From Alloalcanivorax xenomutans (GTDB lineage: Bacteria > Pseudomonadota > Gammaproteobacteria > Pseudomonadales > Alcanivoracaceae): DNA of 64,000 nucleotides. The stretch spans positions 124,001-188,000 of the forward strand of contig NZ_OBMO01000001.1 in NCBI RefSeq assembly GCF_900217905.1, given 5' to 3'. Shown in pieces: positions 1 to 64,000 of this stretch. Made by a program: the position numbers and the translations under genes. Numbering within the stretch: the first letter of the stretch is position 1; each line of letters opens with the position of its first letter. The notes beneath the pieces were generated by a model. It had not been told where the DNA came from. It made no database searches and saw nothing but the letters and a program-made list of their open reading frames with translations.

Positions 1-936
1 GCGGTCGATGCCCACCGGGTCTCCCTTGGCGTCATGGAACAAGCCACGGGAGTGATAGGTGACGCCGGCGAGGTAATCCCAGTTACCGGCGATGCCTTCC
101 ACCCGATAGCTGCCCATGTAACTGACACCGTCGGAATCGAATCCGGTGGGGGCGCTGATATTGGTGGCGATGTGTTGGCGGACATCGTCGCCTTGCGGGC
201 GCCGGGTGACAAAATTGATGATACCGCCAGTGGCGCCCAAACCGTGCTCGGCACTGGCGCCGTGGATAACTTCGATGCGATCCACCATGGACAGATCGAT
301 GGTGTAGCTTTCCCGGCTGCTGTCTCTCAGCGGGTTCGATTGCGGCACGCCGTCAATCAGGAACAGCGGCTTGCGGCCACGAAAGGTTTCACCGTAGTTG
401 GTCAGCTTTTGCCGGCTCGGCGCATAGGACGGAATCAGGCTGCTCAGCACCAGGGACTGGTCGCTGGTCATGGCCATCTGTTCCTCGATCTGCTCCCGGG
501 TGATGACGGTGACCTTCTGCGGTGTTTTCCCCAATTGCGCTTGCGACCGGCTGGCGGTAACGGCCACCGGTTCCAGAACCGCCGGAGCCGCCGCTGCCGT
601 CAGCACCACCGAGCGCTCATCCACCCGCCGCCAGCCAAGACCGCTTCCAGCCAGCAGTCGCTCCAGCGCCTGTTGCCGGGTGTAGGCGCCCCGCACCCCT
701 TGGGTATGGTGGCCTTCCGTCATCGCGGCATTGGCGGAGACGATCCAGCCGGATTGAGCGGCGAAACGGGCGAGCCCTTCTGCCAGAGGGCCGGCGGCAA
801 TGTCATAGTTTTGCTTATCAGTTACCGGCGCGACGGTCGGTGCCTCCTGGGCCCATACCGGGCGTTCCACCAGGCAGGGCAGCAAAAGGAGGGAAAGAGC
901 CAGCACCAAGGGCTGGCGGCGAAGCCTGAAAAGCAT
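1..936 (-). CDS. TonB-dependent receptor with N-terminal signalling (STN) domain, partial
   Basis: Outer-membrane receptor for an iron complex, probably a siderophore; only the first 312 residues lie in the window and the gene runs off position 1. A signal peptide ends near residue 30 (PVWAQ). Residues about 42-110 form an STN domain (NYDIAAGPLAEGL, YTRQQALERLLAGSGLGW), the part that talks to a FecR-type protein. A plug domain follows (VTASRSQ, LFLIDGVPQSNPLRD, HGASAEHGLGATGG). The ATG at 936 has an AGGAGAA ribosome binding site. FecR and FecI genes lie just upstream on the same strand, the usual partners of such transducers. The plug is closely similar to the receptor at 7097-9220, which lacks the STN domain. 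The substrate cannot be read from sequence. Confidence 0.92.
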   Translation of the reverse strand, partial: MLFRLRRQPLVLALSLLLLPCLVERPVWAQEAPTVAPVTDKQNYDIAAGPLAEGLARFAAQSGWIVSANAAMTEGHHTQGVRGAYTRQQALERLLAGSGLGWRRVDERSVVLTAAAAPAVLEPVAVTASRSQAQLGKTPQKVTVITREQIEEQMAMTSDQSLVLSSLIPSYAPSRQKLTNYGETFRGRKPLFLIDGVPQSNPLRDSSRESYTIDLSMVDRIEVIHGASAEHGLGATGGIINFVTRRPQGDDVRQHIATNISAPTGFDSDGVSYMGSYRVEGIAGNWDYLAGVTYHSRGLFHDAKGDPVGIDR

Positions 937-1182
937 GTCGTTCTCCTGTTTTTCGTTTTGCGCATGGGCCTTTGTGATCTAAGCCCCGCGAAAAGCGAAA
1001 ACCGGAAAAAAAGTTCGTCGCGATTTAAAAGGAAACAGAATTGCTCTCCATCAGGGACAGCGGCAAGCGCAGGTGTTCTTCTGGTCTTGGAGACATAAAT
1101 TCTGAGGTCGCTACAACTCCGCTGTAGGAGCCCTTTCTGTGCCAGCAATCCGTCCGCCCCGTGCTCCCCCATTGAGTGAATA
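937..1182 (-). other. Intergenic region between fecR and the receptor gene
   Basis: This 246-base gap holds the receptor leader, with an AGGAGAA ribosome binding site just before 936, and an AT-rich stretch near 1000-1035 that could carry the FecI-dependent promoter. I could not assign the -35 and -10 boxes with confidence. A REP-like repeat occupies about 1094-1152. Small open frames here look like chance. Confidence 0.5.
1094..1152. repeat. REP-like interspersed repeat, copy 1
   Basis: The segment contains GAGGTCGCTACAA followed by a CTGTAGGAGCC core. The same GAGGTCGCTACAA string returns at about 10374-10386 beside another TGTAGGA palindrome, and a third TGTAGGA-type palindrome lies at 56776-56844. 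The form resembles REP elements of pseudomonads (general knowledge). It lies between genes, and no function is implied. Confidence 0.55.
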
Positions 1183-2133
1183 TCAGCGTGACACGGATTC
1201 GACCTTGACCCACCAGGGTGTCAGGCGTGTCACTTTCACCGGCAGGGTTGCTTCCAGCACCTGGAGAATGCGATCCGTGTCGTCCAGCGGAAAACCGCCA
1301 CTCAGTTTCAGATCCGCCACGCTCGGGTCATAGCGGAGCACCCCGCGCCGGTAACGGGCCAGCTCATCGAGGAAGTCCCCCAGGCGCCGGCCATTGGCCA
1401 CCAGCAGCTTGTCACGCCAGGCGTTCTCTTCCGCCGATGGGCGTATGCGCTCCCGGCGCCCCTCGCCATCGACGACAACGCCCTGCCCGGCTTCCACCAG
1501 CCACTCCCCGGCGTCACCAACGGCGGCGTTCACCGCCACCCGGCCACGGTCGACCCGCACCCGAAGATTCTCTTCGGTGAGGCGTACACCGAAGGACGTG
1601 CCCAACGGCATCGCCGAGCCCAAGGCGGTGGTGACTCGCATGGGCCGGGTATCCCGGGCGGTCTCCAGATACAGCTCACCAGCCCACAGGTGCAATTGGC
1701 GGTCAACAGAGCTGAAGTCGAGAGACACCGCGCTGTGGGTGTTCAGCCACAGCCGGCTGCCATCGGGCAACGTCACTTCATGAATTTCCCCCACCGCGGT
1801 GCGCAGGTCCGCCCTTCCCAGACCGGCGGGCAACTGCCGCCAGCCCCACCATCCCAGCGGCGCCAGCAACAGCCCGCCGCCCAGACCGCGCAACAGGCGC
1901 CGTCGGCGACGCCCGGCATCGCTCAGGATCTCACCGGCGGACTTTACCGGCATGGAGTGAAAGGCGCGGTCGATTCGCTCCACCCTGTCCCAGGCCCTTT
2001 GGTTGCCGGCGCTGGCGTTGAGCCACTGACGCCAGTGCGCCCGGTCCTCTTCGCTGACGTTATCGGCACCAAGGAGGGCGAACCAGCGGGCGGCCTGCTC
2101 CAACGCCTCATCGGAAACCTCCGCAGAGCTCAT
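1183..2133 (-). CDS. fecR: FecR-family anti-sigma/sigma regulator
   Basis: Inner-membrane protein that relays the receptor signal to the ECF sigma factor encoded upstream. An N-terminal cytoplasmic region (residues about 8-55: DEALEQAARWFALL, WRQWLNASAGNQRAWDRV) matches the DUF4880/FecR N-domain. An Arg-rich stretch and a membrane segment follow at about 76-99 (LLLAPLGWWGW). The periplasmic FecR domain is at about 108-205 (GEIHEVTLPDGSRLWLNT, GELYLETARD). The C-terminal part resembles an STN fold. I start at the ATG at 2133 because it overlaps the fecI stop as ATGA, which implies coupled translation; an in-frame start at 2163 would overlap fecI further. Length 316 residues is normal for the family. 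Confidence 0.93.
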   Translation of the reverse strand: MSSAEVSDEALEQAARWFALLGADNVSEEDRAHWRQWLNASAGNQRAWDRVERIDRAFHSMPVKSAGEILSDAGRRRRRLLRGLGGGLLLAPLGWWGWRQLPAGLGRADLRTAVGEIHEVTLPDGSRLWLNTHSAVSLDFSSVDRQLHLWAGELYLETARDTRPMRVTTALGSAMPLGTSFGVRLTEENLRVRVDRGRVAVNAAVGDAGEWLVEAGQGVVVDGEGRRERIRPSAEENAWRDKLLVANGRRLGDFLDELARYRRGVLRYDPSVADLKLSGGFPLDDTDRILQVLEATLPVKVTRLTPWWVKVESVSR

Positions 2134-2633
2134 GGTAGTAGCCCCGGATCCGCCTTCAGGCAATGGAACATAGCTTGCTCCATGTAGTTACGCACTGTCC
2201 TTTCCGACACTGCCAGCCGGGTGGCGATATCGACATAGCGCATGCCATCCAGGCGGGACATCAGAAAAACCCGCCGTACCTTGGCGGGCAGCGCATCCAG
2301 CAGCACATCAATGCGGTAGAGGGTCTCGATCACCAGGTAGCGGGTTTCCGGCGATATCGCGACGGGTTCCGGCTGCTGCTGGAGCGTCTCCAGATAGGCC
2401 TGCTCGATGGCCTTGCGACGCCAGTAATTAGCCAGCAACCCGTTGGCGATACGCCCGAGAAAAGCCCTCGGTTCGCGGATATCGACAATGTCGTCTTCAC
2501 GGTGCAACAGCCTCGCGAAGGTATCCTGGGCCAGATCCGCGGCCAGTTCGGAGCAACCCGAACGCCGGTACAACACCGCTCGCAGCCAGTTATGATGGTG
2601 CCGGTAAAGCGTCTCCAGTGACGGATCGGACAT
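2130..2633 (-). CDS. fecI: ECF sigma factor, FecI type
   Basis: Extracytoplasmic-function sigma factor of about 167 residues, expected to direct RNA polymerase to the receptor promoter when FecR signals. Region 2 is visible as LYRHHHNWLRAVLYR and DLAQDTFARLLHRE. Region 4 is visible as LDALPAKVRRVFLMSRLDG and the helix-turn-helix YVDIATRLAVSERTVRNYM. I chose the ATG at 2633 (MSDPSLETLY) because the family begins at this point. A TTG at 2666 would add eleven unrelated residues; neither has a strong ribosome binding site. A Fur-like box lies about 47 bases upstream, so the fecI-fecR pair is probably iron-repressed, as in E. coli fecIR. Confidence 0.92.
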   Translation of the reverse strand: MSDPSLETLYRHHHNWLRAVLYRRSGCSELAADLAQDTFARLLHREDDIVDIREPRAFLGRIANGLLANYWRRKAIEQAYLETLQQQPEPVAISPETRYLVIETLYRIDVLLDALPAKVRRVFLMSRLDGMRYVDIATRLAVSERTVRNYMEQAMFHCLKADPGLLP

Positions 2634-2679
2634 AGGGGCTGAGCTGCCACGTGGACAGAAGGGCAAATGAGTGACGAAT

Positions 2680-2698
2680 GGAAATGATAACCATCATC
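2680..2698 (-). promoter_or_regulatory. Fur-like box upstream of fecI
   Basis: GGAAATGATAACCATCATC matches 15 of 19 positions of the Fur consensus GATAATGATAATCATTATC. It lies about 50 bases before the fecI start, where iron-bound Fur would repress sigma factor synthesis. It could also affect the gene reading the other way from 2928. The match was made by eye and binding is inferred. Confidence 0.7.
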
Positions 2699-2927
2699 AA
2701 TTATGGATAACAAGGGCCCGGATGTGTTTTTCTGTACACCATGGAGAAACCGCTGATTAAGCCTTCGTTACAACGCTTTGCCGCCCACCCTGTCCAGTAG
2801 CGCAGCATCGGCGCCCGGACGAAACCGCGACGGTCGTCTTCATCCGACAGACTAAAATTGCCCGGCGGTCCGTAACAACCGCCGCCGCCGGGCATCCAAT
2901 TCACGGAACCAAAGAAGGAAGACAGTG

Positions 2928-3971
2928 ATGAGAGACGACGTTCAGGACTATTACGGCAAGCGCCTTTCCGGCAGTGGCGACCTGCAAACCAATGCGTGCT
3001 GCGACCAGACGCCTCCGGACTACCTCAAGCCGCTGCTGGCACGCCTCCATGACGAAGTGATCAGCCGTTACTACGGCTGCGGCCTGGTGGCACCGGCGGC
3101 TTTGCGCGGCGCCAGGATCCTGGATCTGGGCTGCGGCTCCGGCCGTGATGTGTATCTGCTCTCCGCCCTGGTGGGCGAGCAGGGCTCGGTGGTGGGTGTG
3201 GACATGACCGGGGAGCAGTTGGAGGTGGCCCGTCGCCACCAGGATTTTCACCGTGATCAATTTGGCCACGGCCACAGTAACGTTGCCTTTTTTGAGGGCT
3301 ACATCGAGGAACTGGATCGACTGGATCTGCAGCCCGGCAGTTTCGACGTGGTGGTCTCCAACTGCGTGATCAACCTCAGTACCGACAAGGCGAAGGTGAT
3401 CTCGGACGTCAAACATCTGCTGAAACCCGGCGGCGAGTTTTATTTCTCGGATGTGTACGCGGACCGGCGAGTGCCGCAGTCGCTCACCCAAGACCCGGTG
3501 CTCTATGGAGAATGCCTGTCGGGCGCCCTCTACTGGAATGATTTTCTCACTCTGAGCAAGCAGTGTGGTTTTGCCGATCCCCGGCTGGTGGAGTCCCGCC
3601 GGCTGACCATCGACAACCCGGCCATCGAAGCCAGGCTCGGCGACATTCGCTTTTACTCAGCCACCTACCGTTTGTTCAATCTCGACGGTCTGGAACCCGC
3701 CTGTGAGGATTATGGCCAGGCAGTGATCTACAAGGGCACGGTGGAAGAACACCCCCACGGCTTCATGCTGGACGGACACCACTACCTGCCCACCGGCAAG
3801 GTCTTCCCGGTATGCGGCAACACCTGGCGTATGCTGGCGGAAAGCCGATTCCATTCCCACTTCGACTACATCGGCGATTTCAGTACCCACTACGGCATTT
3901 TTCAGGGCTGTGGCACGAGCTTGCCGTTCGAAGACACGCAAAGTTCCTCCAGCGGCGGAAGCTGCTGTTGA
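2928..3971 (+). CDS. arsM: ArsM-type arsenite S-adenosylmethionine methyltransferase
   Basis: Class I methyltransferase predicted to transfer methyl groups from S-adenosylmethionine to As(III). The SAM loop is ILDLGCGSGRD at residues 64-74. Four cysteines fit the arsenic-binding set known from algal ArsM (C44, C72, C174, C224): Cys24 or Cys25 (NACC), Cys51 (YYGCG), Cys146 (SNCVINLS) and Cys196 (GECLSGAL). The last two are 50 residues apart, as in the algal enzyme. The C-terminus carries extra cysteines (GGSCC). The ATG at 2928 follows AGAAGGA and is preferred to the adjoining GTG. No arsR, arsC or radical-SAM arsS lies nearby. The next gene begins 19 bases downstream, so the two are probably cotranscribed. 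Arsenic as substrate is strongly suggested by the cysteines but untested. Confidence 0.88.
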   Translation: MRDDVQDYYGKRLSGSGDLQTNACCDQTPPDYLKPLLARLHDEVISRYYGCGLVAPAALRGARILDLGCGSGRDVYLLSALVGEQGSVVGVDMTGEQLEVARRHQDFHRDQFGHGHSNVAFFEGYIEELDRLDLQPGSFDVVVSNCVINLSTDKAKVISDVKHLLKPGGEFYFSDVYADRRVPQSLTQDPVLYGECLSGALYWNDFLTLSKQCGFADPRLVESRRLTIDNPAIEARLGDIRFYSATYRLFNLDGLEPACEDYGQAVIYKGTVEEHPHGFMLDGHHYLPTGKVFPVCGNTWRMLAESRFHSHFDYIGDFSTHYGIFQGCGTSLPFEDTQSSSSGGSCC

Positions 3972-3990
3972 GCACACCGACGAGGTGACG

Positions 3991-6147
3991 ATGACAGCGA
4001 AGAAAGGTTTTCTCCTGCTCCTGATTGCCGCGCTGGTGGCGGCGTTTTTCCTGTTCGATCTCGGCCAGTATCTGAGTCTGGACTACCTGAAGTCCCAACA
4101 GGCGGCCTTTCAGGAGCTGGCAGGGGAACACCCCCTGCGGGTACTCGGCGGTTTCTTCGTGCTGTATGTGCTGGTCACCGCCCTCAGCTTGCCCGGCGCC
4201 GCCATCCTGACTCTCGCGGCCGGCGCCCTGTTCGGGTTCTGGTGGGCGTTGCTGCTGGTGTCGTTTGCCTCCAGTCTGGGGGCTACTCTGGCGTTTCTGG
4301 CTTCCCGGTTCCTGTTCCAGGACGCGGTGCAACAGCGCTTCGGGGAGCGGTTGAAAAAGATCAACGCCGGCGTGGAAAAAGACGGCGCCTTTTATCTGTT
4401 CACGTTGCGTCTGATCCCGGTGTTTCCGTTCTTCGTCATCAACCTGTTGATGGGGCTCACACCAATCCGCACCGGCACCTTCTACTGGGTTAGCCAACTG
4501 GGCATGCTGGCCGGCACGGCGGTATACGTGAACGCCGGCACCCAACTCGGACAACTGGAGAGCCTCTCCGGGATCCTCTCACCGGGGTTGATTGGCGCTT
4601 TTGCGCTGCTGGGCCTGTTTCCCTGGCTGGCGCGGCTGCCTGTCCGCCTTTGGCAGACACGGCGGATTTATCACGGGTATCAGAAGCCCCGCCATTTCGA
4701 CCGTAACCTGGTGGTGATCGGCGGCGGTTCCGCCGGCCTGGTCAGCGCCTACATCGGCGCCACGGTGAAGGCGAAGGTGACCCTGGTGGAGCAACAGCGC
4801 ATGGGGGGCGACTGCCTCAACACCGGTTGCGTGCCCTCCAAGGCCCTGCTCAAGAGCGCCCGCATCGCCCATCTGGAAAAGCAGGCACACCACTACGGTT
4901 TCCGTTCCATTGCCAACGAATTCGACTTCAGCGATATCATGGCCCGGGTACAGCGGGTGATCAGCAAAGTCGAACCCCACGATTCCGTGGGGCGCTACAC
5001 CGAGTTGGGGGTGGAGTGCCTGCACGGCCATGCCCGCCTGATCTCCCCCTGGGAAGTGGAAGTGGATAATTCGACCGAGGGTAACGAAGGCACCACCCGG
5101 CTCACCACTCGATCGGTGATCCTGGCCACCGGCGCAGCCCCCTTGGTGCCACCGATCCCCGGCATCGACCAGGTGCGGGCGCTGACCTCCGACACGCTGT
5201 GGCAATTGAAGGCTTTGCCTGAGCGTCTTCTGGTGCTCGGCGGCGGGCCCATCGGCTGCGAACTGGCTCAGGCGTTTTCCCGCCTTGGCAGCCAGACCAC
5301 CCAGGTGGAAATGCAATCACGCCTGATGCCCCGGGAGGACGAAGACGCCGCCGCGTCCGTCACCGCGGCCCTGGAAGACAGTGGCGTGCGTGTACTCACG
5401 GAGCATAAGGCCCTGCGTTTCAGTGTGGAGAACGGCACCAGCCAGTTGCATGTGGAACACCGGGACCAGGAGTCCGTGCTGCCCTTCGACGCGGTGCTGG
5501 TGGCGGTGGGCCGGCGCGCCCATACCGAGGGGCTGGGCCTGTCGGCCCTGGGCATCACCACCCGGGCCAACGGCACCATAGAGGTGAATGAGCGGCTGCA
5601 GACCCGCTTCCCCAACATCTATGCCTGCGGTGATGTGGCCGGCCCTTATCAGTTCACCCACACCGCCGCTCATCAGGCCTGGTACGCGGCGGTGAATGCC
5701 CTGTTCGGGCGGCTGAAATCCTTCAAGGTGGATTATCGGGTGATTCCCTGGGCCACCTTCACCAGCCCGGAAGTGGCCCGCGTGGGTCTGAATGAGGACG
5801 ATGCGCGGCAACAGGGTATTCCCTACGAGGTGACCAAGTACGGTATTGATGATCTGGACCGGGCCATCGCCGATGGCGTGGATCAGGGCTTCGTCAAGGT
5901 GCTCACCGAGCCCGGCAAGGACCGTATTCTTGGCGTCACTATCGTCGGCGAATCCGCCGCCGAACTGATCAGCGAGTATGTGCTGGCGATGAAGCACGGA
6001 CTGGGGCTGAACAAGATTCTTGGCACCATTCACATCTACCCGACCCTGTCGGAGGCCAATAAATACGCCGCGGGGGAATGGAAAAAGAACCACAAACCAG
6101 AGCGATTGTTGCGCTGGGTGGAACGTTTCCACGCCTGGCAACGCTGA
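3991..6147 (+). CDS. Fusion of TVP38/TMEM64 membrane domain and MerA-like FAD disulfide reductase
   Basis: 718-residue two-part protein. The first 235 residues are a DedA/TVP38-type membrane module with hydrophobic segments (GFLLLLIAALVAAFFLF, GAAILTLAAGALFGFWWAL, LIPVFPFFVINLLMGL). From residue 241 it is a pyridine nucleotide-disulfide oxidoreductase: FAD loop VVIGGGSAG, redox cysteines 275 and 280 in GGDCLNTGCVPSK, NAD(P)H loop LVLGGGPIGCELA, FAD loop YACGDVAG, and a C-terminal dimerisation domain (GEWKKNHKPERLLRW). It lacks the extra C-terminal Cys pair of mercuric reductase, so mercury reduction is unlikely. The ATG at 3991 follows GAGGTGA; an upstream in-frame start at 3910 would run inside arsM. 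It lies between arsM and the DUF547 gene, suggesting a role in thiol or metalloid redox chemistry at the membrane. The substrate is unknown. Confidence 0.9.
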   Translation: MTAKKGFLLLLIAALVAAFFLFDLGQYLSLDYLKSQQAAFQELAGEHPLRVLGGFFVLYVLVTALSLPGAAILTLAAGALFGFWWALLLVSFASSLGATLAFLASRFLFQDAVQQRFGERLKKINAGVEKDGAFYLFTLRLIPVFPFFVINLLMGLTPIRTGTFYWVSQLGMLAGTAVYVNAGTQLGQLESLSGILSPGLIGAFALLGLFPWLARLPVRLWQTRRIYHGYQKPRHFDRNLVVIGGGSAGLVSAYIGATVKAKVTLVEQQRMGGDCLNTGCVPSKALLKSARIAHLEKQAHHYGFRSIANEFDFSDIMARVQRVISKVEPHDSVGRYTELGVECLHGHARLISPWEVEVDNSTEGNEGTTRLTTRSVILATGAAPLVPPIPGIDQVRALTSDTLWQLKALPERLLVLGGGPIGCELAQAFSRLGSQTTQVEMQSRLMPREDEDAAASVTAALEDSGVRVLTEHKALRFSVENGTSQLHVEHRDQESVLPFDAVLVAVGRRAHTEGLGLSALGITTRANGTIEVNERLQTRFPNIYACGDVAGPYQFTHTAAHQAWYAAVNALFGRLKSFKVDYRVIPWATFTSPEVARVGLNEDDARQQGIPYEVTKYGIDDLDRAIADGVDQGFVKVLTEPGKDRILGVTIVGESAAELISEYVLAMKHGLGLNKILGTIHIYPTLSEANKYAAGEWKKNHKPERLLRWVERFHAWQR

Positions 6148-6169
6148 CCGCCGCAACGGAGATTTCCCT

Positions 6170-6952
6170 ATGCGCCCCGTGATAGTCACTCTGCTGCTGC
6201 TATTCACCGGCATCGCCCAGGCCTTCGAACACGCCACCTGGGACGCCCTGCTCAATGCCCATGTGCAATGGGTACGCGGTGGTGCCACGTCACAGGTGGA
6301 TTACGACGGTTTCGCCGCCGACCAGGCACGTCTGGATCACTACCTGGACAGCCTTGGCACCGTATCCGAACAGCAGTTCAGGCGCTTTCAGCGGGATCAA
6401 CAACTGGCGTTCCTGATCAACGCCTACAATGCCTTCACGGTAAAGCTGATCCTCGATCAGGATCCGCGCCCGGATTCCATCCGTGATATAGGTTCCCTGT
6501 TCTCCGGGCCCTGGGATCAGCGCTTCTTCGAGCTGCTGGGCACGCCTCGTACCCTGGATGAAGTGGAGCATGACCTGATTCGCGGCAATCCGGAGCTCAT
6601 GGATCCGCGCATTCATTTTGCCGTGAACTGCGCTTCGGTGGGCTGCCCGGCGCTGCGCCCGGAAGCCTACACCGCCGAGAGACTGGATCGGCAGTTGGAG
6701 GACAGCACCCGCCGCTTCCTGTCCGACCGGCAACGCAACCGCTATGACGCCGATCGAAACCGCCTGGCGATCTCCCCCATTTTTAAATGGTACCGGGATG
6801 ATTTCGCCGACGCGGCCGGCACGCTCCACCGCTGGCTGGCCCGCTACCATGCTCCCCTGGCGCTGTCCGAGGACACCGCCGAAGCACTGCGGAGAGGCAT
6901 CCTGGACCTGAGCTTCATGTCCTATGACTGGTCCCTGAACAGTGCCCGGTGA
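6170..6952 (+). CDS. Exported DUF547 protein
   Basis: 260-residue protein with a signal peptide (MRPVIVTLLLLFTGIAQA, cut before FEHAT) and one DUF547 domain, recognised from FLINAYNAFTVKLILD, IHFAVNCASVGCPALRP and YTAERLDRQLED. The biochemical role of DUF547 is not established. The conserved Asn-Cys-Ala-Ser-Val-Gly-Cys segment suggests a catalytic or metal-binding site. The ATG at 6170 follows a GGAGA 7 bases upstream and lies 22 bases after the flavoprotein stop, so the gene belongs to the arsM operon. From memory, DUF547 and TVP38 genes also sit near arsenosugar genes in other bacteria; that link needs a genome-context search. Confidence 0.85.
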   Translation: MRPVIVTLLLLFTGIAQAFEHATWDALLNAHVQWVRGGATSQVDYDGFAADQARLDHYLDSLGTVSEQQFRRFQRDQQLAFLINAYNAFTVKLILDQDPRPDSIRDIGSLFSGPWDQRFFELLGTPRTLDEVEHDLIRGNPELMDPRIHFAVNCASVGCPALRPEAYTAERLDRQLEDSTRRFLSDRQRNRYDADRNRLAISPIFKWYRDDFADAAGTLHRWLARYHAPLALSEDTAEALRRGILDLSFMSYDWSLNSAR

Positions 6953-7012
6953 CGCCGCTGGGCACGCATTGTCCTAGCACTTTGGTACCGCTGTTTTAAC
7001 CATTCGGCAATA

Positions 7013-7032
7013 GACAACGATTCTCATTTGTC
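7013..7032 (+). promoter_or_regulatory. Fur-like box upstream of the second TonB receptor
   Basis: GACAACGATTCTCATTTGTC; its reverse complement carries AAATGAGAATCGTT, matching about 13 of 19 Fur consensus positions. It lies about 65 bases before the receptor ATG, a normal operator place. Iron repression of the receptor and the PepSY gene is inferred. Confidence 0.65.
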
Positions 7033-7096
7033 TTAGTGTCAGCGCCCGTCCTTACAAACGATACATAACTCTCACCAACAAAAAAGGAGAACGCCC

Positions 7097-9220
7097 ATGC
7101 GCCCTCTCCGCTTCGGCGTGCCTGTCTCTCTGCTGTCACTGACCCTGGCCCCCCTGGCCATGGCCGAAAACGATCCTCACAAACTGGATGCCGTCACGGT
7201 CACCGCCAGCCGGTCCCAGGGGGAAGTGGGTAAAACACCACAGAAAGTCACCGTGATCACCCGCCAGGAACTGGAAGATCAACTGGCCATCACCGGCGAC
7301 CAGGCTCAGGTACTCAGCAACCTGATTCCCGGCTATGCGCCGAGCCGGCAGAAACTGAGCAATGCCGGCGAGAGCTTCCGGGGCCGCAATCCATTGTTTC
7401 TGGTGGACGGCGTGCCCCAGTCCAATCCATTGCGTGACGGCAGCCGTGACGGCTACACCATTGATCTGTCCATGGTGGAGCGCATCGAGGTGATTCACGG
7501 CGCCAGCGCCGAGCACGGCCTGGGGGCCACCGGAGGCATCATCAACTTCGTCACCCGCCGCCCGGAAGGCGACCGTGTGCGCCAGCACGCCGGCGTCAGC
7601 GTCAGCGCGCCCACCGACTATGAGTCCGACGGCCTCGGCTACAAAGCGGACTATCGGGTGGAGGGGCTGCATGGCAAATGGGACTACCTGGCCGGCGTCA
7701 CCTACCAGTCCCGCGGGCTGTTCTATGACGCCAACGGCGATGCCATCGGCGTGGACAACACCCAGGGCGATATCATGGACTCCGAAAGCCATGACGTGAT
7801 GGTGAAAGTGGGCTACTGGTTCGACGACAACCAGAACCTGCAATTGACCGTGAACCGCTTCTTCCTGGAAGGGAATCACGACTATGTCATCGAGAATGGC
7901 GTTCGAAGAAACCGGACGCCCACCACCTCCGAAAAAGGCGATCCGGAGGGTAAACCCACCCGTAACGAGGTGCTCACCACCAGCCTCAACTATCACAATC
8001 TGGATCTGGCCGGGAACGACCTCCAGCTTCAGCTTTACACCCAGCGGTTCCGCGCCCGCTACGGTGGTGGCACGTTCGATACTTTTCAGGTCGACCCGGA
8101 GGCCCTCGGTGAAGACAGGATCTACGATCAATCCCAGAACGAGTCCGACAAGGTCGGTGGCAAAATCACCCTGAACCGGGACGGCCTCTTCAACGGACGG
8201 GTCAAACTCACCACCGGCCTGGACGTTCTGCAGGACGAGACCAGTCAGGTACTGGTCCACACCGATCGCGAATGGGTACCAGAGACCCGGTTCCAGAACA
8301 TCGCTCCTTTCTTGCAAGGGGAATGGCGCGTTACCGACCGCCTTACCGCCCAGGCCGGGGTCCGCTATGAGTACGCCAAACTGGATGTGGATGACTTCAC
8401 CACCCTGGCCTACTACGGTGATGACCACAAACAGGGCAATCGCGTCGTTGGTGGCGACCCCAGCTTCGACGAGACCTTGCTCAACGGCGGTCTGACCTAC
8501 CAGATCACGGAGGGCTTGCAATTGTTCGCCAACTACTCGGAAGGGTTCGGCATGCCGGACGTCGGCCGTGTGCTGCGTGCCATTGGCGACGATGGCGCGC
8601 GAGTGGATGACTTTCTGGATCTGCGCCCCATCGTCACCGACAATCGCGAAGTGGGGATTCGCATCAATCAGCACCCGGTGACCTTCGAAGCCAGCTACTT
8701 TGAATCCGACTCGGACCTGGGCGCCCGGCTGGCCGACAATGGCAGTGGCTTTTTCGAGGTCAAACGGGAAAAAACCGAGATCAACGGCGTGGAAGCCCGG
8801 GTCGGCTGGCAGGTGGAAGAAAACCATCATCTCAGCGCCAGCTACGCTCACACCAGCGGCAAATACGATGGCGACGACGACGGCCATTTGGAAAGCCGCC
8901 TGGATGCCCGCAATATCGCCCCGGACCGTGTGACACTGCGCTGGCAGGCCCGCTGGACCAGTCGCCTGCGCTCTCAAATTCAGGGCTCCCATTATTTCAG
9001 CCGTCACTTCGATGACGACAACACCAACTTCGACGGCTACAACCTGGTGGATCTCTCCCTGGTCTATCAACTGCCCAAGGGCCAACTCTCCGGCGGCATC
9101 GAGAATCTGTTCAACGAAGACTATTTCACCTACTACTCGCAGAGTGCCACCAACCGCGAGGATCAGTACTTCAAGGGACGCGGGCGCGTGATTACGGTAG
9201 GCTACAGCCTCGATTTCTAA
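7097..9220 (+). CDS. TonB-dependent siderophore-type receptor without STN domain
   Basis: 707-residue outer-membrane receptor. The signal peptide ends at APLAMA, residue 23. Plug domain follows (VTASRSQGEVGKTPQKVTVITR, split here by the reading of residues 36-56; LFLVDGVPQSNPLRD; HGASAEHGLGATGG). The beta-barrel ends with GRVITVGYSLDF, a terminal Phe as usual for barrels. ATG at 7097 follows AAGGAG. By hand alignment 96 of 119 plug residues match the partial receptor at 1-936, so the two are recent paralogs; this copy has no signalling domain and instead a Fur-like box. The PepSY gene starts 15 bases downstream. Uptake of an iron-siderophore complex is the likely role; the ligand is unknown. 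Confidence 0.93.
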   Translation: MRPLRFGVPVSLLSLTLAPLAMAENDPHKLDAVTVTASRSQGEVGKTPQKVTVITRQELEDQLAITGDQAQVLSNLIPGYAPSRQKLSNAGESFRGRNPLFLVDGVPQSNPLRDGSRDGYTIDLSMVERIEVIHGASAEHGLGATGGIINFVTRRPEGDRVRQHAGVSVSAPTDYESDGLGYKADYRVEGLHGKWDYLAGVTYQSRGLFYDANGDAIGVDNTQGDIMDSESHDVMVKVGYWFDDNQNLQLTVNRFFLEGNHDYVIENGVRRNRTPTTSEKGDPEGKPTRNEVLTTSLNYHNLDLAGNDLQLQLYTQRFRARYGGGTFDTFQVDPEALGEDRIYDQSQNESDKVGGKITLNRDGLFNGRVKLTTGLDVLQDETSQVLVHTDREWVPETRFQNIAPFLQGEWRVTDRLTAQAGVRYEYAKLDVDDFTTLAYYGDDHKQGNRVVGGDPSFDETLLNGGLTYQITEGLQLFANYSEGFGMPDVGRVLRAIGDDGARVDDFLDLRPIVTDNREVGIRINQHPVTFEASYFESDSDLGARLADNGSGFFEVKREKTEINGVEARVGWQVEENHHLSASYAHTSGKYDGDDDGHLESRLDARNIAPDRVTLRWQARWTSRLRSQIQGSHYFSRHFDDDNTNFDGYNLVDLSLVYQLPKGQLSGGIENLFNEDYFTYYSQSATNREDQYFKGRGRVITVGYSLDF

Positions 9221-9235
9221 GGACCGTCATTCCCC

Positions 9236-10324
9236 ATGCGCAGGCTGATCTTTACCCTGCATCTGTACGCCGGTCTGGGCTCGGGCCTGTTGCTTGCCCT
9301 GATCGGCGTCACCGGCAGCCTGCTGGTGTTTTATCCACAGCTGGATCAATGGCTGACGCCGGCGCTGACCACGCCGGCCTCCACCGCCACCCCTTTGCCG
9401 CTACAGGACATTCTGTCACGGGCCAGCGATGCCGTGGATGGCGCCGAGCCTCGCCGGCTCTACCTGCCCGGCACCAGCGGCGACTACCATCTGGTCCGTT
9501 TCGATACCCCACCGGACGCGCCGGGGCCCTTGCAGGTGAACGTGGATCCCTACACCGGCAAGGTCGCCGCCGTGCGGACCTGGGGGGCGTATCCGATGAC
9601 CTGGATCTACCGTCTGCATTACACCCTGCTGGCCGGTACCACCGGCAAGTACGTGGTCGGCGTATGCGGCATTCTGCTGGCGCTGTTCGCGATTACCGGG
9701 GTGTATCTGCGCTGGCCCAAACGTGGGCGCTGGCGGCGCGCTCTCGCCATCGAACGCGGCAAGGGCCGCTTCCGTTTCTATTTCGACCTGCACGGCGCGC
9801 TCGGTCTGTATTTATTTCCGGTGCTGATGGTGGTGGCGCTGTCCGGGGTGTTCATGGTGTTTCGCGCGCCGATCACCAGCGCCGTCGCCACTCTGGCCAC
9901 CGTGACGCCGGCACCTAATCCCCGGTCGGCGCCATCGGCATCCACCCCGGTGACTCTGGACCAGGCAGTCGCCGCCGCGGCCCCGGTCTTCCCCGGAGCC
10001 CGGTTGAGCCGGGTCTACCTGCCACGTTCCCAACGGGACAGCTACCGGCTGGCTTATGTCCTGCCCGAATCCAACTGGCAGCGCTACGCGGCCAGTTCGG
10101 TCTGGGTGGATCAATACAGCGGCGAGATTCTGGAAGTGTGGGACGAACGCAAACTGGGCGCCGCCGATACCGTGCTGGCCTGGCAGTTTCCCCTGCACAA
10201 TGGCGAGGCGCTGGGGCTGCCCGGACGCTGGCTGGTGTTCGTGTCCGGCGGGCTGCCTGCTCTGCTGTTCGTTACCGGGGTTTATTTGTGGTGGCGCAAA
10301 CGGCGGCTGAAGCGGCGGCGCTGA
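9236..10324 (+). CDS. PepSY-associated membrane protein (iron-uptake reductase type)
   Basis: 362-residue inner-membrane protein of the PepSY_TM family. Four membrane segments are visible: residues about 8-33 (LHLYAGLGSGLLLALIG), 138-160 (GVCGILLALFAITGVYL), 185-210 (FPVLMVVALSGVFMVF) and 332-353 (GGLPALLFVTGVYLWW). Periplasmic PepSY-like parts lie between them (YLPRSQRDSYRLAYVLPES). Histidines in the membrane segments (LHLYAG, DLHGALG, LHNGEALGLPG) could bind haem. Genes of this family often follow siderophore receptors and are thought to reduce or strip iron from the siderophore. It starts 15 bases after the receptor, so cotranscription is likely. Confidence 0.9.
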   Translation: MRRLIFTLHLYAGLGSGLLLALIGVTGSLLVFYPQLDQWLTPALTTPASTATPLPLQDILSRASDAVDGAEPRRLYLPGTSGDYHLVRFDTPPDAPGPLQVNVDPYTGKVAAVRTWGAYPMTWIYRLHYTLLAGTTGKYVVGVCGILLALFAITGVYLRWPKRGRWRRALAIERGKGRFRFYFDLHGALGLYLFPVLMVVALSGVFMVFRAPITSAVATLATVTPAPNPRSAPSASTPVTLDQAVAAAAPVFPGARLSRVYLPRSQRDSYRLAYVLPESNWQRYAASSVWVDQYSGEILEVWDERKLGAADTVLAWQFPLHNGEALGLPGRWLVFVSGGLPALLFVTGVYLWWRKRRLKRRR

Positions 10325-10365
10325 GCGCCCCTCGCCGTCCCGTAAATTCAAAAACGTAGGAGATA

Positions 10366-10430
10366 TGAAATTAGAGGTCGCTACAAGGCCCTATTCGCCA
10401 GCAGGGCTGGCTCCTACACATGTAGGAAAG
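10366..10430. repeat. REP-like interspersed repeat, copy 2
   Basis: Shares GAGGTCGCTACAA with the copy at 1094-1152. It contains a perfect 7-bp palindrome TCCTACA-CA-TGTAGGA at 10412-10427 and a small stem GCCCT/AGGGC at 10388-10407. It lies between the convergent PepSY and ktrB genes and could fold as a hairpin that ends transcription, but it has no T-tract. Confidence 0.55.
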
Positions 10431-10456
10431 GACCGCAATGAGCCCCATTCAAACCA

Positions 10457-11827
10457 TCAGCCAATTTGCACGCGGTCCTCGACGTAGCGCAATTTCGGTA
10501 TTTGCGGCCGCGCCAGCGAGAACGCCAGAGCCAGCGGTCCGATGCGGCCCATGAACATCAGCATCATCAGCACACACTGGGACGGCCAGGACAGGTCCCC
10601 GGTAATGCCCCGGGACAAGCCCACTGTCGAGAACGCTGAAAACGCCTCGAACAACACGTCCATCACCGCCAGCCCCGGCTCCAGCACCACCATCAGGAAT
10701 CCGCTCAACGCCACCGCAAGCAGGCTCAGCATCACCACCGCCTGGGCCCGGAATACCGACTCCACGGCAATGGCGCGCCGGAACACCGTGGGCCGCTGGC
10801 GACCGCGCAAGAACGCCCTCGTGGCCAGCAGCATGACCATGAAAGTGCTCACCTTGATACCGGAAGCGGTGGAGTTGCTGCCACCGCCGATGAACATCAG
10901 AAACATGATCAGCAAGACCGTGGGCGCCATCAGGCCGCCCATGTCCACGGTATTGAAACCGGCGGTGCGGGGTGTCACCGCGGTGAACCAGGCGGCCCAG
11001 AGCCGGCCGGATTCCGGCAATTCCCCCAAGGTGCGGGCATTGTTCCATTCAAAACCGAGCACCAGAAACCAGGCGCCGAGACACAGAACCAGGGTGCCGG
11101 CCAGGGTCAGCTTGCTGTGCAGGGAAAGCGTGCGCCATTGCCGTTTGCGCCACAGATCCAGCAGCACGGTGAAACCCAGACCACCGATAATAAACAGCGC
11201 GGTGATCACCAGGTTGACCATGGGATTGGCGGCCCATCGTGACAGGCTGTCCGGCAGTAAAGCGAAGCCGGCGTTGTTGAACGCCGAGACACTATGGAAA
11301 ACACTGAACCACAGGCCCCGCGCCACCCCCAGCTCCGGAATCCAGACCACACTCAGCAACCCCGCTCCAATGGCTTCCATGACCAACGCCAGCAACGCGG
11401 TGTGCCGGACCAGCACCAGCATATCCGCCGGCGAGGTTTGGTCGGTGGCCTCGCGTACCAGACGTTGGCCGCGCAGTCCCAACCGGCCACCCAGCGCCAT
11501 CAGCGTCAACGCGGCGAAAGTCATCAGGCCCAGGCCGCCCAGCTGCATCAACCCCAACACCACCGACTGGCCAAACGGGCTGAGATGAGAACCGGTGTCC
11601 ACCACCACCAGGCCGGTGACGGTAACCGCCGAGCAGGCGGTGAACAGGGCCTGGAAGAGCGTCAACGGCGGCGTGCCGGATACCGGCAGCCATAGCAAAA
11701 CCGTGCCGATCACGATCAGCAGCAGGAAGCTGCCGGCAAGAATCGCCGGAGGACTGTAACGCCAGGGATGACGCAGGGACAGGACCGCCTCGGTGCGGCC
11801 CCTGAGTCCGGGAAACCAGGTTCTCAT
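10457..11827 (-). CDS. ktrB: Potassium uptake channel subunit, TrkH/KtrB family
   Basis: 456-residue inner-membrane K+ transporter. The four selectivity-filter loops of the family are visible: SAVTVTGL, SAFNNAGF, TPRTAGFNT and SAFSTVGLS, each after a hydrophobic pair of helices. The short N-terminus and 456-residue length favour KtrB over full TrkH. Its ATG overlaps the ktrA stop as ATGA, so the channel and its gating subunit are translationally coupled. The system is expected to import potassium, driven by Na+ in marine relatives; that ion coupling is inference. Confidence 0.93.
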   Translation of the reverse strand: MRTWFPGLRGRTEAVLSLRHPWRYSPPAILAGSFLLLIVIGTVLLWLPVSGTPPLTLFQALFTACSAVTVTGLVVVDTGSHLSPFGQSVVLGLMQLGGLGLMTFAALTLMALGGRLGLRGQRLVREATDQTSPADMLVLVRHTALLALVMEAIGAGLLSVVWIPELGVARGLWFSVFHSVSAFNNAGFALLPDSLSRWAANPMVNLVITALFIIGGLGFTVLLDLWRKRQWRTLSLHSKLTLAGTLVLCLGAWFLVLGFEWNNARTLGELPESGRLWAAWFTAVTPRTAGFNTVDMGGLMAPTVLLIMFLMFIGGGSNSTASGIKVSTFMVMLLATRAFLRGRQRPTVFRRAIAVESVFRAQAVVMLSLLAVALSGFLMVVLEPGLAVMDVLFEAFSAFSTVGLSRGITGDLSWPSQCVLMMLMFMGRIGPLALAFSLARPQIPKLRYVEDRVQIG

Positions 11828-12474
11828 AAACTCTCGGAGAATCGGCGCAGGGCCGGTTCTTCACCGAGCAGCACCAGATGATCGTTGCGCTTCAGCCGTT
11901 GATGCGGACTCGGTTGCAAATCCACGTTCTGGCCATGTTTGATGGCCAGCAGACGCACGCCAATCTCCTCGATCTTGAGATCCGACAGCGGGCGATCCTC
12001 CAGCACTTCGCCGGGGCGGATCTCGATAACGAAGTAGTTATCCCCCAGGCTGATGTAATCCAGCATATTGGGGTGGGCCATGGTCTGGGCGGCACGCAAT
12101 CCCATTTCATATTCGGGATGCAGAACGCGGTCGGCACCGAGCTTTTCAACGATACGGTGATGGACCGGCGTAATGGCTTTGACCCACACTTCCTTCGCTT
12201 CCAGGGATTTCACCGCCATGGTGCAGAGGATACTGGCCTCGATATGTTCGCCGATGGCCACCAGCACGGCATCGAAACTGGGCAGGTCCAATTCACGCAG
12301 GGCGTCCTCGTCGGTGGCGTCGGCGATCACCGTCTGCGTCAGTTTGTCGACCAGACGATTGGCCTGGCTCTCCCGATTATCGACACCCAGTACCTGATGC
12401 CCCAAACGCATCAGTTCCAGCGCCACGGCTTCGCCAAAACTGCCCAGCCCAAGCACGGCGAATTGCTTTTTCAT
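11824..12474 (-). CDS. ktrA: Potassium uptake regulatory subunit, RCK/TrkA family
   Basis: 216-residue cytoplasmic gating ring subunit of the Ktr potassium system. The N-terminal RCK domain has a Rossmann dinucleotide loop FAVLGLGSFGEAVALEL with the acidic end of strand 2 at VLGVDNRE, and DATDEDAL. The C-terminal TrkA_C domain is at about residues 135-216 (GEVLEDRPLSDLKIEEIGV, NDHLVLLGEE). ATG at 12474 follows AAGGGAG. The gene is first in a two-gene unit with ktrB. It binds NAD(H) or ATP/ADP in characterised relatives; the ligand here is not known. Confidence 0.94.
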   Translation of the reverse strand: MKKQFAVLGLGSFGEAVALELMRLGHQVLGVDNRESQANRLVDKLTQTVIADATDEDALRELDLPSFDAVLVAIGEHIEASILCTMAVKSLEAKEVWVKAITPVHHRIVEKLGADRVLHPEYEMGLRAAQTMAHPNMLDYISLGDNYFVIEIRPGEVLEDRPLSDLKIEEIGVRLLAIKHGQNVDLQPSPHQRLKRNDHLVLLGEEPALRRFSESL

Positions 12475-12526
12475 AACGGCTCCCTTGTCCCGGACCCAAT
12501 GTCAGAGCGTGATGCCGGGTTTCTCA

Positions 12527-13894
12527 TCACAACTGCTCCAACGCTTCCGCCAGAGTGCTCACGGCGATCAGTTCCACCCCGTCCGGCAGGTTGCGCGGCT
12601 GATTGGATTTGGGGATCACGGCGCGGCGAAAACCATGTTTGACCGCTTCGTATAGCCGTTCCTGGCCCTGCGGTACCGGACGGATCTCTCCGGACAAGCC
12701 GATTTCCCCGAACACCACCAGATCCCGTCCCAACGGCCGGTCGCGGAAGCTGGACACGATGGACAGCACCAGAGCCAGATCAGCGGAGGTCTCGCCTATT
12801 TTGACGCCGCCGACCACATTGGCGAACACGTCCTGATCGCCGACCTGGATACCGCCGTGACGGTGCAGCACCGCCAGCAACATGGCCAGCCGGTTGGCTT
12901 CCAGGCCCACGCAAACACGCCGGGGGTTGCCGAAATGACTGGCGTCCACCAGCGCCTGCAGTTCCACCAGCAACGGCCGGGTACCTTCCCACACCACGGT
13001 GACCAGGGAACCCGGCGCGATTTCCTCGGCGCGGTTGAGGAAAATCGCCGACGGATTCTTCACTTCCTTGAGCCCCTCGCCGGTCATGGCGAATACGCCC
13101 AGCTCATTGACCGCGCCGAAGCGGTTCTTCAAACCACGCAGAGTGCGAAAACGGGAATCGGAGGAACCCTCGAGCATGAGTGAGCAGTCGATCATGTGCT
13201 CCAATACTTTGGGCCCGGCCAGGGTGCCGTCCTTGGTGACATGGCCCACCAGCAGCAGCACGGTGCCGGTCTGCTTGGCGAAGCGGGTCAGCGCCGCCGC
13301 GCACTCGCGCACCTGAGCCACCGAACCCGGCGCCGATTGCAGGCCGGCCAGATACATCACCTGAATGGAATCCACCACCAGCAGGCGCGGTTGTTCCTTG
13401 CGAGCCAGCTCGATGATGCGCTCCACATCGGTTTCCGCCGCCAGCCGCAGCTTGTCCTTGGGCAGCTTCAGACGATCGGCGCGCATCGCCACCTGGGACA
13501 AGGATTCCTCGCCGGTGACATAAAGACAGGCATGGGCATGAGCGAGACGGCACAGCGTCTGCAACAGCAAGGTGGATTTGCCGGCACCGGGATGGCCACC
13601 GATCAGAATGGCGGAACCGGGCACCAGACCACCGCCGAGCACGCGATCCAGCTCGCCCATGCCGGCACTGATGCGCGGGGTTTCCTCGAGAACGATCTCA
13701 TCCAGATTGCGTACTTCCGCCAGTTGCCCGCTGAAGCCGCTGCGACCGGCGGCGCCACCGGCACGGGACGGGGCGCTGTCCACCACGAATTCCTGCAGGG
13801 TATTCCATTGCCCACAAGCCGGACATTGGCCCTGCCATTTGGGGAAATCCCCGCCGCATTCGGTGCAGACAAAAGCGGTTTTCTTCTTCGCCAC
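12527..13894 (-). CDS. radA: DNA repair protein RadA
   Basis: 455-residue branch-migration ATPase acting in homologous recombination. It shows the N-terminal zinc finger (CTECGGDFPKWQGQCPACG), Walker A GHPGAGKST, the RadA-specific KNRFG motif and a C-terminal Lon-protease-like domain with the typical GEIGLSGEIRPVPQG. I start at the GTG at 13894, which follows GAGGAG and gives the family N-terminus AKKKTAFVC. A frame open to 14080 adds unrelated residues overlapping alr. The gene follows alr by 43 bases on the same strand. Confidence 0.95.
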   Translation of the reverse strand: MAKKKTAFVCTECGGDFPKWQGQCPACGQWNTLQEFVVDSAPSRAGGAAGRSGFSGQLAEVRNLDEIVLEETPRISAGMGELDRVLGGGLVPGSAILIGGHPGAGKSTLLLQTLCRLAHAHACLYVTGEESLSQVAMRADRLKLPKDKLRLAAETDVERIIELARKEQPRLLVVDSIQVMYLAGLQSAPGSVAQVRECAAALTRFAKQTGTVLLLVGHVTKDGTLAGPKVLEHMIDCSLMLEGSSDSRFRTLRGLKNRFGAVNELGVFAMTGEGLKEVKNPSAIFLNRAEEIAPGSLVTVVWEGTRPLLVELQALVDASHFGNPRRVCVGLEANRLAMLLAVLHRHGGIQVGDQDVFANVVGGVKIGETSADLALVLSIVSSFRDRPLGRDLVVFGEIGLSGEIRPVPQGQERLYEAVKHGFRRAVIPKSNQPRNLPDGVELIAVSTLAEALEQL

Positions 13895-13937
13895 GGACTC
13901 TCCTCGACGCCGGGTTCGGGGGCGGTGCCCCTCGCAG

Positions 13938-15002
13938 TCAGCCGACCACCCGCTCCGGCCGGGCGGTGATCTGACAGAATAACTCGTAACTGATGGTGCC
14001 GCAGGCCGCGGCCACCTCATCCACGGAAACGGTGTCTCCCCACAGCTCCACTTCGTCGCCGACTCGGGCCTCGAGGCCATCCAGTCTCACCGTGATCATG
14101 TCCATGGAAACGCGGCCGACCAGCTCTGTGCGACGGCCGTTCACCGCCACCGGCGTGCCATTGGGAGCGTGGCGCGGGTAGCCGTCGCCGTAGCCCACCG
14201 CCACCACGCCGATGGTGCCACTTTCCGGGGCACGCCAGGTGGCGCCATATCCCACTGTCTGTCCGGCGCCAATGGGATTCACGGCGATCAGCCGGGCGCT
14301 GAAGCGCTGGGTCGGGCGCAGTCCCAATTCACTGGCGGAGCGCCATGGAAACGGCGATGAGCCATACAGCATGATGCCGGGGCGGACCCGCCGCCGGCGC
14401 GCCGCCGGGTAGCGGATCAAAGCCGCGGAGTTGGCGGCGGTCACCGGCAATAACAGCTCCTCGGACAGTGCCAACACTTCCGCCAGCTGCCGTTCACTGA
14501 GCGGATCGTCCTGCTGATCGGCGCAGGCAAAGTGACTCATCAGGCCGAGCAGACGCACACCGGGAATGGCCCGCAGTATCGCCGCCTGTTCCCGCGCCTG
14601 CTCCGGCACCATGCCCAACCGGTTCATGCCGGTATTGATTTTCAACCAGACACCCAGGGGCGCCGGCCGTTTGCTTAACAGGGCCACCTGCCAGGCGGCG
14701 TGCACCACCACTTCCACATCCAGACGGGCCGCTTCCGCGATCTCCTCTTGATCGAAGAAGCCCTCGGCCACCAGGATCGGCTCGCGGGCGCCGTGTTCAC
14801 GCACCGCCCGGGCCTCCTCCATCAATGCCACGCCCAGGCCGTCCACCTGGCCGGCCACGGCATCGGCGGCCAGCGTGAGACCATGGCCGTAGCCGTTGGC
14901 TTTAATCATGGCGAACACCTGGGCGCCATCCGCCAGTGTCCGGGCTTGGCCGGCGTTATGGGCCAGAGCCGCAGGCCGTATCTGTAACCGGGTACCGCGC
15001 AT
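13938..15002 (-). CDS. alr: Alanine racemase
   Basis: 354-residue PLP enzyme that interconverts L- and D-alanine for peptidoglycan. The PLP lysine lies in MIKANGYGHG near residue 34. The second catalytic base is Tyr in VGYGATWR, and GVVAVGYGDGYPRH and GRVSMDMITVRL are family motifs. ATG at 15002 follows GGGAGAGA. It lies 20 bases after dnaB and before radA, a conserved order in gammaproteobacteria, so the three may be cotranscribed. Confidence 0.95.
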   Translation of the reverse strand: MRGTRLQIRPAALAHNAGQARTLADGAQVFAMIKANGYGHGLTLAADAVAGQVDGLGVALMEEARAVREHGAREPILVAEGFFDQEEIAEAARLDVEVVVHAAWQVALLSKRPAPLGVWLKINTGMNRLGMVPEQAREQAAILRAIPGVRLLGLMSHFACADQQDDPLSERQLAEVLALSEELLLPVTAANSAALIRYPAARRRRVRPGIMLYGSSPFPWRSASELGLRPTQRFSARLIAVNPIGAGQTVGYGATWRAPESGTIGVVAVGYGDGYPRHAPNGTPVAVNGRRTELVGRVSMDMITVRLDGLEARVGDEVELWGDTVSVDEVAAACGTISYELFCQITARPERVVG

Positions 15003-15022
15003 GATGTTCTCTCCCGCCCCGG

Positions 15023-16414
15023 CTATTCGTTGTCCTGATACTGCTGGTAGTACTCCGGCGCCAGATCGTCGAAGCGGGTGAACTCGCCGCGGAACGCCAG
15101 CCGCACGGTACCGATGGGCCCGTTCCGGTGCTTGCCGATGATGATCTCGGCGATGCCCTTCTCCGGAGTGTCCTTGTTGTAGACCTCGTCACGATAGAGG
15201 AACACGATCAAATCCGCGTCCTGCTCGATCGCCCCGGATTCCCGCAAGTCGGACATCACCGGCCTTTTGTTCGGGCGTTGCTCCAACGACCGGTTCAACT
15301 GCGACAAGGCGATTACCGGGCAGTTCATCTCCTTGGCCAGCCCCTTGAGGTTCCGGGAGATCTCCGAGATTTCGTTAACCCGGTTATCGGCGCCGGGCAC
15401 CTGCATCAACTGCAGATAGTCAACCATGATCAGGCCGATCTCCCCCCCGCATTCCCGCGCTACCCGGCGCGCCCTGGCGCGCATTTCCAGCGGGCTGAGC
15501 GCGGCGGTGTCGTCGATGAAGAACTTCTGTTCACTGAGCATCTGGATCGCCGAGGTAATACGCGGCCAATCGTCCTGCTCCAGACGCCCGGAACGGATCG
15601 CGCCCTGATTGATGCGGCCCAGGGAGGACAGCATCCGCATGACGATGGCATCGGCGGGCATTTCCATGGAGAACACCAGCACCGGCTTGCCCGCCTTGAT
15701 CGCCACGTTCTCGCACAGGTTCATGGCGAAGGTGGTCTTACCCATGGACGGCCGCCCCGCCACCACCACCATGTCCGACGGCTGCAGACCCGCGGTCATC
15801 TTGTCCATTTCCTCGAAACCGGTGGTGACCCCGGTCAGGGAATTCTTGGTGCGGTACAGCTCGTCGATGCGGTCCACCGCTTTCTTCAACACCGATTTGA
15901 TGTTCTGCGGACCAGAGCCCTTCTTCTGCTGTTCGGCGATCTCGAAAATCGACGACTCGGCGGTATCGAGGATTTCCAGGGAAGGCTTGCCCTTGGGATT
16001 GAAAGCCAGATCCGATACTTTGTGCGATACCTGGATCAGCTGCCGCAAAATACTGCGCTCGCGAACGATCTCCGCATAGGCGTTGATATTGGCGGTACTT
16101 GGCGTGTTGCGGGCCAGTTCCGAGAGATAGGTGGCACCGCCCACGTCGTCCAGCTCGCCACGATGAGTCAGGGCCTGGGAAACGGTAACCAGATCGCTGG
16201 GCTTTTCCTCTTCCACCAACTGGCCGATCACCTGGAAGATCAGCCGATGCTCTTTGCGGTAGAAGTCCTTTTCACCGACCCGCTCGGCAACGTCGTCCCA
16301 GGCCTCATTATTGAGCAGCAGCCCGCCCAGCACCGCTTGTTCCGCTTCCACGGAATGGGGAGGTATACGCAGGCTGTCGGGAAGATGGTCATCCAACGCA
16401 AGAGACTCGTTCAT
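15023..16414 (-). CDS. dnaB: Replicative DNA helicase DnaB
   Basis: 463-residue hexameric helicase of the replication fork. The N-terminal DnaB domain begins at HSVEAEQAVLGGLLL. The C-terminal RecA-like core has Walker A GRPSMGKTTFAM, Walker B LIMVDYLQLM and the DLRESGAIEQDAD segment. No intein or insertion interrupts it. The ATG at 16414 gives the usual length; a TTG at 16435 would add seven residues. The terminator at 16477-16512 separates it from the ribosomal protein operon upstream, so dnaB has its own promoter in the 60-base gap, which I could not define. Confidence 0.96.
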   Translation of the reverse strand: MNESLALDDHLPDSLRIPPHSVEAEQAVLGGLLLNNEAWDDVAERVGEKDFYRKEHRLIFQVIGQLVEEEKPSDLVTVSQALTHRGELDDVGGATYLSELARNTPSTANINAYAEIVRERSILRQLIQVSHKVSDLAFNPKGKPSLEILDTAESSIFEIAEQQKKGSGPQNIKSVLKKAVDRIDELYRTKNSLTGVTTGFEEMDKMTAGLQPSDMVVVAGRPSMGKTTFAMNLCENVAIKAGKPVLVFSMEMPADAIVMRMLSSLGRINQGAIRSGRLEQDDWPRITSAIQMLSEQKFFIDDTAALSPLEMRARARRVARECGGEIGLIMVDYLQLMQVPGADNRVNEISEISRNLKGLAKEMNCPVIALSQLNRSLEQRPNKRPVMSDLRESGAIEQDADLIVFLYRDEVYNKDTPEKGIAEIIIGKHRNGPIGTVRLAFRGEFTRFDDLAPEYYQQYQDNE

Positions 16415-16476
16415 GGTGGGTCCGTTTTGATTCAAAGACTCGGAGAAAGGGTGATACGAATCGGGACATCATATAA

Positions 16477-16512
16477 CAAAAAGGCACTGCCCGATGGTCG
16501 GACAGTGCCTTG
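16477..16512 (-). terminator. Rho-independent terminator after rplI
   Basis: On the minus strand an AAGGCACTG...CAGTGCCTT hairpin is followed by TTTTTG. It lies 54 bases after the rplI stop and ends the rpsF-priB-rpsR-rplI operon before dnaB. Confidence 0.9.
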
Positions 16513-16565
16513 ATTGTGTCACCGCGCCCCGGGAGGGGCAAACCGGCGCGGGATAGCGGCCGTGA

Positions 16566-17018
16566 TTACTCGGCCGGTACCACCGCCAGTTTGATGGTCA
16601 CGGTCACATCGGCGTGCAACGCCAGGTCGATTTCGTACTCGCCGGTTTGACGCAGCGCGCCGTGCGGGAGCTTCACTTCGGCCTTGGACATTTCCACACC
16701 GGTCTGCTCGGTGATGGCGTCGGCGATGTCGCGGGTGCCGACGGAGCCGAACAGCTTGCCTTCGTCACCGGACTTGGCGCCGATGGTCACGGACGCTTCG
16801 GCCAGCTTGTCAGCGCGCTCTTGAGCGGCCGCCAGCTGCTCGGCGGCTTGTTTTTCCAGTTCCGCGCGACGAGCCTCTACTTCGGCCAGGTTACCCTTGG
16901 TCGCCGGCAGGGCCTTGCCTTGCGGGATCAGGAAGTTACGGCCGTAGCCGGGGCGAACGTCCACCACGGAGCCCAGATCACCCAGGTTCTTGATGGTTTC
17001 CAGCAGGATCACTTGCAT
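16566..17018 (-). CDS. rplI: Ribosomal protein bL9
   Basis: 150-residue large-subunit protein. The N-terminal domain is [19 protein letters not shown] followed by [17 protein letters not shown] long connecting helix rich in Ala/Glu/Lys comes next (residues 42-75), then the C-terminal RNA-binding domain ([14 protein letters not shown]). Length is the family norm. It is last in the rpsF-priB-rpsR-rplI operon, 15 bases after rpsR. Confidence 0.97.
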
Positions 17019-17033
17019 GACGGTCCCCTCGGC

Positions 17034-17264
17034 TTAATTGTCGTGGCTGTCGGAGTACGGCAGCAGCGCCAGGAAGCGGGCCTGCTTGACCGCGCTGGCC
17101 AGCTGGCGCTGATAACGTGCTTTGGTGCCGGTGATGCGGCTGGGCACGATCTTGCCGGTTTCGGTGATGTAGGCTTTCAGCGTGTCGAGATCCTTGAAAT
17201 CAATGTACTCAACACCTTCCGCGGTAAAGCGGCAGAATTTGCGACGGCGATAAAAACGGGCCAT
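17034..17264 (-). CDS. rpsR: Ribosomal protein bS18
   Basis: 76-residue small-subunit protein, full length. Recognised by [40 protein letters not shown] and LLPYSD. Encoded 17 bases after priB. The single early cysteine (FCRF) is the zinc-ribbon remnant typical of zinc-independent bS18 forms. Confidence 0.97.
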
Positions 17265-17281
17265 GGTTTTCTCCTCGATTC

Positions 17282-17596
17282 CTAGTCCAGGGGCTCCAGT
17301 GTTTCCACGATCAACTGCAAACGGTCCCGGGCTTCACCCTTGTAGCCGGCGCGGCTGAGAAAGCCGCCGACTCTGACCCGTTGTCCTTCCTTCAGGTGCT
17401 TCGCCAGGGCGGTCTTGCCGCCGGCGAGTACCAGCCCGATGCGGGCCTGGACTTCACGGGGATGGCCGTCTTCAAGCTGCCGGGACCGGTGCTCCAGCCA
17501 GAGACGCTGGCGGGGCACGCCACCCGGCGTTACGGCCACCTTTTCAAGGGTGACGATGATGCCGGTGAGCTCGCAGTGATTACGCTCGGAAATCAG
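17282..17596 (-). CDS. priB: Primosomal replication protein N (PriB), probable CTG start
   Basis: Single-strand DNA-binding OB-fold protein of the PriA restart primosome, placed between rpsF and rpsR as in E. coli. The core is [16 protein letters not shown] and [18 protein letters not shown] at 17539 would give 85 residues and lose the first OB strand. The same frame reads on upstream through [16 protein letters not shown], which aligns with the E. coli N-terminus. It meets a CTG at 17596 that overlaps the rpsF stop as CTGA and is preceded by AAGGAGG at suitable spacing. That start gives 104 residues, the length of E. coli PriB. No ATG, GTG or TTG exists in this added stretch; ATT at 17593 is the other possible start. 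Confidence 0.85.
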
Positions 17597-17934
17597 CTGG
17601 CGGCCTCCTCCTTCTCGTTGGATTTCGCCAGCGGGGACGGCTCGGTGATGGCCTTCTCGCGACGAATTACGAGGTGACGGATTACGGCATCGTTGAACCG
17701 GAAGGTGTTTTCCAGCTCGGCGAGGGTTTCGCCGTCACATTCAATATTCAGCATCACATAGTGTGCTTTGTGGATCTTGTTGATCGGGTAAGCCAGTTGA
17801 CGGCGGCCCCAGTCTTCAAGACGGTGGATGGTGCCTTTGCCATCGGTAACGATCGCGCTGTAACGCTCGATCATGGCGGGCACTTGCTCGCTCTGGTCCG
17901 GGTGGACCAGGAACACGATTTCGTAGTGACGCAT
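17593..17934 (-). CDS. rpsF: Ribosomal protein bS6
   Basis: 113-residue small-subunit protein binding 16S rRNA with bS18. Motifs: [35 protein letters not shown]-like segment ([16 protein letters not shown]) and [12 protein letters not shown]. The ATG at 17934 follows AAGGAG; upstream codons to 17982 are not part of the family. Its TGA overlaps the proposed priB start. It is first in the operon, and its C-terminal acidic tail (EKEEAAS) contains the priB ribosome binding site. Confidence 0.97.
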
Positions 17935-18050
17935 TGTTGGCTCCTTACGGATTGGGCAGCTTCCCGAATATCGGTGAAGCAAGGAGTCCGCCCGCCACCG
18001 GGTTGGCGGCAGGCGAAGGGCGGGGATTCTATCTCAGAAGGCGCGCGGGC

Positions 18051-18860
18051 TCAAGAGCGGCCGCGGGCACGGAGGTGGAACAGCATCACCCCGGTGGCCA
18101 CGGACACGTTCAGGCTCTGCACATCGCCGGCCATGGGGATCGACACCAGGTCATCGCAGCGCTCCAAGGTCAGGCGCCGCAGCCCCTCGCCTTCGGCGCC
18201 CATGACCACCGCCAGGCCCGGATCGGGCTGGTAGTCGAACAAGGACACACTGCGCTGATCCAGGGCCGCCCCGGCCACACGGATGCCCCGTTCCTGCAGC
18301 GCCGCCAGCAACTGGGCCAGATTGCCCACCTCGAAGTATCGCAGCGATTCGGCGGCGCCGGCGGCGCTGCGGCAGGCCACCGGTGTCAGCCCGGCGGCGT
18401 GGCGGCGCGGCACAATCACCGCATCGACACCGGCGGCGTCGGCGCTGCGCAGGCAGGCCCCCAGATTATGAGGGTCCGTGACGCCCTCCAGGATCAGCAG
18501 CAAGGGCGGCCTCTCAAGCCCATCCAGCAAGACCGCCAATTCGGATTCCCCGCCCGGCACGCGCGGCCGGGCCCGGGCCACCACGCCCTGATTCTGCGGG
18601 CCCGCCAGCTTCTCCAACGATTCCCGGCGCGCGGACTGCACCGCTATGCCCTGACCCAGCGCCTGTTGCATCAACGCATCCAGGCGGGCCTCGCCACGTT
18701 CGGCCCGGCGGTCCAGGACAAACAGCTCCAGGACCGCTTCCGGCCGGTGCCGCAGCAGCGATTCCACCGCATGGATACCGGAGTACATCACCGGCTTGTC
18801 CATGGCACCTTTACGGGACCCCGATTTGCCCCGGGGCGGGGCGGAGGGACGCTTGCTCAT
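18051..18860 (-). CDS. rlmB: 23S rRNA (guanosine-2'-O)-methyltransferase RlmB
   Basis: 269-residue SPOUT (TrmH-type) methyltransferase modifying G2251 of 23S rRNA. The N-terminal substrate-binding domain begins at MYSGIHAVESLL. The knot region shows GVTDPHNLGACLRSADAAG, VMGAEGEGLRRLT and IPMAGDVQSLNVSVATGV, the three SPOUT motifs. A basic 20-residue leader (RPSAPPRGKSGSRKG) precedes the domain. Its ATG overlaps the rnr stop as ATGA, so it is coupled to RNase R as in E. coli. Confidence 0.96.
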   Translation of the reverse strand: MSKRPSAPPRGKSGSRKGAMDKPVMYSGIHAVESLLRHRPEAVLELFVLDRRAERGEARLDALMQQALGQGIAVQSARRESLEKLAGPQNQGVVARARPRVPGGESELAVLLDGLERPPLLLILEGVTDPHNLGACLRSADAAGVDAVIVPRRHAAGLTPVACRSAAGAAESLRYFEVGNLAQLLAALQERGIRVAGAALDQRSVSLFDYQPDPGLAVVMGAEGEGLRRLTLERCDDLVSIPMAGDVQSLNVSVATGVMLFHLRARGRS

Positions 18861-21289
18861 CCGCGACGGCGCCCCCGGCGGGCGGACTTGGACTTGGGCT
18901 TGCGCTTACCGTCCTTGGGAATCTCGCCCTTGGCCAGCTTTTCCCGGGTGCCGCCGCCCTTGGCGGCCGGCTCGGCGGCCTGTTTCGGCGCCTTGGCGGC
19001 CTTCTTGGCCTTGCCGGAGCGGCCTTTCTTTCCCGGCCGCGCGGACGTGGAGCTGATCAGTTCCAGGTCGATCTTGCGCTCTTCGGTGTGCACCCCGGCC
19101 ACCTTCACGCAGACCGCGTCACCGAGACCATAACGGCGCCCGGAGGATTCCCCCACCAGCACCATGTTGACGTCATCGAAGCGGTAGTAATCGCTATCCA
19201 GGTTGGCCACATGCACCAGGCCGTCGATATGCAGATCGTTGATTTGGACAAACAGCCCGAAAGCCGCCACGCCGCTGATCACCCCATCGAATTCCTGCCC
19301 CAGGTGCTCCTCCATATATTGGCACTTGAGCCACTGCACCACATCACGGGTGGCGTCATCCGCGCGCCGCTCGGTCATCGAGCAGTGCTCGCCCATGGTC
19401 ACCATGTCCGCCGGACTGTAAGGCAGGATGCGTTCGCGCGGAATCGCCGGCAGCTCGCCGGGATTGTCCACATGGGGACTGTCGGCGCCGGAGCGGATCA
19501 GATAGCGGATGGCCCGGTGCACGAGCAGATCCGGGTAACGCCGGATCGGCGAGGTAAAATGGGTATAGGCGTTGTAAGCCAGACCGAAATGCCCTTTGTT
19601 GCCGGCCTCGTATTTGGCCTGGCTCATGGAGCGCAACATCATGGTCTGAATCACCTGCCGGTCCGGGCGCTCGGCGATGTCCCCGCCCAGTGCCTGGAAC
19701 ACGCTCGGCAGGATTGGCCCGTCGGACCAGGCCAGGCTCAGCCCAAGCCCGCCGAGGAACTGCTGCAGATTGCTCAGGCGCTCTTCCTTGGGCGGCTCGT
19801 GATTACGGTAGAGCGTCGCCACATCGGCCTTCTCCAGCAGGCGGGCGGCACAGATGTTGGCCGCCAGCATCGCTTCCTCGATCATGATATGCGCCACATT
19901 GCGCACCACCGGCACGATGGCGCGAATCTTCTGATTCTCGTCGTAGAGAATCCGGCTCTCGTCGCTGTCGAAGTCGATGGCGCCACGCAACTCCCGGCGG
20001 CTGCGCAGAGCCTGGAACATCTCGTGGAAGGACCAGATCATATCGATGGACTCGTCGTCCAGCGACGCCACCGTTTCCTGGGCCAGCTCGGATTCCGGTT
20101 CCTCGATCATCGCCCCGACCTTGGTATAGGTCAGGCGGTGGCGGGAGCGCATCACCCCTTCGCGAAACACAAAGCGCGATACCCGGCCGTTGGCGGAGAC
20201 CAGCATGTCGCAATAGAGACACAGCCGGTCCACATGGGGGTTGAGTGAACACAGCCCGTTGGACAGCGCCTCCGGCAGCATCGGCACCACCCGGTTGGGG
20301 AAATACACCGAATTGCCACGCTTGTGAGCTTCGTTATCCAGCGGACTGTTGGGATGCACATAGTGGCTGACGTCGGCGATGGCGACGATCAGGCGCCAGC
20401 CGCCACGGCGGCGGCGGGACACGTATACGGCATCGTCGAAATCGCGGGCATCCTCGCCATCGATGGTCACCAGCGGCAGGTCGCGCAGATCGACCCGATG
20501 AGCCTTGGCCTCATGGGGCACTTCCGCGCCAAAGCGGGCGGCGGCTTCTTCCACCCCTTCCGGCCACTGGTAGGGGATCTCAAAGCGGCGCAGCGCCACC
20601 TCCACTTCCATCCCCGGCTGATCCGGCGTGGCAATGATCTCCTCCAGTCGCACCAGCACATGATGGTCACGCGAAGGATACTGGGTGATGACGCCGCGAA
20701 CGTGATCGCCCGGGCTCGGTTTGAGGCCATTATGGTCCTCCACCAGAACTTCCTTGGCGATACGCCGGTTCTCCGGCTCGATGAAACTGACCCCCGCCTC
20801 GCGACGGAAACGGCCAACCACCTCGGTCACCGCCCGTTCGGCGATCTCGACAATACGCGCCTCGCGCTTGCCGAAGCGGTTGAAGCCTGCTTCGTTCACC
20901 AGCACCCGGTCGCCGTCCATGACCTTTTCCATCTGGCGCGGCGCCAGGAACAGATCGGACAGGCTGCGATCATCGGGGATCAGGAAACCGAACCCGTCGC
21001 GGTGGCCCTGCACGGTACCGGCGACCAGATTCATGCGAGAGACGATACCCAGTTTACCGTTGCGGTTTTCCACCAGCTGGCCGTCACGGAGCATGGCCTT
21101 GAGCCGGCGCTCCAGGCCAATCAGGCCGTCTTCGCCCACCGCCAGCAGTTCCGCCAGTTGCCGCTGATCCAGCGGCTTGCCCTGGTCATTCAACACTTCA
21201 AGGATCAACTCTCGGCTGGGAACCGGATTCTCGTATTTCGCCGCTTCCCGATCCGCGTGGGGATCCGTGTAGCGTTTTTTTGATGACAT
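18857..21289 (-). CDS. rnr: Ribonuclease R
   Basis: 810-residue 3'-5' exoribonuclease that degrades structured RNA. Order of parts: N-terminal winged helix (LEVLNDQGKPLDQRQLAELL), two cold-shock domains, the RNB catalytic core with DGEDARDFDDAV supplying metal-binding aspartates, an S1 domain (GVISGVAAFGLFVQINDLH) and a Lys-rich tail (SGKAKKAAKAPKQ, KRKPKSKSARRGRRRG). ATG at 21289 follows GAGGG. It diverges from tRNA-Leu, and their promoters share the 240-base gap 21290-21529. Length and domains are those of E. coli RNase R. Confidence 0.96.
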   Translation of the reverse strand: MSSKKRYTDPHADREAAKYENPVPSRELILEVLNDQGKPLDQRQLAELLAVGEDGLIGLERRLKAMLRDGQLVENRNGKLGIVSRMNLVAGTVQGHRDGFGFLIPDDRSLSDLFLAPRQMEKVMDGDRVLVNEAGFNRFGKREARIVEIAERAVTEVVGRFRREAGVSFIEPENRRIAKEVLVEDHNGLKPSPGDHVRGVITQYPSRDHHVLVRLEEIIATPDQPGMEVEVALRRFEIPYQWPEGVEEAAARFGAEVPHEAKAHRVDLRDLPLVTIDGEDARDFDDAVYVSRRRRGGWRLIVAIADVSHYVHPNSPLDNEAHKRGNSVYFPNRVVPMLPEALSNGLCSLNPHVDRLCLYCDMLVSANGRVSRFVFREGVMRSRHRLTYTKVGAMIEEPESELAQETVASLDDESIDMIWSFHEMFQALRSRRELRGAIDFDSDESRILYDENQKIRAIVPVVRNVAHIMIEEAMLAANICAARLLEKADVATLYRNHEPPKEERLSNLQQFLGGLGLSLAWSDGPILPSVFQALGGDIAERPDRQVIQTMMLRSMSQAKYEAGNKGHFGLAYNAYTHFTSPIRRYPDLLVHRAIRYLIRSGADSPHVDNPGELPAIPRERILPYSPADMVTMGEHCSMTERRADDATRDVVQWLKCQYMEEHLGQEFDGVISGVAAFGLFVQINDLHIDGLVHVANLDSDYYRFDDVNMVLVGESSGRRYGLGDAVCVKVAGVHTEERKIDLELISSTSARPGKKGRSGKAKKAAKAPKQAAEPAAKGGGTREKLAKGEIPKDGKRKPKSKSARRGRRRG

Positions 21290-21451
21290 TCAATACCCTC
21301 AAAAACAAATGTATGGGTTGGCCGGCGCATAATGCGCCTCAATTTGGCTCGTGGGAAAAACGTGGCAAGCCGGTCTCCCTGGCAAGGCGTTGTGGGCGCC
21401 GGAGATGAAACCAATATGAAGCAAATGGGACGACTTTTTTGCAGAAACCGT

Positions 21452-21479
21452 TTGACATCGGGCCATCATATACTAGAAT
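21452..21479 (+). promoter_or_regulatory. Sigma-70 promoter of tRNA-Leu
   Basis: TTGACA at 21452-21457, a 16-base spacer and TAGAAT at 21474-21479. The predicted start near 21486 leaves a leader of about 43 bases to be trimmed before the tRNA at 21530. Read by eye. Confidence 0.7.
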
Positions 21480-21529
21480 GCACGCGCTTTCGCGATGAAC
21501 GGCCTGATTTTTTCAGCCTTTCACGCCAA

Positions 21530-21616
21530 GCCGAGGTGGTGAAATTGGTAGACACGCTAGCTTCAGGTGCTAGTGGGGGCAACCCCGTGGAGGTTCAAGT
21601 CCTCTCCTCGGCACCA
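21530..21616 (+). tRNA. tRNA-Leu (anticodon CAG)
   Basis: 87-base class II tRNA. Acceptor stem GCCGAGG pairs with CCTCGGC, CCA is encoded, the anticodon stem GCTAGC/GCTAGT holds loop TTCAGGT with CAG, and a long variable arm (GGGGGCAACCCC) follows. T-arm GGTTCAAGTCC. It reads CUG, the commonest Leu codon in this GC-rich genome. A terminator follows, and a partial copy of its 3' end lies 142 bases downstream. Confidence 0.97.
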
Positions 21617-21626
21617 ATTTAAAAAA

Positions 21627-21650
21627 GGCTCCCAAACGGGAGCCTTTTTT
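21627..21650 (+). terminator. Terminator of tRNA-Leu
   Basis: GGCTCCC-AAAC-GGGAGCC followed by six T. It lies 10 bases after the tRNA CCA, with an A-run before it, so it can also work on the other strand. Confidence 0.9.
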
Positions 21651-21674
21651 GTTTCGGCGAGGTTCGGACTCCCG

Positions 21675-21721
21675 GCCCACGCAAAGACTCACAGCGGGCG
21701 ATATCCCGCTGTGGCGTGGGC
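21675..21721. other. Nested perfect hairpin between the two terminator copies
   Basis: Outer arms GCCCACGC (21675-21682) and GCGTGGGC (21714-21721) enclose inner arms ACAGCGGG (21691-21698) and CCCGCTGT (21705-21712). Both arms are perfect 8-mers with an 8-base bulge on one side. It lies between transcription units and its role is unknown. The gap 21617-21920 otherwise holds the two terminators and the phoD leader; I see no gene there. Confidence 0.7.
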
Positions 21722-21767
21722 GCGCAAAGCCATGCTTTCCGCCCTCTCCTCGGCACCAATTTAAAAA

Positions 21768-21791
21768 GGCTCCCAAACGGGAGCCTTTTTT
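21768..21791 (+). terminator. Second copy of the tRNA-Leu terminator
   Basis: GGCTCCC-AAAC-GGGAGCC plus T-run, the same stem as at 21627-21650. It is part of the 142-base tandem duplication and lies upstream of phoD, where it would stop read-through from the tRNA. Confidence 0.85.
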
Positions 21792-21862
21792 CGTTATGGC
21801 GAGGTTCAGCCCACGCTCCCTCCTCACCCCCCTCCTTCCCATATACAACAACCAACATAAAA

Positions 21863-21880
21863 CCGTCATAGCGGCTCATT
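21863..21880 (+). promoter_or_regulatory. Weak candidate PHO box upstream of phoD
   Basis: CCGTCAT followed ten bases on by GGCTCAT. The first half fits CTGTCAT at 6 of 7 positions; the second half fits poorly and the period is 10 rather than 11. It is included because phoD genes are commonly PhoB-controlled. Treat it as a hint only. Confidence 0.3.
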
Positions 21881-21920
21881 AGCATCGCTCCCACCCAATA
21901 ACCTGACAGGGAAGAGCACT

Positions 21921-23678
21921 ATGAGACGCCTTACTCGTCGTGATTTTATTCGTGCCTCGGCGCTGGGCATGGGCGCGGTGGTGGTATCCTCCGGCCTGAC
22001 CGGCTGCGGCGGCTCGTCCTCAAACCGCAATTCGGACAATGGCAATGAGCGCCTGGTGGCGTTCCACCATGGCGTCGCCAGCGGCGACCCGCAGACCCAG
22101 GGCGTCATTCTGTGGACCCGGGTGACCCCGGAAGACGGTGATACCTCACCGGTATCCGTGAGCTGGGAAGTGGCCAGTGACGCGGACTTCACTCAACTGG
22201 TCAATGAGGACAGCACCGAGGTCCGGCAAGCCTACGACTATACCCTCAAGGTGGATGTTCAAGGGCTGGAGCCCGGCAAAACCTACTACTACCGCTTCCA
22301 TGCCGCCGGCGTCACCTCCCCGGTAGGCGTTACCCGCACCCTGCCGGAAGGCAATGTGGATCAGGTCACCTTCGCGGTGCTGTCCTGCTCCAACTATCCA
22401 GCGGGCTTTTTCCATGTCTACGCCGAGGCCGCCAAGGAAGCACGGCTGGATGCGGTACTGCATCTGGGTGACTACCTCTATGAGTACGCCACCGACGGCT
22501 ACGACGGCGACCAGGCCGAGGAGATGGGCCGCGCCCTGCCGGAAAACAACGACCTGGAAATGATCCAATTGGTGGATTACCGCCGCCGCTATGCGCTCTA
22601 CCGCACCGACCCGGACCTGCAGGCCCTTCACGCCAAGGCGCCGTTCATCGCCGTTTGGGATGACCACGAAATCGCCAACGACGCCTGGATGGAAGGCGCC
22701 GAGAACCACGATCCGGCCACCGAAGGCGATTATCTGATGCGCAAGCAGCGCGCCCTGCAAGCCTACTTCGAGTGGATGCCGATCCGGCCGTTCGACGACA
22801 ACGACCGGGAAATCATCTACCGCAGCTTCCACTATGGCGACCTGGTCAGCCTGCACATGCTCGACACCCGCATCATCGGCCGGGACGAGCAGCTCAGCTA
22901 TACCGATTACCTGACTGATACCGGCCTCGACGCGGAGGCGTTCACCGCCGCGGTCACCGATCCTAATCGGCACCTGCTCGGCACCACGCAGTTGAACTGG
23001 CTCAGTGAGGCACTTGCCACCTCCAGCGCCACCTGGCAGGTACTGGGCCAGCAAGTGCTGATGGGACGCATGCTGATGCCCGCGGAAATGCTGCAGGGCC
23101 TGCTGGCTCCGGCCCCCGAGCTGGTCACCCTTATTGAAGAACTGACCACTCTGAAAGGACGCTATCTGCAAGGCGACCCAACCCTGACCGAGGAAGAGAT
23201 CGCCCGTATCACCACTGTCCTGCCCTACAACCTGGACGCCTGGGACGGCTACATGGCCGAGCGCGAGGTCCTGCTGCAAACGGCCAAGCAGTTGGGCAAG
23301 AACCTGGTGGTGCTGGCCGGCGACACCCACAATGCCTGGGCCAGCCATCTCACCATTGACGGCGGCGAGGGCAAGCAAAGCGTCGGCGTGGAACTGGCCA
23401 CCGCCTCGGTGTCCTCGCCGGGCCTTGAGTACTATCTGCAATTACCTACCGAAGCCATTCCCCAGGCGGAGCAGGCCATCACTCTGCTGGTGGATGACCT
23501 GCAGTACCTCAACGCCAGCCAGCGCGGTTATCTGCGAGTCACCTTCACCGCCGAGGAAACCCGGGCGGACTGGCGTTTTGTATCCACGGTGAAAAGCAGC
23601 GACTATCAGGTGGACGAGGCACGCGGGTATTCGATGACGGTGCAGGCAGGGAGTCCGGCTCTGACCCAGGCGGACTGA
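21921..23678 (+). CDS. phoD: PhoD-family alkaline phosphatase/phosphodiesterase, Tat lipoprotein
   Basis: 585-residue exported enzyme that cleaves phosphate mono- and diesters. The N-terminus has a Tat motif (RRDFIRAS) followed by a lipobox (LTGCGG, Cys about residue 29), so it is probably a folded, Tat-exported lipoprotein. A PhoD N-terminal domain (FHHGVASGDPQTQGVILWTR) precedes the metallophosphoesterase core: LHLGDYLYEY, AVWDDHEIANDAW and VLAGDTHNAW, the metal-binding residues of PhoD. ATG follows AGGGAAGAG. It opens a run of four phosphatases (phoD, two PhoA types, PhoX), although its neighbours lie on different strands. Calcium/iron dependence is known for PhoD and assumed here. Confidence 0.94.
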   Translation: MRRLTRRDFIRASALGMGAVVVSSGLTGCGGSSSNRNSDNGNERLVAFHHGVASGDPQTQGVILWTRVTPEDGDTSPVSVSWEVASDADFTQLVNEDSTEVRQAYDYTLKVDVQGLEPGKTYYYRFHAAGVTSPVGVTRTLPEGNVDQVTFAVLSCSNYPAGFFHVYAEAAKEARLDAVLHLGDYLYEYATDGYDGDQAEEMGRALPENNDLEMIQLVDYRRRYALYRTDPDLQALHAKAPFIAVWDDHEIANDAWMEGAENHDPATEGDYLMRKQRALQAYFEWMPIRPFDDNDREIIYRSFHYGDLVSLHMLDTRIIGRDEQLSYTDYLTDTGLDAEAFTAAVTDPNRHLLGTTQLNWLSEALATSSATWQVLGQQVLMGRMLMPAEMLQGLLAPAPELVTLIEELTTLKGRYLQGDPTLTEEEIARITTVLPYNLDAWDGYMAEREVLLQTAKQLGKNLVVLAGDTHNAWASHLTIDGGEGKQSVGVELATASVSSPGLEYYLQLPTEAIPQAEQAITLLVDDLQYLNASQRGYLRVTFTAEETRADWRFVSTVKSSDYQVDEARGYSMTVQAGSPALTQAD

Positions 23679-23766
23679 AAACAGCGGGGGATGGTGAACT
23701 TGCATACGCCGCCGAAGTGGCCCAATATCCGGGCCGCACGCAGACTCGAGCGATAACGTGGTCCCT

Positions 23767-24021
23767 ATGCAAAAGAATCAAGCCACCCCCGCCCTTCATG
23801 CCTCCCGGGGCCGTCGCCTGCCCGTATTGGCACTGGCCCTGTTTCTGGCCTTGCAAGCGCCAGCCTATCTGCCGGCAACCGCGCGGGCCGAGGTACACCC
23901 GGAAATTCAAAAGGCCAACGAACAGCGAGCCCGGGCGGAGAGGCGTCAGAAATTTCTGCTGCTGTTTCCCGCCGCCGCCCTCGGCATCACCATCGCGCTG
24001 ATCATCATCAAACGCCGCTGA
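23767..24021 (+). CDS. Small exported membrane protein, unknown function
   Basis: 84-residue predicted protein after phoD. Residues 5-40 read as a signal peptide (LPVLALALFLALQAPAYL, cut near ATARA). A short charged stretch EVHPEIQKANEQRARAERR follows, then a C-terminal membrane segment FPAAALGITIALIIIKRR. I choose the ATG at 23767; a GTG at 23758 is in frame. There is no clear ribosome binding site, so coding status is moderate, but the signal-charged-membrane layout is unlikely by chance. No family is recognised. Confidence 0.5.
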   Translation: MQKNQATPALHASRGRRLPVLALALFLALQAPAYLPATARAEVHPEIQKANEQRARAERRQKFLLLFPAAALGITIALIIIKRR

Positions 24022-24048
24022 GCCTGCTCACGCTCTCTACACCACCGC

Positions 24049-24747
24049 TCAATCAAGCAGGTCCGAGTAGTCCCGGTTCTTGTAACCTTTCAGGGTAGTC
24101 CAGGGAGCCGGCTCCGGATCGGCGATTTCCCTTGCCTCGATGGTGCGGCCGGACAAACCGTGTTCGTCCCGGGAACGGATGGACACCGCGTAGCGGCGCT
24201 CGGGATTCCACACCAGGGTGATATGCTGGGAGCCACGTTGCATCTGGTAGGTTTCGACACCGTCAGCCACCGAGGACGGCTCCAGGGAAGACAGGCTGGC
24301 CGGATCCACCAGCGCCCAGGTTTCCACCCAGTGGCCGTCGTAGCCTACGTTGCCATAATACGGCGGCGCGATATCGATCAGACGCTGTTCGTAACGATCC
24401 ACCAATTTGACGTCGACGTTGCCGCTGTCATCCCGCTGAATCCACAATGGCGCGCCTACCACGTCGGCGTGTTTGTGGCCAAGACCACCATGATGATGAT
24501 CATCGTGATCCCGTTGTGCCGCCTCGGGCACTTCCCGTTCCACCCATAGGGTGTTTTCCTGCCGGTACAGTTTTTCCGCGTAGGACAACTCCTGCCGCAC
24601 ACCGTCCTTGCCCACCTGCCACTGGTGGTACTCCACGCGCAATGCGGAAGCGGCTTCCGCCCAGGCGGCCGCCGGCCAGGCCAGGGCCATCACCACCCCC
24701 AGCATGCTCAGCCGGGCCAGACTTTCGATTCTTCCAACAAGCATCAT
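24049..24747 (-). CDS. His-rich exported protein, unknown function
   Basis: 232-residue protein with a signal peptide (MLGVVMALAWPAAAWAEA). The mature part reads as beta-rich (LRVEYHQWQVGKDGVRQELSYAEKLY). A histidine cluster HDDHHHGGLGHKHAD lies near residues 81-95, a likely metal-binding loop. No enzyme motif is seen. Two adjacent ATG codons could start it, and neither has a strong ribosome binding site. It lies between phoD and the tandem alkaline phosphatases, on the same strand as the latter but beyond their terminator, so it is probably transcribed alone. Zinc or calcium handling for the phosphatases is only a guess. Confidence 0.75.
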   Translation of the reverse strand: MMLVGRIESLARLSMLGVVMALAWPAAAWAEAASALRVEYHQWQVGKDGVRQELSYAEKLYRQENTLWVEREVPEAAQRDHDDHHHGGLGHKHADVVGAPLWIQRDDSGNVDVKLVDRYEQRLIDIAPPYYGNVGYDGHWVETWALVDPASLSSLEPSSVADGVETYQMQRGSQHITLVWNPERRYAVSIRSRDEHGLSGRTIEAREIADPEPAPWTTLKGYKNRDYSDLLD

Positions 24748-24832
24748 TTAACTACCCATAAAAAACTGCCGGGAGCAATTTTAACGTTGCTCCGCGACGG
24801 CCCGAAGGGTGACCGCCACGGACGGCGGTCAT

Positions 24833-24858
24833 AAAAAAGGGTGGCCGAAAGACCACCC
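24833..24858 (-). terminator. Terminator after the second PhoA-type gene
   Basis: On the minus strand GGGTGGTC-TTTC-GGCCACCC is followed by TTTTTTA. It lies 17 bases past the phosphatase stop. A further palindrome, GACCGCC/GGCGGTC, lies at about 24810-24830. Confidence 0.85.
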
Positions 24859-24874
24859 GTGAACACCGGAAAAC

Positions 24875-26281
24875 TCAGAGCCCCATGGCTTCGTGGATCA
24901 AATCAAATACTTCCACGTTATCCAGGGTACCTTTGAACAAATCGCTGCCGGCGCCGCCCGCGTTCAAGCGAACATCACCGCCACCGTGAGTTTCAGTGCC
25001 CGGTCCACCCAGTTTCACGCCCACTTCCTGCAGGTAATCGTCCTGCAGCACTTCGTCCTCGGTCAACGTGGCCCGATCCGCTTCACGGGGGCCGCCGCCA
25101 TTACCGAACACCAGGGTAGTGAAGGGCTTGCCCTGAGCGTCCAGCGCCAGCCCGCCGGTGCGGTATTCCTTCAACAAGCCAAGCACCGGATTACCGATCT
25201 TGGAGTAACCATTGAACGCCATGACGTGATCGTGATCCGCGGTAACGATGATCAGAGTATTGTCCAGATCCACTTTTTCCATGGCAGCGGCAATGGCCTG
25301 GTCGAATGCCAGCGTGTCCTCCAGCGCGCGCTTGGCATTGGTGCCGTGCAGCGCGTGGTCGATACGGCCGCCCTCCACCATCAGGAAATAGCCGTCCTGA
25401 TTGCGGGACAGGATATCGATGGCGGTGCTGGTCATCTCCGCCAGACTCGGCTCATCCAAATCGTTATTGACCCGATCCAGCTCGTAGTTCAGATCACTGC
25501 TGTTGAACAGACCCAACAGTTTGTCCGTGCTGCCCGGATCGACATTGCCCAGCTCCGAGCCACTGCTCACGTAAGTGTAACCGGCGTCCTGCATTTCCAT
25601 GATCAGATCGCGGTCATCACTGCGGCGCCCCTCGGGGGCCGGCAGGAAGTGACGGCGGCCACCCCCCAGGATCACATCGATACCGTCGGCCCCCAGCGCA
25701 CTGTTATAACCGTCACCGCCGGGCACCATCTGCGTGGCAATGGTATTTTCAGCATTGCGGTTACAGATATGAGCATAGGTAGTAGCAGGCGTTGCATGGG
25801 TGATACGCGTGGTGGTCACCACGCCAGTGCCGTAGCCCTTGGCCTTGAGGATCTCGAGCAGGGTTTCCGCCGCCTCACCGTTACCGGTTTCCGGGCAGAG
25901 GCTGTCACCATCGCTCTGGTACGGATTGCCATCATCATCGTTGGGGTTGGTATCCGGCGTCATCGAAATCACTTCGTTCTTGGATTTCATGCCGGTCATA
26001 TAACTGGCCATACCGGGAGCGCTGTCGGTGGTCTGGGCGTCCTCGGAGTAGGTCTTGATGCGCGCGGCGTAGTCCAGCTTTTCCATCGCCAGTATATGGG
26101 TCTCCGGCACTTCCAGTCCGGCTTTTTCACCGGCGTAAATGCGTGCCGCGGTTTGTGTTACCGGGCCCATGCCGTCACCAAGGAAGAAAATAATGTTCTT
26201 GGCCTGAGCGGCGCTGACCGGCTGGGTCATCAGAGAGGCGGCACAGCAGATCAGTGCACCGCCAATAACGGAACGTTTCAT
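24875..26281 (-). CDS. Periplasmic alkaline phosphatase, PhoA superfamily (second copy)
   Basis: 468-residue secreted phosphomonoesterase. The signal peptide ends near PVSAAQ. Catalytic parts are visible: metal site GDGMG, nucleophile Ser in TDSAPGMASYMTG, EGGRIDHALH, TADHDHV and the final zinc His in ETHGGGDV. It is closely similar to the gene upstream (26308-27744), with long identical stretches such as THATPATTYAHICNRN and GGGRRHFLPA, so the two arose by tandem duplication. ATG at 26281 follows AGGAGAG. It starts 26 bases after its paralog and shares its transcript. Confidence 0.93.
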   Translation of the reverse strand: MKRSVIGGALICCAASLMTQPVSAAQAKNIIFFLGDGMGPVTQTAARIYAGEKAGLEVPETHILAMEKLDYAARIKTYSEDAQTTDSAPGMASYMTGMKSKNEVISMTPDTNPNDDDGNPYQSDGDSLCPETGNGEAAETLLEILKAKGYGTGVVTTTRITHATPATTYAHICNRNAENTIATQMVPGGDGYNSALGADGIDVILGGGRRHFLPAPEGRRSDDRDLIMEMQDAGYTYVSSGSELGNVDPGSTDKLLGLFNSSDLNYELDRVNNDLDEPSLAEMTSTAIDILSRNQDGYFLMVEGGRIDHALHGTNAKRALEDTLAFDQAIAAAMEKVDLDNTLIIVTADHDHVMAFNGYSKIGNPVLGLLKEYRTGGLALDAQGKPFTTLVFGNGGGPREADRATLTEDEVLQDDYLQEVGVKLGGPGTETHGGGDVRLNAGGAGSDLFKGTLDNVEVFDLIHEAMGL

Positions 26282-26307
26282 GTTTCTCTCCTGCTTTAAT
26301 TGGCGGT

Positions 26308-27744
26308 TCAATCCAGATCCAGGGCGGCCTTGATCTTGCCGAAAACTTCGGTGTTGTCGATGACACCGTGGAAGACGTCGGCCCCCATACCAACCGCCCC
26401 CAGGAATACGTCACCACCACCGTGGGTTTCACTGCTGAGCTGAATGACCGCTTCCTGCAGGTAGTCATCCGCGGCGGTTTGGGTCTCCGTCAACGCGACG
26501 CGGGTAGCGGGACGATTCGGGCCATTACCGAAACCGAGAATGGTGTAGGGGTTACCATCAACATCGGTGCGCGGCTCCCCTTTGTTCGGACCGTTGGCGT
26601 AGTTACGAACCATGCCCAGAACACCGGCATGCTCCTCCGTGGTCTTGCCGGTACGCTCGGCGTAACCATTAATCACCAGAGTGTGATCATGGTCCGCGGT
26701 GACCACGATCAAAGTGTTTTCCAGACCCGGATCAATCTCTTCCATTTTCTCCAACGCGGTTTTTACCGCGTTATCGAACGCGATGCCGTCGGTCAGGGCA
26801 CGCTTGGCACTGGTGGCGTGCAGCGCATGGTCAATACGGCCGCCTTCTACCATCAGAAAAAAGCCATTGTCACGGGGGCTGAGCAAATCGATGGCCTTGC
26901 CGGTCATTTCCGCCAGGCTCGGCTCCTGCGTGGGAATGCGGTCAAGCTCATAGCTCATATCGCTGCTGGTAAAAATGCCAAGCAACTTTTTGGTGTCGTC
27001 GGCCACACTCATCAAGGCATCGGTGTTGTCCACGTACTGATAGCCGGCGGCTTGCATTTCCTCGATCAGGTTGCGGCCGTCGGTACGGCGACCGCTCTGA
27101 TCCGCGGGCAGGAAGTGACGGCGGCCGCCACCGAGCATGACGTCGACACCATCACCAAGGGCGGCATTGAAGCCGTCCCCGCCCGGCACCATCTGCGCGG
27201 CGATGGTGTTTTCACCATTCCGGTTGCAGATATGGGCGTAGGTGGTTGCCGGAGTGGCGTGAGTAACCCGGGTGGTGGTGACCACGCCGGTCGCGAATCC
27301 CTGCCCTTTCATCAGCTCCAGCAGCGTTTCGACCGGAGCGCCGTTATCCTGCTCACAAGTGCTGTTGCCGTCAGCGTCCACGTATTGGGAACCGTCCGGT
27401 GCATAAGCATTGGTGGCGGTGCTCATGGAGATAACTTCATTCTTCATCTTCACGCCGGTCATGTAAGCGGCCATGGAGGGCGCGCTATCGGTCACCTGAC
27501 CATCCGCGGAGTAGGTACGGACGAAAGCGGTTTCCGGCAGTGTATCGATAGTGATGCTACCCGCCTCGCCAGCCTCGAAGATGCGCATGGCGGTCAACGT
27601 GGTGATACCCATGCCATCACCCAGGAAAAACAATACGTTTTTTTTGGTGGTGGCTGGTGGCGGCGCATCATTGCTGTCGCTGTCACTGCCGCATCCGGTC
27701 AGCGTTACGGCCAGGGCGAGCCCCGCCATTTTGAGCATTTTCAT
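26308..27744 (-). CDS. Alkaline phosphatase lipoprotein, PhoA superfamily (first copy)
   Basis: 478-residue phosphomonoesterase with a lipoprotein signal (MKMLKMAGLALAVTLTGC). It is therefore membrane-anchored where its paralog downstream is soluble. Catalytic motifs match: GDGMG, TDSAPSMAAYMTG, EGGRIDHALH, TADHDHT and SSETHGGGDV. The ATG at 27744 is chosen because it follows AGGAAG and starts a clean lipoprotein signal; upstream ATGs to 27807 would add about 20 residues before it. A PHO half-site CTGTCAT lies about 82 bases upstream. It is first in a two-gene unit with the soluble copy. Confidence 0.93.
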   Translation of the reverse strand: MKMLKMAGLALAVTLTGCGSDSDSNDAPPPATTKKNVLFFLGDGMGITTLTAMRIFEAGEAGSITIDTLPETAFVRTYSADGQVTDSAPSMAAYMTGVKMKNEVISMSTATNAYAPDGSQYVDADGNSTCEQDNGAPVETLLELMKGQGFATGVVTTTRVTHATPATTYAHICNRNGENTIAAQMVPGGDGFNAALGDGVDVMLGGGRRHFLPADQSGRRTDGRNLIEEMQAAGYQYVDNTDALMSVADDTKKLLGIFTSSDMSYELDRIPTQEPSLAEMTGKAIDLLSPRDNGFFLMVEGGRIDHALHATSAKRALTDGIAFDNAVKTALEKMEEIDPGLENTLIVVTADHDHTLVINGYAERTGKTTEEHAGVLGMVRNYANGPNKGEPRTDVDGNPYTILGFGNGPNRPATRVALTETQTAADDYLQEAVIQLSSETHGGGDVFLGAVGMGADVFHGVIDNTEVFGKIKAALDLD

Positions 27745-27825
27745 CAGCACTTCCTGTCTCATCGTCATGTCTTCGGCCCCCAACTGGGCAAGGGGCCACC
27801 CCGGCAAGGAGTATTCGAAATGTTT

Positions 27826-27832
27826 ATGACAG
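27826..27832 (-). promoter_or_regulatory. PHO half-site for the tandem phosphatases
   Basis: On the minus strand a perfect CTGTCAT, with AAAC and then the poor second half ATTTCGA (3 of 7). It lies about 80 bases upstream of the lipoprotein phosphatase start. PhoB control is plausible but this site alone is weak. Confidence 0.45.
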
Positions 27833-27981
27833 TTTTTAGATACTTTCAGAAATGTGCAGCGAAATGGCCGTCATCTGCTTTTATATGTAACGATATAACA
27901 AATCACAGTGCGGCAAGGGCCATGCAAATCGAAGTCCTGAATTCGTCGCCGGCCGCTATTTCCAGATCACGAGAAATATTT

Positions 27982-27999
27982 TTGTCATTTTTCTCTCAT
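27982..27999 (+). promoter_or_regulatory. PHO box upstream of the PhoX-like gene
   Basis: TTGTCAT-TTTT-CTCTCAT matches the PhoB direct repeat CTGTCAT-N4-CTGTCAT at 12 of 14 positions with the exact 11-base period. It lies 69 bases before the start codon. This is the best PHO site in the window. Confidence 0.75.
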
Positions 28000-28067
28000 T
28001 AAAACGCCATCCTCGCCCCCCACTCTGTTCGCACCCCAATTCCAAACAATAGTAGACGGAGCTATTC

Positions 28068-29837
28068 ATGTCTCTGAGGAACGACGCTTTTAAACTGGGC
28101 GCGCTGGCGGTTGCCATTTCCATGGCATTGACCGGCTGCGGTAGCGACAGCGACAACGATGACAACGTCGGCGGCGACCCTGATCCGCAGCCGCAGATGG
28201 AACGGCTGACCCGTATCGCCACCCTGCCGCTTGGCGCGGAAGCCACAGGGCTGTTCTTGAAGGAAGACGGAGAGGTCTTCACCAATATCCAGCATCCTTC
28301 CGACGCCAACGTCACCCAGGATGCGGACGGTAACACCTACAGCCTGGCCACCGTAGGCGTGATCGAAGGCGCCGATGTCAACGAACCCTTCGAATCCGTT
28401 TCCGTGCCGGAAACCGACGAAGAGAAACAGGTGATGCGCGTGGCCCTGGGCCGCTACAACGTGCTGGGGCAGCAGGGCAAGGACTGGGGCGGCGCGCCTG
28501 AACCCAGCGGCCTGGGCGCCATCAACGTGAAGGACGGCAGCGCCACCATTCGTGTTTCCAACGACCCGGATTTCAATGGCTGGATCCCGGTCAGCGAAAA
28601 CGAAGGTTATCTGTTCACCAACTGGGAAGACCGCCCCGGGGGTATGAGCCGGCTACACCTGATGCGCGACCAGGATGGCCGTTGGACGGTACAGGATAAT
28701 GATGCCTCCATGGTGGATTTCTCGGCAGTGAACGGCACCTGGGTGAACTGCTTCGGCACCGTGTCCCCCTGGAACACCCCGCTGACGTCGGAAGAACTGT
28801 ACTTCGACGACACCATTGACTGGAACAATGAAAACTACCCGTACTATGGTCAGGCGCAGGATCTGGCGGACTATCTGGCCGGCGAGATCAACACGGATTA
28901 CAACGCCACCTTCCCGAACCCCTACGATTACGGCTACATCGTCGAAATCACCGACCCCACTGGTGCACCGACACCGGTAAAACATTTCACGCTGGGTCGC
29001 TACTCCCACGAAAACGCCGTGGTTATGCCCGACCAGAAGACCGTCTATATGAGCGATGATGGCGGCGGCGTGATCCTGTTCAAATTCGTGGCCGACGCCG
29101 CCGGCGACCTGAGCAGCGGCACCCTGTACGCGGCCGCCGTTCAACAGGACACCGTGCCCATGGACGCCGCCCAGGCCGGTTTCGATATCGAATGGGTGGA
29201 GTTGGCCAGCGGCAACAACGCCGAGATCGAGGGCTGGGTGGACGAATACGACGGCATCACCCCGAACGATTACACGGAAGGTGCCAACAGCTACATTAGT
29301 CAGCAACAGATTGACGACTGGGCGGAGAGCAAGCTCGGCGAGGATCTGGACAACAGCGGCGACGTGGCTGCCAACCCGTTCGGCGATGATCGCGTGGCCT
29401 TCCTGGAGTCTCGCAAAGCGGCGGTAGCCCTGGGTGCCACCGGCGAGTTCAACAAGATGGAAGGCATCAACGTCAACATCGAGCGCGCCAAGGCAAGCGT
29501 CGAAGGCGACGGTCCGCAGGCCTACGTCTACGTGGCCATGTCCGACATCAGCGGTGCCATGACTGACAGCGAAGGCCTGGTGCAGCTGACCAACGAAGAT
29601 GCCAACTGTGGTGGTGTGTTCCGCATGCCTCTCGGCGCTAACTACGATGTAGCCCGCCTGGAAATGGTGGAGCTGGGTGGTCCGTATCAGCCCGAGGACG
29701 CCGCCAACACCTGCAGCGTGGACGGGCTTTCCGGCCCGGATAACGTAGCGGTCATGAACGATGGCCGCGTGCTGATCGGCGAGGACACCGGCGGTCACGA
29801 AAACAACATGGTGTGGTTGCTGGATCCGGAAGGCTGA
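28068..29837 (+). CDS. phoX: PhoX-like phosphatase lipoprotein (DUF839)
   Basis: 589-residue exported protein with a lipobox (MALTGCGS, Cys about 24) and an acidic linker (GSDSDNDDN). The beta-propeller core shows PhoX hallmarks: GTWVNCFGTVSPWNTPLTSEE (about residues 222-242), YFDDT, GRYSHENAVVMPD near residue 309, and the end segment PDNVAVMNDGRVLIGEDTG. Classical PhoX is Tat-exported; here the N-terminus lacks twin arginines, so Sec export is more likely. It probably binds Ca2+ and Fe3+ as PhoX does. A PHO box precedes it. A terminator separates it from the cytochrome gene. Confidence 0.87.
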   Translation: MSLRNDAFKLGALAVAISMALTGCGSDSDNDDNVGGDPDPQPQMERLTRIATLPLGAEATGLFLKEDGEVFTNIQHPSDANVTQDADGNTYSLATVGVIEGADVNEPFESVSVPETDEEKQVMRVALGRYNVLGQQGKDWGGAPEPSGLGAINVKDGSATIRVSNDPDFNGWIPVSENEGYLFTNWEDRPGGMSRLHLMRDQDGRWTVQDNDASMVDFSAVNGTWVNCFGTVSPWNTPLTSEELYFDDTIDWNNENYPYYGQAQDLADYLAGEINTDYNATFPNPYDYGYIVEITDPTGAPTPVKHFTLGRYSHENAVVMPDQKTVYMSDDGGGVILFKFVADAAGDLSSGTLYAAAVQQDTVPMDAAQAGFDIEWVELASGNNAEIEGWVDEYDGITPNDYTEGANSYISQQQIDDWAESKLGEDLDNSGDVAANPFGDDRVAFLESRKAAVALGATGEFNKMEGINVNIERAKASVEGDGPQAYVYVAMSDISGAMTDSEGLVQLTNEDANCGGVFRMPLGANYDVARLEMVELGGPYQPEDAANTCSVDGLSGPDNVAVMNDGRVLIGEDTGGHENNMVWLLDPEG

Positions 29838-29859
29838 GTACGCCCTTCGGACCCATACC

Positions 29860-29890
29860 GGGGAGGAGCGTCTGGCGCCCTCCCCGTTTT
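29860..29890 (+). terminator. Terminator-like hairpin after phoX
   Basis: GGGGAGG...CCTCCCC with inner GCG/CGC pairing, followed by GTTTT. The short T-run suggests partial termination, which would allow some read-through into the cytochrome gene at 29932. Confidence 0.7.
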
Positions 29891-29931
29891 CCGTTCTGAC
29901 ACTTTATTTTCAATCAATCGGTTCCTCGACC

Positions 29932-31572
29932 ATGAAAGCACTACTTTACGCGACCGGAATCGCTATGGCCGGCCTCGCTCTCGTCGGCTGCGATCAAAAC
30001 GACAGCAACACAGAGATCGGCGACACGGTACCTGCCGCCGCCCTGGAGCGGAAACTCCCGCCGAACCTGTCGACCATTTATAACCAGGAGGCACCGATTC
30101 CGCCGCAGTGCTATACCCGCACCGAGGGCCAGTTCAACCCCTGCTACACCTGCCACCAAACCTACCCCGACCGGGGCCGGCCCAACACCATGGGCGACGG
30201 CTACCTGCAAGGGAGTTACGATTTCTCCGAGTTGGGGGAAACCAATCACTGGCTTAACCTGTTTGTCGACCGCCGCGAAGCCGTGGCCAAAATGGACGAC
30301 CAGGCAATCCTGGACTACATCAACCAGGACAACTACACCGATTACATGAAGAATCTCGCCGACTCCAATGACTGGAGCGGACCGGTACCCTATATCGAGA
30401 ACCTGGCCAACGGCTCCGCTGCTTTCGATGATCTGGGCTTCGCCAAGGACGGCAGCAACTGGGTGGCGTTTAACTATAAGCCGCTGCCCAGCACGTTCTG
30501 GCCCACCAACGGCAGTACCGATGACGTCATGGTGCGGCTGCCGGAAAAATTCCGCGCCAGCACCTGTCAGGCTGGTGAATCCCGCGACGTCTATCTGGCC
30601 AATTTGTCGCTGATGGAAATGGCGATCAAGGAGCTGGATAGTATCGATACCCCGCCCCTGGACGAGCAAGCGGTGTGCACGGACCTGGACGGTGACGGGC
30701 GGCTCGCCACTGCCACCACCCTGCTGCGCCGCGACCACTACCTGGGCGCCGCCGCGGACGTGCCAGTGGTGGACATGCTGTACCCCGTGGGCATTGAGTT
30801 CCTGCACACGGTACGCTATGTAGGCGTGGGCGAGGACGGCACCATCGGGGTGCCGAAGCGCATGAAGGAAGTGCGTTACATGAACAAAATCCGCTTCTAC
30901 GACACCAGTCACCTGCGCTCACTGTTCGCCAACGAGCACCAGGAAAAAATGGAAGGCAATCTGCCCACCTACGCCAACCATGGCGATCGAGGCATGGACA
31001 ACGGCTTTGGCTGGATGGTGCTGGGCTTCATCGAAAAGGCGGACGGCAGCCTGCGCCCGCAGAGCAACCAGGAACAGCGTTTCTGTATGGGTTGCCATAC
31101 CACCATTGGCACCACCATTGACCAGACCTTCGCCTTCCCGCGCAAAGTCACCGGTGCCGAGGGTTGGGGCTACATCGATCTGAAAGGCATGCCGGATGCG
31201 CCGGCACTGAATCAACCGCTGGGTGAAATCGCCCAATACCTCGGTCTGGTCGGTGGCGGTAACGAGTTCCGTGAGAATGGTGAAATGCAAACACGCTGGT
31301 TCAACGAGGACGGCAGTATCGATCTGGAAAAAGTAGCCAAAGCCGATGTCTACGAGCTGATCACGCCGAGCCGCGACCGCGCCCTATCACTGAACAAGGC
31401 CTACAAGTTGATCGTCGAGGAACAGAGCTTCCTGTACGGCCGCGATGCCACTCTGGCGCCGGCGGAAAACGTGTTCCGTCATATCAACCCGGACGACATC
31501 ACACCCCTGAAACCGGAAAAACGCATCGACGGCTATGAAATTCGACTGGATTGGTCCGCTGACACGGACTGA
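29932..31572 (+). CDS. Diheme cytochrome c lipoprotein, unknown function
   Basis: 546-residue exported protein with a lipobox (LALVGCDQ, Cys 20). Two covalent haem sites are visible: CYTCH at residues 71-75 and CMGCH at 385-389, more than 300 residues apart. Between them lie segments such as NHWLNLFVDRREAVAKMDDQ, VPVVDMLYPVGIEFLHTV and MKEVRYMNKIRFYDTSHL. I do not recognise the family; the wide haem spacing and length are unlike MauG or simple cytochromes. It follows the PhoX-like gene by 94 bases on the same strand and ends at a bidirectional terminator. A role in electron transfer at the outer or inner membrane is likely; the link to phosphate is from position only. Confidence 0.85.
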   Translation: MKALLYATGIAMAGLALVGCDQNDSNTEIGDTVPAAALERKLPPNLSTIYNQEAPIPPQCYTRTEGQFNPCYTCHQTYPDRGRPNTMGDGYLQGSYDFSELGETNHWLNLFVDRREAVAKMDDQAILDYINQDNYTDYMKNLADSNDWSGPVPYIENLANGSAAFDDLGFAKDGSNWVAFNYKPLPSTFWPTNGSTDDVMVRLPEKFRASTCQAGESRDVYLANLSLMEMAIKELDSIDTPPLDEQAVCTDLDGDGRLATATTLLRRDHYLGAAADVPVVDMLYPVGIEFLHTVRYVGVGEDGTIGVPKRMKEVRYMNKIRFYDTSHLRSLFANEHQEKMEGNLPTYANHGDRGMDNGFGWMVLGFIEKADGSLRPQSNQEQRFCMGCHTTIGTTIDQTFAFPRKVTGAEGWGYIDLKGMPDAPALNQPLGEIAQYLGLVGGGNEFRENGEMQTRWFNEDGSIDLEKVAKADVYELITPSRDRALSLNKAYKLIVEEQSFLYGRDATLAPAENVFRHINPDDITPLKPEKRIDGYEIRLDWSADTD

Positions 31573-31604
31573 GAGTCAACTCTATTCAGGACGGGGCACA
31601 GATA

Positions 31605-31636
31605 TAAAAAAGGCCGGCTATTGCCGGCCTTTTTTA
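31605..31636. terminator. Bidirectional terminator between the cytochrome gene and purA
   Basis: AAAAAAGGCCGGC-TATT-GCCGGCCTTTTTT is symmetrical, so it ends both the rightward cytochrome unit and the leftward purA unit. It lies midway between the two stops. Confidence 0.93.
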
Positions 31637-31652
31637 TCAGCCGAAGCGGAAC

Positions 31653-34150
<2,498 letters not shown>

Positions 34151-34160
34151 GCTCTCAAAG

Positions 34161-34358
34161 TCACATGCCCGGCCGCAGGAGCAGCAGGATACCCGCGCCA
34201 ACCGCCATGGCCACCAGGCCACAGACGCGCAGTATCCGGCCATCCAGACGGGCCAGTTCGAGGGCGGCGCGGCGCATGCGCTCCGGAGCCAGTGCCAGAG
34301 GCAACCCCTCGATCACCAGCACCAGACACAACGCCTTGATCAGCAGAATCCAGTCCAT
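34161..34358 (-). CDS. DUF2065 membrane protein (YjeT-like)
   Basis: 65-residue protein with two hydrophobic segments (ILLIKALCLVLVIEGLPL and VCGLVAMAVGAGILLLL) around a short basic loop. The length equals that of E. coli YjeT, also found between hflC and purA. I start at the ATG at 34358; a GTG at 34373 lies inside the hflC terminator tail. Function is unknown; the gene order suggests a link to HflKC or purine genes but proves none. Confidence 0.85.
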   Translation of the reverse strand: MDWILLIKALCLVLVIEGLPLALAPERMRRAALELARLDGRILRVCGLVAMAVGAGILLLLRPGM

Positions 34359-34373
34359 CCGGAGCCTGTTCAC

Positions 34374-34402
34374 AAAAAAACCGGGTGCCAGGCACCCGGT
34401 TA
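34374..34402 (-). terminator. Terminator after hflC
   Basis: On the minus strand CCGGGTGCC-TGG-CACCCGG is followed by seven T. It lies between hflC and the DUF2065 gene, so the hfl genes and the hisZ-purA genes are largely separate transcripts. Confidence 0.9.
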
Positions 34403-34433
34403 CGGCATTCTACCATGGACCAAGGGCCGACGA

Positions 34434-35495
34434 CTAACGGCCGCCCTCGGAGTCCTTCAGATACCTGAAGAAATCGCTGTCCGGTTCCAGCAGCAGGATG
34501 TCATTGGGCGATTTGAAGCTTTCCCGATAGGCTTGCAGGCTGCGGTAGAAGCGGAAGAACTCTTCATCGCGGGAATAGGCCCGGGCGTAAATTCCGGTGG
34601 CCAGGGCATCCCCTTCACCACGGACTTTCTGGGCTTCTTCGTAGGCCCGCGCCACGATCTCGGTTTCCTCACGATCGGCCGCGGCACGAATCCGCTCCGC
34701 TTCCTCGCGCCCCTCGGAACGGTGCTCGGCGGCATCCCTGGCCCGCTCCGCGCGCATCCGGTCGAACACCCGGCCACGCACTTCATCCGGCCAGTCCACC
34801 TGCTTGACGCGCACGTCCACCACCTCGATGCCCAGATCCTGGAGAGTGGCGGCATTCACTTCCTCGGCCACCGAGTTCATCAGCTTCTCACGCTGATCGT
34901 GCTTGTCCTCCAGCAACGCCTGGGTGGCGCCCTTTTCCTCTACCTTCTTGCGGAACTCCTCGTCCTGTTCGTTGACCAGTTCCTGCTCGGTCTTATCGAG
35001 AATCTCACCGGTGCTCACCGCCGTTGGGTCCAGCGCCTCATCGGGCAACTCACCGCCCCGACCGGCCACCACTTCCTGCACGGTGCGGGCGGCGAACTGG
35101 TTCCGCAGCGCCTCGTTGACACGCGGATCCAGCAGTTCCCGGGCGCGGCGCTCCATCACCATGCTGTTGTTGGAGCCGGCACCGACACTGACGATATAAC
35201 GTTGGACATCGGCGATGCGCCAGGTCACGAAAGCATCCACGTTGAGCAGTTTCTTCTCGCCGGTCAGGAAAGACTGCGTCGGCACATCATGGGTCAACAG
35301 GCGGCCATCCACGCGAATCACTTCGTCGATCAGAGGCACCTTGGGATACAGCCCGGGTTTGATGTCCGTGCTTTCGATCCGGCTGAAGCGCTTGAGCACC
35401 GCCTTCTCGGTTTCATTGACGATATAGAACGAATCAAATGCCAGCAGCAACAGCACACCCACCGCCACCAGCATCAGCCAACTGCGTGTACCCAT
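34434..35495 (-). CDS. hflC: HflC, SPFH-family regulator of FtsH
   Basis: 353-residue membrane protein forming the HflKC cage round the FtsH protease. It has one N-terminal membrane segment (SWLMLVAVGVLLLLAF) and an SPFH/band-7 domain (VNETEKAVLKRFSRI, GIEVVDVRVKQVDWPDEV), followed by a long helical tail (AADREETEIVARAYEEAQ). An insertion rich in Glu/Lys near residues 150-200 (EEFRKKVEEKGATQALLEDK) is longer than in E. coli. Its ATG overlaps the hflK stop by one base. Confidence 0.94.
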   Translation of the reverse strand: MGTRSWLMLVAVGVLLLLAFDSFYIVNETEKAVLKRFSRIESTDIKPGLYPKVPLIDEVIRVDGRLLTHDVPTQSFLTGEKKLLNVDAFVTWRIADVQRYIVSVGAGSNNSMVMERRARELLDPRVNEALRNQFAARTVQEVVAGRGGELPDEALDPTAVSTGEILDKTEQELVNEQDEEFRKKVEEKGATQALLEDKHDQREKLMNSVAEEVNAATLQDLGIEVVDVRVKQVDWPDEVRGRVFDRMRAERARDAAEHRSEGREEAERIRAAADREETEIVARAYEEAQKVRGEGDALATGIYARAYSRDEEFFRFYRSLQAYRESFKSPNDILLLEPDSDFFRYLKDSEGGR

Positions 35496-36679
35496 CAGCG
35501 AATCTCCGTGCGGTTGGTGTTGTACAGGCTGCGTGGCGCCTGGCGCCCGCTGCTTCCACCGTCATCGGCACCGGCGTCGGTGCTGGTGCGCGACGCCCCG
35601 CTGGAAGAGGATCCCGTGCCGCTTTTGCCGGCCCCTTGTGCCTCCCTGGGCTTCATCAGTTGATCCAGGGGCAGATACATCAGGTTATTGCCATTTTTCA
35701 CGTCAACCAGAACCTTGCTGGACGCGCCCAGCACTTCCGTGATGGTGTCCAGGTAAAGGCGGTGCCGGGTGATGGTCGGCGCTTTTTCGTATTCGGCCAC
35801 CAGGTCCTCGAAGCGCGCGGCGTTACCCTGGGCTTCGGCCACCACCTTGGCTTTGTAAGCCTTGGCTTCCTCGGTGATCCGGGCGGCCTTACCACGAGCC
35901 TGCGGAATGATCGCGTTGTAATAGGCTTCCGCTTCCTTCTTGAAGCGGTCCTCATCCTCGCGGGCCTTGGCCACGTCGTCAAAGGCGTCACGCACGGCAT
36001 CCGGCGCCGCGGTACGGTCCAGCACCACCTGGTTGATCACCAGGCCGGTGTTGTAGCGATCCAGGTACTCCTGCAGCCGCTTGCGCACTTCCAGACGAAT
36101 ATCTTCACGTTCGTCCTTGAGCACGCCGTCCATGGTGGAACTGCCCACCACATGGCGCAGGGCGGAGCTGGTGGCATGTTCAAGAATGGCCTCCGGCGAT
36201 GCCACTCGCAGCAGGAAAGCCTGGGGATCCAGCACCTTGTATTGAACGCCCAGGGTCACGGAAACGATATTGGTGTCGCGGGTGAGCATTTCCTCGCTCA
36301 ATTCATAGCTGCGGTTCTGGCTCACATCCACCTTCATCGCCTGTTCAATCACCGGCGCGCGCCAGTTCAGGCCCGGCTCCACCATGCGATTGAACTTGCC
36401 GAAGCGCAGCACCACGCCCTGCTCCCGCTGGTCCACCTGGTAAAAGCCCATCATCACATAGCCGACCACCAGCACCAGAGCGACGATGATCAGTAGTCCT
36501 TTCGGTACGCCAGCGCCTCGTTTGCCGCCGCCACCGCCGCCTTTACCTCCGAACAGACCGTTGATGCGATCCTTCAGGTTCTTCAGCGCTTCATCGAGAT
36601 CGGGTGGACGTTGATCTCCGCCACCGCCCCCACCCCAGGGATCCCTGGGTTTATTGCCGCCAGGTTCATTCCAGGCCAT
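35495..36679 (-). CDS. hflK: HflK, SPFH-family regulator of FtsH
   Basis: 394-residue partner of HflC. It opens with a Gly/Pro-rich cytoplasmic tail (GGNKPRDPWGGGGGG), then one membrane segment (LLIIVALVLVVGYVMMGFY) and the SPFH domain (VDQREQGVVLRFGKF, GLNWRAPVIEQAMKV). The C-terminus ends in a Ser/Thr-rich stretch (GSSSSGASRTSTDAG). ATG at 36679 follows GGAGAAAT. It lies 12 bases after hflX, so hflX, hflK and hflC are cotranscribed. Confidence 0.95.
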   Translation of the reverse strand: MAWNEPGGNKPRDPWGGGGGGDQRPPDLDEALKNLKDRINGLFGGKGGGGGGKRGAGVPKGLLIIVALVLVVGYVMMGFYQVDQREQGVVLRFGKFNRMVEPGLNWRAPVIEQAMKVDVSQNRSYELSEEMLTRDTNIVSVTLGVQYKVLDPQAFLLRVASPEAILEHATSSALRHVVGSSTMDGVLKDEREDIRLEVRKRLQEYLDRYNTGLVINQVVLDRTAAPDAVRDAFDDVAKAREDEDRFKKEAEAYYNAIIPQARGKAARITEEAKAYKAKVVAEAQGNAARFEDLVAEYEKAPTITRHRLYLDTITEVLGASSKVLVDVKNGNNLMYLPLDQLMKPREAQGAGKSGTGSSSSGASRTSTDAGADDGGSSGRQAPRSLYNTNRTEIR

Positions 36680-36690
36680 TGATTTCTCCG

Positions 36691-38058
36691 TTATCCCGCT
36701 TTGTGCGAGCGTTCTGGATTGTAGGAATGGGCCGAGCCCTCTGCAACCTGAGGCGCGGACACCAATACATCCTTTTCGCTGAGACCCGCTTCTCGCAGCA
36801 GGCGTTCAAAGTGCACCCGGTTCAGATGCACCCTCAGCAACATGGCGCCGTCGGTGCCGGCTTCCTCCGCCAGCACCTCGCCCGCCTCATGCAAACGCGC
36901 TCTCAAGCGCCCGGCCTCCGGCGGCAAACGCAGCCACCGGTCCACCCAGTGTTCAGCCAGACGTTCGGCAATCGCCTGGTGCAACAAATCGAACCCTTGC
37001 TGCTCCCGGGCCGACAGCCACACTCTCCACGGCCGCCCCTGTTCATCCCGGTCCAGCCGGGGCGTCTCACCGAAACGATCCACCTTGTTATAAACATGCA
37101 ACACCGGCACCTGGTCGGCGCCGATCTCTTCCAGCACCTCATTCACCGACGCCACGTTATCGTCACGCTCTTCGGCGCTGCAATCCGTGATATGGAGCAG
37201 CAAGGAAGCGTTGATGGTTTCCTCCAGGGTGGCCCGGAAGGCTTCCACCAACCGGTGAGGCAAATGGCGGATGAAACCCACCGTATCCGCCAGAATCGCC
37301 GGCCCCACACCCGGCACCCGCACCTTGCGCAGGGTCGGGTCCAAAGTGGCGAACAGCTGGTCCGCCACATAAACCTCGCCGGTGGTCAGCGCATTGAACA
37401 GAGTGGACTTGCCGGCGTTGGTATAGCCCACCAGGGAAATCAGCGGCGTCTCCGACCGGTCTCGGGCCCGACGCCCCTGTTCTCGCTGCTTGCGCACCTT
37501 CTCCAGACGGGCCTCAATGGCACGGATACGATCCCGGATCAGGCGGCGGTCCGTTTCCAGCTGTGTTTCCCCGGGGCCACGCAGGCCAATACCACCCTTT
37601 TGCCGCTCCAGGTGGGTCCAGCCGCGCACCAGCCTTGAAGCCAGATGCCGCAATTGGGCCAATTCCACCTGCAGACGCCCTTCGTGGGTACGGGCACGCT
37701 GGGCGAAGATATCCAGGATCAGGCCGGTACGGTCAAGCACCCGGCATTTCGCCGCCCGCTCCAGATTGCGCTCCTGGGCCGGACTGAGCGCGTGGTTGAA
37801 CAGCACCACATCGGCCTCTTCCTGGCGTACCAGTTCGGCCAGCTCCTCGCTCTTGCCACTGCCGATGAACAGCGCCGGATCAGGGCGGTCGCGCTTACCC
37901 AGCAATTCCGCCACGGGCACCACGCCACTGGACACCACCAGATGATGGAATTCCTCCAGATCCTCCCGCCCGAAGGCGTCGGGCAGGTCCATGTGCACCA
38001 GAATGGCCCGTTCGCCAGCCCCGGTGCGTACCTGTTCAGTACGTTCGAATAAATCCAT
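36691..38058 (-). CDS. hflX: Ribosome-associated GTPase HflX
   Basis: 455-residue GTPase that splits stalled ribosomes. The N-terminal HflX domain (FHHLVVSSGVVPVAEL, VLFNHALSPAQERNLE) and its glycine-rich linker (KGGIGLRGPGETQLETDRR) precede the G domain: G1 GYTNAGKST, G3 DTVGFIRHLP, G4 NKVD. ATG at 38058 gives the standard N-terminus MDLFERTEQ and follows GAGG. The hfq terminator at 38157-38190 lies upstream. Confidence 0.95.
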   Translation of the reverse strand: MDLFERTEQVRTGAGERAILVHMDLPDAFGREDLEEFHHLVVSSGVVPVAELLGKRDRPDPALFIGSGKSEELAELVRQEEADVVLFNHALSPAQERNLERAAKCRVLDRTGLILDIFAQRARTHEGRLQVELAQLRHLASRLVRGWTHLERQKGGIGLRGPGETQLETDRRLIRDRIRAIEARLEKVRKQREQGRRARDRSETPLISLVGYTNAGKSTLFNALTTGEVYVADQLFATLDPTLRKVRVPGVGPAILADTVGFIRHLPHRLVEAFRATLEETINASLLLHITDCSAEERDDNVASVNEVLEEIGADQVPVLHVYNKVDRFGETPRLDRDEQGRPWRVWLSAREQQGFDLLHQAIAERLAEHWVDRWLRLPPEAGRLRARLHEAGEVLAEEAGTDGAMLLRVHLNRVHFERLLREAGLSEKDVLVSAPQVAEGSAHSYNPERSHKAG

Positions 38059-38156
38059 GGACCTCAGTGTACCCACAGTCCGCGGGAACGCCACAAATAC
38101 GACGGACCGAATGTGATTTCCGGCGTCACCGCGGCAGCGCCGTGCCGGGTGGTCGA

Positions 38157-38190
38157 CAAAACAAAGCCACGCCGCAAGGGCGTGGCTTTG
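38157..38190 (-). terminator. Terminator after hfq
   Basis: On the minus strand CAAAGCCACGCC-CTTGC-GGCGTGGCTTTG is followed by TTTTG. The 12-bp perfect stem lies 24 bases after the hfq stop and separates hfq from hflX. Confidence 0.92.
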
Positions 38191-38214
38191 CATAAGCCGG
38201 AACAGGCGACGCGG

Positions 38215-38514
38215 CTATTGATTACCGTATTCGTCACCCGCCCCAGCCTGGCCGCCGCCGGCGGCACCGGTGGTGCCATGCATGGCCGGATTGCCACCGC
38301 CGGACGCACGCGGGTTGCGGGCGGGCACCACGGTGGAAATGGCATGCTTATACACCATTTGGCTTACCGCGTTTTTCAGCAGTACCACGTACTGGTCGAA
38401 AGACTCGATTTGCCCCTGCAGTTTGATTCCGTTAACCAGAAAGATAGAAACCGGAATACGTTCCTTTCTCAGCGCATTGAGAAAAGGGTCTTGTAGCGAA
38501 TGCCCTTTTGACAT
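38215..38514 (-). CDS. hfq: RNA chaperone Hfq
   Basis: 99-residue Sm-like hexameric protein that pairs small RNAs with mRNAs. Sm1 is [19 protein letters not shown]; Sm2 is MVYKHAIST, with the conserved YKHA. A Gly/Asn-rich flexible tail follows ([17 protein letters not shown]). ATG at 38514 follows AGGAGAA. It lies 200 bases after miaA, in the conserved mutL-miaA-hfq-hflX order; the gap 38515-38714 holds no gene. Confidence 0.97.
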
Positions 38515-38714
38515 GGCAGTTCTCCTCAGCATCCAAATATAAAAAGTAGCGCCCAACGGTTCGGGCAATCAGCGCATTGAATCCGCGTCCCGCGGGTGTT
38601 CAATTCAATGTTATACCCCGGTCGTCCGAGACCGGCCTTCGAGACCGGCCATCCCTGACTCCGGGCCCTGAATCCGTTCATTGATTCATCCGGCAACATG
38701 ACCTTGAAAAAGTT

Positions 38715-39755
38715 TCACCCCAGATCATTCTCACCGCTACTAAACACGGATTTACAAACCTGCGCAAGCCGCGCCGCGCACGCCTTGCGCTGGTTCTCCT
38801 CGGTACTGTCGTACCACTGCAATCCAGGCCATTTTCGCAACCAGGTGAGCTGCCGTTTCGCCAGCTGGCGTGTCGCAATGATACCTTTTTCGACCATGGT
38901 CGGGTAATCCCATTGGCCGTCCAAATAGGCCCATACCTGTCGGTAGCCCACGGCTTTGATCGCCGGCAGGTTTTCGTGCAAATCGCCGCGGTGGAACAGT
39001 CTTTCCACTTCTTCCAGCAACCCGTCCCGCAGCATGGCGTGGAAGCGCTGCTCGATACGCCGATGCAATTCCTCACGCGGCGGCGCCACCGCCAGACTCA
39101 GTACCGGCGAGGGCAGGCCACTGAAACGATAAAAACCCTGTTCCAGAGCTTCCGCGCGGGTCTCGTGCCGGGCATGGAACGCCGATAGCGGCTCGCCGGT
39201 GAGCCGGTACACTTCCAACGCCCGCTGCAGCCGCTGCCGATCACCGGGTTTAAGGCGCCCGGCGCTGGCCGGGTCGACCCGGGCCAGCTCCGCGTGCACC
39301 GCGGGCCAGCCTTCCCGCTCGGCCAGGGCGGCGATTTCCGCCCGCACCGCCGGGTCCGCCGGCGGCATCGGCGCCAGCCCGTCCGCCAGGGCCTTGAAAT
39401 ACAGCATGGTGCCGCCCACCAGCAGCGGCACTTTACCGCGCCGCTGGATATCCTCGATCTCGGCCAGCGCGTCAGTTCGAAAATCCGCCGCCGAATAGGG
39501 CTCCGACGGATCCCGGAACCCCAATAACCGGTGGGGCGCCTTCGCCAGTTCTTCCTTAGTGGGGCATGCGGCACCGATTTCCAACCCCCGATACACCAAA
39601 GCGGAGTCCACATTGATGATTTCCATTGGCAGCCGGCTTACGGCGTCCATGGCGAGAGCCGTTTTGCCCGCGCCCGTGGGGCCCATGAGGAAGACAACCG
39701 GTCCGCGCTCGTTCTTTCGGCGTCCGGCGCCCGGCATCGAGCGTCCAGCGCTCAC
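38715..39755 (-). CDS. miaA: tRNA dimethylallyltransferase
   Basis: 346-residue enzyme adding an isopentenyl group to A37 of tRNAs reading UNN codons. P-loop [12 protein letters not shown], the [12 protein letters not shown] segment, [14 protein letters not shown] and [13 protein letters not shown] are family motifs. The GTG at 39755 is taken as start because it directly follows the mutL TAA; an ATG at 39737 is also possible. Cotranscription with mutL is likely. Confidence 0.95.
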
Positions 39756-41603
39756 TTACTGCCCCCGCATGAACAGGCGATCCAGGTCCTTGACACTCAT
39801 CTGGGTCCAGGTCGGGCGACCATGGTTGCATTGCCCGGAACGCTCGGTGGCTTCCATGTCCCGCAGCAGGGCGTTCATCTCCGGAATGGTCAGCTTGCGG
39901 TTGGCGCGTACGCTGCCGTGGCAGGCCATGGAGGACAACAGCGCATCCAGATGCTGCTCGATACGCTCACTGCTGCCGTGGGCGAGCAGATCGGAAAGCA
40001 CATCGCGAACCAGCGTCTCGCTGTCGGCGTTACGCAGCAACACCGGCACTTCCCGCACCATCAGGGTTTCCGGCCCGGCCCGCTCCACCGCGAAACCGAG
40101 ACGCTGGAACACTTCCGGCTGCTGCTCGGCGAAATCCGCCTCCCGTGACGACACCGCCATGGACACCGGCACCAGTAAGGGCTGCCCACGCACTTTCTCC
40201 TCGGCCCAGTCCCGCTTGAGCCGCTCATAGGTGATGCGCTCATGGGCCGCGTGCATATCCACCAGCACCATGCCGTGCTCGTTCTCAGCAATGATGAAAA
40301 TGCCGTGGATCTGCGCCACCGCGTAGCCCAGCGGCGGCGTCTGGCCCGGTTCCGGCGCCGGCATCGGCATGGCTTCCGGGCGGGGCGTCACCAGCGAACC
40401 ATAGGCACTGGCCTGGCGGTCACCATCGGCAACCGATGGCGGCGGGCGATAAGCCGGCGCCGCGCCCCCACCCTGGTACCCATTTCCACTGACACCCGCC
40501 CCACTGTCGCGGGCCTGAGTCAACGGCATGGCGCCTTGAGTCGGCGCTGACCAGGACGGCATGGCCTGCGGTGACGCCGGCACATCCAGCCGGTCCGCCG
40601 GGCGCACCTCGGCGATCGCCCGATGCAGGGTCCGATAGAGGAAGTCATGGACCATGCGCTGCTCGCGGAAACGCACTTCGTGCTTGGTGGGGTGCACGTT
40701 CACATCCACCAGGGCCGGATCCAGTTCCAGGAACAGCACGAACGCCGGGTGGCGGCCATGGTAGAGCACATCGGAGTAGGCCTGCCGTACCGCGTGGCTG
40801 ACCACCTTGTCGCGAATCACCCGGCCATTGACGTAAAAGTACTGCAGATCCGCCTGGGAACGGGAGAAGGTCGGCAGTCCGAGCCAGCCGTGCAGGCGCA
40901 GGCCGGCGTGGGACACGTCCACCGGCATCGATTGTTCCATGAAGGCACTGCCGCACAATCGCGCCACCCGGGCAGCCCGCAGCGCCTCGTTGTCGCCACT
41001 GGGCAGTTGATGCACCACTTTCTGGTTGTGGCTGAGCCGGAACCCGGTCTGGAACTCACTCAGGGCGATGCGCCGGAACACTTCCTCCAGATGGTTGAAC
41101 TCGGTTTTCTCGGTGCGCAGGAAGCGACGCCGGGCCGGGGTGTTGAAGAACAGGTCACGCATGGTCACGGTGGTGCCGCGCGGATGCCCCGCCGGCGTCA
41201 CCGACGGGGCCATGTCGCGGCCTTCCACCACCACTTCCCAGCCTTCCGCCTGCTCACCGGTGTTGCTGGTCAGGCTCAGCCGCGACACCGAACTGATCGC
41301 CGCCAGCGCCTCACCGCGGAACCCCAGGGTACCGATGGCTTCCAGGTCCTCGGCCACATGGATCTTGCTGGTGGCGTGCCGGGACAACGCCAACGGCAGT
41401 TCGTCCCGCTCGATGCCGCCGCCGTCGTCGCGAACCCGGATCAGCTTGGTGCCGCCCTGCTCCACGTCCACGGTGATCTGCCGGGCACCGGCATCCAAGG
41501 CATTTTCCAGCAGTTCCTTGAGTACCGACGCCGGCCGTTCCACCACCTCGCCCGCGGCGATCTGGTTGGCGAGGCGGGAATCCAGCAGTTGAATCTTGGA
41601 CAA
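39756..41603 (-). CDS. mutL: DNA mismatch repair protein MutL, endonuclease type, TTG start
   Basis: 615-residue mismatch repair ATPase. GHL ATPase motifs: [28 protein letters not shown]. The C-terminal region carries [12 protein letters not shown], which fits the DQHA-X2-E-X4-E endonuclease motif with Met for Gln, and the late ACHGSVRAN. So this MutL probably nicks DNA itself, as in pseudomonads, rather than relying on MutH. The start is a TTG at 41603 ([20 protein letters not shown]) with GGGAG 7 bases upstream; no ATG fits better. Confidence 0.95.
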
Positions 41604-41651
41604 AATGGTCTCCCGGGGTCGCGGCCCCTGCTTTATTTCCGCTTTCCGGGA

Positions 41652-43004
41652 TCAGGAGCCCGGAATGGTCAGCAACTGCCCCACCACGATACGGTCGCCG
41701 TTGAGATTGTTGGCGGCGCGCAAGGCGTCCTCGGACACCTGATGGGCACGGGCGATGGCGGACAGGGTATCACCGGGCTGGATACGGTACTGATCCCCCT
41801 GCTGCCGGCGCTGGGCGGCGAAGTAGCTGTTCGGAGCCGGGTGGGTCTGGAAATAGCGTTTAACGCCATTGGTCACCGCCCTGGCGATACGAGCCTGGTG
41901 GGTACTGGAACGCAGCAGGCCCTCTTCCTCGCGGTTGGAAATAAACCCGGTCTCCACCAGCACCGATACCATTTCCGGCTCCTTCAATACGGCGAAGCCG
42001 GCCTGCTCCACCGTGGTCCGGTCTCCATGCAGCTTGGTGACACCGTTGAATTCCTGCAGGATCTGCCGCCCCAGATAGAGACTGTGCGCCATGGAGCCGG
42101 ACATGCGCATGTCCGCCAGCACGCTGAGCAGGTTGGAGTCGTCCTTCTCTTCCTCGTAGACCCCGGCGACGCGGTCGGATTCGTTGGCGATCTTGGCCAG
42201 ATAACGGGCCCGGGCACTGGTGGCACCGCTGTTGGACAGCGCGAACACACTGGCGCCCCGGGCGCGGGCATCGGTGAAGGCATCGGCGTGGATCGAGATG
42301 AACACGTCGGCGTGATTATCCTCACGGGCGATGCGTCGGCGCTCCGCCAGCGGCACATAGTAGTCGCCATCACGCACCAGTACCGCGCGCATGCCAGGCT
42401 CGTTGTTGATCATGTTGTAGATCTTCTTGGCGATCTGCAGCACCACCACTTTTTCCTTGGTGCCCCGGGGTCCTCGGGCGCCGGGATCCTCGCCGCCATG
42501 CCCGGCATCCACCGCGACGATCATTTCACGGGGCTTTTCCGCCGAGGCCTTGGGTTTGGGAATGGTCTTCGCCGGCGGCGGATCCTTGTCGAAGAGATCC
42601 ACCACCAGACGCCAGCCATGCGGCGCTACCGGTTTCAGCAGATTGGTGCGCGGCCGCACCGCCGCCTTGAGGTCGAATACGATGCGGGTTTTGTCCGCAT
42701 GCTGTCCCACACGGATATCCGCCACCGGCCCGTTACCCGCATCCAGCGTTTTCACGTCAAAGTTGAAATCGGTGTCCATCAGGTCCACCACCACCCGGTC
42801 CGGGTTGGCGAGGACGTCCACTTTGTGCTCCACCGGGTCCGGCAGATCAAACACCACCCGGGTATGATCCGGAGCCCGGTGCATGCGCACGGAATCCACT
42901 TTCACCGCCGCCTGTGCCGCCATCGTCAGAAGGCCGCCCAGCATGCCGAGAAGCAGACGCCATGCCATCATTCCGCGGACGGACTTTCGCTGATTTACAC
43001 CCAT
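41652..43004 (-). CDS. amiB: N-acetylmuramoyl-L-alanine amidase AmiB/AmiC type with LysM
   Basis: 450-residue periplasmic zinc amidase that cuts septal peptidoglycan. After a signal peptide (MLGGLLTMAAQAA) come an AMIN domain (about residues 30-130), an Amidase_3 domain with VAVDAGHGGEDPGARGP (zinc His), SIHADAF and VETGFISN, and a C-terminal LysM (YRIQPGDTLSAIARAHQV). Start at ATG 43004; an ATG at 43034 overlapping tsaE is possible. It lies between tsaE and mutL as in E. coli. Confidence 0.94.
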   Translation of the reverse strand: MGVNQRKSVRGMMAWRLLLGMLGGLLTMAAQAAVKVDSVRMHRAPDHTRVVFDLPDPVEHKVDVLANPDRVVVDLMDTDFNFDVKTLDAGNGPVADIRVGQHADKTRIVFDLKAAVRPRTNLLKPVAPHGWRLVVDLFDKDPPPAKTIPKPKASAEKPREMIVAVDAGHGGEDPGARGPRGTKEKVVVLQIAKKIYNMINNEPGMRAVLVRDGDYYVPLAERRRIAREDNHADVFISIHADAFTDARARGASVFALSNSGATSARARYLAKIANESDRVAGVYEEEKDDSNLLSVLADMRMSGSMAHSLYLGRQILQEFNGVTKLHGDRTTVEQAGFAVLKEPEMVSVLVETGFISNREEEGLLRSSTHQARIARAVTNGVKRYFQTHPAPNSYFAAQRRQQGDQYRIQPGDTLSAIARAHQVSEDALRAANNLNGDRIVVGQLLTIPGS

Positions 43005-43011
43005 AGTTCGG

Positions 43012-43443
43012 CTATGCCCACTCCAAATTCGCATTACGCCCCGGCGGCTGCACGGTCAGTGTCACGGTGAGATCCGGCGCCGGAATCACCCCCGCGCCTT
43101 TTTGCGGCCATTCCAACACACACAGCCCGTGGCCGTCGAAATAATCCCGGATGCCGATCAACTCCAGCTCCTCGGGATCCGCCAGCCGGTACAAGTCAAA
43201 ATGATAGATATGGACGCCATCGAGGTCATAGGGTTCCACCAGCGTATAAGTCGGGCTCTTCACCGCCCCCTGGTGTCCCAGCCCCCGCAGCAGCCCGCGC
43301 ATCAGGGTGGTCTTGCCCGCCCCCAGGTCCCCCAACAGGTAAACGCATTGGCCGGATTCGAGCACGGCGGCCAATTCCGCGCCCAAGGCCAGAGTGGCCG
43401 TCTCGTCCGCCAGATAGCGGGACCCGGTTGGTTTATTTTCCAT
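43012..43443 (-). CDS. tsaE: tRNA threonylcarbamoyladenosine biosynthesis ATPase TsaE
   Basis: 143-residue ATPase that works with TsaB and TsaD to make t6A in tRNA. Walker A is [27 protein letters not shown] and [19 protein letters not shown] are characteristic. Its ATG lies 11 bases inside the nnr reading frame, so translation is coupled. Confidence 0.95.
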
Positions 43444-44923
43444 TCAATTCCCATCGTAACGGCGGTAAAAGATCCGTGGCCAGCAACCCGCGCTCGCCAT
43501 GCTCGGCGGCGGCCCGGTCGGCGGCCCGGGCGTGCGCCATGGCGCCCAGAGCGGCGGCCTGATACGGCGGAACCCCCTGGGCCAGCAACGCGGCGATGAC
43601 GCCGGTGAGCACATCGCCCATGCCACCGCTGCCCATGCCGGGGTTGCCATCGCTGATCAGAGCGCAACCGCCTTGGCCACGCACCAGCGTACCCAGCCCC
43701 TTGAGCAGGGTGGTACCGCCGTAGCGGCTGGCCAGGGCTTCCACGGCGGCAAAGCGGTCCCGTTGCACAGTGGCGCTGTCGCTGCCCAGCAACCGTCCGG
43801 CCTCACCAGGGTGGGGCGTCAATATCCAGTGATCGTTGGCGTCCACGCCCCAGTCGGCCAGCAAGTTCAGGGCATCGGCGTCCAGCACCAGCGGCAGGTC
43901 CGTCATCAGCACCCGTTTCAGCAACGTTTGCCCCCATTCGCCGGTGCCCAGCCCCGGCCCCACCGCCACTACCGTGGCACGTTCCAGCAACGGCTCCAGC
44001 CCGGCGACGTCATCCACCGCCCGCGCCATGATTTCCGGCTGCCGGGCCAGTACCGCGGTCAGATTCTCGGCGCGGGTGGCAAGACTGACCAAACCGGCGC
44101 CGCAGCGGGCGGCGGCCTGGGCACTCATGGACGGCGCGCCGGCGAAACCGTGATCGCCACCGATCACCAGAACGTGACCGTAATGCCCCTTGTGGCCATC
44201 CCGGCTCCGACGCGGCAGCCAGCGGCGCAGGTCCAAGGGGGTCGGTCGCCAAACCGGGTCGGGTATGGCCTGGTACACGGCCTCGTCCACGTTGAGGCCG
44301 GAGAACACCAGTTGGCCGCAGTGGCATGGCCCCACCCCGGTGAGCAGGCCGCGGTTCACGCCGATGAAGGTAATGGTGCAATCCGCGTTCAACACGGCAC
44401 CGGCGCTGGCCCCGGAGTCCGCCGACAAGCCGGAGGGAATATCCAAAGCCAGCACCGGCTTGTCCAAGGCATCCAGCGCCTGCAGCAAAGCCCGCATGTC
44501 GTCGCGCAACGCCCCGCTGATGCCGGTTCCCAGCAGGCCGTCCACCAAGAGCGGCGCGGCCTGCGGCAAATTATCCAGATTCAATGGCTGCATCGGCACC
44601 CCGGCATCACGGGCCGCCTCCGCCATGGCCAGGGCATCACCGCCAAGGCGATCCAGCGGACGCCACTGATACACCACGGGCCGCAGCCCGGCTTCCTGGG
44701 CCAGGCGCGCCACCACATAGCCGTCACCACCGTTGTTACCCGCACCGCACAGGATCGCCGGCTCACGCACCTCCGGCCAACGCTGCAGCATCAGGTCAAA
44801 GGCGGCCTGTCCCGCCCGGGCCATCAGCGTGGCGCCGCTGACGCCCCCGGCAATGGCGAGCCGGTCCAGCTCCCGGGTCTGGGCGGCGCTGTAAAGTCGA
44901 TTGGGTAACGGTGCCATGGCCAT
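43433..44923 (-). CDS. nnr: Bifunctional NAD(P)H-hydrate epimerase/dehydratase
   Basis: 496-residue metabolite-repair enzyme. The N-terminal YjeF epimerase domain shows [16 protein letters not shown] and [16 protein letters not shown]. The C-terminal ADP-dependent dehydratase domain shows [30 protein letters not shown] and [16 protein letters not shown]. Both activities restore NADH/NADPH from hydrated forms. ATG at 44923 follows AGGAT. It diverges from queG. Confidence 0.95.
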
Positions 44924-44987
44924 CGCTGCTATCCTGTCGCGAACATCGCCCATTATACGTTGACCACGTACAGTTCTCGATCACTCC

Positions 44988-46034
44988 ATGGATTTCACTC
45001 ATTTCAAAACACAACTGGCCGAACAGGCCAGGCTGCTGGGTTTCCAGCAACTTGGGGTGGCCGATATCGACCTCGGAGAGGCCGAGACGAGGCTGCGACG
45101 CTGGCTGGACGCCGGATACCACGGCGAAATGAAGTGGATGGAAGCCCATGGACACAAGCGTTCAAGACCACGGGAGCTGGAACCCGGCACTCTGCGGGTG
45201 ATCTCCCTGCGCATGAATTATCTGCCGCCGGACACCCAGCCGGTGAAGCTGCTCAAGCAGGGCGAGAAGGCCTATGTGTCGCGCTACGCTCTGGGACGCG
45301 ACTATCACAAGCTGGTCCGCAAGCGGCTGGCGACCCTGGCGCGCTGGATCCGCGAACAAGTCAGTGACAGCGAACTGGCCCGGGCGTTTGTCGACAGCGC
45401 GCCGGTGATGGAAAAGCCGCTGGCCGCCAAAGCCGGACTGGGCTGGCAGGGCAAGCATACGCTACTGATCAATCGCGAAGCCGGCAGTTGGTTTTTTCTC
45501 GGCGAGATATACACCGATCTGCCATTGCCAGTGGATCAGCCGGTGGAAGACCGCTGCGGCAAATGTTCCGCCTGTATGACGGTCTGTCCCACCGACGCCA
45601 TCGTCGCCCCCTACCAGCTGGATGCCCGGCGTTGTATTTCCTACCTGACCATCGAGCATCCGGGCTCCATCCCGGAGTCCCTGCGCGCCGGCATCGGCAA
45701 CCGCATCTTCGGCTGTGACGACTGCCAGCTCATGTGCCCCTGGAACCGGTTCGCGCAGTTCACCAGCGAGGGCAATTTTCACCCCCGGCATCAGTTGGAA
45801 AACAGCGATCTGGTTACTCTTTTTTTGTGGGACGAAGCCACTTTTCTGCGTTGCACCGAAGGCTCGCCAATCCGCCGCGCCGGCTATCAGCGCTGGCTGC
45901 GCAATCTGGCGGTGGCGCTGGGTAATGGCCCGGCCAGCGCGGAGGCCATCGGCGCGTTGCGCTCACGGCGGGACGATCCCAGCGAGCTGGTGCGTGAGCA
46001 TGTGAACTGGGCCCTGCATCGCCTGTTGACCTGA
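44988..46034 (+). CDS. queG: Epoxyqueuosine reductase QueG
   Basis: 348-residue enzyme for the last step of queuosine synthesis in tRNA. The two 4Fe-4S clusters are supplied by CGKCSACMTVCPTDAI (first Cys at residue 190) and CDDCQLMCPWNRF. The cobalamin-binding N-domain shows RPRELEPGTLRVISLRMNYL and AGLGWQGKHTLLI. A C-terminal HEAT-like end (LRSRRDDPSELVREHVNWAL) completes it. It reads divergently from nnr, as in many gammaproteobacteria. Confidence 0.96.
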   Translation: MDFTHFKTQLAEQARLLGFQQLGVADIDLGEAETRLRRWLDAGYHGEMKWMEAHGHKRSRPRELEPGTLRVISLRMNYLPPDTQPVKLLKQGEKAYVSRYALGRDYHKLVRKRLATLARWIREQVSDSELARAFVDSAPVMEKPLAAKAGLGWQGKHTLLINREAGSWFFLGEIYTDLPLPVDQPVEDRCGKCSACMTVCPTDAIVAPYQLDARRCISYLTIEHPGSIPESLRAGIGNRIFGCDDCQLMCPWNRFAQFTSEGNFHPRHQLENSDLVTLFLWDEATFLRCTEGSPIRRAGYQRWLRNLAVALGNGPASAEAIGALRSRRDDPSELVREHVNWALHRLLT

Positions 46035-46122
46035 AAGGCCGCCTGGCCAGGGAACCTTTTCCCAGTGCAAAGACCCTACGTTTTATCCGACAATCAAGTC
46101 ACGTTCTGTCAGGGAGAGTCCA

Positions 46123-46563
46123 ATGAAGAAAGTCAGCCTGTTGATTCCGGTGCTTGCCGCCGGCCTGCTCAGTGCCTGCGGCAAAGGCCCAAACGAGGCG
46201 GCGGAATATCGCGAATCCGTGTTCAAGGCCACCGCCTGGCATTTCGGCACTCTGGGTGCCATGGCCAAGGGCGAGCAGCCGTTCGATCAGGCGGTATTCG
46301 AGGAAAAAGCCGGCATCTTGGCGGACCTGTCCCGCTTGCCCTGGGAAGGTTTCACGGACGCCGGCTCCGTCGATGGCAGCCACGCCAAACCGGCGATCTG
46401 GGAAAACCGTGCCGACTTTGAAGGCAAAGCCCAGGACTTCCAGGACGCCGCCGCTGAGTTGGCCGAAATGGCTGGCGGCGCCGATCAGCAGGCATTGTTC
46501 GCGCAAGTAGGCAAAGTCGGCGAAACCTGCCGTGCCTGCCACACCGAATATCGCGAACGCTAA
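46123..46563 (+). CDS. Cytochrome c' (class II) lipoprotein
   Basis: 146-residue exported haem protein. The lipobox is LLSACGKG, with Cys 19; anchoring is predicted. A four-helix cytochrome c' fold is suggested by YRESVFKATAWHFGTLGAM and DFQDAAAELAEMAGGAD, and the single haem site CRACH lies at residues 136-140 near the C-terminus, typical of class II. ATG follows AGGGAGAG. Soluble relatives bind NO or transfer electrons; a lipoprotein form is less usual. It faces a cytochrome b561 gene across a hairpin. Confidence 0.9.
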   Translation: MKKVSLLIPVLAAGLLSACGKGPNEAAEYRESVFKATAWHFGTLGAMAKGEQPFDQAVFEEKAGILADLSRLPWEGFTDAGSVDGSHAKPAIWENRADFEGKAQDFQDAAAELAEMAGGADQQALFAQVGKVGETCRACHTEYRER

Positions 46564-46577
46564 ACCGCCCACGCCCC

Positions 46578-46598
46578 GGGGCCGCCACTGGCGGCCCC
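46578..46598. terminator. Hairpin between convergent cytochrome genes
   Basis: GGGGCCGCC-ACT-GGCGGCCCC, a perfect 9-bp stem with no T-run, lying between the two stops. It may end both transcripts weakly. Confidence 0.6.
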
Positions 46599-46599
46599 G

Positions 46600-47250
46600 T
46601 CAGCTCACCAGCCAGTAAATCGCCCCGGCCACCGGCAACGCCACCAGCAGCGCCCGCCACCAGGGGACGAAGGCCAGGTCCGGGCCGGCTTCATCAGGCA
46701 CCCGCTTGCGCCCGGTCAGCATGGCCGCCAGCAATGGCTCCCCCAACAGCCGGTGCAACAAGACCGCCGCCACATGCGCCGCGATCAGAATCAATAGCAG
46801 GTCAAAGTTCCAAAAGTGTACGTCGGTAAGCGCGCGGGCCGTGGCGCCACCGACCTGACCGCTCAACGGCCCTTCCAGTGAGATATCGTCGGTGGCGAAC
46901 AACCCGGTAGCGGTCTGCACCAGCAGTGACAGCAACATCAACATCACCATCCAGCCACCCAATGGATTGTGGCCGGCGAACACCGGCGCCCGTCCGCGGG
47001 CAAAGGCCTTGCCGTAGTCCAGTGTCCGTCGCGGCCCGGCCAGAAACGCCGCGAAACGGCTGTGGCGGGAGCCCCACAACCCCCAGATGATGCGGAAAAT
47101 CACCAGCCCCAGCACCAGATAGCCGGCGCGCATATGCCAGACCATCAGCGCCTCACCCTCGCCGCCGGAATACCAAAGGAAGCCGATAGCGGCCACCAAC
47201 AACCAATGAAACAGACGGGTGGGCAGGTCCCAGACACGAATGGTGTCCAT
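46600..47250 (-). CDS. Cytochrome b561-type membrane protein
   Basis: 216-residue integral membrane protein of the Ni-hydrogenase-type cytochrome b561 family. Four to five membrane segments are visible, with haem-ligand His in RLFHWLLVAAIGFLW, VWHMRAGYLVLG, VHFWNFDLLLILIAAHV and AAVLLHRLLG. It starts VWDLPTRLFHW, the family signature. ATG at 47250 follows AAGGAGAG. It likely passes electrons between the quinone pool and a periplasmic c-type cytochrome; the c' lipoprotein facing it is the obvious candidate, by position only. Confidence 0.9.
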   Translation of the reverse strand: MDTIRVWDLPTRLFHWLLVAAIGFLWYSGGEGEALMVWHMRAGYLVLGLVIFRIIWGLWGSRHSRFAAFLAGPRRTLDYGKAFARGRAPVFAGHNPLGGWMVMLMLLSLLVQTATGLFATDDISLEGPLSGQVGGATARALTDVHFWNFDLLLILIAAHVAAVLLHRLLGEPLLAAMLTGRKRVPDEAGPDLAFVPWWRALLVALPVAGAIYWLVS

Positions 47251-47315
47251 GTTCTCTCCTTTCGATCAGCGCGCTCCATGGCCGGCCAATGCCCGGCTTA
47301 ACAGATAAAGTGACG

Positions 47316-47858
47316 CTACTCGCGGATGAAATGTTCCCGGTAGTAGGCCAGTTCGGCGATCGATTCGCGGATGTCGTCCAGCGCCAGATGCTTGTTCTCT
47401 TTTTTGAAGCCGGACAGGATTTGCGGTTTCCAGCGCGCGGCCAGTTCCTTCAAAGTGGAGACATCCAGATTGCGATAGTGGAAGAACGCTTCCAGGGCCG
47501 GCATGTAGCGCGCCAGGAATCGGCGGTCCTGGCAGATGCTGTTGCCACACATCGGTGACATTTTCTCGTCCACGTATTGCTCCAGGAACAGCAGGGTCTG
47601 CCGCTCCGCCTCCGCTTCGTCCACACGGCTGGCGCGTACCCGGTCGGTCAATCCGGAGTTGCCATGGTGGCGGGTATTCCATTCGTCCATGGCCGCCAAA
47701 CGTTCATCGCTCTGATGCACCGCCAGCACCGGTCCTTCCGCCAGCACATTCAGATTGGCGTCGGTGACGATGGTGGCGATCTCAATGATGCGATCCTGCT
47801 CGGGGCTCAAACCGGTCATTTCCAGGTCGATCCAGATCAGGTTGTCTTTCGATGGCAT
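47316..47858 (-). CDS. orn: Oligoribonuclease
   Basis: 180-residue DEDDh exoribonuclease that finishes degradation of 2-5-mers and pGpG. Motifs: [54 protein letters not shown] and [18 protein letters not shown] take the ATG at 47858, which gives the family length; the frame stays open much further upstream only by chance. It diverges from rsgA, a conserved pair. Confidence 0.96.
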
Positions 47859-47960
47859 CTCAGGGGCCCCGTGCGGTAATGAATTTGACGTCATGGTAGC
47901 AGAGCCGGAGCCCCAACCGTGCCATAATGGCGCCACCTCAACCGACCTCCTCGCGAACGC

Positions 47961-48989
47961 ATGGCGAAACGCAATCTCAACCGGCGACAGCGCTGGCGCA
48001 TTGAAAAGATCCAGGCCGAGCGCCGCGATCGCATGCAGCGCAAAGCGGAAAAGGAGCAGCCCGTGGCCACCACCCTCGGCGAGGAGCAGTGGGGCACGGT
48101 GATCGCCCATTTCGGCGGCCAGGTACTGGTGGAGGCCCGGGACGGCAGCCGGACCCGCTGTCACTTCCGCGCCAATCTGGAACAACTGGTGGTCGGCGAC
48201 CGGGTGCTCTGGCATCCGCCGCACAGCGAGGGCACCGGCGTGGTCACGGCCGTGGAGCCACGCCATTCGGTGCTGAAGCGCCCGGACAATTACGGCAATT
48301 TGAAGCCCGTGGCCGCCAATGTGGACCGCCTCCTGGTGGTGTTCGCTCCACGCCCGGCGCCTTCCAGCGCCCTGCTTGACCGCTATCTGGTGGCGGCGGA
48401 ATTGTCCGGCATCGAGCCGGTGCTGGTGCTGAACAAGACCGATCTTCTGGACGACGGCAATCGCGACCACGCCGAGCATATCTGCGCGCTTTATCGCCAC
48501 CTGGGCTATCAGGTCATCACTCTGTCCGCCCACGGAGACGGCCACCAATTGGCCTCCTTGCGCGCCGCCCTCGCGGACGCCACCAGCGTCTTCGTCGGTC
48601 AATCCGGGGTCGGCAAATCCTCTCTGGTGAACGCCATCCTGCCGGAAGCGGATCTGGCGGTGGGCGAGATCTCGGAGATGTCGGGGCTGGGCCAGCACAC
48701 CACCACCACCGCGCGCTTGTTCCATTTTCCCGAAGGCGGCCATCTGATCGACTCCCCGGGGATTCGCGAATTCGGTCTCTGGCATATCGATGAGCAGGAG
48801 TTGCTGCACGGTTATCGGGAGCTGTCCGAGCGAGCCGGCCACTGCCGCTTCCGTAACTGTACCCATCGGCATGAACCGGGCTGCGCTCTGCGGGAAGCCG
48901 CCCAGGAGGATGCCTTCATACACGAACGTCTGAACAACTACTTCCAGATCGCCGACACCCTGGACGATGAGGCCCGCGCACGATACTGA
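47961..48989 (+). CDS. rsgA: Small ribosomal subunit biogenesis GTPase RsgA
   Basis: 342-residue circularly permuted GTPase. An N-terminal basic tail and OB fold ([18 protein letters not shown]) precede the G motifs in permuted order: G4 NKTD, G5 SAHG, G1 [13 protein letters not shown]3 DSPGIREFG. The C-terminal zinc site is [14 protein letters not shown]. It matures the 30S subunit decoding centre. It diverges from orn. Confidence 0.96.
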
Positions 48990-49126
48990 GCGATTCGCGC
49001 CGCGGCCATCAGAACGGTCCCGCCTGGATAAAGGCCGGCGGATATTGGACAATGATTCCATGCACGAGGCGGTGAAATTTTATTCACACCCTCCAAATTC
49101 CCGACCCACGACCGTTTGATTGACTT

Positions 49127-49945
49127 ATGTCCCTGCCCCTGTTGCTGGAACCCGCCGAGCTGGCCAATCATCTTGATGACGCCAATCTGCTGATCGTTGA
49201 TCTGAGCAAGGAACAGGTTTACGCCCAGGCCCATGTGCCCGGCGCCGTTCACCTGGATTTCAAACGCCTGCAGAAAGGTACTCAGCCGGCCCCCGGCCTG
49301 CTGCCCGATGACGATACCCTTTCCGACCTGTTCTCCGAGCTGGGGCTGACCCCGGACACCCAGGTGGTCGCCTATGACGATGAAGGCGGCGGCTGGGCCG
49401 GGCGGCTGCTGTGGACCCTGGATTACATCGGCCATGCCCACTACACCTACCTCAATGGCGGCATCCATGCCTGGCTGGCGGCGGACCTGCCCACCAGCAG
49501 CGAACCACATACCCCCACGCCCAGCGATTATGAGGTTGGCCTGCACAAGGCCGGCGTCAATGTGGACCTGGAGACGGTGCTGGCCGAATACCAGAACCCG
49601 GACGTGGTGATCTGGGATGCGCGCTCCGAGGAGGAGTACGCCGGCATCCGCGCCTTCGCCCAGAAAGGTGGCCACATTCCTGGCGCGGTGCACTATGAAT
49701 GGACCGATGCCATGGACAAGAACGACCACCTGCGGGTGCGTGATCTGGATACCCTGCGCCAGGAACTGGCCGCGCTGGGCATCACCGCCGACCGCAAAGT
49801 GATCACCCACTGCCAAACCCACCATCGCTCCAGCTTTACCTGGCTGGTGGGTAAACTGCTGGGTTTCCCTCATATCGCCGGTTATGCCGGTTCCTGGGCG
49901 GAATGGGGCAATCACCCCGACACCCCGTTCGAAAAATCCGAATAA
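49127..49945 (+). CDS. Sulfurtransferase with two rhodanese domains
   Basis: 272-residue tandem rhodanese. The inactive N-terminal domain is seen in [20 protein letters not shown] and [17 protein letters not shown]. The active C-terminal domain has [14 protein letters not shown] and the catalytic loop HCQTHHRS with Cys near residue 230. The loop differs from thiosulfate (CRxGxR/T) and mercaptopyruvate types, so the donor is uncertain. There is no good ribosome binding site. psd starts 26 bases downstream, and the two pair in related genomes. Confidence 0.88.
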
Positions 49946-49970
49946 CAACCGGCCGCATTTCGAGGTGCTC

Positions 49971-50831
49971 TTGAAGGACTTATGGCAACGCCTGTTCGTC
50001 GCTCTGCAATATCTGCTGCCCCACCATGCCTTGTCGCGGCTGGTGGGCATTCTGGCCCGTAGCGAAACCCCCTGGGTGAAGGACACCTTCATCCGGCTGT
50101 TCATCCGCCGCTTTCAGGTCGATCTGTCCGAAGCGGAGATCACCGAAGCCGAGCGCTATCCCCATTTCAATGCGTTCTTCACCCGTGCCCTGCGTGAAGG
50201 CGCCCGGCCACTGCCGGAACAGGCCGATGCCATCGCCTGCCCGGCCGATGGCACCGTCAGTCAGCTCGGCGCCATTGAAGGCGACCGGATTTTTCAGGCC
50301 AAGGGACATAACTACAGCCTGTTCGAGCTGCTCGGCGGCGACCATGATCTGGCCACGGAATTCCTTGGCGGCCAGTTCGCCACCGTCTATCTGTCACCAA
50401 AGGATTATCACCGGGTGCACATGCCCGCCGCCGGTACCCTGCGGGAAACGCGCTACGTACCCGGGCGGCTGTTCTCGGTGAACCAGGCCACCACCGAACG
50501 GGTACCCGGGCTGTTCGCCCGCAACGAACGGCTGGTGTGCATTTTCGATACCGAGCAGGGGCCGATGGCGGTGATTCTGGTGGGGGCGATGATCGTCGCC
50601 GGTATCGAAACCGTGTTCTCCGGCCAGGTCACACCGCTGCCTCGCCACGTGACGCACAGCGACTACCGGAACCGCCAACCGATTACTCTGCAGCGGGGCG
50701 AAGAACTGGGCCGCTTCCTGCTCGGCTCCACCGCCATCGTGCTGTTCGCCCGTGGCCACGCGGAATTCGATTCCGCCCTGGCCGCCGAAAGCCCGGTGCG
50801 CATGGGGCAGGCGATGGGGACACTACGCTAG
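49971..50831 (+). CDS. psd: Phosphatidylserine decarboxylase proenzyme, TTG start
   Basis: 286-residue membrane-associated pyruvoyl enzyme making phosphatidylethanolamine. Autocleavage occurs at LGST (Gly252-Ser253), which creates the pyruvoyl group. Other motifs: [34 protein letters not shown] and GRLFSVN. The start is a TTG at 49971 ([12 protein letters not shown]) after GAGGTG; the frame is open further up but that part overlaps the rhodanese gene and is not conserved. Confidence 0.95.
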
Positions 50832-50843
50832 GGCCTGTTCACC

Positions 50844-52790
50844 CTATTCCGCCAGCGGCAAGCGGATCACCAGAGTGAAGCCCTGCCCTTCGCCGGTGCT
50901 TTCCGCCCAGATCCGCCCGCCGCTCTGCTCGATCATCACCCGCGCCATCGCCAGAGACAGGCCGAACCCGTCCTCGTGGTGGCGAGACCCCATGATGAAG
51001 AAGGGCTCGAACAGACTCTCCAACTGATCCGCGCCGACGCCGCGGCCATTATCACGCATACGGATTTCGCCCACGCCATCCAGACGCTGACTGCTGATAT
51101 CGATGACTTCTCCAGCGGGGCTGAAACGGATGGCGTTATCCAATGCCATCGCCAGCACCTCCTGCAGCTCACTCTCGTTGGCACGCACCCGCAGCCGTTC
51201 CGAAACCCGGTTCTGCACCTTCAGACCACTCTGTTCCAGGCACTCCCACCGGCTGGTGGTGAGCGCCTCCACCAACCAGTAGGGGTCGCACACGGTGATC
51301 AGCGTGGGGCTCTCCCGATCCGACAGGTCGAAATAACGTAGCGACGTGCTCACCAGCCCCATCAGACGTTGCTGCCCTTTGCGCACCAGATTCCAGGTAT
51401 CCCGGCGATCATCATCGTCGCTCAGGGTATCCGCCGCGCCGAGCCAGTTGATGGGGGTGTTCAATTCGTGGCTGACATATTGCAGGAAGGTGGACTTGTC
51501 CCGGTTCACGCGCTCCATTTCCGCCACATGCCGTTCCAGGTTGCGGCGGGATTCCTCGAACAAACTGTTGCGCTCACGTTCCAGGAAACGAATGCGGTCC
51601 CCCAGGGCCAGCGACAGCATCACCACCACCCACAACGTGGCCAGATGCGGCAGGATGGTGATGAACGAGGTGTAGGGAAGCCAGCCGACGATACCGAGAA
51701 TGAAGATGAACACCAGCAGCATGAAGACCCACCAGGCCAGCACGTACAACCGTGCCGCCCGATATCCCTGGGACAGAACCATCCAGCCAAGCCAACTGAA
51801 CAGCACGACCGTGACCCCCACCAGGGCGGTGGACAGATAGTAGGACCAGGGTGGCGCGATCATCAGCTGCACCGCCAGCAACACAAGCGCGCCGATCAGG
51901 TAGTGCCGCAACACCCGGTCATAGCGTGGAAAGCGCACGCGTAACTCCAGAAAGGCCCGGGAGTACATGGCCAGCGCCGGACAGCTGATGTAAATGCCAA
52001 GCCAGTAATATTCATTGAGCTTGGGCCACAACGGCCAGACAAACTGCAAACCGAAGCCATTGATGTTGAGGATGAAGATCACCATCCCCACCAGGAAAGC
52101 GACGAAATACAGATACACCGGCTCCCGCAGCGACAATGCCAGCAGGGCGTTATAGATGACCATGATCAGCAGACATCCGTAGAACACCCCGTACAGCAGA
52201 GTATCCCGGTAGGTGTATTCCACCAGCCCGGTGCTGTTGTAGAGCACCGGCGACAGGTTGATCGCCCCTTTACCGCTGACTTTCACATAATAGGTGCGCG
52301 GGCCGGGTCTGTCGGTGTTCAGAGGGAAAATAAAGGCCCGATGATTCATCATCCGCATGTGGAACGGCAGTGTGTCCCCCATGGCCACTTCATCGTAACC
52401 GCCGTCCGGGCGCGGCGCATACAGCGTGATGTGGTCGAGAATCGGATAGCGCTCCACCAGATACCAGCTCTGGTTCATCACTTTGCGGGTGTCGAGCGTG
52501 AACCGCAGCCAGATCACGCTGCTGGTAAAGCCGAAATTGGGCTCCTCCGCCGTGTTGACGGTAAAGCGGCTGGAAAAATCCTCGCGCACCTGTCGCAAGT
52601 CCCACTGCCCCTCGGGATCCACCAGCACGTCCATGGATTTCGCCACCGCCACCTGATTCTGGTGGCCGTCCGGCACCACCACTGGCGCCGCCCAAAGCCG
52701 CGCGGCACACAGGACCAGCCCCAGCAACAGCAGGAAGTTACGGAACTTTACCAATCGTCGTTCCCCAAATGGTCGTAAGAGCCTGTTCAT
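50844..52790 (-). CDS. Sensor histidine kinase with 7TMR-DISM sensor
   Basis: 648-residue membrane kinase. A signal peptide leads to a periplasmic 7TMR-DISM extracellular domain (residues about 50-190: VLVDPEGQWDLRQV, SSVIWLRFTLD, WYLVERYPILDHITLYAP), then seven membrane helices (about 200-400), a HisKA region with phospho-His 441 in QYVSHELNTP, and HATPase motifs N DNAIRFSP, G1 DNGRGVG and G2 GFGLSLAMARVM. The extracellular domain binds carbohydrates or small ligands in relatives. No response regulator lies next to it. It converges with psd, 12 bases apart. Confidence 0.92.
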   Translation of the reverse strand: MNRLLRPFGERRLVKFRNFLLLLGLVLCAARLWAAPVVVPDGHQNQVAVAKSMDVLVDPEGQWDLRQVREDFSSRFTVNTAEEPNFGFTSSVIWLRFTLDTRKVMNQSWYLVERYPILDHITLYAPRPDGGYDEVAMGDTLPFHMRMMNHRAFIFPLNTDRPGPRTYYVKVSGKGAINLSPVLYNSTGLVEYTYRDTLLYGVFYGCLLIMVIYNALLALSLREPVYLYFVAFLVGMVIFILNINGFGLQFVWPLWPKLNEYYWLGIYISCPALAMYSRAFLELRVRFPRYDRVLRHYLIGALVLLAVQLMIAPPWSYYLSTALVGVTVVLFSWLGWMVLSQGYRAARLYVLAWWVFMLLVFIFILGIVGWLPYTSFITILPHLATLWVVVMLSLALGDRIRFLERERNSLFEESRRNLERHVAEMERVNRDKSTFLQYVSHELNTPINWLGAADTLSDDDDRRDTWNLVRKGQQRLMGLVSTSLRYFDLSDRESPTLITVCDPYWLVEALTTSRWECLEQSGLKVQNRVSERLRVRANESELQEVLAMALDNAIRFSPAGEVIDISSQRLDGVGEIRMRDNGRGVGADQLESLFEPFFIMGSRHHEDGFGLSLAMARVMIEQSGGRIWAESTGEGQGFTLVIRLPLAE

Positions 52791-52941
52791 GATCTTTACG
52801 CCGTGGCGACACAAGCACCACGGCCCGGGCTCAAAAGGTTATCATCGTTATCATGGTGTCGAACGGGCCTGAGCTTCGTTACGATTACACCAACTCGTTA
52901 TCATCGGGGCCCGAGGGCCCGGGCGCAAGGAGAGCACCGTC

Positions 52942-55188
52942 ATGGGACGTGCAATCAAGATCATTGTCATCGTAATCCTGGCCATCGTGGTCTTGCTGGC
53001 CGCGGCGATCTTCGTCGTCACCCAGGTGATCGACCCCAACGACTTCAAGCCGCAGATCGAGGAGCAGGCACGCCAGAACGCCAATCTGGACCTCTCCATT
53101 CCCGGCGACCTCTCCTGGCAGTTCTGGCCCTCCCTGGGCGTCAGCCTGGGCCGCACCGAAGCCCGCATCGCCGATGAGGAAGAGCTGTTCGCCGCCCTCG
53201 ACAACGCCAGCGTCAGCGTCGCCGTGTGGCCCTTGCTGCTCGGCAAGGTGGAAATGGACGGCGTGCTGGTCGACGGACTGGAAGTGAATCTGCGCGAGGA
53301 TCAGCAAGGTGGCAACTGGGAAAGGATCGGCCCCCAGAACGACGCCAGCCCGGATCAGACCGAAGGGGACGAGCAAACCGCCGAGGGCGGCGAGGAAGGC
53401 AGCACCCTCGATATTCCCCTGACCATTCCCTCGGTGGACATCACCAACGGCCGCATCAGCTATCGCAACGCCACCGACGGCACCGATATCCGCGTCGAGC
53501 ATTTCAACTTCAATGCCCGCGATGTCAGCCTGGACCAGCCGTTCCCACTGGAGATGTCGCTGCGCTATCAGGACCAGAGCGACATGCGCGTGGACCTGAA
53601 CCTGAAAACCACCCTGGCCGCCAACCTGGATGCCAACCACTTCGTGTTGAATCCGATGGTGCTGGACGCCAATATCGCCGGCGCCACCACCCAACCCGTG
53701 GACGTGCACCTGGAACAGGCACTTGAGGTGAATCTGGAGGAGGATAGCGCCAACCTCACCGGCCTGGTGCTACAGGCCGCCGGCACGCGCACCACCGGCG
53801 AAGCGCGCATCACCGGGCTCACCGGCGACCTGGTCGTGGCTGGCAAACTCGATACCGAACCGTTCAACCTCAACACGGTACTGAAGACACTGGGCGAGCC
53901 GGCCATCGAGACCCGCGGTGACAGCGCCCTGAACAAAGTGGCGATGAGTGCTACTTTGTCCGGTCCGGCCAACAGTGTCATCGCCAAGCCCCTCACTATT
54001 ACCCTTGATGACAGCACCATTAATGGCAGCGCCGGGCTGCAGAACCTGGAAACCGGCAAGATCGTCTTCGATCTGTCCATGGACAAGATCCTGCTGGACC
54101 AATATCTGCCGCCGGAAAGCCCTTCCTCCGAGGACAAACCGGCCACTACCGGCGGCGACGCCGGCAAGAGCGGCGGTACCGCCAACCTCACCGAGGCCGA
54201 GCTGATTCCGGTGGAGACCCTGCGTCCGTTGCTGCTGGACGGCAAGCTCCGCATCGGCCACCTGACCTTCGAACAGATCGAAGCCAGTGATCTGAGCTTT
54301 GCCGTGTCCGCGGCCAATGGGGTGTTGAAGCTGACTCAGGCCAGCGGCAAGACCCTGAACGGGGATTTCAGCGCCAGCGGTACCCTCGACGTGGCCGGCA
54401 AGACCCCGCGGATCAGCGCGCGCACCAAGGTGAATCGCATGCAGATCCAGCCCATCGCCAAGATGGCCATGAAGGATGATCTGGCCACCGGCCTGTTCAG
54501 CATGGACGGCAGCTTCAACGCCAGCGGCAACAGTCAGAAAGCGCTGGTGGAATCGGCCAAGGGCAATCTGAACCTGGGACTGGCCGACGGCACCGTGCGC
54601 GGCCTGAATCTGTACAACACCCTGGTGGGCGGCATCAACGATACCCTTGGCGGGCTCAAGGGGCTGACCGCGCTGATTCCCGACCAACAATCCGGCAAAC
54701 TGCCCTCGGTACTCTCCGAGGACACCAAGATCATCGACCTGACCAGCAAAACCCGCCTGGACAAGCAGGTCGCCTACCTCGAAAGCCTGGACGCCACACT
54801 GGAAAAAGGCAGCCTCTCCGGTAACGGCTGGTTCAACGTGCTGACCCAGCAATTCGATATGCACATCGGCATGAAATCGCCGGAGCTGGATGGCGGCAAA
54901 TACCTGGGCGACGCCACCTGGCCGCTGCGCTGTCAGGGCAGCCTGGAGAGCAGCCCGGCCAAATGGTGCGGCCCGGACCGGGACGGTTTCCGCAAGATCG
55001 CCCAGCAGGCGGCCACCAACGCCGCCAAGGGCAAACTGAAAGACAAACTCGGCATCGACGCCGAAGGCGACACCACCGAGGAAGTGCTGAAAAACGCCGC
55101 CGGGCAGAAAGCCCGGGAGGAAATCGAGAAGCAGCGCGACAAACTCAACGAAAAACTGGGTGACAAGCTCAAGGGGCTGTTCAACTGA
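52942..55188 (+). CDS. AsmA-family protein
   Basis: 748-residue inner-membrane-anchored periplasmic protein. One N-terminal membrane helix ([20 protein letters not shown]) is followed by the AsmA signature ([33 protein letters not shown]) and long beta repeats. The C-terminal AsmA part has [18 protein letters not shown] and [17 protein letters not shown]. AsmA-like proteins move or regulate phospholipids to the outer membrane. It ends with a charged Lys/Glu helical tail. ATG follows AAGGAG. mutY overlaps its stop. Confidence 0.92.
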
Positions 55189-56255
55189 GTACCACGACCA
55201 CCGCTTTCAGTGACGCCGTGCTGGCCTGGTACGACCAGCACGGGCGCAAGGACCTGCCCTGGCAGCATCCACGCACGCCCTACCGGGTGTGGGTGTCGGA
55301 AATAATGCTGCAGCAGACCCAGGTGATCACCGTCATCGATTACTTCCAGCGTTTCATGGAGGTTTTCCCGGATGTGCATCGCCTGGCCGCCGCCGAGGTG
55401 GATCAGGTGCTGCACCTGTGGACCGGGTTGGGCTACTACGCCCGCGCCCGCAATCTGCACAAAGCGGCCCGGCAACTGGTCCGCGACCATGATGGCGAAT
55501 TCCCGCAAACCGTGGAGGAAGTGGCTTCCCTGCCCGGTATCGGCCGCTCCACCGCCGGCGCCATCCTGGCGCAAAGCCGCGGGGTACGCGCGCCTATCCT
55601 GGATGGCAACGTGAAACGGGTTCTCACCCGCCTGCACGCCGTGGCCGGCTGGCCCGGCCAGAAAGCGGTGGAGAACCGGCTCTGGGAGCTGGCCGAGCAC
55701 TACACGCCGCGGCAGCGCCTGGCGGACTATACCCAGGCAATGATGGACCTGGGGGCCACCCTGTGCACCCGGCGCCGCCCGGCTTGCGGTGAGTGTCCTC
55801 TGCATCGGCGCTGCCAGGCTCGCGCCGACGGCAATCCGGAGCAGTATCCTGGCCGCAAGCCGGCCAAGGCCAAACCGGTTCGCCAGTCCCGCATGCTGAT
55901 CCTGCAAAGTGACGATGGCAGCGTCTGGCTGGAGCCGCGCCCGCCCAGTGGCATTTGGGGCAGCCTTTGGTGCTTCCCGCAACAGGACCTGGAAGAATCA
56001 CCGGAAAACCTGCTGACACAATGGGGCCTGACCGCACGTCACCGGGAAACCCTGACGCCGTTCCGGCACACCTTCAGCCATTTTCACCTGGACGTGGAGC
56101 CGGCGCTGATTCAGGTGGACGGCACCGGCACCCGCTTGGGGGAAGACCGTGGACGCTGGGTGGACCCCACCGATCCGGGCGAGCTGGGCCTGGCCGCCCC
56201 GGTAAAAAAATTGCTCAGCGGGCTGCGTCAACCGCGCCAACAGAGCATGCTGTAA
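55185..56255 (+). CDS. mutY: Adenine DNA glycosylase MutY, probable CTG start
   Basis: 356-residue base-excision enzyme removing A opposite 8-oxoG. Motifs: [10 protein letters not shown] with catalytic Glu, [23 protein letters not shown] with catalytic Asp, the 4Fe-4S set [17 protein letters not shown], and a NUDIX-like C-domain ([26 protein letters not shown]). A GTG at 55218 starts late, at [10 protein letters not shown], and has no ribosome binding site. The frame reads upstream as [11 protein letters not shown] to a CTG at 55185 that overlaps the asmA stop as CTGA, with AAGGGG 8 bases before it. That start restores the N-terminus found in E. coli MutY. Confidence 0.94.
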
Positions 56256-56286
56256 CCTGAAAACCATGAACCATTCCGAGGATGCC

Positions 56287-56571
56287 ATGACCCGCACCGT
56301 ATTCTGCCGCAAATATCAGGAACGCCTGGAAGGCCTGGACCGCCCTCCCTTTCCTGGCACCAAGGGCCAGGACATCTACGACAACGTGTCACGCAAGGCC
56401 TGGCAGGAATGGCTGCAGCATCAAACCTTGCTGATCAACGAAAAACACCTCAACGTGATGGATCCCAAGGCGCGCGCCTTTCTCGACGAGCAACGTGATC
56501 GTTTTTTCAACAACGAAAACGTGGAACAGGCCGAGGGCTACACCCCGCCTTCGAAAGAAAATGACCAATAA
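56287..56571 (+). CDS. yggX: Fe(2+)-trafficking/oxidative damage protein YggX
   Basis: 94-residue small protein protecting Fe-S clusters from oxidation. Nearly the whole family pattern is present: [20 protein letters not shown] with the conserved Cys, [33 protein letters not shown] and [16 protein letters not shown] at 56287 follows GAGG; the frame opens earlier at 56266. It follows mutY by 31 bases, the same order as in E. coli. Confidence 0.97.
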
Positions 56572-56581
56572 ATAACCGCAC

Positions 56582-56610
56582 TTGACGACGCCCAACGGAG
56601 TCGCTTTAAT
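56582..56610 (+). promoter_or_regulatory. Sigma-70 promoter of tRNA-Phe
   Basis: TTGACG at 56582-56587, a 17-base spacer and TTTAAT at 56605-56610. The predicted start is about six bases before the tRNA. Confidence 0.8.
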
Positions 56611-56622
56611 ACGCGCCCTGAC

Positions 56623-56698
56623 GCCCGGATAGCTCAGTCGGTAGAGCAGGGGATTGAAAATCCCCGTGTCGGTGGTTCGATTCCGCCTCCGGGCACCA
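56623..56698 (+). tRNA. tRNA-Phe (anticodon GAA)
   Basis: 76-base tRNA. Acceptor GCCCGGA/TCCGGGC, D-arm AGCTCAGTCGGTAGAGC, anticodon stem GGGGA/TCCCC with loop TTGAAAA containing GAA, T-arm GGTTCGATTCC and encoded CCA. It is followed at once by a terminator. Confidence 0.98.
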
Positions 56699-56701
56699 TA
56701 C

Positions 56702-56735
56702 AAAAAAGCCTCGCTCGCAAGAGCGGGGCTTTTTT
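56702..56735. terminator. Terminator after tRNA-Phe
   Basis: AAAAAAGCCTCGCTC-GCAA-GAGCGGGGCTTTTTT, a strong stem with A and T runs on both sides, so it can work in both directions. Confidence 0.92.
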
Positions 56736-56775
56736 ATGGGTCATCATTTCCTTCCGATCGCGGGCACAAAAGCCG

Positions 56776-56844
56776 CTGTAGGAGTTTGCCTGCAAGCGAA
56801 TGGGCTTCCAGGTCCCAAGATTCGCTTGCAGGCAAGTCCTACAG
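56776..56844. repeat. REP-like palindrome between tRNA-Phe and the M23 gene
   Basis: Left arm 56776-56801 begins CTGTAGGAGTTTGCCTGC and right arm 56820-56844 ends GCAGGCAAGTCCTACAG. The arms are inverted copies with about one mismatch and one length difference. The TGTAGGA ends match the repeats at 1094-1152 and 10366-10430. Confidence 0.75.
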
Positions 56845-56876
56845 CCACCTTGGAAGATGCGCCAGGGAAGAAGCAA

Positions 56877-58187
56877 TCAGCCGGCGTTATCGCGGCGATT
56901 GCCGTTACCCGCCACGGCGGTGGCACTCTCCTGCTCATGCAGGTCGAAATAGGCCGCGTACTGGTTCTGGAAGCGGCGCAACTCATCCGGCTGCAGCCGT
57001 TCGCGGGACGGCAATGAAGCGGTCATCGGGTTCAGCGGGCGGCCATTGAGGCGCAGTTCGTAGTGCAGGTGGGAGCCGGTGCTGCGGCCGGTATTGCCGC
57101 TCAGCGCGATGACATCACCCTGCTTTACCTCCTGCCCGGGCCGCACTTCCGCCTTTTGCAGATGCAGGTAGCGAGTCTGGTAGCCCTGCCCATGATCGAT
57201 CACCACGAAACGTCCCGCCAACGGATGGTAGGACACCGTGCGCACCACCCCCTTGGCCGGCGCCAGCACCCTGGTGCCCACTGGCATGGCGAAATCGGTG
57301 CCCAGATGGGGCGTCACCCGCCCGGTAATAGGGTGATGGCGATGCAGGTTGAACGGTGAACTGACGCGGTATTCACTGTTGAAGGGAGTACGGCGGAAGC
57401 CCGGCAGCAGGCTCTTGCCTTCCGGCGTATAGAATCGGTCATCGTCGAAGCGGGCGGCACGCACCGAGATCTGCTCCCCCTCGTAATCAAACCCCGCCAG
57501 CCGCGCCGCATAAGCCCCTTCGGCGTCGTCGATGTATTCCAGATCCACCAACAGGGAGAACCGGTCCCCCTTGCGGGCCTTGCTGGCCAAAGGCAGTAAT
57601 TCCCCCATCTCCGCGGCGATGGCCTGGGCACGACCGCCCAGGGATGGCATCTCCGCCAGCGCGGCGGACAGGGAGGTCCGGATCTCGCCACGCACCGCCA
57701 CCTGGTGCAGATTCCGCTCGTAGGTCAGCGCCGACCGGTGCAGCTGGCCATTTTGCAGATTCCATTCCCACCCTTTTGAAGGGTCCGTCCACAACCTCAA
57801 TGCCTGCAGGCTGCCTTCTCCATCGGCACGCCATTCCAGATGCTGACCGGGACTGACCTGCCGCAAAATGTCCGCGCTCTTGGGATCATTGAGCAAGGTG
57901 TAGAGGGCGGCTTCCGGCAATTGCCACTGGTTGGTCCAGAGATTGGCCAGGGAGTCTCCCTGGGCGATGGTGTAGTGCTCCCATACCGTGGGAGCCGGGT
58001 CTACATCGACGGTATAAAGGTCGGAGTCCTCGATAAGCCCCAGCAGAGCCCGGTCCGTCATCAAGGCGGCGTCGCCGGAAGGCACCCACCACCAGGACGC
58101 CAACGCAATGGCGGCCGCCAGAGCGGGCACCATTGCGCGCAGCAGGGGCGGTCTCGAGGTCCGTGTTGTGGCGGTGGATTCCGTCAT
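56877..58187 (-). CDS. mepM: M23-family murein DD-endopeptidase (MepM-like)
   Basis: 436-residue envelope enzyme cutting peptide crosslinks in peptidoglycan. A single N-terminal membrane segment (VPALAAAIALASWWW) is followed by an OapA/LysM-like domain (YTIAQGDSLANLWTNQWQ), a linker domain (MGELLPLASKARKGDRFSL) and the M23 LytM core with metal ligands HLGTDFAMP and LHYEL. ATG at 58187 chosen; the frame opens further upstream to 58340 without conserved sequence. The gap to the FMN riboswitch (58188-58472) holds no gene. Confidence 0.93.
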   Translation of the reverse strand: MTESTATTRTSRPPLLRAMVPALAAAIALASWWWVPSGDAALMTDRALLGLIEDSDLYTVDVDPAPTVWEHYTIAQGDSLANLWTNQWQLPEAALYTLLNDPKSADILRQVSPGQHLEWRADGEGSLQALRLWTDPSKGWEWNLQNGQLHRSALTYERNLHQVAVRGEIRTSLSAALAEMPSLGGRAQAIAAEMGELLPLASKARKGDRFSLLVDLEYIDDAEGAYAARLAGFDYEGEQISVRAARFDDDRFYTPEGKSLLPGFRRTPFNSEYRVSSPFNLHRHHPITGRVTPHLGTDFAMPVGTRVLAPAKGVVRTVSYHPLAGRFVVIDHGQGYQTRYLHLQKAEVRPGQEVKQGDVIALSGNTGRSTGSHLHYELRLNGRPLNPMTASLPSRERLQPDELRRFQNQYAAYFDLHEQESATAVAGNGNRRDNAG

Positions 58188-58472
58188 GACAACCGTGATC
58201 TGGGACCGGCCTTGCCGGTCGGTCTGTTTCTGTATTCGTGAACAAGGGTTCAGAACCAAGCGGCCGTGACCCGGCCGGGGCGCGAAAACAAGGGCGCCAC
58301 CATACCCGATCGCGAGGTCGCGCCCAAGCACCGGAAACACCGGGGTTCGGGGCCGCGCGGTCAGCGGGCATCCCGATTATCGACAACGGCATGGCGATTT
58401 GGTTGCAAATCCGCTTTTGACTCAGGGCAACAGACTTTCTATATTGCCTTGCCCGGCGACCCTGTCGCCGGA

Positions 58473-58661
58473 TCGTTCTCGGGGCGGGGTGAAAGTCCCC
58501 ACCGGCGGTAAGGGAGCCTCTCCCAAGCCCGCGAGCGCCCGCGGCCAAAGGCCATCCATCGTCAATGTCTACTGGCGGTCCGGTCTGCCTCATGGTCACG
58601 GGGTCAGCAGATCTGGTGTGATTCCAGAGCCGACGGTGATAGTCCGGATAAGAGAGAACGG
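58473..58661 (+). promoter_or_regulatory. FMN riboswitch (RFN element)
   Basis: The conserved RFN aptamer is present: CGTTCTCGGGGCGGGGTGAA at its 5' end, AAGTCCCCACCGGCGGTAA, AGCCCGCGAGCG, GGTCAGCAGATCTGGTG, ATTCCAGAGCCGACGGTGA and TAGTCCGGATAAGAGAGAAC at its 3' end. The terminal stem GTTCTC/GAGAAC closes it. It is followed by 104 bases of leader before ribH2. No clear intrinsic terminator is seen, so control by blocking translation is more likely; FMN would turn expression off. Confidence 0.95.
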
Positions 58662-58765
58662 GACGGTTCCCCCTGCCTCCGTGGCGGCACGCCCAGGCGT
58701 TGCCTTCGCGCCGGCACCGGCCCACGTTCGCCCTGATTCATCTCAACGCCACTCAGGAAAACGGC

Positions 58766-59257
58766 ATGAATCAGACCCAGAGTTCCACCCAGCCTTACCA
58801 TCCCGAACAACAGCGCCTGGCTTTTATCCACGCCAGTTGGCACCAGGACATCGTGCTCCAGTGTCTGGCCGGCTTTCGCGAAGAACTGGGCCGCCTCGGC
58901 TACGGCGACGACCAGATCGACGTGATCGCGGTACCCGGCGCCTACGAAATCCCCCTGCAAGCCAAACTGCTGGCCAAATCCGGACGCTACGCGGCGATCG
59001 CCTGCAGCGGCCTGGTGGTGGACGGCGGTATTTATCGCCATGATTTCGTCGCCACGGCGGTCATCAACGGCCTGATGCAGGTGCAGCTGGAAACGGAAGT
59101 GCCGGTTCTCACCGCGGTGCTCACGCCGCATCATTTCCATGAACATACCGAGCACCATGATTATTTTTCCCGGCATTTCGTCACCAAGGGACAGGAGCTG
59201 GCGAACGCCGCCGACGGCGCCATGCGCCGCACCTCCGACGCCAGATCCTTCCTGTAG
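58766..59257 (+). CDS. ribH2: RibH2-type 6,7-dimethyl-8-ribityllumazine synthase
   Basis: 163-residue enzyme that makes the lumazine precursor of riboflavin. It is not the common RibH. The segments FIHASWHQDIV, VPGAYEIPLQAKLLAKSGRY, GGIYRHDFVATAVINGL and VLTPHHFHEHTEHHDYF read like the type II enzyme of Brucella and Mesorhizobium, which is decameric and also lies apart from the rib operon (from memory). The usual GVLT...EQA...R segment is replaced. ATG at 58766 follows AGGAAA. The FMN riboswitch controls it. Confidence 0.92.
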   Translation: MNQTQSSTQPYHPEQQRLAFIHASWHQDIVLQCLAGFREELGRLGYGDDQIDVIAVPGAYEIPLQAKLLAKSGRYAAIACSGLVVDGGIYRHDFVATAVINGLMQVQLETEVPVLTAVLTPHHFHEHTEHHDYFSRHFVTKGQELANAADGAMRRTSDARSFL

Positions 59258-59269
59258 CACCGATGTCAT

Positions 59270-59302
59270 GGCCGGCTTCGCGATAACGTCGCCAAGCCGG
59301 CC
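59270..59302 (+). terminator. Hairpin after ribH2
   Basis: GGCCGGCTT...AAGCCGGCC, 9-bp perfect stem with a 15-base loop and no T-run, placed 13 bases after the ribH2 stop. Confidence 0.45.
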
Positions 59303-59317
59303 GTTACCGGCATTTCA

Positions 59318-59358
59318 TCGTCATAATCCGTTTCACCAAACTGCAAGCCGGTTGTCAT
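59318..59358 (+). promoter_or_regulatory. Possible PHO-box cluster upstream of the glycerophosphodiesterase gene
   Basis: TCGTCAT at 59318-59324 and TTGTCAT at 59352-59358, the latter preceded 11 bases earlier by CTGCAAG. Together 10 of 14 positions fit the PhoB repeat at the second site. The sites lie 50-90 bases before the gene. Weak on its own, but the gene product fits phosphate scavenging. Confidence 0.4.
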
Positions 59359-59407
59359 TCTCCGAACCTAGACTCGCTGGGCTTCTTTTCATCAAGGGAA
59401 CCCGACC

Positions 59408-61813
59408 ATGTCACAACGGATTTGGCGTCTGACGCTGCTGTGTCTTTCTTTACTTATCGCGGCTTGTAACTCCTCCAGTAATCACAACGATCCGGCACCG
59501 GATCCCGAAAACCCGCCCACCGAACCTGGTGAACCCGGAGAACCGGAAGAACCCGGCGAACCTGGAGAGCCAGGAGAACCAGAACCGGAACCTCGGATAC
59601 TGCTGGACGAAACCTTCGAGGGCGACACGCTCCCGGAAGGATGGGCACAATACAATGGCGTCGATAACGCCGCCTATGTACAGGACGGCAGTTTGTTTAT
59701 CGACGGCCGGGCTGACAATTACACCGCCACCGCCGTCACTCTGCCGGCGGAGCTGGGCGCCACCGGCGATTACCGCATTGATGCGGAATTCACCATCGCC
59801 AGCGCCAATACCGCGTCACGCTGGGTCGGCTTCATATATCGCGCCGGTCAATCCTTTGAACCTTACTACCAGATGGCGATTCGTCAGGGCGCCACCGCCA
59901 GCAACGGCACGGAACTGGCATTCCGTTCCGGCGGCTGGACCATCCTTGAAAAAGCCCCTTATTCCGAAGCCATAGACGCTGAAAAAACCTACAACGTCAC
60001 CATCATCGTTCAAGGCGGCCGGGTACAACAGTTCATCAACGGCGAGTTGCTGGAAAACGGCGAACTGGACAGTCAATACAGCCAGGGCGGCCTTGCTCTG
60101 CAAGCGGCGGGAACCCTGTTCCGGGTGGATCGGGTCACCGTCACCGAACAACTCGACGCCCTGCCGAATCTCCCCACCGTCTTCACCATCAATGAACCGG
60201 AAACCGGCGTCGCCATGGCGCCGACGCTGGTGCGAACCGCACAGGCGGACACCGATCTGTCCGGACTCCAAGCCAGCAATGTGCTGTTCACTCTGGATAA
60301 AAATCTGAACCTGCTCGATGACAATGACCAGGTCATTACCACGCTGGCGGACTATCTGGACCAGGAGCCGGTGAACGCCATTCCAACGCTGCGCATTCGG
60401 GATGCCGATACCATTACCACTCTGAGCGCACTGGTCACCGAGCGCAATTTGATGGACCTGACGCTGCTGTCCAACGACGCCGATCTGCTGGCCGCCGCCC
60501 GCGAGGCAATGCCGATGGCGCGGGCCGCCCTGGATCTCTCCGGCGCTTCCCTCGGCAATACACGTCAGGATCTGCTTGGCGTGGTCCACGCCACCAACCG
60601 GGCCGGCGCCAAGATCGCCCTTTTGCCAACCAGCCTGGTCACTCGGGACAGCGTGGCGTACCTGCAGCGGATGCTGATCACGGTCTGGGCCGGCTCCGCC
60701 AATACCTCCGCCACCCGGGCGGCGGAACTGCTCACCACCGGGGTCAACGGTATCGTCAGCGCCGATACCGCGCTCTACGCTGACCTGTTGGGGCGTTTCC
60801 CGGAACATACGCTATTGCGCAAACCGCTGGTGGTCGGCCACCGGGGAGTGCCTTCCCTGTACCCGGAGAACACCCTGGAAGGCGCGCAACACGCCTGGGA
60901 ACTGGGGGCCGACGCGATCGAGAATGACATCTATCTAACCACCGACAATCACGTGGTAATCATGCACGACGGCACGGTGGACCGAACCACGGATGGCACC
61001 GGCAATATCGAGGAGATGACGCTGGAGCAGGTCAAGGCGCTCAATATCGAGCATGACTCTCTGACCGGTTTGAAAGTGCCGACCCTGAACGAATTCTTCG
61101 AGGCGTTCAAAGGCAAGCCGGTGATTCACTTCGTCGAAATCAAGAGCGGCAAGCCGGAAATCATCGACCATCTGAAGACCGCCATCGATGAATATGGCGT
61201 GGCCGATCAAGTGGTGGTGATCTCGTTCTCCGACAGTCAGTTGTTGCGGATGCGCGAAATCATGCCGGAAGTCACCGTCGGCTATCTGAACAGCGTCGGC
61301 GCCGACAGCGACCTGCGGAAATCCCTGCGCCGGATTCTGTCCGCCACACAGACCTTGTCCTCCACCTTCAACCCGTCCTACGGCAGCCTGAACAATACGC
61401 TGATGGAAGCCGCCAAGCACCGCGGCACCACCTTCTGGCCCTGGACCTTCCGTGATCAAACCATCGCCGAGACGTTCTACACCGCCGGCACGCACGGCCT
61501 GACCACCGACTACGCCCAGTGGTTCAGTGCCTATCCGGTGAGTGTCGCCACCGACAATACGCAGGTCATCGTCAACGTCGGGGAAACCGCCGGCGCGCCG
61601 ATCACGCTGACGTTGCAGGATGGCCGCCAGCAGGAAGCCACCAGCAATCAGATGCTGGTGATCGACAGTACCGTGGATTACACCAGCGCCGACGGCCAGG
61701 TGGTTTTCAACGGCACCGGTAGCGCCACGGTGCTGTTGGGCCACACCGAGAACCTCGGTGAAGGCCGTCAATACCGTCTCTACTCCGCACCGGTTTCAGT
61801 CAGCATCCGCTGA
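59408..61813 (+). CDS. Modular glycerophosphodiester phosphodiesterase lipoprotein
   Basis: 801-residue exported protein. Lipobox LLIAACNS (Cys 20), then a Pro/Glu/Gly repeat linker (residues about 34-62, GEPGEPEEPGEPGE pattern), then a jelly-roll, laminin-G-like domain (about 65-245: FEGDTLPEGWAQYNG, RWVGFIYRAG, INGELLENGEL). Residues about 255-470 look like a degenerate barrel. The active GDPD barrel starts at VVGHRGVPSLYPENTLEGA with IENDIYLT and MHDGTVDRTTDGTG; LTTDYAQWF closes it. A C-terminal beta domain follows. It would release glycerol-3-phosphate from lipid headgroups outside the inner membrane. Confidence 0.9.
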   Translation: MSQRIWRLTLLCLSLLIAACNSSSNHNDPAPDPENPPTEPGEPGEPEEPGEPGEPGEPEPEPRILLDETFEGDTLPEGWAQYNGVDNAAYVQDGSLFIDGRADNYTATAVTLPAELGATGDYRIDAEFTIASANTASRWVGFIYRAGQSFEPYYQMAIRQGATASNGTELAFRSGGWTILEKAPYSEAIDAEKTYNVTIIVQGGRVQQFINGELLENGELDSQYSQGGLALQAAGTLFRVDRVTVTEQLDALPNLPTVFTINEPETGVAMAPTLVRTAQADTDLSGLQASNVLFTLDKNLNLLDDNDQVITTLADYLDQEPVNAIPTLRIRDADTITTLSALVTERNLMDLTLLSNDADLLAAAREAMPMARAALDLSGASLGNTRQDLLGVVHATNRAGAKIALLPTSLVTRDSVAYLQRMLITVWAGSANTSATRAAELLTTGVNGIVSADTALYADLLGRFPEHTLLRKPLVVGHRGVPSLYPENTLEGAQHAWELGADAIENDIYLTTDNHVVIMHDGTVDRTTDGTGNIEEMTLEQVKALNIEHDSLTGLKVPTLNEFFEAFKGKPVIHFVEIKSGKPEIIDHLKTAIDEYGVADQVVVISFSDSQLLRMREIMPEVTVGYLNSVGADSDLRKSLRRILSATQTLSSTFNPSYGSLNNTLMEAAKHRGTTFWPWTFRDQTIAETFYTAGTHGLTTDYAQWFSAYPVSVATDNTQVIVNVGETAGAPITLTLQDGRQQEATSNQMLVIDSTVDYTSADGQVVFNGTGSATVLLGHTENLGEGRQYRLYSAPVSVSIR

Positions 61814-61821
61814 GACCGGGA

Positions 61822-61848
61822 CCGCCGGCCTTCCGGCCGGCGGCTTTC
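61822..61848. terminator. Hairpin between convergent genes
   Basis: CCGCCGGCC-TTCC-GGCCGGCGG, a perfect 9-bp stem followed by CTTT, in the 38-base gap between the glycerophosphodiesterase and AtzH-like genes. Confidence 0.65.
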
Positions 61849-61851
61849 CAT

Positions 61852-62259
61852 TCAGTCCGGTGCCCCGCCCAGTGTGGCCAAGTCCACGCTGACATGGGCC
61901 GCCACCACCTTCCAGCCGTCCTCGAAACGGATCCAGGTCTGCATCTGGCGCCCCAATTGCTGACTGTCACCGTTACGGAATTGGGTGCTGACCGTGGCGG
62001 CGTCGGCACCATAAGTGGTGATCACGGTATTCAGCAGCCGGCGACTGGCGGGCACCGGCTCGCACTGACGACGATAGCGGGCGATGGTGTCGGCACCGTA
62101 TAAATTCTCGGCAACGCCGTAGCGCACCGTTGCCTCCGCGTCCCAGAAAGCCCGGTCCAACGCCTCCAGCCGGTTGGCCAACAGCGCCGCTTCATACGCC
62201 TCGAAGGCGGCGCGCACCTCGGCCACTACCGAGGGAATATTGATGTCCTGAGCGGTCAT
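61852..62259 (-). CDS. AtzH/HpxZ-like protein (DUF3225)
   Basis: 135-residue small alpha/beta protein of the SnoaL/NTF2-like fold. The family reads [50 protein letters not shown] and [18 protein letters not shown]. Relatives HpxZ and AtzH lie in oxalurate and cyanuric acid breakdown clusters, where AtzH-like proteins help an amidase. ATG at 62259 overlaps the stop of the cysteine hydrolase gene as ATGA. No amidase is visible in the window, but it may lie beyond the end. It is the last gene of the unit. Confidence 0.87.
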
Positions 62260-62933
62260 GCATTCGCTCCTTGTTGGAAAGCCCGGCGCAACGCATCCAG
62301 TGAGGCGCACCGTCCGACGATACCGCCCTGGGCCACGATCATCGCCAGAGTGGCGGCTTTGAATTCGGGGAAGTAGCTTTCCGTGGCATCCTCGATCACC
62401 AGGCAGTCATAGCCCCGATCGCAGGCCTCACGCATGCTGGTTTGTACACAGACTTCGGTGGTGACGCCGGCGAAAATCAACTGAGTGATACCCGCGTCGC
62501 GCAGGCGCTGATCCAGCCCGGTGGCATGGAACATCCCTTTTCCCGGCTTATCCACCTGCCACTCACCGGGCTCGGGGGCCACTGTATCGAGGATCCGGTT
62601 GCCGGGCTCGCCGCGCACCAGGATCCGTCCCATTGGCCCGTCATCGCCAATGCGGCGCCCCGCTGGCAGTTTGTTCCGTTTCAACGGCGGGCAATCGGAC
62701 AGATCCGGCAAATGCGATTCACGGGTATGGACCACCGTCAGCCGCTGCTCCCTGGCCAGCGCCAGCAGCGCCGCCACCTTCGGCACCACCGGCGCCAGCC
62801 GGGACACATCATTGCCAAGCGCCGCGCCAAACCCGCCGGGTTCGATGAAATCCCGCTGCATATCGATCACCACCAAGGCGCAGTGGCCGGGATCAAGGGG
62901 GAAAGCATTCGGCTTCGCGCTAACGTTCAACAT
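62256..62933 (-). CDS. Isochorismatase-family cysteine hydrolase
   Basis: 225-residue amidohydrolase with the Asp-Lys-Cys triad of the family: Asp in [11 protein letters not shown], Lys in VDKPGKGMF and Cys in [11 protein letters not shown]. Related enzymes include biuret, ureidoacrylate and nicotinamide hydrolases; the [15 protein letters not shown] segment is close to the biuret/ureidoacrylate branch as I remember it. ATG at 62933 follows GGAGGC and overlaps the ABC gene stop by seven bases. Substrate is probably a small urea- or amide-containing compound brought in by the transporter; this is inference. Confidence 0.9.
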
Positions 62934-64000
62934 GCCTCCGCCTCCACACCAGCCATGTGGCGTCCCAGTTCAACCCGATTGGCCTCGGCGGCGCGGGTCT
63001 GGTAGCTGATGTGGCCGTCATGGATCACCAGAATCCGGTCCGCCAGCTCCAATAGTTCGTCCAGGTCTTCGCTCAGCAACAACACCCCGGCACCGCGATT
63101 GCGCGCCTCCAGCAGACGCTGGTGGATCATCGCCACGGAGGCGAAATCGAGACCGAACACCGGATTGGACACGATCAGCACCGCTACCTCCTCGGTCAGT
63201 TCCCGCGCCAGCACCACCCGTTGCACATTGCCGCCGGAAAGAGTCTGGATTGGACGCGCCGGGTCCGCCGGGCTGACCTGGAAGCGCTCGATACGCTCAC
63301 CAGCCTGTTTGTCGATGGCGGCCCGGTTGATCCACCAGCCCCAACGACACAGCGCGGGTTGATCAAACTGCCGCAACGCCAGATTCTCCGCCACGCTCAT
63401 GGTGCCGATACAAGCGTTACGCAAAGGTTCCTCCGGCAGGCTGTGTACTTTCTCCCGCAGCATTTCCTCACGTCGGCCATGGTAGGGGCGGCCGTTAATG
63501 AAAACCGACCCGCTCTCCGCCTGCCGCTGCCCGAGCAGCACCTCGGTAAGCTCTTTCTGGCCATTGCCGGAAATACCGGCGATGCCGACGATTTCCCCAG
63601 GGCGCACCGACAGGGAAACCCGGTGCACCGCCTCAACGCCCTTGTCGTTATGCGCCACCATATCCGTGACACGCAGGCACGGTTCGACCTTCTCGTTCAC
63701 CGGCGGCCGCTCCACCACGGTGTTATGGGTTGGGGCCCGCCCCATCATCCAACCGGACAATGCCTCCACCGTGGTGTCCGCCACCGCGCAGCTACCCACC
63801 ATGGCGCCCTTGCGCAGAACGGTCACGTCATCGGCAAAGGCGGTGACTTCCCGGAACTTGTGCGTGATCATCAGAACCGAGACTTCCCCGGCGTGAGCGA
63901 GGCCCCGCATCAGCCCGAGCACTTCATCCGCCTCCTGCGGCGTCAGCACCGAGGTCGGTTCATCGAGAATGATGAAACGGCGCTGTAAATAAAGCTGTTT
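62927..64000 (-). CDS. Nucleobase/nucleoside-type ABC transporter ATPase, partial
   Basis: Double-domain ATPase (RbsA/YufO type) of a BMP-family importer; 357 residues are visible and the 5' part lies beyond 64000. The end of the first domain appears as [18 protein letters not shown] with MITHKFREV. The second domain has a degenerate Walker A ([12 protein letters not shown]), signature [15 protein letters not shown], and [12 protein letters not shown] in place of a normal Walker B, typical of this family where the second site is weak. It precedes the hydrolase and AtzH genes with overlapping codons, so all three are coupled. Import of a purine-, pyrimidine- or ring-derived compound is likely. 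Confidence 0.9.

Follow-up and report, generated by a model that had tools for sequence, protein, structure and literature searches.

A dihaem lipoprotein of Alloalcanivorax xenomutans, here named CYT, is very probably a dedicated redox partner of PhoX-superfamily enzymes that are exported through Sec. Its gene lies in a 64,000-nucleotide window (the whole stretch of DNA analyzed), where the gene order runs from a PhoD through two PhoA genes and a PhoX-like gene to CYT:

21921..23678, plus strand: PhoD-type phosphatase (PF09423, E=2.5e-115)
24875..26311, minus strand: second PhoA-type alkaline phosphatase (PF00245, E=9e-105)
26308..27807, minus strand: PhoA-type alkaline phosphatase, divergent neighbour of the PhoX-like gene (PF00245, E=3e-104)
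28068..29837, plus strand: PhoX-superfamily lipoprotein, circularly permuted (PF05787, E=2.2e-33; alignment with 3zwu; permutation)
29932..31572, plus strand: dihaem cytochrome lipoprotein CYT, 546 aa (ORF, homologues, conservation)

The phosphatase cluster described in the original prediction is borne out by these Pfam assignments. Two other reading frames of the window attracted our attention. One (24049-24747, minus strand) adjoins the PhoA genes, is kept in related Alloalcanivorax loci and encodes a 232-aa protein with a His/Asp-rich stretch (HDDHHHGGLGHKH) and no Pfam match; the other (40623-43070, plus strand) is an 815-codon ORF with no Pfam match at E 0.001.

The CYT reading frame begins with ATG, runs for 546 codons and contains the following features:

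29932..29991, plus strand: signal peptide and lipobox LVGC with lipidated Cys20 (from the sequence; gammaproteobacterial homologues are mostly predicted lipoproteins too)
30109..30111, plus strand: Cys60, 100% conserved, outside the haem motifs
30142..30156, plus strand: haem site 1, CYTCH, residues 71-75 (its two Cys and its His 100% conserved)
30349..31167, plus strand: P460/cytochrome c'-beta-like domain, residues 140-412 (AlphaFold model, VIA-align, sub-threshold PF16694)
30805..30807, plus strand: His292, candidate distal residue, 100% conserved
31084..31098, plus strand: haem site 2, CMGCH, residues 385-389, closing the P460-like domain (motif, model, structure match, conservation)

The two CxxCH sites are 314 residues apart, in agreement with the earlier description of a 546-residue lipoprotein with two such sites more than 300 residues apart, and conservation of both motifs reaches 100% across 108 distinct homologues drawn from several phyla. 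This invariance excludes chance occurrence of the motifs. As an exported protein with CxxCH haem-binding motifs, CYT is predicted to be a c-type cytochrome. Among the 108 homologues, His292 is the only invariant histidine beyond the haem motifs, and Cys60 has no equally conserved cysteine with which to pair (C212 and C249 are each conserved in ~30%).

The CYT gene is single-copy in its source genome. Of the 46 genomes of the family, 20 have a homologue, as do 19 of the 369 genomes of the class. When each species was represented by one genome, at least 525 encoding stretches turned up. The matches listed include some in Gammaproteobacteria and Alphaproteobacteria and in metagenome-assembled genomes labelled Acidobacteriota and Candidatus Binatia, and the closest named relatives among them are from Alloalcanivorax. 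Three matches lie in plasmid records, one annotated "hypothetical protein" and two without a feature under the match. In one homologue that has no PhoX neighbour (L071), the loop joining the conserved strand to the second haem region contains a His/Asp/Glu-rich insertion that could bind metal; because it is present in L071 alone, we rejected a His-rich metal-binding loop as a feature of the family.

Consistent with the original prediction, which recognized no family for CYT, searches of Pfam and NCBIfam returned sub-threshold matches only, and neither the single sequence nor a profile found a significant sequence relative in the PDB. The best Pfam match was PF16694 (Cytochrome_P460), which covers residues 353-392 and scores 16.9 bits where the cut-off is 27; one homologue (L113) scored 18.7 bits. 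Structure comparison went further. In an AlphaFold model of CYT (mean pLDDT 85, pTM 0.86), residues 140-412 aligned by VIA-align with 7ead (Z 4.8; 126 of 135 residues, 3.3 A) and 6hiu (Z 4.7), and the top 13 rows were all P460/c'-beta proteins (Z 3.1-4.8), in a list that held no other haem family, an absence that by itself proves nothing. Haem site 2 falls at the position corresponding to the haem motif of these proteins. P460/c'-beta proteins also ranked first in Foldseek, with a best E of just 0.11. The search suggested at the outset yielded no family over cut-off but pointed to a resemblance of the C-terminal haem domain to P460/c'-beta.

Like members of this group (PF16694; 6hiu, 7ead), CYT appears from its model to have a beta-rich domain closed by a CxxCH helix. 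However, CYT is almost four times longer, carries a second haem at its N-terminus, falls under the PF16694 cut-off, and is encoded in a phosphatase rather than a nitrogen context. By strand order, in an alignment made by eye, His292 apparently replaces the cross-linking lysine of P460. HHalign of the CYT profile against P460 gave weak local matches (probability 36-67) in the same register around the CxxCH. Kinship of domain 140-412 with P460/c'-beta is therefore likely but not proven, as the profile-profile matches are weak and local and the support comes mainly from the modelled fold.

A PF05787 gene adjoins CYT in 97 of the 108 distinct homologues, which upholds the recurring PhoX pairing that the original prediction proposed to look for and leads us to reject the view that CYT homologues are scattered independently of PhoX or without phosphatase neighbours. 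BLAST detected 91 of these PhoX-like neighbours (77 upstream on the same strand, 11 downstream on the same strand and 3 on the opposite strand), and a divergent PF05787 protein is encoded close to CYT in 6 of the remaining 17 loci (L070, L123, L133, L146, L151 and L158). Most of the other loci are contig ends (L064, L076, L078, L097 and L110); L071, L113 and L135 have no PhoX neighbour, and in L130 one lies ~5 kb off. Adjacency is kept despite swaps in gene order and across several PhoX subfamilies. Furthermore, among 369 genomes 16 encode both proteins, 3 only CYT, 10 only the PhoX-like protein and 340 neither (P ~1e-18). Pairwise identities of CYT and its partners are correlated (r = 0.91; shuffling gave 0.18 at most), a value to which shared species history contributes. 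No CYT-PhoX fusion was noticed in the loci examined.

Two distant homologues (L082 and L083) have outer-membrane barrel and FMN-binding genes nearby instead of PhoX, and at 7233-12513 of L083 the homologue stands in a row with Porin_O_P (the barrel), FMN-binding and PepSY genes. Adjoining the CYT homologue of L123 (4389-7628) is a gene for a 1079-aa lipoprotein in which a collagen-like stretch and DUF7151 are followed by two tandem PhoX domains, and L206 (G285:C76) has a PhoX-like domain within a very large ORF of more than 2600 residues. Collagen-like GxxGxx stalks follow the lipidated Cys in many paired PhoX-like lipoproteins (L093, L101, L127, L138 and others).

The PhoX-like partner in the window scores well above the PF05787 cut-off (116.7 bits against 24), and its model aligns over residues 105-589 with residues 10-518 of the 3zwu chain (381 residues, 3.3 A, Z 20.9). 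Its N-terminus carries the PhoX C-terminal segment with the motif E.TG...QHP: residues 581-644 of the organism's own canonical PhoX align with residues 42-106 of the partner. The partner is thus a circular permutation of canonical PhoX. The same permutation is found in 81 of 91 CYT-paired PhoX-like proteins; the other 10 fell outside the automatic test, and the 7 of them whose C-termini were inspected show the canonical PhoX order, with this segment C-terminal. CYT therefore accompanies both segment orders alike.

C228, E315, D331 and E465 of the partner are the counterparts of canonical Cys179, Glu273, Asp292 and Glu387 (P. fluorescens numbering), which we take, in part from PMC11098088, to form the PhoX Fe/Ca site. 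At the position of canonical Arg385 the partner has Lys463, and the same Arg385-to-Lys change is present in the active phosphatase Psip1 (PMC11098088). Because Psip1 is active with this change, the partner is, judging from its residues, probably still a phosphatase. Compared with canonical PhoX (Pseudomonas fluorescens; 3zwu, 4a9v), the partner shares the PF05787 superfamily and the metal-site Cys and Glu residues, but it is a Sec lipoprotein rather than a Tat substrate, has Lys for Arg385, carries the last ~60 PhoX residues at its N-terminus and has a dihaem gene next door. Psip1, which is active with Fe plus Ca, likewise has a PhoX-like site with Lys for Arg385 and is not described as Tat-exported (PMC11098088). 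Psip1 is, however, described without recognizable PhoX identity or conserved domains and no cytochrome is mentioned for it (PMC11098088), whereas the partner matches PF05787 (E=2e-33) and has CYT. Psip1 has been described as convergent with PhoX, and the shared Arg385-to-Lys change raises the possibility that it is permuted.

The paired proteins also differ from canonical PhoX in their route of export. All 20 canonical PhoX proteins examined have twin-arginine signals (19 recognized by pattern and 1 by eye), and a CYT homologue lies near none of them. In contrast, none of the 97 CYT-paired PhoX-like proteins has a clear Tat signal; they have Sec or lipoprotein exports instead, the six divergent PF05787 partners included (by inspection of their N-termini). 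Three Tat pattern matches occurred among the 91 BLAST-detected partners, one in an over-extended start (L154) and two ambiguous (L067 and L147), in which twin arginines precede an otherwise Sec- or lipoprotein-like signal. Membrane anchors match within pairs, with both proteins mostly lipidated or, in alphaproteobacteria, both unlipidated (Fisher P 8e-5, with a crude predictor by which some lipoboxes are missed). Because Tat-exported PhoX is largely a single clade, descent confounds the Sec/Tat contrast. PhoX-like proteins without CYT include 2 with Tat signals and at least 6 with Sec or lipoprotein signals. Because of these six or more, Sec export alone does not imply CYT, and a strict rule that Sec-exported PhoX needs CYT was rejected.

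The pair carries a Pho regulon motif, making it a candidate for control by phosphate starvation. Two elements of the locus may bear on its expression:

27982..27999, plus strand: candidate Pho-box, TTGTCAT-TTTT-CTCTCAT, 12/14 matches, with its end 68 bp upstream of the PhoX-like start
29859..29886, plus strand: GC-rich hairpin followed by UUUUCC between the PhoX-like and CYT genes, a possible attenuator (from folding)

When Pho-boxes were scored as upstream direct repeats of CTGTCAT with an 11-bp period and a threshold of 11/14, 25 of 87 same-strand pairs had one. Over 300 permuted motifs the count averaged 1.8, and the next best of these were near-variants of the Pho-box itself. The leaky terminator that the original prediction placed before CYT fared less clearly. 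The hairpin with UUUUCC makes it plausible, but the fold is weak (MFE -27.9 kcal/mol, z -1.8; equalled or bettered by 12 of 200 shuffles) and was not listed in the terminator scan.

We hypothesize that CYT serves as a phosphate-starvation-controlled redox partner of PhoX-superfamily enzymes that would leave the cytoplasm unfolded through Sec. It has been argued that export through Tat lets PhoD and PhoX acquire their iron while still in the cytoplasm (PMC4223295), and canonical PhoX, leaving folded through Tat, could accordingly load its iron there. Sec-exported relatives would have to build their Fe3+/Ca2+ cofactor outside the cytoplasm. CYT, exported to the same place, would oxidize Fe2+ to Fe3+, either at the PhoX site or on its behalf, or would re-oxidize it, and electrons would pass between the P460-like haem and the N-terminal haem and then to the periplasmic chain. 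We infer the physical contact, the direction of electron flow and the ferroxidase or maturase chemistry in this scheme. The Sec-versus-Tat contrast lends it support, but CYT is not universally required, because at least 6 Sec or lipoprotein PhoX-like proteins occur in genomes without detectable CYT. The mechanism as a whole, in which CYT oxidizes iron or keeps PhoX iron ferric during Fe-Ca cofactor assembly outside the cytoplasm, is one that we favour tentatively. More speculative still is its most specific form, in which the Fe-Ca cofactor of often permuted PhoX enzymes exported through Sec would be built outside the cytoplasm by a dihaem P460-like ferroxidase or maturase under Pho control, as an alternative to Tat pre-loading. 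The core idea of the original prediction, a redox partner for PhoX, survives on the strength of the 97/108 adjacency, and of its two options iron oxidation is the one that we favour, helped by the contrast in export.

MauG and bacterial dihaem peroxidases have two c-type haems and a partner gene, which for MauG is methylamine dehydrogenase. CYT resembles them in its two haem motifs and strictly paired partner gene, and CYT and the PhoX-like proteins alike have many invariant Tyr, Trp and Cys residues. CYT might accordingly modify its partner oxidatively (e.g., by a covalent residue cross-link) rather than act on its iron. However, searches of Pfam and NCBIfam that admitted matches with E up to 1 returned no MauG/CCP family, the matching second haem domain is P460-like, and no modification site is evident, which together make a MauG-like maturase unlikely. 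Similarly improbable is surface chemistry in which CYT would reduce or oxidize extracellular iron under phosphate starvation, freeing phosphate or iron with no direct action on PhoX. The Pho-box would fit such a role, as would the two PhoX-less distant homologues beside FMN-binding genes, one of them also beside Porin_O_P and PepSY. Yet it leaves unexplained why a Sec-exported PhoX is the specific neighbour across subfamilies, and genes for an outer-membrane electron conduit were not noticed next to the pair.

The likeness of residues 140-412 to P460/c'-beta, whose members bind NO or oxidize hydroxylamine (PMC11928373), raises a further possibility: CYT might carry out small-molecule chemistry of this kind (on NO, peroxide or hydroxylamine) and be merely co-regulated with PhoX, for example shielding its Fe site from NO or peroxide. 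This would not predict near-obligate adjacency to PhoX, and the apparent His at the cross-linking lysine position in the by-eye alignment also counts against it, so we consider it a poor prospect. Least probable is that the pair is an oxidoreductase acting on reduced phosphorus, the phosphite or phosphonate option of the original prediction, with the PhoX-like protein binding substrate and CYT taking the electrons; a unit that combines a redox protein with a promoter motif for phosphate starvation would suit it, but the partner keeps the PhoX metal-site residues with Arg385 to Lys as the sole change, one also present in active Psip1 (PMC11098088), and the examined parts of the island revealed no phosphonate or phosphite genes.

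Beyond the original prediction, the analysis added the P460/c'-beta likeness, the circularly permuted partner and the Pho-box of the pair. We found no published account of the CYT-PhoX pair in the open-access literature, a coverage that most subscription journals lie outside. The system possibly represents known kinds of protein in a new combination (a PhoX system with a P460-like dihaem protein), and might be categorically new if a maturation role were shown.

In the sea and in soils PhoX is a major phosphatase, and the iron that it requires is believed to couple phosphorus limitation to iron limitation. The pairing with CYT points to a dedicated redox helper for some phosphate-scavenging enzymes, which is unexpected for a phosphatase. 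It also hints at a function for a family that databases leave unnamed, and adds a dihaem architecture apparently near the P460/c'-beta fold. It also makes the ferric iron supply of Sec-exported PhoX-like enzymes directly testable by a single gene deletion. If CYT is such a widespread redox partner, part of the PhoX world would assemble or maintain its iron site by a route absent from the open-access papers searched, and phosphate scavenging could depend on haem and electron flow.
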